This document shows positions 1 to 37,954 of a stretch of DNA of 37,954 nt, in pieces. Position 1 is the stretch's first letter, and each line of letters starts with the position of its first letter. A program made the translations under genes and the position numbers. The notes under the pieces were generated by a model. It saw only the letters and a list, made by a program, of their open reading frames with translations, was not told the origin of the DNA and did not search any database. Source of the DNA: Pseudomonadota bacterium (GTDB taxonomy: Bacteria; Chloroflexota; UBA5177); contig JAJPIP010000042.1 of assembly GCA_021324655.1 (NCBI GenBank), forward strand, positions 1 through 37,954, read 5' to 3'.

Positions 1-113
1 CCGATATTGATGATGCCGAGCACGCGATGTCGATCGTCGGAGAAATCGAGGGAGTCGTGGATGTGGTGGACGAGATGACGATCGACCCGAACGTCGACTT
101 TCGGTCTACGTAG
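1..113 (+). CDS. BON-domain protein, C-terminal fragment (5' end outside window)
   Basis: An open frame enters from the left edge (codons in phase with base 3) and stops at TAG 111-113, giving the last 36 residues of a protein. The segment with 'EIEGVVDVVDEM' matches the end of a BON domain, where a helix is followed by a 'GVxxVxxxL' strand. BON domains are small alpha/beta modules that bind phospholipid or occur in envelope and stress proteins such as OsmY. The frame stops 6 bp before the MMPL gene, so the two are probably co-transcribed. Nothing can be said about the N-terminal part. Confidence 0.6.
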   Translation, partial: DIDDAEHAMSIVGEIEGVVDVVDEMTIDPNVDFRST

Positions 114-119
114 TCACGC

Positions 120-2315
120 GTGCTCGAGCAGATCGGGCGACTCACCTACCGGTATCGCTGGCCCATCATTCTCTTCTGGCTTGTCATGCTGGGAGCGGGT
201 GCCCTATTCGCGCCGCGGATCACCAGCGTGCTACGAGGCGGCGGTTACTCCATCAACAGCAGCCAGTCGGTCAGCGCCTATAACGTCCTCGACCGATCGT
301 ATAAATACCGGGCGCTGACATTCACGGTTGTGTTCACGGGAAAGGTCGGCGCTCTTGACGCGGAGGCACGGCACTTCCGAGCCCGGGCGCTCGCCGTCTA
401 CCGCTCGCAGCTATCCGTGACGACGCCAATTGCCACGCCCGACCACAAGGTCGTGTTCCTCCGCATTTTCAGTGAGCCGCAACAGGACCTGGGCGCTCAC
501 TACGCCGGCCCCTTGCGTGCCATCCTGCCCCATGGCGCCGTCCGTGGCTATCTCGCGGGGCCTTCGGCCATCTTCCATGACATGGAGACGGTCAGCGATC
601 AGGATCTCCGCTCGGTCGAGGTCGTCACGCTCCCTATTGCCGCCATCGTCCTGCTGCTGATCTTCGGGTCCGCCGTCGCGGCACTGGTACCCGTCCTCAT
701 GGCCCCGGTCGCGGTCACGCTCACACTCGCCCTCATCTACTTCATCGGCCATCGGGTGGATATGTCGATCTTCGTCCTCAACACCGCGTCGATGCTGGGC
801 CTCGGCGTCGCGATCGATTATTCCCTGCTCATGGTTAATCGCTACCGTGAGGAGCTGGCGGCGGGCCACGATCTCGCGAGCGCCGTCGGCCATACGGTGG
901 CCACGGCCGGGCGGGCGGTACTGGTCTCGGCGCTGGTCGTCAGTACCGGTTTCATGGGGATGACCCTATCCGGCATCTCGATGCTTTCCTCGTTGGGCAT
1001 CGGGGGAAGCCTCGTCACCGCCATCTCGCTGCTCGTCGCCCTGACGTTTTTACCCGCGCTCCTCGGGATTCTGGGGCCCAGTATCAACCGTCTCTCGGTC
1101 ATTCCCTCGCGGCTCTCGGCGGGGAATATCTGGCGGCGCATTGCCGTAACGGTCATGCGTATGCCGGTACGCGTGATCGCGGCTGTGGCCGCGATCGTTC
1201 TCTTTCTCGCGATCCCCGCATTCCACCTCCGTGTCGGCATCCCGGGGCCGGAAATCCTGCCACCGTCGGTCGACTCGCGGGCCGGGAACGATATCCTTCA
1301 GGCTCATCTCGGCCTCGCCAATCAGTCTCCGGTGCTGGCTGTCATCGTCCGTGCACCGGGCACGGCGGTGTCAACCGCCCGTACCGCTGCCTTCACGGCG
1401 CTGGACCGCATCTGCGCCTCGCCGGACGTGGCCGGCGTTTCGACTGTCCCCGTGGCCAACGCACCCGGGCAGATTCGGAGTTGCCAGGCGGCGCTAAATG
1501 CGCTGACAAATGCCGGTCCCGGTCAGCTCGCCGCTATCCGGCGCGCCTCGGCGACGCGGCGTGTGGCGCTGATCTCCGTTTTCCTCCACTCCGATCCGTC
1601 CAGTGCCTCGTCGGAGCACTACGTGCGTGCCTTGCGGCGCACGCTCATCATTCCGGGCTACCGCGTCCTGATTGGCGGTCAGACCGCGGGCCAGATGGAT
1701 TTCGACAACTACCTGTACGCGCGCTTTCCGTTGGTTGCTGGGGCGGTGGTCGCCGTCATCTTCCTGGTGCTGCTGGCGGCGTTCCGGTCGCTGCTACTTC
1801 CCCTCAAAGCTGTGCTGATGAACGTATTCTCCGTCCTCGCCGCGTATGGAGTCGTCACATTTGCCTTCCAGGACGGGCACCTGGCGCGGATCCTTGGGTT
1901 CACGCCCGTGGGCAACATTGACTCGATCGTTCCGGTCTTCCTCTTTTGCGTTCTCTTCGGCGTGAGCACGGATTACGAGGTGTTCCTGCTCACGCGGGTG
2001 CAGGAGGAATATCGCGCGACGGGAGACAACGAGGAGAGCATCGCGCGCGGTCTGCAAGTCACGGGGCGGATCATAACGAGCGCGGCGGCTGTCATGATTA
2101 TCATCTTCGTGGCCTTCTCCTTCGCCCGGTTGGTCATCATCAAGGAAGTCGGTCTGGGACTGGCCGCCGCCGTCCTGATCGACGCAACGCTGGTCCGTGC
2201 CCTCCTGGTGCCCGCCACGATGCGTCTGCTGGGCCGGTGGAACTGGTGGCTGCCCGGTCGCGGTTTCATGCGCGTGACGGCGCGGCCGGCGGGACAATCG
2301 ACGGTGGCTCGCTAG
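120..2315 (+). CDS. MMPL-family RND-type membrane transporter
   Basis: 731 residues starting at GTG 120. The layout is that of the MMPL/RND superfamily. One N-terminal membrane helix (about 14-34) is followed by an extracytoplasmic loop to about 170, a block of five helices (about 170-330), a further helix near 350-370, a second large loop, and a final five-helix block (about 540-710). Each half carries the family signature near its fourth helix: 'DYSLLMVNRYREE' in the first and 'STDYEVFLLTRVQEEY' in the second. Single-chain MMPL proteins of this size in actinobacteria export lipids or hydrophobic drugs using the proton gradient; the substrate here cannot be read. It follows the BON-domain gene after 6 bp and is probably in the same transcript. 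Confidence 0.88.
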   Translation: MLEQIGRLTYRYRWPIILFWLVMLGAGALFAPRITSVLRGGGYSINSSQSVSAYNVLDRSYKYRALTFTVVFTGKVGALDAEARHFRARALAVYRSQLSVTTPIATPDHKVVFLRIFSEPQQDLGAHYAGPLRAILPHGAVRGYLAGPSAIFHDMETVSDQDLRSVEVVTLPIAAIVLLLIFGSAVAALVPVLMAPVAVTLTLALIYFIGHRVDMSIFVLNTASMLGLGVAIDYSLLMVNRYREELAAGHDLASAVGHTVATAGRAVLVSALVVSTGFMGMTLSGISMLSSLGIGGSLVTAISLLVALTFLPALLGILGPSINRLSVIPSRLSAGNIWRRIAVTVMRMPVRVIAAVAAIVLFLAIPAFHLRVGIPGPEILPPSVDSRAGNDILQAHLGLANQSPVLAVIVRAPGTAVSTARTAAFTALDRICASPDVAGVSTVPVANAPGQIRSCQAALNALTNAGPGQLAAIRRASATRRVALISVFLHSDPSSASSEHYVRALRRTLIIPGYRVLIGGQTAGQMDFDNYLYARFPLVAGAVVAVIFLVLLAAFRSLLLPLKAVLMNVFSVLAAYGVVTFAFQDGHLARILGFTPVGNIDSIVPVFLFCVLFGVSTDYEVFLLTRVQEEYRATGDNEESIARGLQVTGRIITSAAAVMIIIFVAFSFARLVIIKEVGLGLAAAVLIDATLVRALLVPATMRLLGRWNWWLPGRGFMRVTARPAGQSTVAR

Positions 2316-2398
2316 AGAGAGTCCGGCCGGCGACCGCTATCATGAGAGGAGAGGGGCTGCGGGAGTCGTGCGCCCCAGGACCGATCAAAGGAGATCCC

Positions 2399-3046
2399 AT
2401 GGCTACCCACCCGACGTTGAAGGCCGAGAAACGGGAGATACTCGGCAAGAAAGTGGGCCGCCTGCGCCGCCAGGGCATTGTGCCGGCGACCGTGTACGGC
2501 CCCGCGATCACACCCACCTCGATTCAGATCAATGCGCACGAGTTTTCCAGCGTACTGCGTCACGCCGGCCGGACCGGCTTGATCGATCTCCTCATCGAGG
2601 ATGAGGCGCCGCGTCCGGTCTTCATCCGCACCACCCAGGTGGAACACAAGCGCAACACCATTCAGCACGTCGAGTTTCTGCAGCCGAACTTGAACCGGCC
2701 GATTACGGCGCGAGTGCCCGTCCACATGACGGGCGAGGCGCCGGCCGCACGCGAGGGCGCCATCATTCTGCAGGCCCTCGATCATATCGACATCGAAAGC
2801 CTGCCCGAGCAGGTGCCTGCGGAAGGACTTCATGTCGACGTAAGCTGCCTGACCGACACGACGGGCACCTTGCACGTGAGCGATATTACCGCCCTTCCCG
2901 GGGTTACCATTCTGACTCCCGCCGATGAGGTCGTGATCACGGCGACCGCGCCGCCGACCGAGGCTGAGGTCGAAGAGGTGGTCGAGGAAGTGATGCCGAC
3001 TCAAGAGGAGGAGCAGGAGGAAGCTTCCTCGGTACCGGAGGCATAG
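2399..3046 (+). CDS. rplY: 50S ribosomal protein L25 / general stress protein Ctc
   Basis: 215 residues. The start is ATG 2399, preceded by AAAGGAG about 5 nt upstream; the open frame continues far upstream but only inside the MMPL gene. Residues 1-95 are the L25 5S-rRNA-binding beta-barrel ('KREILGKKVGRLRRQGIVPATVYG', quoted in part). Residues 96-185 form the C-terminal TL5/Ctc domain ('VPVHMTGEAPAAREGAIILQ'), and the last 30 residues are an acidic Glu-rich tail. This two-domain form is typical of Gram-positive-type and Thermus-type bacteria rather than the short E. coli L25. It binds 5S rRNA in the large subunit. The 80-nt gap from the MMPL gene and the strong terminator behind it suggest its own short transcript. 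Confidence 0.95.
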   Translation: MATHPTLKAEKREILGKKVGRLRRQGIVPATVYGPAITPTSIQINAHEFSSVLRHAGRTGLIDLLIEDEAPRPVFIRTTQVEHKRNTIQHVEFLQPNLNRPITARVPVHMTGEAPAAREGAIILQALDHIDIESLPEQVPAEGLHVDVSCLTDTTGTLHVSDITALPGVTILTPADEVVITATAPPTEAEVEEVVEEVMPTQEEEQEEASSVPEA

Positions 3047-3065
3047 GACCGATCCGCCTGAACGG

Positions 3066-3096
3066 GGTGGCTGGAGTTTGCTCCAGCCACCTTTTT
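3066..3096 (+). terminator. Rho-independent terminator after the L25 gene
   Basis: Perfect 11-bp stem: GGTGGCTGGAG (3066-3076) and CTCCAGCCACC (3081-3091), loop TTTG, then five T (3092-3096). It begins 19 bp after the L25 stop and lies just before the 3' end of the convergent gene at 3100, so it also separates the two opposing transcripts. Confidence 0.95.
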
Positions 3097-3099
3097 CTC

Positions 3100-4218
3100 T
3101 TAGCCGACCCAGCCGCCGGCGAGATGGACCGTCGCTGCTCCCAGCATGATGGCGGCGTTCGCCGCGAGGAACGCGCTGAACCGGTGGTGAGGAATGCGGC
3201 CGGCCAGCCAGGCAAAGAGCGGGAAGAGAGCCAGGACGAACCTGTCCATCGAACTGAAGGGCGCGTAATAGTGGTCCATCCATTCCGGTGAGGTGAGAAC
3301 AAGCGCCCAGAAGCCCGCGCAGTACATGCGCTCGGCGCTCGACAGATACCGCCAGGCCGCAATCGTGAGTCCCAGGAAGAGGACCGTGACTGCCAGCTGA
3401 AGGATATTCTCGACGGCCCAGGGGATGTTGGCGGCAGCATGAGAGGCGAGCCACTGCACCGAGGCGATAAAGCCCGTCCAGGGAAAAGTGAGGGCCCGGT
3501 GCCAGTTGCGCTGGGCGCCCAGCACGACATCAAAAGGTAGCCGCTGCCACGACAAGTACCAGAGATAGATGATGGCCGACACGACGGATGGGATGCAGGC
3601 CGCGAACAGGGTCCGCAATGGGGCCCCTTTCCGCGCGAGGGCGACCACAATGACAGGCAGCAAGATGACGCCGGTTGGGCGGGCGAGCATTCCGAGCCCA
3701 GCCCAGCCTCCTGCCCATAACGCCCCCCTGCGGTGGGCGTGATAGAGCGAGGCGACCGCGCAGAGGAGGAAGAGGCTCTCACTGTACGGAGCCAGAAAGA
3801 AGAAGGCGGTAGGAAGGAGAGCCATGAGCCAGATCGTGCGCCGGGCGATCTCGACTCCCCGTACCTCGGCCAGCAGACGGTACAGATAGAATAGGGCCGC
3901 CAGAAAGGCAACGTTGGACATGATTAGTCCGGCGACGACGCCGGGCCACCCCGCAGCCAAACCGGCATGTACCAGGAGGGGATAGAGCGGCGCGAAGGCC
4001 AGGGCCGGCTTGCCGTGGATTCCCCAGTGATACCCGTGCTCGGCGATTCCCAGGTACCACTGACCATCCCAGCGCGTCCAGAGCGCGGCGGGGGCTCGAT
4101 GCAAAAAGAAAGCGACGACGAATGTCAGCCCGGCCAGAAGCGCGCGGCTCACAAGGAAGGGCGACAGAATCTCAGATGGAAAGAGCCGCTCCGCCGCGGC
4201 ATTGGGTCTCGCTTGCAC
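3100..4218 (-). CDS. PIG-V-like GT-C mannosyltransferase family membrane protein
   Basis: 372 residues if started at GTG 4218 (AGGA 3-4 nt upstream); a later GTG at 4152 would remove the first 22 residues and the overlap with the divergent gene. About ten membrane helices. The first luminal loop has the family signature 'WDGQWYLGIAEHGY', followed by 'FAPLYPLL' and, after a helix, 'FFFLAPYSESLFLL' and 'ARPTGVILL'. This pattern is that of the PIG-V/Mannosyl_trans2 family, GT-C enzymes that take a sugar from a polyprenyl-phosphate donor on the outer side of the membrane. The acidic residue of 'RWDGQW' is the expected catalytic or metal-binding residue. The bacterial substrate is unknown. It is the first of three adjacent GT-C genes (3.1-7.0 kb). 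Confidence 0.8.
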   Translation of the reverse strand: MQARPNAAAERLFPSEILSPFLVSRALLAGLTFVVAFFLHRAPAALWTRWDGQWYLGIAEHGYHWGIHGKPALAFAPLYPLLVHAGLAAGWPGVVAGLIMSNVAFLAALFYLYRLLAEVRGVEIARRTIWLMALLPTAFFFLAPYSESLFLLCAVASLYHAHRRGALWAGGWAGLGMLARPTGVILLPVIVVALARKGAPLRTLFAACIPSVVSAIIYLWYLSWQRLPFDVVLGAQRNWHRALTFPWTGFIASVQWLASHAAANIPWAVENILQLAVTVLFLGLTIAAWRYLSSAERMYCAGFWALVLTSPEWMDHYYAPFSSMDRFVLALFPLFAWLAGRIPHHRFSAFLAANAAIMLGAATVHLAGGWVG

Positions 4219-5624
4219 TCGTCCTGGCCGTCGCGCTCGTGTGGCGCGCTCCGTCGTTTTTCGATCCCCCGTGGGTCAACGATGAAGGGACATACTTCGC
4301 CGTGGCCCAGGCGGTGGATCACGGCTACCGCCTCTATGCCGGTATCTGGGAGAACAAGCCGCCGGCGATCTACCTGCTCTACGCGCTAGTCTACCACTGG
4401 CTCGGTGCCTCGCTGCCGGCTGTGCGGGTGGTGGCCGCGGCGGCAGCCTTGCTCGTGACCGCGGGCCTGACAATATCGGCTCGCTCGTGGCTGGGATCGC
4501 GCGCTCCTGTCGCCGCCCTTCTGGCCGGTCTCGTCCTTGGCGTCCCGTTCCTCGAAGGCACGACCGCCAACGCCGAGATCTTCCTCATCGCCTGCACGAC
4601 GTGGGCGGTGGTCCTGGCGCTCCGCGAACACGCCGCGTTGGCGGGTTTCCTGATGGGAGTTGCGATTCTCTTCAAGGTCGTCGCGCTCTTCGACGCCGCC
4701 GCGCTAGGTCTCTTCCTGCTTCTACAGCCGTCCCTTTCCGTCCGGCGGCCGGCTTCCTATGTCATCGGTCTGGCGATCCCGATTGCGATCGTGGTGGGAT
4801 GGGCGGCTCAGGCGGGCGTCTTGGCGGCTCTAGCGCGGGATGCCCTGGTGTACGATCTCGGATACGTTGCCCATGCCAACGGGGGTCCGGTGCCCTGGCT
4901 CCTGCTCCTGAAGTTGACCATCCTCGCCGGCCTGACTGCAGTCCTCATCGCGCGGCCGTTTCCGGTACTTTGGCTGGCCTGGTCGGCGGCGGGGGCTCTG
5001 TGGAGCGGCCGGCCATTCGGCCATTACTTTCTCCAGGTGGTGCCGGCACTCAGCATCGTTGTTGTCATGGCGCTGCCTCATACCGGCGATACGGCACGGT
5101 TCCTTCGCCGCTGGTTTGTGGCTCTCCCGGCGCTTTTCGTGCTCGCCGCCGGTGCCAGTGCTCTCGCCGGCTGGATGCTGGCAGTCGCCGGGCACGATTC
5201 GATTGCGGCTCGGCGCTTGCAATGGTATGCGAATGCGGTTCGCCTGGGAGTCGGGCAGGAGACGTACGCACAGTACAGCGCAGAGGTCGACGATCACGTC
5301 GAGCGCAACATCGCCCTCGCTGCGGGCGTCCGCCGGATGCCTGCCGGGCCCCTCCTGGTGTGGGGAAACGTTCCCTGGGTGTACGTGTTGAGCGGACGCC
5401 TGCCGGCGACGCCTTATACCTCCGCGTACCGTGATCCACCGGTGCCGGGAGAGGTCACCGCCCTGCGGCATGCCATCGAGCACCGCGTGGCGCCCGTTGT
5501 GCTGGTCATCAATCCTCCGCTCCCTCCGCTGGATGGAGCGGGCCGCGCCTTGCGAGAGGGCTACCGGCTTACCGGCCGCGTCGGCGCAGGAGCGATCTAC
5601 GCTGTGCGGGCTCCGCGAGGGTGA
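4176..5624 (+). CDS. GT39/ArnT-type glycosyltransferase, polytopic
   Basis: 482 residues from ATG 4176; an ATG at 4122 is possible but lies deeper in the divergent gene and adds a non-family N-terminus. AAGGAAGG lies about 15 nt upstream. The first loop contains 'NDEGTYFAVAQAVDHG' and 'IWENKPPAIYLLYA', the hallmark of PMT_2/GT39 proteins, where the Asp-Glu pair after the first helix coordinates metal and acts in catalysis. Roughly ten helices follow, with a short soluble C-terminal segment. The family transfers sugars from polyprenyl-phosphate donors to proteins or lipids outside the membrane. Its 3' end overlaps the opposing gene by 56 bp (5569-5624). Confidence 0.85.
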   Translation: MERAAPPRHWVSLALVLAVALVWRAPSFFDPPWVNDEGTYFAVAQAVDHGYRLYAGIWENKPPAIYLLYALVYHWLGASLPAVRVVAAAAALLVTAGLTISARSWLGSRAPVAALLAGLVLGVPFLEGTTANAEIFLIACTTWAVVLALREHAALAGFLMGVAILFKVVALFDAAALGLFLLLQPSLSVRRPASYVIGLAIPIAIVVGWAAQAGVLAALARDALVYDLGYVAHANGGPVPWLLLLKLTILAGLTAVLIARPFPVLWLAWSAAGALWSGRPFGHYFLQVVPALSIVVVMALPHTGDTARFLRRWFVALPALFVLAAGASALAGWMLAVAGHDSIAARRLQWYANAVRLGVGQETYAQYSAEVDDHVERNIALAAGVRRMPAGPLLVWGNVPWVYVLSGRLPATPYTSAYRDPPVPGEVTALRHAIEHRVAPVVLVINPPLPPLDGAGRALREGYRLTGRVGAGAIYAVRAPRG

Positions 5625-6990
5625 TGGCGAGCGCGAGAAGCGGAACCAGGTAGAAGTAGTTCACCAGGCTCCGCCAGGCAAAGAACAGGGGCAGCGCCGC
5701 CAGGGCGGCGGTTCCGCCACCCAGCAAGACGCGGTGATAGCGAGCAGCCACTGTTCCCGCCAGCCACGACGTCCCTTCCATCACGGTGAAGGCCACTTTG
5801 GGGAGGGTCGGCAGAACGTGCGATACGAAGAGGGCAATCACGCCGATACCCAGGGGGAACATCGGATCGCTCATCGGACCGGCCAGGCTGGATATATAGG
5901 ACCGCGGAGATTGAACGAAGAAGGGCGCATTCATCACGGCGAACACCGTGCACAGGATGCCGAAGCGCCGAATCGCCTCACGCGCTCCGAACTCTTTCCA
6001 GATGAGGAGCAGATAGAACGGAACGAAAAACCAGGCAATCTGCTTGGTCCCGGCGGCGATCCCGATAAATGTCGGACTGATCCAGGGAGTCGCCCATTCC
6101 GCGTATCCGATCATGAGAAAGAGCCCGTAGAGTGGATCGGGTTGACCACCGGCCGTCAAGACGATGAGCGGCACGTTGGCCAGGATGAGAAGCGGCGTGA
6201 GGGGACGCAGCGAGCGGGGCATCCGCCGCGACATGTACAGCCCCATGGCGACCAGAGCGAGTGCGTACAGGAATCGCATGTCGGATATGCCGGCCCATAC
6301 CAGAGGCAGGATGAAGAGGAAAGAGCCGGCGGGATAGTTGTACTTGGACTCGAACTCCGGTGGAATAAAGTGCGGACGGGAGTGAATGATGGTGTAGTAG
6401 AAGACCGACTGGACTGCTGCGGGCGACGGGTAGGTGCGCGCGCCCCGGAACTGTCCCTCCATGAGGGGAGTTGTGGTCGTGGCCGGCGCGTTGATGGAGG
6501 CGAGCGCCAGCACCAGATTGGTCTTGATGTACGGATTGTGCCCGCGGAGGAACTGGCGCGCCGCGTAGTAATCCATGACGGCCCCATCATTGCTGGGCGG
6601 CGCACTCTGCAGCATGGCCCCCACTCCGGACGTTGCTTTCCAGCCGCCAATAACGGAGAGCACGATGAGCGACGCAAGGGCGATAACACCCAGCGTCCGC
6701 CGCAGTGGCACGGGAAAAGCCCAGCGCGGTAGCGCCGCGGCGAGGCTCAACGCCAGCGCCGTGAAGGTTCCGCCGGCCACCAGGACGGCAAAGTACCATG
6801 TTCCGGCCGGGCGAAAATGCCCCGGACTCTGGAGAACGACGGTCTGCAAGGCGAGCGCCAGGCCGATCAAGCCGAGTCGCGCCAGGTCGACCGAGCCGAC
6901 CGCCACTTCAGTCCGAAGGAGGGCTATTCGATCGCGAAGACGAACCAGGCTTCGGGCGCGCGGCAGCGCCGCGCCGCCGGTTTGAATCAT
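5569..6990 (-). CDS. Polytopic membrane protein, probable GT-C (GT87-like) glycosyltransferase
   Basis: 473 residues from ATG 6990; the longer frame to 7251 runs into the RIO kinase gene and is rejected. GAGAG lies 4 nt upstream of the start and a TATAAT box 31 bp upstream. It has a cytoplasmic basic start and about twelve membrane helices. The first large loop (after about residue 140) contains 'DYYAARQFLRGHNPY', the pattern of GT87/DUF2029-type polyprenyl-phosphate-dependent mannosyltransferases. A second conserved-looking segment is 'LTAGGQPDPLYGLFLMIGYAEW'. I infer transfer of a sugar to an envelope glycan; the family call is by pattern only. Its 3' end overlaps the convergent GT39 gene. 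Confidence 0.65.
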   Translation of the reverse strand: MIQTGGAALPRARSLVRLRDRIALLRTEVAVGSVDLARLGLIGLALALQTVVLQSPGHFRPAGTWYFAVLVAGGTFTALALSLAAALPRWAFPVPLRRTLGVIALASLIVLSVIGGWKATSGVGAMLQSAPPSNDGAVMDYYAARQFLRGHNPYIKTNLVLALASINAPATTTTPLMEGQFRGARTYPSPAAVQSVFYYTIIHSRPHFIPPEFESKYNYPAGSFLFILPLVWAGISDMRFLYALALVAMGLYMSRRMPRSLRPLTPLLILANVPLIVLTAGGQPDPLYGLFLMIGYAEWATPWISPTFIGIAAGTKQIAWFFVPFYLLLIWKEFGAREAIRRFGILCTVFAVMNAPFFVQSPRSYISSLAGPMSDPMFPLGIGVIALFVSHVLPTLPKVAFTVMEGTSWLAGTVAARYHRVLLGGGTAALAALPLFFAWRSLVNYFYLVPLLALAITLAEPAQRRSLLRRRGR

Positions 6991-7020
6991 GTACTCTCTG
7001 CCCTCAACCGCGACTGCGAG

Positions 7021-7026
7021 ATTATA
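7021..7026 (-). promoter_or_regulatory. -10 box TATAAT for the membrane glycosyltransferase gene
   Basis: A perfect consensus TATAAT on the minus strand (plus strand ATTATA). Transcription would start near 7014, giving a leader of about 24 nt before ATG 6990. No good -35 hexamer is visible at 16-18 bp. Confidence 0.55.
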
Positions 7027-7041
7027 GCTGCAGCGCGCGGA

Positions 7042-7069
7042 GTGGCGGCCGGTCCTTGCCGGCCGCCAC
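7042..7069 (-). terminator. GC-rich hairpin behind the RIO kinase gene, without a U-tract
   Basis: Perfect 11-bp stem GTGGCGGCCGG (7042-7052) and CCGGCCGCCAC (7059-7069) with a 6-nt loop, 7 bp after the RIO stop codon. No T run follows on the minus strand. It may slow polymerase or protect the 3' end rather than act as a classical terminator. Confidence 0.55.
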
Positions 7070-7075
7070 CGTAGC

Positions 7076-8023
7076 TTACCAACCCGCGCGGGAGCCGCGA
7101 ATCCGGAAGGTTTCATCGGGCATGAAGCGGCGCCACATGCCGGCAGCGATGGCGCGTGCGTCGGAGGAAATGCCGAAGCGGGCAAAGTAAGAGCAGATCC
7201 GCTCGACGTCCCGTACGAGGAAGCGATAGGCATCCGGATTGCCGTATGCATCGATGACCTGTGGGAAATCGATCACGGTGATGCCTCCCTCCCAGTAGAG
7301 AACGTTGTAGGCGGAGAGATCGCCGTGGATCCGGTCGTGCTCCAGCATGAGCTCGATGGTGCGGAGGATACGAGTGAAAAGGGTTTGCGCTTCATTCGGC
7401 GCGATGCGCACCTCGCTCAGTGTCGGAGCAGGCGTGTGCTCGTCTCCCACGTAGCTCATGAGGAGCGCATTCTCGTCAAGAGCAATAGGTCGTGGCACAT
7501 CGGCGCCTGCGGTGTGCAGCGTCTGCAAGGTGGTGAACTCATGAGTGAGCCATGAGGTGTGACTGGTTGACGCACCTGCCCGGGAGCCCTGCCGCACGGC
7601 TTTCAGCATGCGCTTGTCCCGGACGGCCTTTCCGTCTCCGTCGAGAATGGGGCGTCCCCACTTGTAGTCTGCGTCGTTCTTGAAAGTACGGAACTGTTTG
7701 GGACGGTACACCTTGGCTGCGATCAGGTCGAGACCGGTGCTCGGGTGGGCACGGCAGCAGTAGACGGTCGCTTCCTTGCCGCCTTTAACGACACGCAGTA
7801 CATCGAGAATCTGTTGGTCACGGTGAAACGGTGCGAGGTAGCGTGTGATCCACTCGCGCTCATGGCGCGAGCCGGTAAAGGTGGGGTGAAAGTCGGACGT
7901 CGGCTCACTGTTGTGGTCCGATTCCGGCCCCTTCCTGGAGGGTCTGGAGCGACGACCTCTCTCCTGGGACTCAAGGTAGTCGTCCCACGCATCCGCGTCC
8001 GGGATGATGACGATCTTGGGCAC
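7076..8023 (-). CDS. RIO-type serine/threonine protein kinase
   Basis: 315 residues from GTG 8023, chosen because GGAG stands 9 nt upstream; ATG 8068 and GTG 8197 have poor or no ribosome-binding spacing. The RIO fold motifs are in order: glycine-rich 'KGGKEATVY' (80-88), ATP-binding Lys104 in 'AAKVYRP', catalytic loop 'HGDLSAYN' (233-240; Asp235, Asn240), and metal-binding 'IDFPQ' with Asp252. The first 50 residues are acidic/basic and probably flexible. RIO proteins are ancient atypical kinases; the archaeal and eukaryotic ones act in ribosome maturation, while bacterial members are little studied. It stands alone with a 200-nt leader (promoter at 8230-8258) containing a small ORF and a terminator-like hairpin. 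Confidence 0.88.
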   Translation of the reverse strand: MPKIVIIPDADAWDDYLESQERGRRSRPSRKGPESDHNSEPTSDFHPTFTGSRHEREWITRYLAPFHRDQQILDVLRVVKGGKEATVYCCRAHPSTGLDLIAAKVYRPKQFRTFKNDADYKWGRPILDGDGKAVRDKRMLKAVRQGSRAGASTSHTSWLTHEFTTLQTLHTAGADVPRPIALDENALLMSYVGDEHTPAPTLSEVRIAPNEAQTLFTRILRTIELMLEHDRIHGDLSAYNVLYWEGGITVIDFPQVIDAYGNPDAYRFLVRDVERICSYFARFGISSDARAIAAGMWRRFMPDETFRIRGSRAGW

Positions 8024-8069
8024 GGCAGTAGTCTCCGTTGATGAACGTGCGGTTGCCCGCACAGACATG

Positions 8070-8101
8070 AAAAAAGGCCACGGGCACGACGCGCCGCGGC
8101 C
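8070..8101 (-). terminator. Terminator-like hairpin in the leader of the RIO kinase gene
   Basis: On the minus strand an 8-bp stem GGCCGCGG/CCGTGGCC (8101-8094 with 8083-8076, one G-U pair) with a 10-nt loop is followed directly by six U (8075-8070). It lies between the predicted promoter and the GTG start, 46 nt before the start. That is the position of an attenuator rather than of a terminator for another gene: the only upstream minus-strand gene already has its own terminator at 8293-8319. Confidence 0.5.
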
Positions 8102-8126
8102 GCAACGGAGACCGACTCTCAGCCGA

Positions 8127-8189
8127 TCAATGACCCCGGACGCACCCTCCAACGGCAAGCGTCGAGTGCACGCAGCGAACACTTGGCAT
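8127..8189 (-). CDS. Candidate 20-residue upstream ORF in the RIO kinase leader
   Basis: ATG 8189 is preceded by AAAGGAG with about 9 nt spacing, one of the better ribosome-binding sites in the window, and the frame stops at TGA (8129-8127). The predicted peptide begins MPSVRCVHST and ends GGCVRGH; it has two Cys and no run of a single amino acid. It ends 25 nt before the terminator-like hairpin, so ribosome position could influence folding. Whether it is translated is unproven; a site this short can arise by chance. Confidence 0.3.
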   Translation of the reverse strand: MPSVRCVHSTLAVGGCVRGH

Positions 8190-8229
8190 AATGACACTCT
8201 CCTTTACCGAAAATGGTGCGTCTGAAGAC

Positions 8230-8258
8230 AGACTATCACTGTGGGACCGGCGCAGCAA
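8230..8258 (-). promoter_or_regulatory. Sigma-70-type promoter for the RIO kinase leader
   Basis: On the minus strand: -35 TTGCTG (8258-8253), 17-bp spacer, extended -10 TGA-TAGTCT (8238-8230). The expected start is near 8223, giving a leader of about 200 nt before GTG 8023. It is the only promoter in the window where I find a plausible -35, correct spacing and an extended -10 together. Confidence 0.55.
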
Positions 8259-8292
8259 CCATCACGCGCCGCAATGCGCCCCCTTAAACAGG

Positions 8293-8319
8293 AAAAGCCG
8301 GGTCCTGGCACCCGGCTTT
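8293..8319 (-). terminator. Rho-independent terminator after the CxxC zinc-ribbon gene
   Basis: On the minus strand: stem AAAGCCGGGT (8319-8310), loop of six, stem ACCCGGCTTT (8303-8294), with the T run at the 3' side (8296-8293). It lies 17 bp after the stop of the gene at 8336-8653 and separates it from the RIO kinase promoter. Confidence 0.88.
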
Positions 8320-8335
8320 GAATCTCTCGCGAGAA

Positions 8336-8653
8336 CTACCAGCGGTTGCGCGGAGCGGGCTGGTAGCAGTCGGAGCAGTAAACGGGGCGGTCGTTCCGTG
8401 GAACGAAGGGAACGAGCGCCTCCTTGCCACAGCGCGAGCAGGTCGCGCTGAACATCTCGCGGCGCGGACGGTCGGAGTACCCCCCGTAGGAGCCGCCGTA
8501 GTCGCCATTCTGGGCGCGGCGCGCGGCGCGGCAGTCCGGACAGCGCTTCGGCTCCTGGTAGCCGCGTGACGCGTGAAACTCCTGATCGTTCGCACTAAAC
8601 GTGAATTCGGAGCCACACTGGGCGCAGCTCAGGGTTCGGTCGGTATAGGTCAT
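8336..8653 (-). CDS. Two-zinc-ribbon protein of the CxxC-x17-CxxC type
   Basis: 105 residues from ATG 8653 with GGAAG 4 nt upstream. The N-terminal half has Cys10/Cys13 and Cys38/Cys41 ('LSCAQCGSEFTFS', 'RCPDCR'), the pattern of the small zf-trcl-type ribbon. A linker rich in Gly, Tyr and Ser (50-62) follows. The C-terminal half has Cys72/Cys75, exactly 17 residues, and Cys93/Cys96, the CxxC-x17-CxxC module. Proteins of this family are common in environmental bacteria and often abundant in cold or stress conditions, but their role is not established; nucleic-acid binding is a guess from the basic ribbon. The 5' leader is about 100 nt (promoter at 8761-8769), and a terminator makes it monocistronic. 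Confidence 0.85.
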   Translation of the reverse strand: MTYTDRTLSCAQCGSEFTFSANDQEFHASRGYQEPKRCPDCRAARRAQNGDYGGSYGGYSDRPRREMFSATCSRCGKEALVPFVPRNDRPVYCSDCYQPAPRNRW

Positions 8654-8760
8654 GCTTCTTCCACCTCTGGGTTGGACAACGGGTTACGTACAACGTCTAG
8701 ACAGAGCTGGAAGTGATGCCAGGGACCGACCCAGCCCGCACCTAGGGAGTTGTTCACATA

Positions 8761-8769
8761 AGTCTAGCA
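8761..8769 (-). promoter_or_regulatory. Extended -10 (TGC-TAGACT) for the CxxC zinc-ribbon gene
   Basis: Minus-strand TGCTAGACT is a good extended -10 without a clear -35. The start would be near 8754, giving a leader of about 100 nt before ATG 8653, long for this compact genome. Confidence 0.45.
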
Positions 8770-8792
8770 CCCGCGCAAAAAATCTGCTTTTC

Positions 8793-8801
8793 TGCTAGGA
8801 T
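8793..8801 (+). promoter_or_regulatory. Extended -10 (TGC-TAGGAT) for the 62-residue Cys protein
   Basis: Plus-strand TGCTAGGAT, with the start expected near 8808 and the GGAGGTG ribosome-binding site at 8821-8827. It stands back-to-back with the minus-strand extended -10 at 8761-8769, forming a divergent promoter pair 24 bp apart. Confidence 0.5.
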
Positions 8802-8831
8802 GCGCGCATAGGTTTCTGCGGGAGGTGCGCG

Positions 8832-9020
8832 GTGCATGATGACCGCTGTCCCCGATGTCACGGCAATCTATTCTTTGAAGCCGACGTCGCCGAGAACTTG
8901 TTGCTGCGGAAGTGCTTGCAGTGCGGTTTTATCGAATCGTACTTCTGGATGGATCATCGGCAACGGAGAATAATTTTCCTGCCGCCGGACACGGATCCTC
9001 CCCAGGCTGCCACTATGTAG
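8832..9020 (+). CDS. Small single-zinc-ribbon protein
   Basis: 62 residues from GTG 8832, with GGAGGTG 5 nt upstream and an extended -10 before it. Cys6/Cys9 ('CPRCHG') and Cys28/Cys31 ('CLQC') are 18 residues apart, enough for one zinc ribbon. The rest has aromatic and basic residues ('FIESYFWMDHRQRR'). No known family is recognised. It may bind nucleic acid or protein. It is divergent from the two-ribbon gene, and its 3' end faces the nuclease gene at 9040. Confidence comes from the promoter, ribosome-binding site and Cys pattern together. Confidence 0.65.
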   Translation: MHDDRCPRCHGNLFFEADVAENLLLRKCLQCGFIESYFWMDHRQRRIIFLPPDTDPPQAATM

Positions 9021-9039
9021 CGGCTCCGGCCGGCCGCGG

Positions 9040-9699
9040 TCAGCGTCTTGCCGGCGTACGCCGCCGGCCGAACTCACCCCGGCACGCGTAGCACGTACAC
9101 CCCGGCGGGGCCTCGAATCGCCCCTCTTCGATGGCGCGAATAATGCGCTCGACTCGCTCGGTTGTCTCGGCAAATGTAGCGTTCGTGGGGACGAATTGGT
9201 GCTCGGCGCCGTCACCCAGATAGAAGTACGTGAAGGCCACGCTCTCCGGCGGCAGCCCGTGACGACGCGCTGTGGCCATGGCGTAGAGAGGGAGCTGTAG
9301 TCTCGCTGCCGGATCGTCTCGCTGTCCGCCGCTGCCGCTCTTGAAGTCCACGAGTTCCAGTCCCCCGTCGGGCCGCGGCAAAACGAGATCGATGCGGCCG
9401 TGGACGTCACCGCGGTCGAACGGGAGGACAAATGGGCGCTCGACCGCGACCGGCGCGATGTTGAAGCGGGAGTGCAGAAAGCGATCGAAGAGAGGTTGAA
9501 TATCGGCGGGGACGTCCTCACGTAGGAGGGCGGGAGCTCGCATGTGGCGGGCTATGACGTTGTGGACGCTTGTCCCGCGCCGCATGCCGGCGGTCACGGG
9601 GGGCGGCCGTCCATCAATGTACGTGGCCTTGTACTGATGAGGACACGCCTCATACGTCATCAGTCCGCTCACGGAGTAGCGGGGACGGGGCTCTTCCAT
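9040..9699 (-). CDS. PD-(D/E)XK nuclease of the RecB/Cas4 type with probable Fe-S cluster
   Basis: 219 residues from ATG 9699. The N-terminus has 'YSVSGLMTYEACPHQYK', the typical opening of RecB/AddB-type nuclease domains. 'GRIDLVL' and 'LELVDFKSG' supply the catalytic Asp and D-x-K, and 'QLPLYAMA' is the conserved Q-x3-Y helix. Cys19 together with Cys201, Cys203 and Cys206 at the C-terminus reproduces the split four-Cys arrangement that holds a 4Fe-4S cluster in AddB, Cas4 and Dna2. No helicase domain is present, so it is a stand-alone 5' or single-strand exonuclease candidate for DNA repair. No cas gene or CRISPR array is nearby. The start shares the CATG at 9697-9700 with a possible start of the divergent gene. 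Confidence 0.85.
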   Translation of the reverse strand: MEEPRPRYSVSGLMTYEACPHQYKATYIDGRPPPVTAGMRRGTSVHNVIARHMRAPALLREDVPADIQPLFDRFLHSRFNIAPVAVERPFVLPFDRGDVHGRIDLVLPRPDGGLELVDFKSGSGGQRDDPAARLQLPLYAMATARRHGLPPESVAFTYFYLGDGAEHQFVPTNATFAETTERVERIIRAIEEGRFEAPPGCTCYACRGEFGRRRTPARR

Positions 9700-9751
9700 G
9701 ACCCATTCTGCTCGACTTGCTCTTCCTCCTCCCTTCCCGCTACACCGGAAC

Positions 9752-10117
9752 ATGCGCTACGTGCTTGCGGCCGGTGACGCCGCCATCATCCTTCTCTTTG
9801 CGCTGCTCGGCCGTGGCGCTCATCATGAGAACGGGAGCCCGGCCTACGTTCTGACGACAGCCCTTCCCTTTCTCGCCGGATGGTATGTGGCCGCCTCGGT
9901 CGGCGGGATCTATGAGCGAACTCTCTTGCCCTGGCGATGGGTCATCAGGGACGCGGCAGCGACGGCGCTGGCCGGCGGTCTTCTCGGTTTGCTTGTGCGG
10001 TCGGTGCTGGAGAGACGGCCCGCACCGGTCTCCTTTGCGCTGGTCGCGCTGTCCTTTCTGACTGTGCTGCTCACGGCGTGGCATGCCGCGGCACGTGCTG
10101 TGATTCGGAGTGATTAG
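9752..10117 (+). CDS. DUF3054 family membrane protein
   Basis: 121 residues from ATG 9752; the frame is also open from ATG 9698, adding 18 residues and touching the nuclease start. Four membrane helices. The start 'GDAAIILLFALLGRGAHH' carries the Asp-x(n)-FxxxGRxxH signature of DUF3054, a family of unknown function seen mostly in actinobacteria, Chloroflexota and halophilic archaea. The ribosome-binding site is weak at both starts. The stop is 9 bp before the P1 peptidase start, so the two are one operon. Confidence 0.75.
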   Translation: MRYVLAAGDAAIILLFALLGRGAHHENGSPAYVLTTALPFLAGWYVAASVGGIYERTLLPWRWVIRDAAATALAGGLLGLLVRSVLERRPAPVSFALVALSFLTVLLTAWHAAARAVIRSD

Positions 10118-10126
10118 GAGGTACCG

Positions 10127-11185
10127 ATGCGGGCGCGAGATCTTGGCATCATCATCGGCGGTTTGCCGCCGGGTCCGAACGACGCTCTGACGGACGTCGC
10201 GGGCGTGGAGGTGGGTTACGAGACCATCGTGCGGGGCGAGGATGTCCGGACCGGCGTAACGGTCATCCTGCCGTTCGAGGGACGCGAGCCGCTCTTTGCC
10301 GCCATCCATCGTCTCAACGGAAACGGCGAGATGACCGGATCACACTACATTGACGAATTCGGCATGCTGACGTCGCCGATCGCCATCACCAACACCCACA
10401 GCGTCGGGACTGTCCATGAGGCGCTGGTTCGGTACTCAGTCGAACGCGGGTACGTGTCCGGTGAGTTCTCGTCGTGGGCGTTGCCTGTCGTGGCCGAGAC
10501 CTGGGATGGGATGCTGAACGATATCAACGGCTTCCATGTCAAACCGCACCATGTCGAGGCTGCCATCGCGTCGGCCAAATCAGGTCCGATCGACGAGGGC
10601 AATGTGGGCGGGGGCACCGGCATGATCTGCCACGGTTTTAAGGGGGGGACGGGAACCGCCTCGCGAGTCGTTCCCGAGGCAGCTGGTGGCTACACCGTCG
10701 GCGTCCTGGTCCAGGCCAATCACGGCCGCCGTGAGCGGTTGCGGATCACGGGCGTGCCCGTTGGAGCTGCGATCGGTCCGGACGAGGTACCGCTTCCGGG
10801 TGTGCACGCTGACGGGCAAGGCTCGATCATCACGGTGGTGGCCACCGATGCGCCGCTCCTTCCCTATCAGTGCAAACGTCTCGCCCAGCGCGCGGCCCTC
10901 GGGATTGGACGCACGGGAGGGCTCGGTGAAGACAGCAGCGGCGACATTATCATCTGCTTTGCCACCGGGAACCGACCCGTGGTGGTCCTGGGCGATCCGC
11001 CGCCCGTGGACGTTCCAATCCGAATGCTTCAGAACGCCTACATCAATCCATTGTTCGCGGCCGCGGTTGATGCCACCGAGGAAGCGATCGTCAACGCGCT
11101 CCTCGCGGCAGGGACCACGACCGGCTACGGAGGCGCCACGGCATACCGGTTACCGCCCGAGCGGCTCGCTCAGCTTCTCCGTTAG
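10127..11185 (+). CDS. P1 family peptidase (DmpA/BapA-type N-terminal-nucleophile aminopeptidase)
   Basis: 352 residues from ATG 10127 with AGGAGG 5 nt upstream. The N-terminus 'GIIIGGLPPGPNDALTDVAG' and the middle 'GNVGGGTGMICHGFKGGTGT' are diagnostic of the DmpA/S58 family. Those enzymes cut themselves into two chains to free a Ser nucleophile and then act as L-aminopeptidase/D-esterase or beta-aminopeptidase. The cleavage site appears in 'EDSSGDIIICFATGN', with Ser271 as expected nucleophile; the residue before it is Ser270 instead of the Gly of DmpA. No signal peptide, so cytoplasmic. It follows the DUF3054 gene after 9 bp. Confidence 0.88.
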   Translation: MRARDLGIIIGGLPPGPNDALTDVAGVEVGYETIVRGEDVRTGVTVILPFEGREPLFAAIHRLNGNGEMTGSHYIDEFGMLTSPIAITNTHSVGTVHEALVRYSVERGYVSGEFSSWALPVVAETWDGMLNDINGFHVKPHHVEAAIASAKSGPIDEGNVGGGTGMICHGFKGGTGTASRVVPEAAGGYTVGVLVQANHGRRERLRITGVPVGAAIGPDEVPLPGVHADGQGSIITVVATDAPLLPYQCKRLAQRAALGIGRTGGLGEDSSGDIIICFATGNRPVVVLGDPPPVDVPIRMLQNAYINPLFAAAVDATEEAIVNALLAAGTTTGYGGATAYRLPPERLAQLLR

Positions 11186-11202
11186 GTCAACTTGCTCCCG
11201 CG

Positions 11203-12258
11203 TCAGGATGAGGCCATCGCCGTTGCTTGCTGAGTGACGGTGGTGTCGGCCAGTACACCTTGCGGGGACGATGCCCCGTAGAACTCGTACCAGGGCTGAG
11301 CGGCCTGCAAGGTGTCGAAGACGTTCTTCAGGTTCTGGGCGCCTTGCGTTTGCAGCCAGGCACGGAACCCGTCACTCCCCTTCTGCGCGTACGCCGGCAC
11401 GCCGTCCTTCCACGCTGCCCGCCCGCATAGGACACCGTTGAAGCGCACGCCACTGTCGCCCGCGAGTCGTAACGTTTCCGTGAACTCCTCGTTGCTGACG
11501 CCTGCGCTCAGGTAGATGAACGGCTTCCCTGCGGCCTGCGCTTGCTCCCGGAAATACTGGATGGCCTCCTCCCGGGAATAGGCTGCCTCACCGGCAAAGG
11601 CATTGGTTCCGGACACGAACTTCATATTGACCGGGACCTCAACCTTGAGAACATCCACGTAGTATTGCTCCTTGGAGAACTCGCGGATGCTCTCGAGGAC
11701 GATCCTCGGCTTCTTCTTGGCATACTCGAGGCCCTTCTCGTCTTCCCCGTCAAGTGGATAGCCGACGAACTCCAGGAAGAACGGAATATCGGCGCCCCGG
11801 CACTCATTGCCGATCCGCTCCGTGAAGGCATGCTTGACGTCGTTGACGTCCTCCTTCTCGTCCGGGTTGTAGTAGAGAAGGACCTTAACGGCGTTGGCCC
11901 CCTGTTGCTTGATCCTGTAGACAGACTCGTGCGGCAGGAGGTCGGGTAGCCGCCCGGGCTGGGTATTGTCGTACCCCGACTTCTCATAGGCGAGAAGCAG
12001 CCCACAGCTGGCGGCTCGGTGCTGCGACGCCGGCAACCCGTACTCCGGGTCAAGCAAGATACCGCTGGCGATTGGAGACAGAACTTCCGTGACGTCCAGC
12101 TTGAACGTCTCCATGTCGTGATCGGTGACGTTCTGCAAGCCGGCAGCCTGCAGCGCTTTTTTGAGCGATCCCCGCTGATCCATCGCGAGATCGGCGAAGA
12201 CGCCGCGGGGATCGGCCAGAGCCTGGAGACCGTTGATCTTTCCCTGGGTGAGTGTCAC
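11203..12258 (-). CDS. lacD: Tagatose 1,6-diphosphate aldolase (LacD-like class I aldolase)
   Basis: 351 residues from GTG 12258 with GGGAGG about 6 nt upstream. Sequence and length fit LacD: 'DQRGSLKKAL', 'ILLDPEYG', 'KVLLYYNPDE', 'FFLEFVGYPL' with Glu163, and 'VDVLKVEVPVN' with Lys205. Lys205 is the Schiff-base lysine and Glu163 a catalytic acid/base in LacD as I recall the numbering. The reaction splits tagatose 1,6-diphosphate (and often fructose bisphosphate) into dihydroxyacetone phosphate and glyceraldehyde 3-phosphate. No other tagatose-pathway gene is nearby, so it may serve as a general ketose-bisphosphate aldolase. A TAGTAT -10 lies 36 bp upstream. Confidence 0.9.
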   Translation of the reverse strand: MTLTQGKINGLQALADPRGVFADLAMDQRGSLKKALQAAGLQNVTDHDMETFKLDVTEVLSPIASGILLDPEYGLPASQHRAASCGLLLAYEKSGYDNTQPGRLPDLLPHESVYRIKQQGANAVKVLLYYNPDEKEDVNDVKHAFTERIGNECRGADIPFFLEFVGYPLDGEDEKGLEYAKKKPRIVLESIREFSKEQYYVDVLKVEVPVNMKFVSGTNAFAGEAAYSREEAIQYFREQAQAAGKPFIYLSAGVSNEEFTETLRLAGDSGVRFNGVLCGRAAWKDGVPAYAQKGSDGFRAWLQTQGAQNLKNVFDTLQAAQPWYEFYGASSPQGVLADTTVTQQATAMASS

Positions 12259-12293
12259 TTCGCACCTCCCACTCAATCCTGGATGCCCGCCCC

Positions 12294-12299
12294 ATACTA
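12294..12299 (-). promoter_or_regulatory. -10 box TAGTAT for the LacD-like aldolase gene
   Basis: Minus-strand TAGTAT with a start expected near 12287 and a leader of about 29 nt that contains the ribosome-binding site. No clear -35. Confidence 0.4.
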
Positions 12300-12321
12300 A
12301 CGAAGCGACGTGAGGAGGAGG

Positions 12322-12349
12322 GGGCGCGGCGGCGCGTGCCGCCGCGCCC
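12322..12349 (-). terminator. Very stable GC hairpin between the MFS and aldolase genes, no U-tract
   Basis: Perfect 12-bp all-G/C stem GGGCGCGGCGGC (12322-12333) and GCCGCCGCGCCC (12338-12349) with loop GCGT. It lies 79 bp after the MFS stop and just upstream of the aldolase promoter, as a terminator would, but no T run follows on either strand. The rest of the 169-bp gap holds only the -10 box at 12294. Confidence 0.5.
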
Positions 12350-12427
12350 GGAGTGAGGAGTGACGCCCTCACCGTAGCGAACGGACATTGCCGCTCGGTT
12401 GCCGGCCGGTGAACGGGCGATGAACCG

Positions 12428-13675
12428 TTAGGAGCCTTCGCTGCGGCTCAGGCCCGGGGAGAAGGACGTGCGAATCAAGCGCGGCAGGGCGGCCGCACCC
12501 AGGAGAGCGATGGGCGCACCGGCGAGAAATAGACCGGCGAGCACAAAGATGGGCCGGATACCCAGTGTCGCCGTCAGGGCGCCTCCCAGCAACGGGCCGG
12601 CGCCGAAGCCCATCGAGGAGGCGGCGCCCATGAGGCCAAACGCCGTCCCCTTGGCCCGCGCCGGACTGGTCGTGGCCGCCAGCATACCCACCAGACTGAC
12701 CAGACCGCCGAAGGCGATGGTCGCCACGCACCGCACGATCAATAACTCGGTGTAACTCTGGACGAAGGCTTGAGGAATCAGCAGCAGAGCGCTGAGCAGG
12801 ACGGCAGCGCCAACCAGGGGCTTGAGCGGCAAGTGACGTTGCAGGCGGCCGGCAAGGTATGACCCCGCGCCGGCCGTGAGTCCCGCAGCCGCCATCAGCC
12901 AGCCCGTATCGGGCGCCACGTTGCGCGCGGAGTGCAGAAGATCCTGCACATATAAGGGAATAATTGGAAACATCGCGGTTCCCGCCAACTGTGAGATCAA
13001 CACGAGGGCGAGCGCCAGGCCGAAGGCGGGGATGGCGATGACGGATAGCATGGAGACCGCCTCATCCGTGGTCCGGCTGTGGGCGGCGCGAGCCGGCTCC
13101 CAGGCGAAGAGATAGACGACAAGGGTCGCCAGAGCCAGCAGGAGCCCGGCCGCCAGGTAGCAGTACCGGTAGTCGAGCAGGGCAGCCACCGCTCCTCCGC
13201 CCAGGGGGCCCATAGTGGCGCCGATGAAAACGCTCATCTGCAGTAAACCGATGGAGCGGCCCGTCTCCTTCTCGGGGACGGCAGACGCCACGAGGGCCTG
13301 GGCCGCGAAGACGGTGCCCGTCAGCGCGCCTTGCAGCATGCGAAGTCCCAGCAGGATCCACGGTGACGGTGAGAGCCCCATCATTGCCAGGATGATCGAG
13401 GCGCAGATCATCGCCCGCAACAGCATGAAACGGTATCCGAGGCGGTCGGCCAGTTTACCCCAGACGGGCCCGAAAATCGTGGCGGGAATGGAGGGGCCGA
13501 AGCCGATCAGGCCCGACCAGAGCGCGACGGCTCCCAGGCCGTGAACCCCCAGATCGTTCTGCAGGTACAGGGGAATGAAGGGAAGGGTGAAATCGAAACC
13601 CACGATGGCGGTAGCCTGAGCGACACAAATCGCCGCGACCAACGCCCGCCAATCGCGGGACGTGCGGGAAAACAT
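12428..13675 (-). CDS. MFS transporter, drug-exporter-like (DHA1 type)
   Basis: 415 residues from ATG 13675 (GAGG 5 nt upstream); the frame extends to 13720 without support. Twelve membrane helices in two halves joined by a charged loop near residue 190. The loop between helices 2 and 3 has 'GKLADRLGYRFMLLRAM', a close form of the MFS motif A (G-x3-D-R-x-G-R/Y). 'RMLQGALTGTVFAAQALVAS' matches the conserved helix 4 of the DHA1 multidrug and tetracycline exporters. Expected to export small molecules by proton antiport; the substrate is not readable. Divergent from the small membrane protein at 13806. Confidence 0.85.
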   Translation of the reverse strand: MFSRTSRDWRALVAAICVAQATAIVGFDFTLPFIPLYLQNDLGVHGLGAVALWSGLIGFGPSIPATIFGPVWGKLADRLGYRFMLLRAMICASIILAMMGLSPSPWILLGLRMLQGALTGTVFAAQALVASAVPEKETGRSIGLLQMSVFIGATMGPLGGGAVAALLDYRYCYLAAGLLLALATLVVYLFAWEPARAAHSRTTDEAVSMLSVIAIPAFGLALALVLISQLAGTAMFPIIPLYVQDLLHSARNVAPDTGWLMAAAGLTAGAGSYLAGRLQRHLPLKPLVGAAVLLSALLLIPQAFVQSYTELLIVRCVATIAFGGLVSLVGMLAATTSPARAKGTAFGLMGAASSMGFGAGPLLGGALTATLGIRPIFVLAGLFLAGAPIALLGAAALPRLIRTSFSPGLSRSEGS

Positions 13676-13805
13676 CTCAGCCTCGGAAGCCGGCGCAAAG
13701 GAGACAAGTGCAACGAGCACGCCGGTGGAAGGTTCACATGTATACTAACGGTCTCTTCGCCTCTCCCGCAAATCGTCACGACGCATGGCAAGATGGAGCG
13801 TGATG

Positions 13806-14210
13806 ATGCGCCCTCTGCGTGATGCCTCGCTCGCCGCCGCCCTGACACTGGCGGCTGCCGCCGTCCTCGTCGGCCTGCAGGCGGCCGGCATCGCGACGAA
13901 CGTGGCCTTCACGGTTTTCTGGACGTTGGCGACGCTGCTCATGACGGCTGCCATGGCTTTTTCCCTGTATCGGGGTGACAGTGGTGGGGCAGTGGCGTGG
14001 GGGTATATCGCCCTCATCCTGGCCATCGGACAGATCCTGCTGTCGCTGCAGATTGCCACCATGGATGTATCGCCCGTCTGTAGCGCGATCTACAGTTCGT
14101 GCTCCATCAAGTCCCCGGTTGCCTGGGTGCCCTGTGGACTCGGCGCGGCCGCCGCCTGGCTGCTCTGGGGCGCGGTGCGGCGAGCCAAGGCGGAGGCGCC
14201 GCAGCTTTAG
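13806..14210 (+). CDS. Small four-helix membrane protein, unknown
   Basis: 134 residues. Three nearby ATGs exist (13785, 13803, 13806); 13806 is chosen for its 7-nt spacing from GGAG at 13795-13798. Four hydrophobic helices with short loops; the third loop holds two Cys ('PVCSAIYSSCS') and a third Cys starts the last helix ('WVPCGLG'). The C-terminus is basic. No family is recognised. The Cys pair on one side of the membrane could form a disulfide, but this is speculative. Its stop overlaps the end of the convergent phosphatase gene by 4 bp. Confidence 0.7.
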   Translation: MRPLRDASLAAALTLAAAAVLVGLQAAGIATNVAFTVFWTLATLLMTAAMAFSLYRGDSGGAVAWGYIALILAIGQILLSLQIATMDVSPVCSAIYSSCSIKSPVAWVPCGLGAAAAWLLWGAVRRAKAEAPQL

Positions 14211-14863
14211 AAACCAGGAAGGTCGCTGAGCCGGAAGTCTTCCAATGACGGGAGGGTGCGATCGGCTTGTTGGAGACGTGCATCGCCGGCGAGATGCTTG
14301 TCGGGGACCGCTATGCAGTACATGCCCGCCCCTTTGGCGGAGAGTACCCCATTGGGTGAGTCCTCAAACGCGACACAGGTTTCCGGCGGCACTCCCAGCA
14401 AACGTGCGGCGCTGAGGTAGACGGCGGGATGCGGTTTGCCCTCCGCCTCGTGTTCGGCGGACGCGATGGCGGATACGAACGTGCGAAGATCCAGACGGTC
14501 GATGACCGCGTCAATCAGTTCTACCCCAGAGGACGAGGCAATCGCGATCGGTAGTCCGGCTTCCGCGATCGTCTCGACCGCTCTCCGCACTCCGGGATTC
14601 GGCCGGCCCTCGGTTCTGACGAATGCGATCACGCCGTCGACGATCCGCTGTGCGACGTCTTCGACCGAGGGGCCGGTCCACGGGTAGCGGCTGTACCACA
14701 ATGCGGCCACCTCCTTAACTCTGATCCCCATGGTCTCCATGCCCTGCTCGTCCGTCAGATGCAGCCCGAGTGCCCCGAAGACCTCTCGCTCCACCCGTCG
14801 CCACACCGGCTCGGTGTCGATCAACAGGCCGTCCATATCGAAGATCACGGCGCGGGTCGTCAT
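14207..14863 (-). CDS. hxpB: HAD-family sugar-phosphate phosphatase, HxpB-like
   Basis: 218 residues from ATG 14863. HAD motifs in order: I 'FDMDGLLIDTEP' (nucleophile Asp9, acid Asp11), II 'IASSSG', III Lys in 'EGKPHPAVY', IV 'AFEDSPNG'. The alpha-helical cap carries 'MGIRVKEVAALWYSRYPW', which closely matches the cap of E. coli HxpB/YniC (hexitol and 2-deoxyglucose 6-phosphate phosphatase) and separates it from beta-phosphoglucomutase. The likely role is removal of phosphate from hexose or hexitol phosphates; the exact substrate is unknown. Divergent from the erythromycin-esterase-like gene across 69 bp. Confidence 0.85.
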   Translation of the reverse strand: MTTRAVIFDMDGLLIDTEPVWRRVEREVFGALGLHLTDEQGMETMGIRVKEVAALWYSRYPWTGPSVEDVAQRIVDGVIAFVRTEGRPNPGVRRAVETIAEAGLPIAIASSSGVELIDAVIDRLDLRTFVSAIASAEHEAEGKPHPAVYLSAARLLGVPPETCVAFEDSPNGVLSAKGAGMYCIAVPDKHLAGDARLQQADRTLPSLEDFRLSDLPGF

Positions 14864-14932
14864 GTCCTCAGGCTACCAGTCACGCGGCCCATAACTTGCA
14901 GCGCAATGTGATAGTGCGACAAGGAGCGAACC

Positions 14933-16279
14933 ATGGCTCGAATGATGAGAACCCGGCCGCAAACAACCGAGCAGGATCTGGCAGCCTACGTACATCGGAT
15001 CGCTTATCCGCTCCGCACGGACGACGTCGCCGACTACGATCCCTTGCTGGACATGATCGGCGATGCCCGCATCGTCATGATTGGAGAGGCCAGTCACGGC
15101 ACGCACGAGTTCTACCGTGAGCGCGCTCTGATTACCCGACGCCTCATCGAGGAGAAGGGATTTGCCGCCGTCGCGGTCGAAGGCGACTGGCCGGAGTGGT
15201 ATGCCGTTAATCGCTACGTGCGAGGAGGCGACGGCACAGGGCACGATGCGCTTGCCCACTTCACGGTGTATCCCACCTGGATGTGGGGCAACCTCGATAC
15301 CCTCCACTTCGTGGAGTGGCTGCGCCGCCACAACGCAAATCACCCCAGCACGCTGCCGCAGGTTGGCTGCTATGGTCTCGATCTGTACAGCCTGTTCGCG
15401 TCCATTGAGGCAGTGGTGCGGTATCTCGATAGCGTGGATCCGCAAGCGGCGCAGGCCGCTCGTGACCGGTATGCCTGCTTTGAGCCGTTCAATGGCAACA
15501 AAGACGTCTATGCCTACTCGGCCGGTCTCGGAATCGTCGAGTCGTGTGAAGATCAGGCGATCGCCATGCTGCAAGACTTGCGGGAGCGGCGAGCAGAGCT
15601 GGTACCGAAGAGCCCGGACGACAGCTACTTCAACGCAGTCATGAGTGCGGAGGTCGCCCGAGATAGCGAGCGGTACTACCGGGCAATGTACCGCAGCGAC
15701 GAGCAATCGTGGAACCTGAGAGACACCCACATGGTGAATACGCTCGACCAATTGCTTGATCACCTGGGCTCGCGCTCCAGAGTCGTGGTGTGGGAGCACA
15801 ACACCCACATCGGTGACTTCCGCTACACGACAGACGCCGACGACATGGTGAATGTGGGTCAGCTGGTGCGGGAGCGTCACCCAGGCGAATCGGTCGCCGT
15901 CGGATTTGGGACCTTTGAGGGCAGCGTGACGGCCTCTCGTGCCTGGGGAGATCGGCCGGAGCGCATGCCGGTTCCGCGCGCGCAGTTCGGCTCGTTCGAC
16001 AGCGTGTTCCACGACGTGGGTATGAGTCGCTTCCTCTTACTGACACGTCCGCTCAGGGACGAGCATCACGCCGACGGGTTGAAGGAGTACCGTGGCCAGC
16101 GCGCCATCGGCGTCGTCTACCGCCCCGAGTACGAAGCAGGCAACTACGTCCCGACCGATTTGGCGGAGCGCTACGATGCCTACATCCACATCGACGTAAC
16201 GCGAGCCGTGAAGCCGCTCGCTATCGAGCCGACCTGGGGCGCCTCTCGGATGGAGGACACGTTCCCGACGGGGTACTAG
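14933..16279 (+). CDS. Erythromycin esterase family protein
   Basis: 448 residues from ATG 14933 with AAGGAG 7 nt upstream. The active-site motifs of the EreA/EreB superfamily are present: 'GEASHGTHEF' at 51-60 (Glu52, His55), 'VEGDWP' with Glu83, and 'WEHNTHIGD', matching Glu43, His46, Glu74 and His285 of EreB as I recall them. EreA and EreB hydrolyse the macrolactone of erythromycin using a His-activated water. Most chromosomal relatives in soil bacteria have no tested substrate, so the resistance role should not be assumed. No signal peptide. It is a single gene; gmd ends 4 bp beyond its stop on the other strand. Confidence 0.88.
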   Translation: MARMMRTRPQTTEQDLAAYVHRIAYPLRTDDVADYDPLLDMIGDARIVMIGEASHGTHEFYRERALITRRLIEEKGFAAVAVEGDWPEWYAVNRYVRGGDGTGHDALAHFTVYPTWMWGNLDTLHFVEWLRRHNANHPSTLPQVGCYGLDLYSLFASIEAVVRYLDSVDPQAAQAARDRYACFEPFNGNKDVYAYSAGLGIVESCEDQAIAMLQDLRERRAELVPKSPDDSYFNAVMSAEVARDSERYYRAMYRSDEQSWNLRDTHMVNTLDQLLDHLGSRSRVVVWEHNTHIGDFRYTTDADDMVNVGQLVRERHPGESVAVGFGTFEGSVTASRAWGDRPERMPVPRAQFGSFDSVFHDVGMSRFLLLTRPLRDEHHADGLKEYRGQRAIGVVYRPEYEAGNYVPTDLAERYDAYIHIDVTRAVKPLAIEPTWGASRMEDTFPTGY

Positions 16280-16283
16280 GGAT

Positions 16284-17303
16284 CTAGCCTCGGACCGTTG
16301 TTTCCGGCGCGGGGTGGCGTGGAACCAGGTCACCCCGTGCGATGGCACGGTCGAGACTGCGCAGGTCGGTATCCACCATCATGGTGACCAACCCGTCGAA
16401 GTCGACCTCCGGACGCCAGCCCAATTCGAGTCGCGCGAGAGTTGCATCGCCGACGAGATGATCGACGTCGGCGGGTCGGATGAGTCGTGGGTCGAGACGG
16501 ATGTACCGCTCCGGATCCAGACCGACTCGAGCGAAGGCACGTTCCACGAATTCCCGCGCCGTGTGAGTCTCCCCGGTGGCGACCACGTAATCCTTGGGCT
16601 CATCGCGCTGGAGCATGAGCCACATCGCCTTGACGTAGTCGCCGGCAAAGCCCCAGTCGCGCTTTGCCTCTAGGTTCCCCAGCGATAGGTGGTCGGACAG
16701 ACCAAGCGCGATGCGCGCTACCCCATCGGAGACTTTGCGGGGAAAGAACTCCAGGCCGCGGCGCGGGGACTCATGGTTGAAGAGGATCCCGGACACCGCG
16801 AACATGTCATAGCTCTCGCGATAGTTGACAGTGATGTAGTGACCGTAGACCTTGGCGACCCCGTAGGGCGAGCGAGGATAGAAGGGAGTGTGCTCGTTCT
16901 GCGGACTCTCGCGGACCTTCCCGAACATCTCACTTGACGACGCCTGATAGAACCTGATGGACCGGTCGACGGTGCGGATGGCATCGAGCATGCGGGTCAC
17001 GCCAATGCCCGTGAATTCGCCGGTTAGCACGGGCTGGTTCCAGGACGTTGGAACAAAGCTCATCGCCGCGAGGTTGTATACCTCGTCCGGCGCGCATTCG
17101 CGAAGGATCGACGAAAGCGACATCTGGTCCAGAAGATCGCCCTGGACGAGCTCGATCCGGTCGGCGAGATGCGCAATCCGATCGTGATTCTCGTGCGAGA
17201 GCCGGCGCACCATGCCCACCACGCGGTATCCCTTGCTGAGCAGGAACTCCGCGAGGTAGCTTCCGTCCTGGCCGGTGATTCCCGTGATGAGTGCCGTTTT
17301 CAT
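16284..17303 (-). CDS. gmd: GDP-mannose 4,6-dehydratase
   Basis: 339 residues from ATG 17303; GAGAGG lies 5 nt upstream, and the open frame further up has no family match. NAD(P)-binding '[15 protein letters not shown]' opens a Rossmann fold of the extended short-chain dehydrogenase type. The catalytic set is visible as 'SSSEMFG' (Ser123/Glu125) and 'YGVAK' (Tyr147, Lys151), and 'NHESPRRG' is a Gmd signature for GDP-sugar binding. The enzyme converts GDP-mannose to GDP-4-keto-6-deoxymannose, the precursor of GDP-fucose, GDP-rhamnose and GDP-perosamine. No reductase or epimerase partner lies next to it, so the end product is open. It supplies sugars for surface glycans, as do the glycosyltransferases elsewhere in the window. 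Confidence 0.95.
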
Positions 17304-17365
17304 CGCTGCCTCTCTCGCCTCCTGGTGTCGCGCCGCGTTATGAATGGTAGCAAAGCGGCCGAACT

Positions 17366-18274
17366 TTACCGCGGCGCATCGCTCGATTCGAGATGGATCA
17401 TGCGGCGGGGAGGGATGCGGCAGTCGTCGCACTCGGCCTCGATCGTCGCGTGCTCAATGTGGAAGCGGCGCCGTAGCACATACCTCAGGTCGGCCAGCAG
17501 TGTCGCGGTATCGGAGAGGGACTGATTGGGGATCGCCACATGGGCCGTCAGTAGGCGGAAGCCGTCGGCCAAAGCCCAGACGTGGAGATCATGCACGTCC
17601 TCCACACCCGGCACTTCAAGCATGACGCGGCGAACAGCATCCAGATCTACATCCGGCGGCGTGCCCTCCATGAGCACGACGACCGATTCCCGCACGATCC
17701 GGACGGCACCCACTGCGATGAGGAGGGCGATCACCAGGGAGATGATGGGATCGGCCGCGCTCACATGCCAGAGAAGGATGAGGACACCGGCGATGATCAC
17801 GCCCACCGACGCCGCCATGTCGCCGACTACGTGCAGTAAGGCGGCGCGCACATTTAAGTTCGCGTCCTCACGGTGGAGGGCGAGCGCGATGTAGCCGTTG
17901 ACCAACAAGGCCAGGAAGGCGGCCGGAATCACGATCTGTCCCTGGATAGCCTCCGCATGACGGAGCCGCAGGCCCGCCTCCACGACGATGACGAGGGCGA
18001 TGAGAAACAAAATGACGGCATTGGCGAGAGCGGCCAGGATTCTGCTCCGGCGGTAGCCGTACGTATTCGCGTTGTCGGCCGGCCGCCCGGAGAGGCGCGT
18101 GGCGAACCATGCCAGACCCAGGGCCACGACATCGGTGAAGATGTGACCCGCATCCGACAGTAACGCGAGTGAATTCGACACAAATCCGGCCACCAGCTCA
18201 ATCAGGAGGATGCCGATGGTCAGCACCAGTGCGGTGCGCAGGGCCGTGCCGGAGTGATCGTGCGAGTGGGCCAT
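17366..18274 (-). CDS. Cation diffusion facilitator (CzcD/ZitB-type zinc/cobalt/cadmium exporter)
   Basis: 302 residues from ATG 18274. It starts with a His-rich 'HSHDHSG', followed by six membrane helices. The metal site is set by Asp41/His44/Asp48 in 'SDAGHIFTD' (helix 2) and His148/Asp152 in 'HVVGDMAAS' (helix 5). His and Asp in these positions favour zinc or similar divalent ions. The last 90 residues form the cytoplasmic metal-binding domain ('[18 protein letters not shown]'). It exports metal in exchange for protons. The start lies 5 nt after a TAGACT box with no ribosome-binding site, so a leaderless mRNA is likely. Confidence 0.92.
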
Positions 18275-18279
18275 GCTTC

Positions 18280-18285
18280 AGTCTA
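18280..18285 (-). promoter_or_regulatory. -10 box TAGACT directly before the CDF start (leaderless candidate)
   Basis: Minus-strand TAGACT, five nucleotides, then ATG 18274. A TANNNT box 5-7 nt before the start codon, without a ribosome-binding site, is the usual layout of leaderless genes in several deep-branching bacteria. Confidence 0.5.
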
Positions 18286-18323
18286 GGACGCCGGTTTGAG
18301 CGATGTAGGATGGCGAGGAGAGG

Positions 18324-18497
18324 ATGATGGAAATCAAGCCGGGACAGCGCGTGGTGGTAAAAACTCCCGACCGTCACCAATGGCGGGGACGCCTCGTCGA
18401 GGTCAAGGAGGCGGACGGTCGCCGGCTTGCCGTGGTCCGGCTCGACACCGGCTGGGTGACAACGTACCCGGTTGCCATCGTGCAGCGCGAGACCTAA
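18324..18497 (+). CDS. 57-residue protein coupled to the CaCA exchanger, unknown (small beta-barrel-like)
   Basis: Start ATG 18324 (a second ATG follows at once) with GAGGAGAGG directly upstream; stop TAA 18495-18497, immediately followed by the GTG of the exchanger gene. The protein begins MMEIKPGQRVVVKTP and continues with alternating charged and hydrophobic residues, including 'WRGRLVEVKEADGRRLAVV' and 'DTGWVTTYPVAIV'. This looks like an all-beta SH3/KOW-like fold; I do not recognise a named family. The strong ribosome-binding site and the TAA-GTG junction support a real, translationally coupled gene. It may help regulate or assemble the exchanger, but this is only inferred from position. 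Confidence 0.7.
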   Translation: MMEIKPGQRVVVKTPDRHQWRGRLVEVKEADGRRLAVVRLDTGWVTTYPVAIVQRET

Positions 18498-19463
18498 GTG
18501 CATGAAGCCGTATCGGGGGTACTCTGGCTGCTCGGGTTGGCAGCGGCCCTCACTGCCAGCGAGATGCTGGTTCGTGCCGTCTCCTCCCTCGGGCACCACC
18601 ACGGACTGAGTGGCACCCACCTGGGGATACTCGTCGCGCTCGGCGCCGATGGCCCCGAGGTCACCTCTGCTCTCATCGCGACCTTTGGCGGCTCACAGGC
18701 GATCGGTCTCGGCGTGGTCACCGGCTCGAATATCTACAATCTCGCCGGGCTGCTCGGGCTGGCGGCGATCGTCGCGTCGGGTCTTGGGACGAATCGTCTG
18801 CAACTCTTGATAGACGGCGGGGCCAATGTCGTCCTGACCCTTGTTCTGTTGGTTCTCCTCCAGCTCCCCGCCATGCACCTTCCGCTGTCCATTACCCTCC
18901 TGGGTCTTTTCGCGGTGTATGTGGTGGTCGCCTCGCTTCCCCGCGAGCGCCTCGCCGAGGCGTTTCCCGAGTCGTGGAGGCCGCGACTGTCGACACACGA
19001 GGAGCCGTCTCCGTTGCGCCACGCGGCCCTCATTGCCGCCGCGGCAGTGGCCGTCATTGTCGCGGGGAGTGAACTGCTGGTGAGAACCTCTATCACGCTT
19101 CGTCCGATGCTACACGTGTCGCCGCCGGTCGTATCGGACTTCGCTTTGCCGGTGGCTACCAGCTTGCCGAATACGTGGGCTGCCGTGTCTCTGGCACGCA
19201 AGCGGATGGCGACTGCCGCCGTGGCCGCCACCTTCAACAGCAACTCGATCAATATTGCGTTGGGGGTCGGCATCCCCGGCCTGGTCGTTGCGCTCCACGC
19301 CTCGCATGCTGCCCGGACGCTCGATGCCGGCTGGCTGCTCGGGATGACCCTGGTCGCCCTGGCTCTGCTCGCCACGCGCCGGAATCTGACAGCGCGTGAG
19401 GGATGGCTGCTCGTCGCTCTCTACGGCGTCTTCGCCGTCCTGCGGTTGACGATCTTTGCGTGA
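18498..19463 (+). CDS. Sodium/calcium exchanger-family (CaCA) membrane protein
   Basis: 321 residues starting at GTG 18498, directly after the preceding stop codon. Ten hydrophobic helices arranged as two inverted halves. The alpha-1 repeat reads 'GADGPEVTSALIA' followed by 'GSNIYNLAGLLG'; the alpha-2 repeat reads 'ATSLPNTWAAVSL' followed by 'NSNSINIALGVG'. This is the CaCA superfamily signature (GxSxPE ... GSNxxN). The first acidic ion ligand (Glu) is kept, but in the second repeat Asn stands where Glu is usual, so calcium transport may be altered or another ion carried. It is related to YrbG and CaxA-like proteins. Translation appears coupled to the small gene upstream. Confidence 0.82.
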   Translation: MHEAVSGVLWLLGLAAALTASEMLVRAVSSLGHHHGLSGTHLGILVALGADGPEVTSALIATFGGSQAIGLGVVTGSNIYNLAGLLGLAAIVASGLGTNRLQLLIDGGANVVLTLVLLVLLQLPAMHLPLSITLLGLFAVYVVVASLPRERLAEAFPESWRPRLSTHEEPSPLRHAALIAAAAVAVIVAGSELLVRTSITLRPMLHVSPPVVSDFALPVATSLPNTWAAVSLARKRMATAAVAATFNSNSINIALGVGIPGLVVALHASHAARTLDAGWLLGMTLVALALLATRRNLTAREGWLLVALYGVFAVLRLTIFA

Positions 19464-19480
19464 GTCCTTCCCGTTTGGCG

Positions 19481-19966
19481 TTACGACTCGGGAGGGAGGG
19501 CGCTCTTGAGCGTTTCTCCGGCTCGCAGCACTAACTGACGGAACTCGGACATCGAGATCTCTTGCGGATTGAGCGTGTCGACCGTCAGCACCAGAATGAC
19601 CGGTCCCTGCGTGATGAACGCCCAGTAGCTGACCAGACCGTTGGCCGCGGTCACCGTCTCGACTGCCACTCGTACTCCCTCAACATCCGTGCGCAGATGT
19701 GCCGCCTCGGCGACCTGACGAAAGGTGTGCTCTGCTCGCGCCGCGGAGGGAAAGATGAGCGCCAGCGCGCTCACGGTCACGGGCCGCTCTTCGCCGCCGA
19801 CTCCGACCACGACATCCAGCCGCCGGTAGGCCGACGCCGCGGCCGCAGCACGTAAAACGTCCCCCGCAGGATATTGGCCCCCGGGTGGGCCCGGACGCAC
19901 GTACAGCACCTGAGGAAGGGACTGCCGCACGTCCTCTTCCGTCAGCAGTAACGTCTCAGGATCCAC
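19481..19966 (-). CDS. Unknown 161-residue cytoplasmic protein
   Basis: Start GTG 19966 with GAGGGG 4 nt upstream; it overlaps the end of the upstream small gene by 11 bp, indicating translational coupling. No signal peptide or membrane helix. The N-terminus has an acidic 'LTEEDVRQSLPQVLYVRPG'. The rest alternates strands and helices ('RRLDVVVGVGG', 'FRQVAEAAHLRTD', 'LVSYWAFITQGPVILVLTV'), resembling the small alpha/beta proteins in which a sensor-like sheet packs on helices. I do not recognise a family. It sits between a CaCA exchanger and tilS; the context gives no firm function. Confidence 0.7.
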   Translation of the reverse strand: MDPETLLLTEEDVRQSLPQVLYVRPGPPGGQYPAGDVLRAAAAASAYRRLDVVVGVGGEERPVTVSALALIFPSAARAEHTFRQVAEAAHLRTDVEGVRVAVETVTAANGLVSYWAFITQGPVILVLTVDTLNPQEISMSEFRQLVLRAGETLKSALPPES

Positions 19967-20177
19967 TGTGCCCCTCGAGATAAGACTCTGCGCTCGCGGG
20001 GGCGTGCAGGGGAGGGAAGACTTTGACGGCGATCGGAGACCCGTGGAGTCGGCAAATGCGCACCGCGGCTCCGGCATCGAGGATCACCTCGTCTGTTTCG
20101 GTTGACAGTTCGTCCACCGCGATCGAGTGGCCCGCCACGCACCAGTACGTTGTGTCTCTCCCGGCCCTCTCGCCCAC
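19956..20177 (-). CDS. Unknown 73-residue protein divergent from tilS
   Basis: Start GTG 20177, placed 6 nt after a TATACT box with no ribosome-binding site (leaderless). An in-frame ATG at 20198 lies upstream of that box and inside tilS and is less likely. The sequence includes 'TTYWCVAGHSIAVDELST' and 'AAVRICRLHGSPIAVKVFP'; Cys and His near the N-terminus ('CVAGH') and a later 'CRLH' could bind a metal. The 'Y-x-C-x2-GH' start recalls RbpA-type RNA polymerase-binding proteins, but the rest does not match and I make no such call. Its stop overlaps the next gene. Confidence 0.55.
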   Translation of the reverse strand: MGERAGRDTTYWCVAGHSIAVDELSTETDEVILDAGAAVRICRLHGSPIAVKVFPPLHAPASAESYLEGHSGS

Positions 20178-20182
20178 GGGAC

Positions 20183-20189
20183 TAGTATA
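20183..20189. promoter_or_regulatory. Shared bidirectional -10 element between tilS and the 73-residue gene
   Basis: The 7-bp TAGTATA reads TAGTAT on the plus strand (20183-20188), 8 nt before ATG 20197 of tilS. It reads TATACT on the minus strand (20189-20184), 6 nt before GTG 20177. Both boxes fit TANNNT, and neither gene has a ribosome-binding site, so one symmetric element may start two divergent, essentially leaderless transcripts. No -35 is apparent on either side. Confidence 0.55.
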
Positions 20190-20196
20190 GGCCGCC

Positions 20197-21585
20197 ATGA
20201 ACGAGGCTTTGGCTCGACTCGAAGCGGCTCTGCGTGTCGCGCCGCTCCGTCCGGGCGCCCGGCTCCTCCTCGCGGTGTCGGGCGGCGCCGACTCCGTGGC
20301 GCTGTTGCGCACGACCTGCAATCTGGCGCCCGAGATGGAATGGGACGTGCGGATAGGCCACGTGCATCATGGGCTGCGTGGCTCGGAAGCAGACCGTGAC
20401 GAGAGCTTTGTTCGTCATCTGGCCACGAATCTCGGCGTTCCCATTGACGTGGAGCGCGTGACCGTGCCTGATGGTGGTTCTGTGGAAGCAGCCGCCCGCG
20501 TGGTCCGCTATGCTGCTCTCCACGACATGCTGGCTCGCTGGGGCGGGGATCAGATTCTGACCGGTCACACTCAGGACGATCAGGCGGAGACGGTGCTTCT
20601 CCATCTCTTCCGCGGGACAGGACTCCACGGTCTCGGGGGTATGCCGGTGCAGAGCGGTCAACTGATCCGCCCCTTTCTCGGGGTGACGCGCGCCGATGTC
20701 ACGTCCGCTCTTGAGGTTCTGGGACAGGCAAGCGTGGATGATTCCACGAACGTCGACACGCGGTACACGCGCAATCGAGTGCGCCATGAGATTCTGCCGC
20801 TGCTACGGACCATTCAGCCGGCGATCAACTCGGTGCTTGCTCGGACATCGTCCCTCCTTCGGGATGATGCGTCGCACCTCGACGCGGAGGCCCGCCGTGC
20901 CATGCAGTCCGTCAGCACGCCCTCGCCCGGCAGCGTCTTTATCTTCAGCGGAGCGTACCGTTGTCTCCATCCTGCCCTGCGTCGCGCCGGTCTTCGGCTT
21001 CTCGTGAGGGATCTCCTGGGTGACACCGCCGAACTGGAAGCAGGACATGTTGCGGCGCTGGATAGTGCCGTGGCGAATGAGAGATCGCTCATCGCACGGC
21101 TGCCACGGGAGCTGACGGTGGTGGCTACACCGTTGGGAGTTGTATTAAGGCACGGCACTGAGTCTCGTCCGGCGACTTTCCACGCGCTGCCGGTTTCGGT
21201 CCCCGGGACGATCTCCCTCCCGCACGGTACCCTCGCCGTCGAGTATCTGCGGGCGACATCGGACGAGATCGCGCGCATCATCAGAGTTGCAGGACCTCAT
21301 CACGCCCTCCTTCGCGCGGGAGTTGGGCACGACATGATCGTCCGTTCACGGCGTGCCGGTGATCGTTTGCGTCCGGTGGGCGGGCGAGGAACGGTGACGC
21401 TGCACGACCTCTTCATCGATCGCGGCGTGCCGCGCGCCCTACGCGAGTTGGTCCCGGTCGTGGAATCCGGGGGCAAGATTGTGTGGGTCGCCGGACTCGC
21501 GGTCGCTCAGGATGCGGCTGCGGAGGCCGCGTCGCAAGTGGCGCTACATGTGATCTGGACGCCGGAAAACGGTCGTATAAGGTGA
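20197..21585 (+). CDS. tilS: tRNA(Ile)-lysidine synthase
   Basis: 462 residues from ATG 20197. The N-type PP-loop '[13 protein letters not shown]' (SGGADS at 28-33) binds ATP. 'HVHHGLRG', '[12 protein letters not shown]' and '[11 protein letters not shown]' are standard TilS motifs of the ATP-pyrophosphatase domain, and '[21 protein letters not shown]' (quoted in part) is the family signature for tRNA and lysine handling. The C-terminal domain ('[24 protein letters not shown]', in part) is present, so the protein is full length. It attaches lysine to C34 of the CAU anticodon so that the tRNA reads AUA. tilS followed by ftsH is a widespread gene order in Gram-positive-type bacteria. Confidence 0.95.
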
Positions 21586-21591
21586 TACAAT
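21583..21591 (+). promoter_or_regulatory. Extended -10 (TGA-TACAAT) at the tilS stop codon, probable ftsH promoter
   Basis: TGATACAAT begins with the TGA stop of tilS itself. The start would be near 21598, just before the hairpin at 21601-21622, giving a leader of about 44 nt to GTG 21642. No clear -35. Confidence 0.45.
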
Positions 21592-21600
21592 CCGGCAGCA

Positions 21601-21629
21601 AGCCCTGGGGAGTGCCAGGGCTATTTTTT
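21601..21629 (+). terminator. Intrinsic terminator/attenuator hairpin between tilS and ftsH
   Basis: Perfect 8-bp stem AGCCCTGG (21601-21608) and CCAGGGCT (21615-21622), loop GGAGTG, then A and six T (21624-21629). The T run abuts the ftsH ribosome-binding site GGAG (21630-21633). It can end tilS transcripts and would also interrupt any transcript started at the -10 box just upstream. Confidence 0.85.
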
Positions 21630-21641
21630 GGAGTCATTTCT

Positions 21642-23504
21642 GTGGATGGTAAGTGGTTTCGTAATAGTTTTATCTGGCTGATCGTCATGGTTTTTGTCCT
21701 GGCGATTGCCTTCCAGGTCTTTCGCGGCAATAATCCGCAGACCAAGAACATTCCTGCGACAGGTCCCAGCAACAGTCTGGTCGCGATGGTGCAAGCGGGC
21801 TTGGCGCACCACCAGCACCTCACATTGACGGAAAGCGGTAGCACCGTCGATCTACAGCGGGCGGGCGACCCGGTCCATTACCAGGCCGACATTGGAAGCC
21901 AGCAGGATGTCGTCCAGTTGCTCCGGGCCTTCGGCATCGCGACCAACTCGGCGAAGTTCAAGAACGACGTCTCGCTGAGCTACAGTCCGCCCAGCGAGTT
22001 GGGGAACTGGCTGGCAGGGCTCATCGGTTTCCTGCCGGTGTTGCTCTTCGGCGGTGTGATCATCTTCATGATGCGCCAGGCCCAGGGCAGCAACAATCAG
22101 GCGCTGTCCTTCGGCAAGAGCCGGGCCCGCATGTTCGCCGGGAACAGGCCAACCATCACCTTTACCGACGTGGCCGGGGTGGAGGAGGCGAAACAGGAAC
22201 TTGCCGAGGTGGTGGAGTTCCTCAAGTATCCCGATAAGTTTGCCGCGCTGGGCGCGCGCATCCCGCGCGGCGTCTTGCTCGTGGGACCGCCTGGTACCGG
22301 CAAGACGCTGCTGGCCCGCGCCGTGGCGGGAGAAGCTGGTGTTCCCTTCTTCTCCATCAGTGGCTCTGAATTCGTCGAGATGTTCGTCGGCGTCGGTGCC
22401 AGCCGAGTTCGTGACCTTTTTGATCAGGCAAAACGCAACGCTCCGTGCATCGTTTTCGTCGATGAGATTGATGCAGTTGGCCGGCAGCGCGGTGCTGGGC
22501 TGGGTGGCAGTCACGATGAGCGGGAGCAGACGCTGAACCAGATCCTGGTGGAGATGGACGGCTTCGACACCAACACCAACGTCATCGTCATCGCGGCGAC
22601 TAACCGGCCTGACGTGCTCGATCCGGCGCTCTTGCGTCCCGGCCGCTTTGATCGCCAGGTCGTGCTCGACAATCCGGATATCCGCGGGCGGCTGCAAGTG
22701 CTGGAGGTCCACGCTCGCGGCAAGCCTTTTGAAAAGAACGTCAACCTGCAGCAGCTGGCGAGCCAGACGCCCGGATTCTCCGGCGCCGACCTCCAGAATC
22801 TCCTGAATGAGGGTGCCATCCTCGCGGCGCGCCGCAACAAGAAGGCAATCGGGATGCCGGAGCTGGAAGAGGCGATCGACCGCGTCATCTCGGGTCCTGA
22901 GCGCAAGAGCCGGATCATCAGTGACCGCGAGAAGGCAATCACCGCCTATCATGAGGTCGGGCACGCCCTGGTGGCACGCATGCTCCCCAATCTGGACCCG
23001 GTCCACAAAATCACGATCGTTGCCCGTGGCCTGGCAGGCGGGTACACGCGCCTTCTGCCCACTGAAGACCGCTACCTCTACACGGAGTCGCAGTTCAAAG
23101 AAACGCTGGCGTTTGCTCTGGGCGGCCACGCCGCCGAGCAACTGATCTTCGGTGAAGTCACGACGGGCGCCTCGAACGACATCGAGCGGGCGACAGGATT
23201 GGCCCGCCAGATGGTCACGCAGTACGGCATGAGCGAAAAGCTCGGCCCGCGCGCCTTCGGAAAGAAGGAAGAGCTGGTCTTCCTCGGCCGCGAGATCGGA
23301 GAGCAGCGTAACTACAGCGAGGCGGTGGCGCAGGAGATCGACAACGAGATCCGTAACCTGATCAGCCAGGCCTACAACGTGGCGCGCGAGATCCTCGTCA
23401 AACACAAGGACAAGCTGGTCACGGTTTCCGAGAAGCTCATCACCGAGGAGACCATCGAGGGGCCGATCTTCGACGAGATCATGGGGATCGCACCGGCGGC
23501 ATAA
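21642..23504 (+). CDS. ftsH: ATP-dependent zinc metalloprotease FtsH
   Basis: 620 residues from GTG 21642 with GGAG 8 nt upstream; the open frame further up is only the tail of tilS in another phase. Membrane helices at 10-28 and about 120-144 flank an extracytoplasmic domain. AAA+ module: Walker A 'GPPGTGKT' (215-222), Walker B '[12 protein letters not shown]' (269-280), second region of homology '[21 protein letters not shown]' (quoted in part, 319-339). Zinc protease motif HEVGH at 437-441, with the third ligand expected at Asp513 in 'GASNDI'. It forms a membrane hexamer that degrades misfolded membrane proteins and regulators. Expression may be controlled by the hairpin in front. Confidence 0.97.
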
Positions 23505-23522
23505 CGAGCGGTGTGCGATGAG

Positions 23523-23573
23523 GTGAGTTCTGAGGATGGGTGAACAACCGGAAGCTCATGCCTCAGAACTCAC
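23523..23573 (+). repeat. 13-bp perfect inverted repeat spanning the start of the nicotinate phosphoribosyltransferase gene
   Basis: GTGAGTTCTGAGG at 23523-23535 and its exact complement CCTCAGAACTCAC at 23561-23573, separated by 25 nt that contain the ATG at 23536. A related 'GGCTCAAGACTCAC' follows at once. The folded RNA would trap the start codon and its upstream region in or beside a hairpin. Confidence 0.85.
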
Positions 23574-24585
23574 GGCTCAAGACTCACACCGCACCACTCA
23601 GATCCGATACCCTCTCATCCCGGAAGTCCTCTCCGGACAGACGGCCGACGTGTATTTCGTCCGCACGGCGGAGGTCTTGCGCACGCTCAATCGGAATCCT
23701 CGCGTCGGCATGGAAATCTTTCCGGGTCAGCCCGGGATCGCGTCTGGCACCGATCAGGTTCTCCAGTTGCTGGACAGTGTCGGTTACCGCGGTGAGGTGT
23801 GGGCATTGTCGGATGGAGAGGAGGTCCGCAAAGGAGAGGCCGCGGTCGAGATGTATGGGCCGTACCTCGACTTTGGCGTCTACGAAACCGCGATCCTCGG
23901 TATCCTCGCATCCTGCACCGGATGGGCAACCGCGGCACGCCGAGTCGTGGAAGCCGCGGGGGAGACGCCGGTGATTTCATTCGGTGCGCGCCATATCCAC
24001 CCGAATGTGGCCGGGATCATGGACGCCGCGGCCGTCGTGGGGGGATGCGTCGCGTGCTCGACCCCGCTGGGCGCGGCGCTCTCCGGAACAACACCGTCCG
24101 GCACCATGTCGCATGCCTTCATTCTGATCGTCGGCGACACGGTGGAGGCGGCGGAAGCGTTCAATCAGGTCATGCCGCCCGATGTTCCGCGCGTCGTGCT
24201 CGTCGATACGTTTCAAGACGAAGCGGTCGAAAGCGTGCGGGTGGCGGAGGCGCTTGGTCCGGCTTTACAGGGGGTACGACTGGATACGGCGAGCGAACGC
24301 GGCGGCGTTACTCCTGGGCTCGTCAAGGAGGTTCGGACCCGACTCGACATGGCGGGCTTCACGAGAGTCGAGATCTTTGTCAGTGGTGGTGTGACGCCGG
24401 AGCGCATCCGGCGGTTCAAGGAGGAGGAGGCTCCCGTTGACGGCTATGGAGTCGGGAGTTACATCACGGCAGCGCCTCCCATCGACTACACTGCCGACAT
24501 CCGAGAGATCGAGGGGCGCTCCGTGGCCAAGTTGGGCCGCATCCCCGGAATGCAACGCAATCCGCGTCTCCGGCGGAGGCGCTAG
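23536..24585 (+). CDS. pncB: Nicotinate phosphoribosyltransferase (short, archaeal-type)
   Basis: 349 residues from ATG 23536; the first 25 residues are encoded within the inverted repeat and look unlike the family, so the functional start may be later. From 'YPLIPEVLSGQTADVYFVRT' on it matches the NAPRTase family. 'GMEIFPGQPGIASG', 'VISFGARHIHP' and 'CSTPLGAALSGTTPSGTMSHAF' (in part) line the active site, with the His expected to carry phosphate in 'ARHIHP'. 'VLVDTFQDE', 'VRLDTASERGG' and 'VSGGVTPERI' bind phosphoribosyl pyrophosphate. It makes nicotinate mononucleotide from nicotinate, an NAD salvage step. The short length resembles archaeal-type enzymes. It overlaps the convergent TrkA-like gene by 4 bp. 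Confidence 0.92.
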   Translation: MGEQPEAHASELTAQDSHRTTQIRYPLIPEVLSGQTADVYFVRTAEVLRTLNRNPRVGMEIFPGQPGIASGTDQVLQLLDSVGYRGEVWALSDGEEVRKGEAAVEMYGPYLDFGVYETAILGILASCTGWATAARRVVEAAGETPVISFGARHIHPNVAGIMDAAAVVGGCVACSTPLGAALSGTTPSGTMSHAFILIVGDTVEAAEAFNQVMPPDVPRVVLVDTFQDEAVESVRVAEALGPALQGVRLDTASERGGVTPGLVKEVRTRLDMAGFTRVEIFVSGGVTPERIRRFKEEEAPVDGYGVGSYITAAPPIDYTADIREIEGRSVAKLGRIPGMQRNPRLRRRR

Positions 24586-25001
24586 GCGCTCGCGACCGCT
24601 TCTTTTTCCCCGATCATGTCGAGGATCGCCTGCGTTCCCTGCGTCGTCCGGCAGTCGACGATGATGCCGAGTCCCTCGAAGATACGGGCCCGATTCGGAT
24701 CCTTGACGCGGCACACCACTCTGGGAACGCTGAAAACCTTGTACGCGATCTCGCTCGCCATGATGTTGCGGTTGTCCCCGCTGGTCGCGGCGACAAAGAC
24801 ATCGGCGGATTCGATACCCGCCTCGCGCAGCACATCCTGATCGATCGCGTTGCCCACGATCGTCTGACCGGCAAAATCGTCCGGGATTCTGTCCAGCGCC
24901 TGCTCATTCCAGTCGATCACCGTCACGTCTTGCCCCGCCCGTGACAGCATTCCAGCCAGGCGTGACCCGGTTCGTCCCGAGCCCATGATGATCACGCGCA
25001 C
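24582..25001 (-). CDS. Stand-alone TrkA-N (RCK) NAD-binding protein
   Basis: 139 residues from GTG 25001, 3 bp after the stop of the upstream 89-residue gene. A single Rossmann fold: 'IIMGSGRTGSRLA' glycine motif, 'VTVIDWNEQAL' with the acidic residue for the adenine ribose, 'VGNAIDQDVLREAGIESADVF', and 'RVKDPNRARIFEGLGI'. This is the gating N-terminal half of TrkA/KtrA, which bind NAD or nucleotides and control a potassium channel or transporter. The usual C-terminal TrkA-C domain is missing, and no TrkH/KtrB or ion channel is adjacent, so its partner must be elsewhere. Confidence 0.88.
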   Translation of the reverse strand: MRVIIMGSGRTGSRLAGMLSRAGQDVTVIDWNEQALDRIPDDFAGQTIVGNAIDQDVLREAGIESADVFVAATSGDNRNIMASEIAYKVFSVPRVVCRVKDPNRARIFEGLGIIVDCRTTQGTQAILDMIGEKEAVASA

Positions 25002-25004
25002 CGA

Positions 25005-25274
25005 TTACTCGCAGAGTCGCTGACGGTAATTGAAGAGCTGGAGATCGACATCCTTCTGTGCCTGACGCGCCTGGAGGTATGCCTGGAAGTAACGCTCGTA
25101 CTGGTACCCCCCGGACTCTCCGTTGTGCTCCATATCCCGCAGCAACGTGACCCACTGCTCGGTGGCCCGGCTCAAACTCTCGTGCTTTTCGTAAAGGCGA
25201 TGCTCGATGGCCGTGCGTGACGATCGTGAACGAAACAGACGTCGCAGCGGGGCTGGGTTATGCCACAGCGCCAT
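25005..25274 (-). CDS. Unknown 89-residue protein upstream of the TrkA-like gene
   Basis: ATG 25274 with GAGAAGG 2 nt upstream; the stop is 3 bp before the TrkA-like start, so the two are one operon. The sequence is charged and aromatic without a membrane helix. It is likely helical throughout: a basic start ('LRRLFRSRSSRTAIEHRL') is followed by long amphipathic segments ('EKHESLSRATEQWVTLLRDM', 'QAYLQARQAQKDVDLQLFNYRQRL', in part). No family is recognised. A small helical partner of the nucleotide-binding protein is possible from position alone. Confidence 0.65.
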   Translation of the reverse strand: MALWHNPAPLRRLFRSRSSRTAIEHRLYEKHESLSRATEQWVTLLRDMEHNGESGGYQYERYFQAYLQARQAQKDVDLQLFNYRQRLCE

Positions 25275-25285
25275 ACCTTCTCAGG

Positions 25286-25660
25286 CTAGCAAGGTTCGTT
25301 GCTGGGTCGCAGAGTGTCGCGGGCCTGGAAGGCTGAGAACTGGACGTTCGCACGGTCTCGGTCACCGGCCACCATAACCGGAGGGGTGCCCTCGGCACGC
25401 TTGGTCATAAACTCGGCCACGTTATTGACCTCGCCTCTCGCTAGACGAAGAGTGAAGTCCAGCAAGCAGTCATTGCACAACTTGTACGAGCCGTACACAG
25501 ATGCGCCCCGGGGCGACTTCTCTTCCCCACAGCTGTCGCAGGCCATGGGACGGCCGAGGTCGATGCCGCGATCTACCTGGTCATCCGCCAGGCTACGCAC
25601 GACCGCTGTAATGCGCTCGACGGCTTGCGGTGTCAGTTCGTGCTGCTGGTCTCGGGCCAA
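25286..25660 (-). CDS. Unknown protein with a CxxC...CxxC zinc-binding pattern
   Basis: About 124 residues if started at TTG 25660 (GGGGGCGG upstream). The frame is open to GTG 25702, but a strong extended -10 sits inside that longer version, so the shorter start is preferred; it is not certain. The core 'MACDSCGEEKSPRGASVYG' and 'YKLCNDCLLDFTLRLARG' has two CxxC pairs 20-25 residues apart, giving one treble-clef or ribbon zinc site. The N-terminal helix contains 'AVERITAVVRSLADDQ'. The C-terminus is polar. No named family is recognised. It lies 11 bp upstream of the 89-residue gene and may share its transcript. Confidence 0.65.
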   Translation of the reverse strand: MARDQQHELTPQAVERITAVVRSLADDQVDRGIDLGRPMACDSCGEEKSPRGASVYGSYKLCNDCLLDFTLRLARGEVNNVAEFMTKRAEGTPPVMVAGDRDRANVQFSAFQARDTLRPSNEPC

Positions 25661-25692
25661 AAGGCCGCCCCCTTCATGGCGATTGGTGGCCC

Positions 25693-25701
25693 AGTATACC
25701 A
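25693..25701 (-). promoter_or_regulatory. Extended -10 (TGG-TATACT) for the CxxC gene at 25286-25660
   Basis: Minus-strand TGGTATACT. The start would be near 25686. It is divergent from the plus-strand extended -10 at 25732-25740, 30 bp away. Confidence 0.5.
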
Positions 25702-25731
25702 CCGTACTTCAGCCGGGGAGCATTAGTTGCG

Positions 25732-25740
25732 TGATAAACT
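25732..25740 (+). promoter_or_regulatory. Extended -10 (TGA-TAAACT) for the lipoprotein gene
   Basis: Plus-strand TGATAAACT with a start near 25747 and a leader of about 28 nt containing GGAAAGGA. No clear -35. Confidence 0.45.
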
Positions 25741-25774
25741 TAACCGATCGACACGGCGGCGGAAAGGACACTTT

Positions 25775-26338
25775 ATGCGCTTCTTCCTGCTGCTGACCCT
25801 TGTCGTTGCGCTGGCCGGCTGTTCCGGAAGCGCGTCCTCGTCACCCACCCCGGTGCCGACGCGCGTGGCGTCGGTCCGTAGCACGCCAACTCCGCATCCG
25901 ACCGCGATCGCTCTCGATGCTCGCTACCTCGCTTTTGTTCACCGCGTTTGCACGGATCTGGCGGCTCGTAACGCGGCTGCCGTGGCCGCCTTGCTCATGA
26001 GATACCAATACAACAGCGGATTGCGCTGGGGACTGATCGGGGATGGGGAAGGTCACACGACGTCCCCGAGTGTTCTCGGCACATGGCTTGCCCATAGCCG
26101 AGTGCGATGCATTTCTCTGACTCCGGACAACGTCGGGCATGGCGCGGTCCTCACGTCGGGATGGTCTCTGCCCTCAGGCTCGGTCGTCACCCAGACCGCG
26201 CAGCCTAGCTGGGCCATCGTTGAGTTCGACATGATTGGCGGCGCGTGGAAAATCAATGACTGGACGTTCGGCTCTCCGACGATACTGCAGCAGGCGATCC
26301 ACGTGAATACCCCCGCCGTCGTCCCCTACCGTGCATGA
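25775..26338 (+). CDS. Lipoprotein of unknown function
   Basis: 187 residues from ATG 25775, with GGAAAGGA 6-7 nt upstream; the open frame further up is not used. A lipoprotein signal is clear: 'RFFLLLTLVVALAGC' with lipobox LAGC and the modified Cys16. A Ser/Thr/Pro linker (17-45) leads to a folded domain of about 140 residues. That domain has two Cys ('RVCTDLAARNA' and 'RVRCISLTP') that may form a disulfide, and ends with 'IVEFDMIGGAWKINDWTFG'. The layout recalls NTF2-like extracytoplasmic domains, but I do not assign one. Its stop overlaps the start of the glycosyltransferase gene (ATGATG), so the two are translated together. Confidence 0.8.
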   Translation: MRFFLLLTLVVALAGCSGSASSSPTPVPTRVASVRSTPTPHPTAIALDARYLAFVHRVCTDLAARNAAAVAALLMRYQYNSGLRWGLIGDGEGHTTSPSVLGTWLAHSRVRCISLTPDNVGHGAVLTSGWSLPSGSVVTQTAQPSWAIVEFDMIGGAWKINDWTFGSPTILQQAIHVNTPAVVPYRA

Positions 26339-27570
26339 TGCGCGTCGCCCTCTTCTCACTCCATAGTTCGCCACTGGCCGATGTCGGTCAGGGAAACGCG
26401 GGCGGCATGAACGTGTACGTGCGCCGGCTGGCTATCGGTCTGGCGGCGCAAGGGATCGACGTGGACATGTTCACGCGGCGAACCGATCTCCGCAGTCCGG
26501 ACGTCATCGATTTGCCGGCAGGGCCGCGACTCATCCAGCTACGGGCCGGCCCCGCTCGGCAGGTGCCCAAGAGTGTCCTGCCGCTGCATATCCCGGCCAT
26601 GGTGGAAGACTTCCGCCGGTTCCAGCGGGACGAAGGCATCCGGTACGACGTGATCCACAGCCACTATTGGCTCTCAGGACTGGCCGCGGTACGTGCCCGT
26701 GAGGGTGATACCCCGATCGTGCATATGTTCCATACCCTTTCCAGGGTCAAGGAGTTCTACACCGGCCGGCCCGATCCGACGGATTCGGCACTGCGGGCGG
26801 ACGGCGAGCGCTGCGTCGTAGCGGCGGCCGATGCCATTGTCGGGTCGATCGACGTGGAGAGAGAACAGATAGAGCGCCTGTACGGCCGCGCGCCGGCACG
26901 ATACGAGATCATCCCACCGGGTGTGGACCTGAGTCATTTTCGTCCACATGATCCGGCCTTCAGCCGGCGGGTGCTGGGGCTCAAGGGCGACCGCATTATC
27001 CTTTTCGTGGGGAGACTGGATCGCATCAAAGGCGTCGATTTGCTCCTGCAGGCGATCGCGGAGATTGCTCCGGTGAGTGCCGAGGATATCCGGGCGGTCA
27101 TCCTCGGGCATGATGAAGGGGCTCGTCGCGCGCTCGGCGCCTACCAGCGGTTGGCGCACAAGCTCGGAATCGAAAAGTACGTCGATTTTCGGGGCGTCAT
27201 CCCGCAGACCGAACTGCCACTGTACTACTCGGCCGCTGATGTCCTCGCCATGCCGTCTGCGTACGAGTCGTTCGGGATGGCTGCCGCGGAGTCAATGGCG
27301 TGCGAAACGCCGGTTGTTGGATTCCGTGTCGGCGGCCTGGCCGCCCTGATTGAGGGAGGTCGGACCGGCTTCCTGGCCGCTCCCGGCGATCACCGGGACT
27401 ACGTCACGCGGCTGCACGCAGCGCTGTGGCACGATGACCTGCCGGCCATGGGACGAGCGGCTCGCCGAGCCGTCAGTGGTTTCGACTGGGACGCGGTCAC
27501 GGAGCGGACGGTTGACCTCTACCGCGACCTGTTACGGAGCCGGATTCCACTGCGCGTCTCCAGCCGCTAG
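26335..27570 (+). CDS. GT4 glycosyltransferase, MshA-like
   Basis: 411 residues from ATG 26335 (ATGA overlap with the lipoprotein stop). The N-terminus 'VALFSLHSSPLADVGQGNAGG' (in part) followed by 'MNVYVRRLAIGLAAQGIDVD' is very close to MshA (UDP-GlcNAc:inositol-phosphate glycosyltransferase of mycothiol synthesis) and to sucrose-phosphate-synthase-like enzymes. 'HSHYWLSG' and 'ILFVGRLDRIKGVDLLLQAI' are GT-B nucleotide-sugar features, and 'ESFGMAAAESMACETP' is the E-x7-E motif of retaining GT4 enzymes. No mshB, mshC or mshD genes are nearby, so mycothiol synthesis cannot be claimed. The acceptor could be inositol phosphate, a sugar phosphate or a lipid. Confidence 0.85.
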   Translation: MMRVALFSLHSSPLADVGQGNAGGMNVYVRRLAIGLAAQGIDVDMFTRRTDLRSPDVIDLPAGPRLIQLRAGPARQVPKSVLPLHIPAMVEDFRRFQRDEGIRYDVIHSHYWLSGLAAVRAREGDTPIVHMFHTLSRVKEFYTGRPDPTDSALRADGERCVVAAADAIVGSIDVEREQIERLYGRAPARYEIIPPGVDLSHFRPHDPAFSRRVLGLKGDRIILFVGRLDRIKGVDLLLQAIAEIAPVSAEDIRAVILGHDEGARRALGAYQRLAHKLGIEKYVDFRGVIPQTELPLYYSAADVLAMPSAYESFGMAAAESMACETPVVGFRVGGLAALIEGGRTGFLAAPGDHRDYVTRLHAALWHDDLPAMGRAARRAVSGFDWDAVTERTVDLYRDLLRSRIPLRVSSR

Positions 27571-27585
27571 CGTCCGATTCGCCCC

Positions 27586-28488
27586 TTACGCGTTTGCCCG
27601 CATAGCGAGAGAGCCGGCCTCGACCCGGTTCCGCAGCACTCCGATGCCCTCAATCTCCGACTCAAGGATGTCGCCCGGCCGCAGGAACTCCTGCGGCTCG
27701 CGGGCGTAGCCGACGCCGGGTGGGGTTCCCGTCGCGATGATCTGACCGGGTTCCAGCGTCATGACGCGGGACAGGTCGGCAATAATGGCCCCGACATCGA
27801 AGATCATGTCGGCGGTGGTGGCCTCCTGTTTGATCTCGCCATTCACCCGGCTGCGGATGACCAGGCGCGACGGATCGATCTCATCCGACGTGACGAGCGC
27901 CGGGCCGCTCGGGCACGATCCGTTCAAGCTCTTTCCGTAGAAGAATTGGCCCCCGCGCCCATACTGCAGGTCTCGAGCGGAGACGTCGTTGACGACCATG
28001 TACCCAAAGACGTAGTGAAGGGCGTCTCGTGCCTCGACGCCTTCCGCCCGCCGTCCGATGACGACGGCCAGTTCAACCTCCCAGTCGATCTGCGTCGAGA
28101 CGGCCGCATCGTACGGAATAGGATCGTTGGGACCAATGACGGTGGTGACCGCCTTGCTGAAGTACGTCGGACCGGTCACCTCGCCCGCTCGGGCGCGGGC
28201 CATTTCGGCCGCGTGTCCCGTATAGTTGCGTCCGAGGCAGATGACGTTCGCGTCGGGACGCGGGATCGGCGCCGTCACCACGACCTCGTCACAGGGCACT
28301 CCGCGGCTGCGTTTCCCTGAATCGACAAGTGCGGCCGCGTTGCCCCGCCGGATGAGATCGAGGAGGTCGGCCGGCGGCTGCGTGCCTGCCATCCGTGCCG
28401 CTTTCTGGATGTCGATCACGGTGTCGCCGTCCAGCGCTCCGAGACGCAGCACCGCTGAATCTCCATGCCGAAATGTGATCAGCCTCAC
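27586..28488 (-). CDS. Fumarylacetoacetate hydrolase family protein
   Basis: 300 residues from GTG 28488 with GGGAGGTGG 5 nt upstream. An N-terminal cap domain (to about 75) is followed by the FAH fold: 'NVICLGRNYTGHAAEM', 'GPTYFSKAVTTVIGPND', the metal ligands in 'DWEVELAVVIGR', 'GYMVVNDVSARDLQ' and 'IIATGTPPGVGY'. Family members cleave or decarboxylate acyl-pyruvates and 2-oxo acids (fumarylacetoacetase, acylpyruvase, oxaloacetate decarboxylase, HpcE-type isomerase) with a divalent metal. The exact substrate cannot be set from sequence. No aromatic-catabolism cluster is next to it. Confidence 0.9.
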   Translation of the reverse strand: MRLITFRHGDSAVLRLGALDGDTVIDIQKAARMAGTQPPADLLDLIRRGNAAALVDSGKRSRGVPCDEVVVTAPIPRPDANVICLGRNYTGHAAEMARARAGEVTGPTYFSKAVTTVIGPNDPIPYDAAVSTQIDWEVELAVVIGRRAEGVEARDALHYVFGYMVVNDVSARDLQYGRGGQFFYGKSLNGSCPSGPALVTSDEIDPSRLVIRSRVNGEIKQEATTADMIFDVGAIIADLSRVMTLEPGQIIATGTPPGVGYAREPQEFLRPGDILESEIEGIGVLRNRVEAGSLAMRANA

Positions 28489-28517
28489 CGATTCCACCTC
28501 CCAGACCAGTCCTGCTT

Positions 28518-28547
28518 CCAGAGTAGCCGCCGGTGCAGGTACTCTGG
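28518..28547. promoter_or_regulatory. 8-bp dyad in the divergent promoter region (possible operator)
   Basis: CCAGAGTA (28518-28525) and TACTCTGG (28540-28547) are perfect inverted copies 14 bp apart, between the FAH gene (minus) and the small Cys gene (plus). Each arm contains TACTCT, a -10-like box pointing to its own gene, so the symmetry could serve a dimeric regulator or simply two similar -10 boxes. Confidence 0.4.
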
Positions 28548-28561
28548 CGGGAGGAGGGGAC

Positions 28562-28774
28562 ATGATGGCAGAAGTGCTGACACGGTTTGACTGCTCTCAT
28601 GAGCAGCGATTTGACGTGTCCATTGAGGACGACGTGCGTATCCCGGATCGAGCCCGTGGCCTCGGCAAGTGTCCGGCCTGCCGGGGTGGAGGCCAGTGGT
28701 TTCCGGTAGCCGGAGTCGTTCCTGACCCGGACGGCCATCTGACGATCGATTCGATCATGATTATGCCGGCGTAA
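28562..28774 (+). CDS. Small Cys/His protein, unknown
   Basis: 70 residues from ATG 28562 (or the next codon, 28565) with GGAGGAGGGG just upstream. The sequence starts MMAEVLTRFDCSHEQRFDV; Cys11/His13 and Cys37/Cys40 ('GKCPACRGGG') could hold one zinc. The C-terminus 'DGHLTIDSIMIMP' looks like a final strand. No family is recognised. The strong ribosome-binding site, divergent position from the FAH gene and Cys/His pattern support a real gene. It ends 26 bp before the -10 box of typA. Confidence 0.65.
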   Translation: MMAEVLTRFDCSHEQRFDVSIEDDVRIPDRARGLGKCPACRGGGQWFPVAGVVPDPDGHLTIDSIMIMPA

Positions 28775-28799
28775 CACCCCAAAAACCGCGCCAATACGC

Positions 28800-28805
28800 T
28801 ATACT
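28800..28805 (+). promoter_or_regulatory. -10 box TATACT, probable typA promoter
   Basis: TATACT with a start expected near 28812, about 57 nt before the typA ATG. It lies upstream of the hairpin at 28831-28850, so typA transcripts would carry that hairpin in the leader. No convincing -35. Confidence 0.45.
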
Positions 28806-28830
28806 TTTGGTAGTACGGCTCCAGCATACG

Positions 28831-28855
28831 GACAGCCCGCACGGGCTGTCTTTTT
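28831..28855 (+). terminator. Intrinsic terminator/attenuator hairpin before typA
   Basis: Perfect 8-bp stem GACAGCCC (28831-28838) and GGGCTGTC (28843-28850) with loop GCAC, then five T (28851-28855). It is 57 bp after the small Cys gene and 14 bp before the typA ATG. It may end the upstream transcript, or act as a leader attenuator if TATACT at 28800 is the typA promoter. Confidence 0.85.
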
Positions 28856-28868
28856 CTATGAGATACAC

Positions 28869-30677
28869 ATGACCACACGAGACGACATTCGCAACGTTGC
28901 CATCATCGCGCACGTCGACCATGGTAAGACCACGTTGGTTGACGGCATGTTGAAGCAGAGCAACGTTTTCCGCCAACCCGATCAAGCCGGATCGCTCATT
29001 CTCGACTCCAACGATCTCGAGCGCGAGAAGGGCATCACGATTCTCGCCAAGAACACGGCCATCCGCTATGGGGACGTGAAGATCAATATCATCGACACGC
29101 CCGGTCACGCCGACTTCGGTGGTGAGGTGGAGCGTGTGCTCAATCTGGCGGATGGCTGTCTCCTTCTCGTGGATGCCGCCGAAGGGCCGATGCCGCAGAC
29201 TCGCTTTGTCCTCAAGAAGGCACTCGAGATCGGCCTGCGCCCAATTGTCGTCATCAATAAGATCGACCGTCCCAATGCGCGCATCGACGAGGTGCTGGCG
29301 CGGACGCAGGATCTCTTCCTGGAGCTTGCCACCGAGCCCGAGCAACTCGACTTTCCAGTCATCTATACGATTGCCAAGCAGGGGCAGGCCATGACGGATC
29401 CCGCCTCGCCACGTGCCGATCTGAAGGTGCTCTTCGACACGATCGTCGACACCGTGCCTGCGCCCTCCGTCGCGTCCGGAGCCCTGCAGATGTTGGTCAC
29501 CACGCTCGGGTACGACTCGTATCAGGGCCGCATCGCCATCGGGCGCATCTTCCGCGGCTCCGTTCGCCCCGGGCAGAGCGTGGCCGTCATCGGCCGCCAC
29601 GGCACCGTCCGCCAGTCGAAAGTTGTGGCGGTTTACAGCTTTGAAGGCTTGCAGCGAGTTCCCGTGGAGTCCGCTGAAGCGGGTGACATCGTCGCGCTGA
29701 CCGGCATCGAGGATGCTGCGATTGGAGAAACGGTCGCAGCCGCCGAGCAACCTGACGCCTTGCCTGGCATCGAAGTGGAGGAACCGACCGTCAAGATGAC
29801 GATCGGCGTCAATACGTCACCGTTCGCCGGCCGCGAAGGCACGATGGGTACCTCCCGGCAGTTGCGGGAGCGCTTGACGCGTGAGCTGGAAACCAATGTC
29901 GCGCTGCGGGTGGAGGAGACGGGCCGCGCGGACACCTTTCTCGTCTCCGGCCGAGGCGAACTCCACCTGGCGATTCTCGTCGAGACCATGCGGCGCGAAG
30001 GGTATGAGTTTGAGGTCTCCCGGCCCGAGGTCATCACGCGGGAGGTCGATGGTCAGACTCTGGAACCGTTTGAAGAGCTGGTGATCGACACGGTCGAAGA
30101 GAATGTTGGGTTCGTTACCCAGGCCATGGCGGCCCGCAAGGGGCAGATGACCAATATGGTGACGACCGAGACCGGAGAGACCCGGATGGAGTTCACGATT
30201 CCCACCAGGGGCCTCATCGGCTTCCGCAACGAGTTTCTGACGGCGACGCGCGGCAACGGTATCATGAGCTCGCTCTTTCTGGGATACCGGCCCTGTGCTG
30301 GGGAGATCGTCAGCTACCGCAACGGTGCCCTCGTCGCGCTGGAAGAAGGACAGGCCGTGTCCTATGGATTGGCCAATGCCCAGGAGCGAGGTCTCACCTT
30401 TGTCGAGCCGGGCACACCCGTATACGGCGGAATGATCGTGGGCCTGAACTCGCGGCAGGAGGACATCGTCATCAACGTGTGCAAGGACAAGAAGAAGACG
30501 AACGTACGCTCCTCCACGGCCGATATCCTGGTGCGCCTCACACCGGCGACGATTCTCTCCCTGGAGCAGTCCCTCGACTTTATCGGCGACGACGAGCTGC
30601 TCGAGGTCACTCCGGAGAGCTTACGCCTGCGTAAAGCCGTTCTGAGCCATGACCTCAGAGGCAAGAGGCGCCGCTAA
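28869..30677 (+). CDS. typA: Ribosome-associated GTPase TypA/BipA
   Basis: 602 residues from ATG 28869 (weak GAG upstream). Translation-factor GTPase motifs: G1 'AHVDHGKTTLVD', G2/switch 'EREKGITILAKNTAI', G3 'DTPGHADFGGEV', G4 'NKIDRPNAR'. A beta-barrel domain 2, EF-G-like domains III and V, and the BipA-specific C-terminal domain ('GLIGFRNEFLTATRGNGIMS', 'KKKTNVRSSTADILVRLTP', 'IGDDELLEVTP') follow at full length. TypA binds the ribosome at the EF-G site and supports 50S assembly and translation under cold and other stress. Its end overlaps the stop of the opposing acyl-CoA ligase gene by 4 bp. Confidence 0.97.
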   Translation: MTTRDDIRNVAIIAHVDHGKTTLVDGMLKQSNVFRQPDQAGSLILDSNDLEREKGITILAKNTAIRYGDVKINIIDTPGHADFGGEVERVLNLADGCLLLVDAAEGPMPQTRFVLKKALEIGLRPIVVINKIDRPNARIDEVLARTQDLFLELATEPEQLDFPVIYTIAKQGQAMTDPASPRADLKVLFDTIVDTVPAPSVASGALQMLVTTLGYDSYQGRIAIGRIFRGSVRPGQSVAVIGRHGTVRQSKVVAVYSFEGLQRVPVESAEAGDIVALTGIEDAAIGETVAAAEQPDALPGIEVEEPTVKMTIGVNTSPFAGREGTMGTSRQLRERLTRELETNVALRVEETGRADTFLVSGRGELHLAILVETMRREGYEFEVSRPEVITREVDGQTLEPFEELVIDTVEENVGFVTQAMAARKGQMTNMVTTETGETRMEFTIPTRGLIGFRNEFLTATRGNGIMSSLFLGYRPCAGEIVSYRNGALVALEEGQAVSYGLANAQERGLTFVEPGTPVYGGMIVGLNSRQEDIVINVCKDKKKTNVRSSTADILVRLTPATILSLEQSLDFIGDDELLEVTPESLRLRKAVLSHDLRGKRRR

Positions 30678-32185
30678 CCGGCCGGGACCCCCTGAGCGCG
30701 CAGGACGCGCTTGAGAATCTTGCCCGTCGAGCTCTTGGGTAGCTCGGCAGCAAAGGTGAACCGCTCCGGTACCTTGTACGTCGCGAGGTGATCGCGGCAA
30801 TACGCATCGAGCTCGGCCGGTGATGCCGCGGTGCCCGGATGCAGAACGACCACCGCGCACGCCGACTCCCCTTTGATCTCGTCAGGCATTCCCACCACGG
30901 CGCATTCCTTGACGGCCGGGTGTCGGTACAGCACCTCCTCGACTTCGCGCGGCCAGATTTTGAAGCCGCCGGCATTGATCATGTCCTTGACACGATCGAC
31001 GAGGTACACGTAGCCGTCCTCGTCCACATAGCCGATATCGCCTGTGTGAAACCATCCGCCACGCAACGCAGCTGCCGTCTCCTCCGGATGGTTCCAGTAG
31101 CCGAGCATGACGTTGGGTCCCTTGATGAGAATCTCGCCCCACTCGCCGCAACCGAGCGGACGGTCGTCCGCGTCCACAACGCGCATCTCCACCATCTCGA
31201 TGGGCGTCCCCACCGATCCTGGGCGATACTCCCACTCGTGGTTGTACGACGCGAAAGGTGACGTCTCGGTCAGTCCGTATCCTTCGTACACGGGAAGCCC
31301 GAAGCGCTCGTGCCAGCGTGCTGCCACCTCGGTCGGCATCGTCGCCGCCGCCGAGAAGTAGTACCGCACGCTGGACAGCGCGCTCGGCTTGATGCCGGCA
31401 TTCAAGAGAGCGATGTAGACGGTCGGGACCGCGAAGAACATCGTCACGCCATCGCGCCGGATCGACGTCAGGATCTCGTCCTGCACGAAGCGCCGGTGCA
31501 TGACGATCGAGGCCCCGGAGTTGAAAGCAGTGTTCATGATGAAGTTCTGGCCGAAGCAGTGGAAGAGAGGCAGAAACAGCAGAAGGCGATCATCCGGATC
31601 GACGCGTAGCAGATGGCCGGTGGCGTACATGTTGGAGACCACGTTGCCGTGGCTGAGAACGGCGCCTTTCTGCCGTCCGGTCGTGCCTGAGGTATAGAGG
31701 ATGGCGGCCGGGTTGTTTCGGTCCATGGCCCGGGCAGGGAACCGCTCCGTGGATCCGCCCCCCAGATCGCCGAGCGTGCGGTACCCGGACGCAGCGCCCT
31801 CGCACACCACCACGCCCTCCGGCTTGATGAGGCGGCCCACCAGCGGCTGCAGGCGCGGGAGCAGATCCGCCGTCGTGAAGACCATGGTGGCACCGCAGTC
31901 GGTCAGGATGTGCTCCAACTCCTCGGTTGTCAGCATCGTATTGATGGACACGGCAATCGCGCCGATGGTCTCGATGGCGAGGTAGGCGACCGGAAAAGCC
32001 GGGATATTGGGCAGGAAGAGCGCCACTCGGTCGCCCATGCCGACGCCGAGAGTGTCCAGTCCGCGGGCTGCCCAACATACCTGGTCGCGCAAGTCACGGT
32101 AGGTGATCGCGGCCCCTTCGAACAGGATTGCCGGCTTGTCGGCGAAATGGTGCGCGGCGCGCTCCAGGTTCTCTGCGATGTTCAC
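30674..32185 (-). CDS. Acyl-CoA synthetase (long-chain fatty acid--CoA ligase type, ANL superfamily)
   Basis: 503 residues from GTG 32185 with AAGGAGGGG 3 nt upstream. ANL motifs: P-loop 'ILYTSGTTGRQKGAVLSH' (TSGTTGRQKG at 165-174), 'YEGYGLTETSP' (A5), 'GWFHTGDIGYVDEDGYVYLVDR' (A7/A8 hinge, in part), 'KDMINAGGFKIWPREVE' and the catalytic C-terminal Lys in 'PKSSTGKILKR'. It activates a carboxylic acid with ATP and loads it on CoA. The chain length is not readable; 'FHCFGQNFIMNTAF' is common in long-chain ligases. It is a single gene, divergent from the epimerase cassette across 210 bp. That gap contains a 12-bp palindrome, GCCCGGCCGGGC, at 32236-32247, but no clear promoter. Confidence 0.9.
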   Translation of the reverse strand: MNIAENLERAAHHFADKPAILFEGAAITYRDLRDQVCWAARGLDTLGVGMGDRVALFLPNIPAFPVAYLAIETIGAIAVSINTMLTTEELEHILTDCGATMVFTTADLLPRLQPLVGRLIKPEGVVVCEGAASGYRTLGDLGGGSTERFPARAMDRNNPAAILYTSGTTGRQKGAVLSHGNVVSNMYATGHLLRVDPDDRLLLFLPLFHCFGQNFIMNTAFNSGASIVMHRRFVQDEILTSIRRDGVTMFFAVPTVYIALLNAGIKPSALSSVRYYFSAAATMPTEVAARWHERFGLPVYEGYGLTETSPFASYNHEWEYRPGSVGTPIEMVEMRVVDADDRPLGCGEWGEILIKGPNVMLGYWNHPEETAAALRGGWFHTGDIGYVDEDGYVYLVDRVKDMINAGGFKIWPREVEEVLYRHPAVKECAVVGMPDEIKGESACAVVVLHPGTAASPAELDAYCRDHLATYKVPERFTFAAELPKSSTGKILKRVLRAQGVPAG

Positions 32186-32395
32186 CGTCCCCTCCTTGTT
32201 TTCCGGGAAACGTCCTCTCGCCGTAGACCAATCTGGCCCGGCCGGGCTACCAACCTCGAGTGCGTCAGGAAGACTCCAAATAGACATCCTCGGCACTTAT
32301 CTCGAAAGGGGACGAACGAAGTATTTACGGGCAGCCTACAAAACGCGTTCAATGTGTCCTGGCGTCCCGGACTCGACCAAGAGGAGAGGACAGGC

Positions 32396-33385
32396 ATGTC
32401 AGGACCTACTGCGCTGGTTACTGGAGCGGGCGGGTTTATCGGGGGCCATCTGGTCGCCGAGTTGCGGCGGGGCGGCGCGGGGCATATACGAGCCGTCGAC
32501 ATCAAGCCGTTCGGTGCGTGGTACCAACGTTTTGACGATGTCGACAACGTGCGGCTCGATCTGAACGACCACGATGCATGTTATCGCGCGGCGCGTGGCG
32601 CGGACCTCATCTATAACCTGGCTGCAAACATGGGCGGCATGGGCTTCATCGAGCACAACCGCGCGCTCTGCATGCTGTCGGTTCTGATCAATACGAACCT
32701 GTTGCGCGCGGCGCGGGACGCCGGCGTCGAGCGGTATTTCTTCGCGTCATCGGCCTGCGTGTACGCTGCCGACAAACAGACGAACCCGGGAGTTACCGCC
32801 CTGCGCGAAGAGGATGCCTACCCCGCCCTGGCCGAAGACGGCTATGGATGGGAGAAATTGTTTTCCGAGCGCATGTGCCGACACTTTCGCGAGGATTTCG
32901 GCCTGATGACCCGGGTCGCTCGGTACCACAACGTGTACGGCCCCTTCGGCACGTATGCCGGGGGCCGGGAAAAGGCACCGGCCGCCATCTGCCGCAAGGT
33001 GATCGAGGCGAAAATGTCGGGCCGGCACGAAATCGAGATTTGGGGCGACGGACAGCAGACCAGAAGCTTCATGTATGTGGCCGACTGCGTCACGGGCACA
33101 CGGGCCATCATGCACAGCGACGTCATCGATCCCATCAATCTCGGCAGCAGTGAACTCGTCACCATCAATCAACTGGTCGACATCGTCGAGGACCTGGCCG
33201 GCGTGAGCCTCGAGCGTCGCTACAACCTGAGCGCGCCGCAGGGGGTCCGTGGCCGGAACAGCGACAATACACGCCTCAAGATGGCGCTCGGCTGGGAACC
33301 CTCCACCCGCCTGCGCGACGGCATCGAGCAGACATATGACTGGATCGAGCGCCGGATGCTCGGGCAGGAGGAGGCGGTTGCCTGA
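32396..33385 (+). CDS. GDP-mannose 3,5-epimerase-like enzyme
   Basis: 329 residues from ATG 32396 with GAGGAGAGG 5-6 nt upstream. Extended SDR fold with 'VTGAGGFIGGHLVAEL'. Unlike ordinary sugar epimerases it has the plant GME set: 'AANMGGMGFIEHN', 'SSACVY' (Cys121), 'DGYGWEKL' (Tyr150, Lys154), 'YHNVYGPFGTYAGG' with 'REKAPAAICRK' (Lys193), 'WGDGQQTRSF' and 'GVRGRNSDN'. In Arabidopsis GME the matching Cys and second Lys are the acid/base pair that inverts C3 and C5. The product would be GDP-L-galactose or GDP-L-gulose. It heads a coupled cassette with a glycosyltransferase and an acyltransferase, so the sugar is probably for a surface glycan rather than vitamin C. Confidence 0.85.
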   Translation: MSGPTALVTGAGGFIGGHLVAELRRGGAGHIRAVDIKPFGAWYQRFDDVDNVRLDLNDHDACYRAARGADLIYNLAANMGGMGFIEHNRALCMLSVLINTNLLRAARDAGVERYFFASSACVYAADKQTNPGVTALREEDAYPALAEDGYGWEKLFSERMCRHFREDFGLMTRVARYHNVYGPFGTYAGGREKAPAAICRKVIEAKMSGRHEIEIWGDGQQTRSFMYVADCVTGTRAIMHSDVIDPINLGSSELVTINQLVDIVEDLAGVSLERRYNLSAPQGVRGRNSDNTRLKMALGWEPSTRLRDGIEQTYDWIERRMLGQEEAVA

Positions 33386-34604
33386 TTCTGAGCAGCCGCA
33401 CCGGATCATCTATGTGAGCCTCGTCTTCCACCCCGATCCATCCGCTTCGAGCATCTTATTCACCGATCTCTTTCGGCGGCTGGCCGGTGATTCGATACAG
33501 ATCACTGTTCTGACCGGCTTCCCCTCCAGCAGGGGAAGCCACGCATCCGCCCGGCTGCCACGGCATGAGGAGGTCGACGGAATCCGCATCGAGCGTTGCG
33601 GGCTTCGGATCGCAGGCAAGTCGAGCCTGTTGACGCGCGCGCTGTCGTACGGCACGTTTCTCGCGCATTCCGGTTGGAAGCTGGCCAGGACGGGCCGCGG
33701 TGCCACGGTCGTGGGCGGGACCGATCCGCCGTTCACCTCGATCGCACTGTGGCTGGGCTCGCATCTTGGGCGATATCGCTACCAAGTGCTCTTGCTCGAC
33801 CTCTATCCGGATGGATTGGTTGGTCTCGGTGCCCTGGGTGAGTCCTCACCGGTGACGCGTCTCTGGCGGTGGTTCAATCGCCGAAGCTATCTGAGAGCCG
33901 GCCAATTGCTGGTGATTGGGCGGGACATGGCGATGCTGCTGTCCCGCCGGTACGGAATCGACCCCCAGCAGGTCGCGTACATTCCCCATTGGGGCGCCAG
34001 GGAGGCGGAGATGGGGAGGCAGTCCGGGTTCCTCGCAGCCCTCGGACTGGAAGGAAAGTTCGTCGTTCAATACTCCAGCAATATGGGTCTCTGGCATGAC
34101 ATAGATTGCTTCGTTCACGCCGCCGACCGCCTTCGCGCCGACGAGACGATCCACTTCCTGTTCATCGGGAAAGGCTGCCGGCGGGCCGCGGCCGAAGCCC
34201 TGGCTCGTGACCTGCGCCTGACCAACATCACATGGCTCGACTTCCTCCCGCGTGAGCGTCTCAGCGAGAGTCTCATGGCCTGCGATCTGTCTCTCATCTC
34301 CCTCCGGGCGGGGCTGGAGGGAGTCGCGGTTCCGAGCAAGCTCTATGGGATTCTCGCGAGTGGACGAGCCGTGGTGGCACAGGTGCCACACGAATCGGAA
34401 GTAGCCTATGTGATTGCCGAAGAAAAGTGCGGCATCGTGGTCATGCCGGGCGATGTAGAGGCATTGGCGGCAGCTATCAGCCGGCTGGCACATTCCCCTG
34501 ACGTGACCGCGGAGATGGGCCGAAACGCGGCCGCTGCGTACCGCAACAAGTACACCATTGACAGGGCAGTCGCGGCGTTCCGGCACGTCTGGCATCTGGC
34601 GTGA
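33378..34604 (+). CDS. GT4 glycosyltransferase (WbuB-like, GT-B fold)
   Basis: 408 residues from TTG 33378, which overlaps the epimerase stop by 8 nt and has AGGAGGAGG 3 nt upstream; no ATG fits the N-terminus. N-terminal half: 'IIYVSLVFHPDPSASSILFT' (in part) and 'GTDPPFTSIALWLG', as in WbuB/WcaI-like O-antigen and exopolysaccharide enzymes. C-terminal half: 'FVVQYSSNMGLWHDIDCFV', 'FLFIGKGCRR', 'LDFLPRERLSESLMACDL' and 'VPSKLYGILASGRAVVAQV', the nucleotide-sugar site (the last in place of the E-x7-E loop). It most likely transfers a sugar, perhaps the one made by the preceding epimerase, to a lipid-linked glycan at the inner face of the membrane. Confidence 0.88.
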   Translation: MPDSEQPHRIIYVSLVFHPDPSASSILFTDLFRRLAGDSIQITVLTGFPSSRGSHASARLPRHEEVDGIRIERCGLRIAGKSSLLTRALSYGTFLAHSGWKLARTGRGATVVGGTDPPFTSIALWLGSHLGRYRYQVLLLDLYPDGLVGLGALGESSPVTRLWRWFNRRSYLRAGQLLVIGRDMAMLLSRRYGIDPQQVAYIPHWGAREAEMGRQSGFLAALGLEGKFVVQYSSNMGLWHDIDCFVHAADRLRADETIHFLFIGKGCRRAAAEALARDLRLTNITWLDFLPRERLSESLMACDLSLISLRAGLEGVAVPSKLYGILASGRAVVAQVPHESEVAYVIAEEKCGIVVMPGDVEALAAAISRLAHSPDVTAEMGRNAAAAYRNKYTIDRAVAAFRHVWHLA

Positions 34605-34639
34605 AGGTAAAAGGCGAGAGGACAAAGTCGAGGCGCCTG

Positions 34640-35716
34640 ATGAAGCTGGAGGCGGTGCGAGGTTTCGCGGCCCTCTACGTCGTGGTTCATCATGCTCGTC
34701 CTCTGACCGGAAGTCTGGCCGTCGTGACGTCGTTCGGACAGGAAGCGGTCATCCTGTTCTTCCTCCTGTCGGGCTTCGTCGTGTACTACTCGTCGTTTGC
34801 AGGGAGAAGCCGCTTTGACCTCAGCCGCTACCTGAATCACCGCTTTCGCCGTATCTACCCGCTGTTTCTGATCGCGCTGGCCGTTTCCTATCTCTGCTCC
34901 TGCCTCGTCCGCCATGCGCTGCTTCCGGTCTCAGGGTGGCAGCTGGCGGGGAACCTGGCATTGCTTCAGGACGTGGCTTCCCTCAAGCCCGGCGTCTGGG
35001 TTCAGCCGGTGGGCGGGGACGCACCGCTCTGGTCTCTGTCGTACGAGTGGTGGTTCTACGTGTTGTTCATTCCCATCAGTCTCGGCGTCGCCGGTCGGGT
35101 CGACCTACAGCGGTACCTCGTCTTCATCATGTCGCTCGCGGCAGCGCTCGTCTACCAGATGGTCCCGAACGAGCCGTGTCTCATCCTGGCGTACCTGGTG
35201 ATCTGGTGGACCGGTGTCGAGTTTGCGCGAGAGTATGCGCGGAGTGGAAGGGTGACGTTCCGCGGTCAACTGTCGACCATCGCCTTGCTCGGTGCCATTG
35301 CAGCGACCTGGGCGCTTCCCGTCGTGGTGCGTCACGGACACGGCCACCTGCAGCCGGGCGTTTACCCGCTTCTTCCCCTCCGCCACTTCGGCATGGCGCT
35401 TACCGCGGCCGGCGCCGGTGTCCTGTGGTCGAGAGTCAGGTTTGTCGGCTTTCGTTTTGTGCTTGGCCCGTTCGCACTCGTCGCGCCGATCTCCTACGGC
35501 CTCTACATCATTCATTACCCAATCCTCACGTTGCTGGAGCCGCTGACGATCTTGCCGGCGCTGCGGCTCGCTCTGCTCCTTGCAGTCGCGGTTCCACTCG
35601 CCTGGGTGATGGAATGCTGCTTGCAGCCTCGCCTGAATGTGTTCTTCGATCGTCTGCTGCCGGATCCAAAGACACCCGTCCCTGCGCGCCTTGTGGAGGC
35701 CACGGCGGAAGCGTGA
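34640..35716 (+). CDS. Acyltransferase family 3 (OafA/YrhL-like) membrane protein
   Basis: 358 residues from ATG 34640 (GAGG 6 nt upstream). The frame is also open from GTG 34601, which overlaps the glycosyltransferase stop by 4 nt and would add 13 residues. The family start 'LEAVRGFAALYVVVHH' carries the conserved Arg and His pair used for catalysis; 'FFLLSGFVVYYS' and 'RFRRIYPLFLIAL' follow. About ten membrane helices. These enzymes move acetyl or other acyl groups onto sugars of O-antigens, exopolysaccharides or peptidoglycan. The coupling to the glycosyltransferase suggests acylation of the same glycan. Confidence 0.88.
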   Translation: MKLEAVRGFAALYVVVHHARPLTGSLAVVTSFGQEAVILFFLLSGFVVYYSSFAGRSRFDLSRYLNHRFRRIYPLFLIALAVSYLCSCLVRHALLPVSGWQLAGNLALLQDVASLKPGVWVQPVGGDAPLWSLSYEWWFYVLFIPISLGVAGRVDLQRYLVFIMSLAAALVYQMVPNEPCLILAYLVIWWTGVEFAREYARSGRVTFRGQLSTIALLGAIAATWALPVVVRHGHGHLQPGVYPLLPLRHFGMALTAAGAGVLWSRVRFVGFRFVLGPFALVAPISYGLYIIHYPILTLLEPLTILPALRLALLLAVAVPLAWVMECCLQPRLNVFFDRLLPDPKTPVPARLVEATAEA

Positions 35717-35717
35717 G

Positions 35718-35726
35718 TGTTATACT
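35718..35726 (+). promoter_or_regulatory. Extended -10 (TGT-TATACT) for the coiled-coil membrane protein gene
   Basis: TGTTATACT right after the acyltransferase stop; the start would be near 35733, leaving a leader of about 50 nt with GGGAG before ATG 35783. It separates the downstream pair from the glycan cassette. Confidence 0.5.
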
Positions 35727-35782
35727 GCTCCGCCCTTACCTCCCGGAGTGCCTCGTTTCTGTCCTGAAGGGAGCAGATCAGC

Positions 35783-36397
35783 ATGATGGGCGCGAACGAC
35801 CTGCATCAGGGTGGAACGGGAGAGAAGGAAAGTACTACTCCATCCGGCGTGATCGGCAAGAGACCCATGGCGAACCCGCGTACGTCCCGACTCGCCGGAG
35901 CTCGATTCCGGCAGAGTTTGCCGCTGCCGCCCCCTGACGTTGGGGCTGTCCGCCGAGATCTCGAGACCCGGCTGGCGGAACTTGAGGCTCGCAACACCGA
36001 CCTGGAGAACCAGGTCGCAATTTTGCACAGCGAGCTGGCCGGTTTGGCCGAAGCCGCGGGCGCGCCCCCGGCGAGCGCTCGCGATCAGTCACCGTGGTGG
36101 TCCGGTCTAGCGAGCGTCGCGGTGGTCGCCGGTATCTTCGTGGTGATCATGGTGATCTTGCCTGACGTGTCACTCCCGTTCTTTCCCAGCAGCGGCGCTG
36201 TTGGGCCGGGGGCAGGCGCCAGTCTGCAAACCCCGATTCCAGCCCTTCCGGCACCCACGCCGAGTCCGTTGCCGACTCTCGTGCCGACCGTCCGGCCTCA
36301 CTCTCACTCGGCAGTTGCCGGCCACACCGGGTCCCAGCCGCGCGGAGCGACCCGTAACACACACCGTACAGGGAGAAATCATGGCACACATCGATAA
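35783..36397 (+). CDS. Single-span membrane protein with coiled coil and Pro-rich tail, unknown
   Basis: 204 residues from ATG 35783 (or the next ATG). A polar basic N-terminus is followed by a likely coiled coil at 53-92 ('VRRDLETRLAELEARNTDLE', then 'LHSELAGLAEAAG'). One membrane helix at about 105-127 ('WWSGLASVAVVAGIFVVIMV', in part) leads to an outside tail rich in Pro, Thr, Ser and later His and Arg. By the positive-inside pattern the coiled coil is cytoplasmic. The architecture suggests a structural or signalling anchor, but no family is recognised. The stop overlaps the next gene by 17 bp. Confidence 0.7.
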   Translation: MMGANDLHQGGTGEKESTTPSGVIGKRPMANPRTSRLAGARFRQSLPLPPPDVGAVRRDLETRLAELEARNTDLENQVAILHSELAGLAEAAGAPPASARDQSPWWSGLASVAVVAGIFVVIMVILPDVSLPFFPSSGAVGPGAGASLQTPIPALPAPTPSPLPTLVPTVRPHSHSAVAGHTGSQPRGATRNTHRTGRNHGTHR

Positions 36398-36752
36398 CAT
36401 CAGCTTCCGTCCCGACACCCGGGAGGTTCAGGCCCATCTCCATACGGCGGCCGGCGACGTTCTTACAGAGTGGACCCTCGACGAGACCGATGCCGACCTG
36501 GCGGGACTTCTGTCCGATGTTCTGGTGACGGTCGACGAGATTCAGGTCGCGCGCACCGCTGACGGCTATGAGATCGGGGCCAGCATGTCCATCGGCGGCC
36601 GGCCGTTCCTCACGTCCTGGACCGTCGATGCGGGAGACACCGAGTTCATCGACCGCTTCCGCCGGCTCCTGTCGCGGGCGGACGCCACGGTCGCGCGCCG
36701 ACTGCAGGCAATTCTCTCCCGTGACCTGGCGCTGCAGCCCTCTGTTGAGTAG
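36381..36752 (+). CDS. Unknown 123-residue cytoplasmic protein
   Basis: ATG 36381 with AGGGAG 6 nt upstream, starting inside the end of the preceding gene, so translation is probably coupled. Acidic and soluble, without membrane helix or signal peptide. Strands and helices alternate: 'AHIDNISFRPDTREVQAHL', 'EWTLDETDADLAGLLSDVLV', 'YEIGASMSIGGRPFLTSWTV' and a C-terminal helix 'IDRFRRLLSRADATVARRL'. I do not recognise a family. Paired with the membrane protein before it, it could be a cytosolic partner, inferred only from position. Confidence 0.72.
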   Translation: MAHIDNISFRPDTREVQAHLHTAAGDVLTEWTLDETDADLAGLLSDVLVTVDEIQVARTADGYEIGASMSIGGRPFLTSWTVDAGDTEFIDRFRRLLSRADATVARRLQAILSRDLALQPSVE

Positions 36753-36767
36753 AGGCCCCTTCTCGAC

Positions 36768-37954
36768 CTAGCGCTTGCTTTCCGTGGGCGTCATGGTCAC
36801 CAGTGGCGCGGATGTCGAGGAAGGAATGCTCGCGGGCGATGTGCTTTGAACCGGTGGTACCGCTGCGTTGTTCGTGACGCGCGCAACAGTCGTAGACGTG
36901 GCGACAGGCACGGTGGCGGCCGGTGTGCCGAACTGGGCCGGCCGAACGGTTCCGCTGCCCGCTTGCACTGATTCGGTCACGATCGGAGCGCTTGGGGCCG
37001 AGACCGCCGGAGCGGGAGACGGCGAGGCCGTGGCGGCACTCTTGAGCTGGACATCCGTCGTGGAGGAGGTCGTCGCCGGTGGCACAGCAGTGGCCGTCAT
37101 TGCGATCTGAGTCTTCGTAAGCGGCGTGCGCACCGGTTCCGTTGGTCGTGACGACGTGACGGCGAGGGTTGACCGTGTGGGAGCAGAGGCCGTTCGGGAC
37201 GGCGCCGCACCGGAGCGGTGCGAGGACGTGGCCGAAATCGCGGGGCGTGACACCGTTGAAACCGGGGCTGACGGTGGCCGCGACATCGTCGGAGTGGTGG
37301 CGCGCGGCATGAACCCGCTGGTGGGTCGGCTTCCGATCAATGGCCGCGACAGGATGGCTGATGGTGCCGGCAGCACGGCGGCGGTGTGTGTGTCCACGTG
37401 CCTCGTCGAATGAATAGCCGGGTACGACGGACGGCGCTCCACCGGCAGCGGTAGCATGGCCGCGTTACGGCCGGAGCGAGGAATCGTCGCGATCACGCCG
37501 CTGAGGGCGGCAGCCGTCACGGCCGCTTTGACGGTCGCAGGCGGCAGCGCGGGTGGCGCGAGGCGCGCGGCGAGGTCGCGCAGGCCGCCCAGGATACTCA
37601 CCGCCGGCACTCCGACTTTGTGGTACTCCTCACGCAAGCGGCGCCGGGCGCGGAACAGCAGGGTCTCGACGGCCGATTGACTGACGTTCATCTCGGATGC
37701 GATATCGGCGTAGCTCAGTCCGTCCACCTCCCGCAAGACGAGGACGCGCTGGTGGCTCGCTGCCAGCTTGCCCAGGGCCTCGACCACCGTCTGATGCTCC
37801 TCGCGTACCTCGATCTTTTCCTGCGGTGTGTCACCGTAGAGTGGCAAGGGCAAGACTTCCTCATCGGGCATGGGACAGAGCCGCCGCCGCGAGCGGAAAG
37901 AATCGATGGAGAGGTTGCGAGCGATGCTGAACAGCCAACTCCGGAAAGCGGCAC
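36768..37954 (-). CDS. ECF-type RNA polymerase sigma factor with long Ser/Thr/Pro/Ala-rich tail (5' end outside window)
   Basis: The frame continues to the right edge: upstream of the ATG at 37871 it still encodes 'FRSWLFSIARNLSIDSFR', the end of sigma region 2, so that ATG is not the true start. Region 4 follows ('LGKLAASHQRVLVLREVDGL', 'SYADIASEMNVSQSAVETLL', 'FRARRRLREEY'), including the helix-turn-helix for the -35 element. Beyond it the protein goes on for about 280 residues. First comes a short hydrophobic stretch ('VKAAVTAAALSGVIATI'), possibly a membrane helix, then low-complexity sequence made mainly of Ser, Thr, Pro, Ala and Val. Ordinary ECF factors end after region 4. No anti-sigma factor is visible to its left, so the tail may play that controlling role. 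Confidence 0.88.
   Translation of the reverse strand, partial: AAFRSWLFSIARNLSIDSFRSRRRLCPMPDEEVLPLPLYGDTPQEKIEVREEHQTVVEALGKLAASHQRVLVLREVDGLSYADIASEMNVSQSAVETLLFRARRRLREEYHKVGVPAVSILGGLRDLAARLAPPALPPATVKAAVTAAALSGVIATIPRSGRNAAMLPLPVERRPSYPAIHSTRHVDTHTAAVLPAPSAILSRPLIGSRPTSGFMPRATTPTMSRPPSAPVSTVSRPAISATSSHRSGAAPSRTASAPTRSTLAVTSSRPTEPVRTPLTKTQIAMTATAVPPATTSSTTDVQLKSAATASPSPAPAVSAPSAPIVTESVQAGSGTVRPAQFGTPAATVPVATSTTVARVTNNAAVPPVQSTSPASIPSSTSAPLVTMTPTESKR

Follow-up and report, generated by a model that had tools for sequence, protein, structure and literature searches.

A putative ribosome-operated attenuator precedes a bacterial RIO kinase gene and belongs to a conserved leader family of Chloroflexota

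The window, by which we mean the whole 37,954-nucleotide stretch of DNA that was analysed, comes from a Chloroflexota genome bin and carries a gene for a RIO-family kinase on its minus strand (7076–8023; GTG start at 8023, 315 codons and a stop). The product matches Pfam PF01163 (E = 1.6e-36), and its nearest solved structures are RIO1 kinases. A preliminary description of this DNA had proposed an attenuator-like leader in front of the gene, and direct reading of the sequence recovered every leader element that it named, each in its place on the minus strand. The predicted promoter (8230–8258) comprises a −35 element TTGCTG (8258–8253), a 17-nt spacer and an extended −10 element TGA-TAGTCT, with the −10 at 8235–8230, and transcription is predicted to start near 8224–8222. 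Further upstream, an intrinsic terminator on the same strand (AAAGCCGGGTGCCAGGACCCGGCTTT, 8294–8319), just past a zinc-finger gene (zf_Tbcl, 8653–8336), stands between that gene and the RIO leader, which makes a shared operon improbable.

The leader, all of it on the minus strand, begins with the segment GACGCACC (8215–8222), which in our folds forms the outer strand of an anti-antiterminator with GGUGCGUC (8146–8139); in L005, a relative of the same family, the counterpart GACGUACC pairs with GGUGCGUC as well. The next segment, S1 (8194–8209), is the Shine-Dalgarno region of a 20-codon leader ORF (MPSVRCVHSTLAVGGCVRGH and a stop; 8127–8189, ATG at 8189, TGA at 8127), with the Shine-Dalgarno sequence AAAGGAG at 8205–8199. 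Two segments lie within this ORF. S2′ (GCACUCGACGCUUGCCG, 8153–8169) has S1 and S3 as alternative partners, the former (as 8169–8153) in the free leader. S2 (GGUGCGUC, 8139–8146), near the end of the ORF, is conserved family-wide, in the alignment A1 and the models R1 and R2. The ORF is followed by the strand GUCUCCGUUG (8103–8112), an exact reverse complement of 8040–8031, and by a GC-rich intrinsic terminator (8070–8101) with the stem GGCCGCGG/CCGUGGCC at 8101–8076 and six U at 8075–8070; S3 (CGGCGCGUCG, 8096–8087) falls within its loop and 5′ arm. A small hairpin with a GNRA-type loop (GUGCGG-GCAA-CCGCAC, 8047–8062), also named in the preliminary description, lies inside the helix that hides the Shine-Dalgarno region of the kinase (CAACGGAGAC, 8031–8040).

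The fold of the window leader is 4.6 standard deviations below that of dinucleotide shuffles (z = −4.6), and none of 200 shuffles was equally stable. A generic scan for promoters and terminators flagged neither the window promoter nor the terminator hairpin, so the support for both is comparative. We noted that the kinase frame stays open through most of the leader, and an automatic ORF call starts from a GTG at 8197 to give a 373-residue protein (8197–7076, minus strand). We do not favour the leader as part of a longer kinase, since the frame of the leader ORF is a different one and the RNA structure of the leader, which ends before the Shine-Dalgarno sequence of the kinase, is conserved.

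We compared the RIO loci of public genomes, of the window and of a second relative. A leader ORF with a strong Shine-Dalgarno sequence (12–32 codons, within about 590 nt upstream of the kinase) was found in 55 of 80 loci, against 1.3 expected from flanking DNA. Anaerolineae and Ktedonobacteria have such ORFs, as do bins that were assigned to Planctomycetota, Bipolaricaulota and Myxococcota. In 68 of 114 leaders, compared with 3.2 in shuffles, the extended −10 motif TGnTAnnnT falls between −60 and −35 relative to the leader ORF; that of the window is at −49. This conserved position places the transcription start just before S1. A relative of the same family (L003 and L005), with kinases 61–63% identical, keeps the promoter position, the leader ORF, the terminator and the helix hiding the Shine-Dalgarno sequence. 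The preliminary description had held that its proposal would fall if the ORF or hairpin were unconserved in relatives; promoter, ORF and terminator are all conserved.

The leader ORF is also a candidate for translation. Pairs of leader ORFs from relatives gave a pN/pS of 0.56 (synonymous, 57.5 of 207.7 sites; non-synonymous, 95.5 of 620.3), and we found the reading phase of S2 to be constant in 80 of 113 leader ORFs, which results in a recurrent (R)SAP near the C terminus; S2 of the window is in a phase different from this common one. At the level of sequence the ORF is thus coding-like and under coding constraint, and with its strong Shine-Dalgarno sequence its translation is predicted.

Alignment of 22 RIO leaders revealed three helices. 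The anti-antiterminator S1:S2 pairs the Shine-Dalgarno region of the leader ORF with the body or end of that ORF, the antiterminator S2:S3 joins the ORF end to the loop and 5′ arm of the terminator, and the third helix is the terminator itself. S2 can be in only one of S1:S2 and S2:S3 at a time, and the 5′ arm in only one of S2:S3 and the terminator, so the helices are mutually exclusive. Compensatory change in all three exceeded both shuffles and slid controls. The same was seen in 86 leaders, part of which were the training loci obtained via another collection, so that the two sets are not fully independent: S1:S2 had 41 double-changed cells (12.9 expected, reached in 0 of 500 shuffles), and the terminator stem of the hairpin with six U had 89 (29.7 expected, 0 of 500). 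S2:S3, which was left out of the alignment model that contained S1:S2 and the terminator, was 89.9% paired with 48 double changes, against 19.6 ± 3.4 (0 of 500). Shuffles leave relatedness in; slid controls retain kinship yet were only 25–51% paired for S2:S3. At family level the antiterminator and terminator thus overlap and both covary. The leader has, as read from sequence, a promoter, a coding-like ORF and three mutually exclusive helices, and the regulation through translation of the leader ORF that had been suggested for this gene gains support from the compensatory changes in S1:S2 and S2:S3. The anti-antiterminator, the antiterminator, the helix hiding the kinase Shine-Dalgarno sequence and the extension of the leader family beyond RIO genes had escaped the preliminary description.

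In the window itself, S1 and S2 are shifted in position relative to most of the family, S2 within the leader ORF. The free nascent leader is predicted to form S1:S2′ (12.7 expected pairs), a shifted version of the family's anti-antiterminator, together with the outer helix, and no S2′:S3 pairs (0). With a ribosome placed at codons 1–3 of the leader ORF, S2′:S3 has 10.9 expected pairs. The S2′:S3 duplex of the window alone did not differ significantly from shuffles (p = 0.21). In folds of family leaders at equilibrium the complete terminator is usually dominant, and we therefore tested the switch on nascent RNA that still lacked the terminator 3′ arm. A ribosome at codon 3 increased nascent S2:S3 by at least two pairs in 52 of 108 leaders and decreased it in 2. 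The complete terminator of the window is likewise more stable than S2′:S3, whether the leader is free or carries an early-stalled ribosome. Readthrough must therefore be kinetic, decided as the polymerase passes.

In addition to these helices, the window leader can form a 10-bp long-range helix, GUCUCCGUUG (8112–8103) with CAACGGAGAC (8040–8031), which covers the Shine-Dalgarno sequence of the kinase; the duplex is stronger than expected from shuffles (p = 0.002). Compensatory change is seen within it, as UCUCCGUUG/CAACGGAGA of the window corresponds to UCUCCAG/CUGGAGA in L005. A helix of this kind as a family-wide feature was rejected (10 of 99 leaders in the best 5%). In the window genome it probably provides a second, translational lock on the kinase, a part of the joint reading set out below.

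To test the window leader independently of its own sequence, we used R2, a covariance model built from 56 leaders in front of non-RIO genes, with the window's genome and the relative G001 excluded. With filters off, R2 had a single match in the whole window, at 8222–8070 of the minus strand (E = 2e-4). It also recovered most Anaerolineae RIO leaders; L005, L008 and L070 are among the RIO loci whose leaders it found. By this criterion the window leader is a diverged member of the family. In the window's own genome the models detected only the RIO leader, and only two genomes of the window's family, its own and one other, have a leader detectable by the models.

The model R1, trained on RIO leaders, had matches in 26 of 301 sampled Chloroflexota genomes, a phylum scan for which the E-value cut alone predicts well under one false match. 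In the class around G111, taken as Anaerolineae from named relatives, 137 of 396 sampled genomes had matches. The downstream gene was read for 116 leaders, among which the RIO share is inflated by the training of R1 and the shares of other gene classes are not. The genes encode 44 RIO kinases, 24 ABC exporters, 20 GNAT acetyltransferases (14 by similarity, 6 by Pfam), 14 RsgA GTPases, 8 other ABC proteins including an ABC-F ATPase, 1 MFS transporter and 1 aminopeptidase P; 4 were without a call. The leader family thus extends beyond RIO genes. The ABC-F-type ATPase, at L186:316-1797, has two ABC_tran stretches and ABC_tran_Xtn and stands behind a leader of the same family. ABC-F genes are the classical target of drug-induced attenuators, and the downstream genes are of kinds known from responses to translation inhibitors.

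The above results suggest, with a probability of about 78%, that a ribosome-operated transcription attenuator precedes the RIO kinase gene and that in the window genome it is combined with a second, translational lock. With no ribosome on the leader, S1:S2 would form and the terminator would halt transcription. A ribosome held in the first codons would sit on S1 and leave S2 free. While the 3′ arm of the terminator is still unmade, S2 would pair with the loop and 5′ arm, and the polymerase would read through to the kinase. A ribosome reaching the end of the ORF would cover S2, and the terminator would form again. In the window, 8112–8103 would also pair with the Shine-Dalgarno region of the kinase in any readthrough RNA that arises without switching. 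The direction of this switch, with early stalling as the on state, is one that we infer by analogy with vmlR and hflXr (discussed below). The kinase would then be made when ribosomes are slowed, and the inducer is probably a ribosome-targeting antibiotic or another translation stress. The presence of RsgA, an ABC-F ATPase, GNATs and drug exporters downstream of other leaders fits translation stress.

Promoter, leader ORF, terminator and gene follow one another as they classically do in amino-acid attenuators, where a shortage of one amino acid halts the ribosome at the codons for it. The leader ORFs, however, have no conserved run of a single codon type; four of one residue within seven were found as isolated cases, with different residues, and the targets are not biosynthesis genes. 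This explanation is largely refuted. The lack of an amino-acid-specific run argues for a general sensor of the ribosome or of translation, which accords with the earlier suggestion that the kinase is tuned by translation state. A metabolite riboswitch, in which a ligand rather than the ribosome selects the fold, could also have a complex conserved structure with alternative helices. Rfam, however, gave no match at the gathering score and only chance-like matches below it, and the switching segments are the Shine-Dalgarno region and body of a leader ORF under coding constraint; we consider a riboswitch quite improbable.

Two further explanations keep the leader ORF and dispense with regulated termination. 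In one, the ORF would govern only the hiding of the kinase Shine-Dalgarno region by 8112–8103, the hairpin with six U being a structural arm that terminates little. The exactness of the 10-bp complement and its compensatory version in L005 favour this, as do some Bipolaricaulota and Myxococcota RIO leaders that have a leader ORF and no terminator that we could find. However, no elements of the family are better conserved than the terminator stem and U tract, the hiding helix is not general, and the covariation of S2:S3 with the terminator 5′ arm is most sensible if the terminator is regulated; regulation of translation only is thus unlikely. In the other, the leader would be an independent small RNA or encode a small protein, with RIO expressed mainly by plain readthrough. 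Such a leader would release a short RNA ending near 8070, and the leader ORF is indeed coding-like in relatives. The leaders are, however, associated with certain genes that follow them on the same strand, and their alternative helices covary, which makes this explanation hardly credible. The ribosome-operated attenuator is thus the reading that we prefer.

Attenuators of this kind are known elsewhere. The leader of vmlR in Bacillus subtilis, which encodes an ABC-F antibiotic resistance factor, has experimental support (PMC9226507). It resembles the RIO leader in that its leader ORF lies within an anti-antiterminator, and it likewise has an antiterminator, an intrinsic terminator and a final hairpin that hides the gene's Shine-Dalgarno sequence (PMC9226507); one leader of the Chloroflexota family precedes an ABC-F gene (L186). 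The likeness is in the set of elements; the leader ORF has 3 codons there and 20 here, the phylum is different, the target here is a RIO kinase, and induction would follow by analogy. In Listeria monocytogenes, the rli80 attenuator of hflXr (lmo0762) combines a 14-codon leader ORF, alternative structures and premature termination (PMC6310831). Its target is a ribosome-associated GTPase, and the Chloroflexota family includes RsgA GTPases (PMC6310831 for the former). The RLR macrolide motif of rli80, by contrast, is present in only 1 of the 113 leader ORFs here and absent from that of the window. The msrD leader of streptococci provides macrolide-sensing regulation of an ABC-F target (PMC10314930), a likeness in the kind of target.

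Efflux pumps, acetyltransferases and ABC-F factors are among the targets of WhiB7/WblC in actinobacteria, a set similar to the genes downstream of the Chloroflexota leaders. WhiB7/WblC controls resistance to translation-targeting antibiotics (PMC7157823, PMC10727445). There one transcription factor commands the regulon, whereas here each gene apparently has its own attenuator. Among open-licence papers we found no leader or attenuator of a bacterial RIO kinase and no attenuator of Chloroflexota. The leaders are best described as a new conserved family of ribosome-operated attenuators of Chloroflexota. Attenuators of the kind occur elsewhere, and what is newly recognised is the RIO kinase as a target.

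Archaeal and eukaryotic relatives of RIO kinases are linked to the small ribosomal subunit. A conserved, probably ribosome-sensing switch shared with RsgA, ABC-F, acetyltransferases and exporters gives a concrete hint of the conditions under which bacteria need a RIO kinase. We tentatively propose, at a little short of even odds, that bacterial RIO kinases are translation-stress proteins. On this view Chloroflexota would respond to ribosome-targeting antibiotics in a scattered, WhiB7-like manner, and the genes for RIO kinases, RsgA, ABC-F, GNATs and drug exporters would each have their own copy of a single inherited attenuator. Ribosomes that are stalled or mis-assembled, or else the drug, would be what the kinase acts on. 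The attenuator RNA family, so far uncatalogued and present in about a third of the sampled genomes of one Chloroflexota class, may also help to uncover as yet unrecognised genes for resistance or ribosome rescue in uncultured bacteria.

We also observed other leaders in front of RIO genes. In the Bipolaricaulota and Myxococcota bins (L078, L079 and L082) the leader ORFs end in FAASxRA and this end covers their own Shine-Dalgarno sequence, with no terminator found; in L082 the downstream Shine-Dalgarno sequence is apparently hidden by a hairpin. At L004, the same-family RIO locus of G004, the Shine-Dalgarno sequence of the leader ORF (MNRTIAAVLPVSARRSVHVAHL) pairs very strongly with the end of the ORF (−34.6 kcal/mol), and no terminator was detected. 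RIO leaders of Ktedonobacteria (L048, L053–L055 and L061), missed by the models, have the same apparent logic in other sequence (AGGAGCGTGC / TCACGTCTCC / GAGCGTGATG). A second conserved leader type precedes RIO in L014, L017 and L046; its ORFs start with MNAEEQV (or MQVEDQV), and it has a pair resembling GGCACGGTGG/CCGCCGTGC, whose halves are separated by inserted repeats in several cases.
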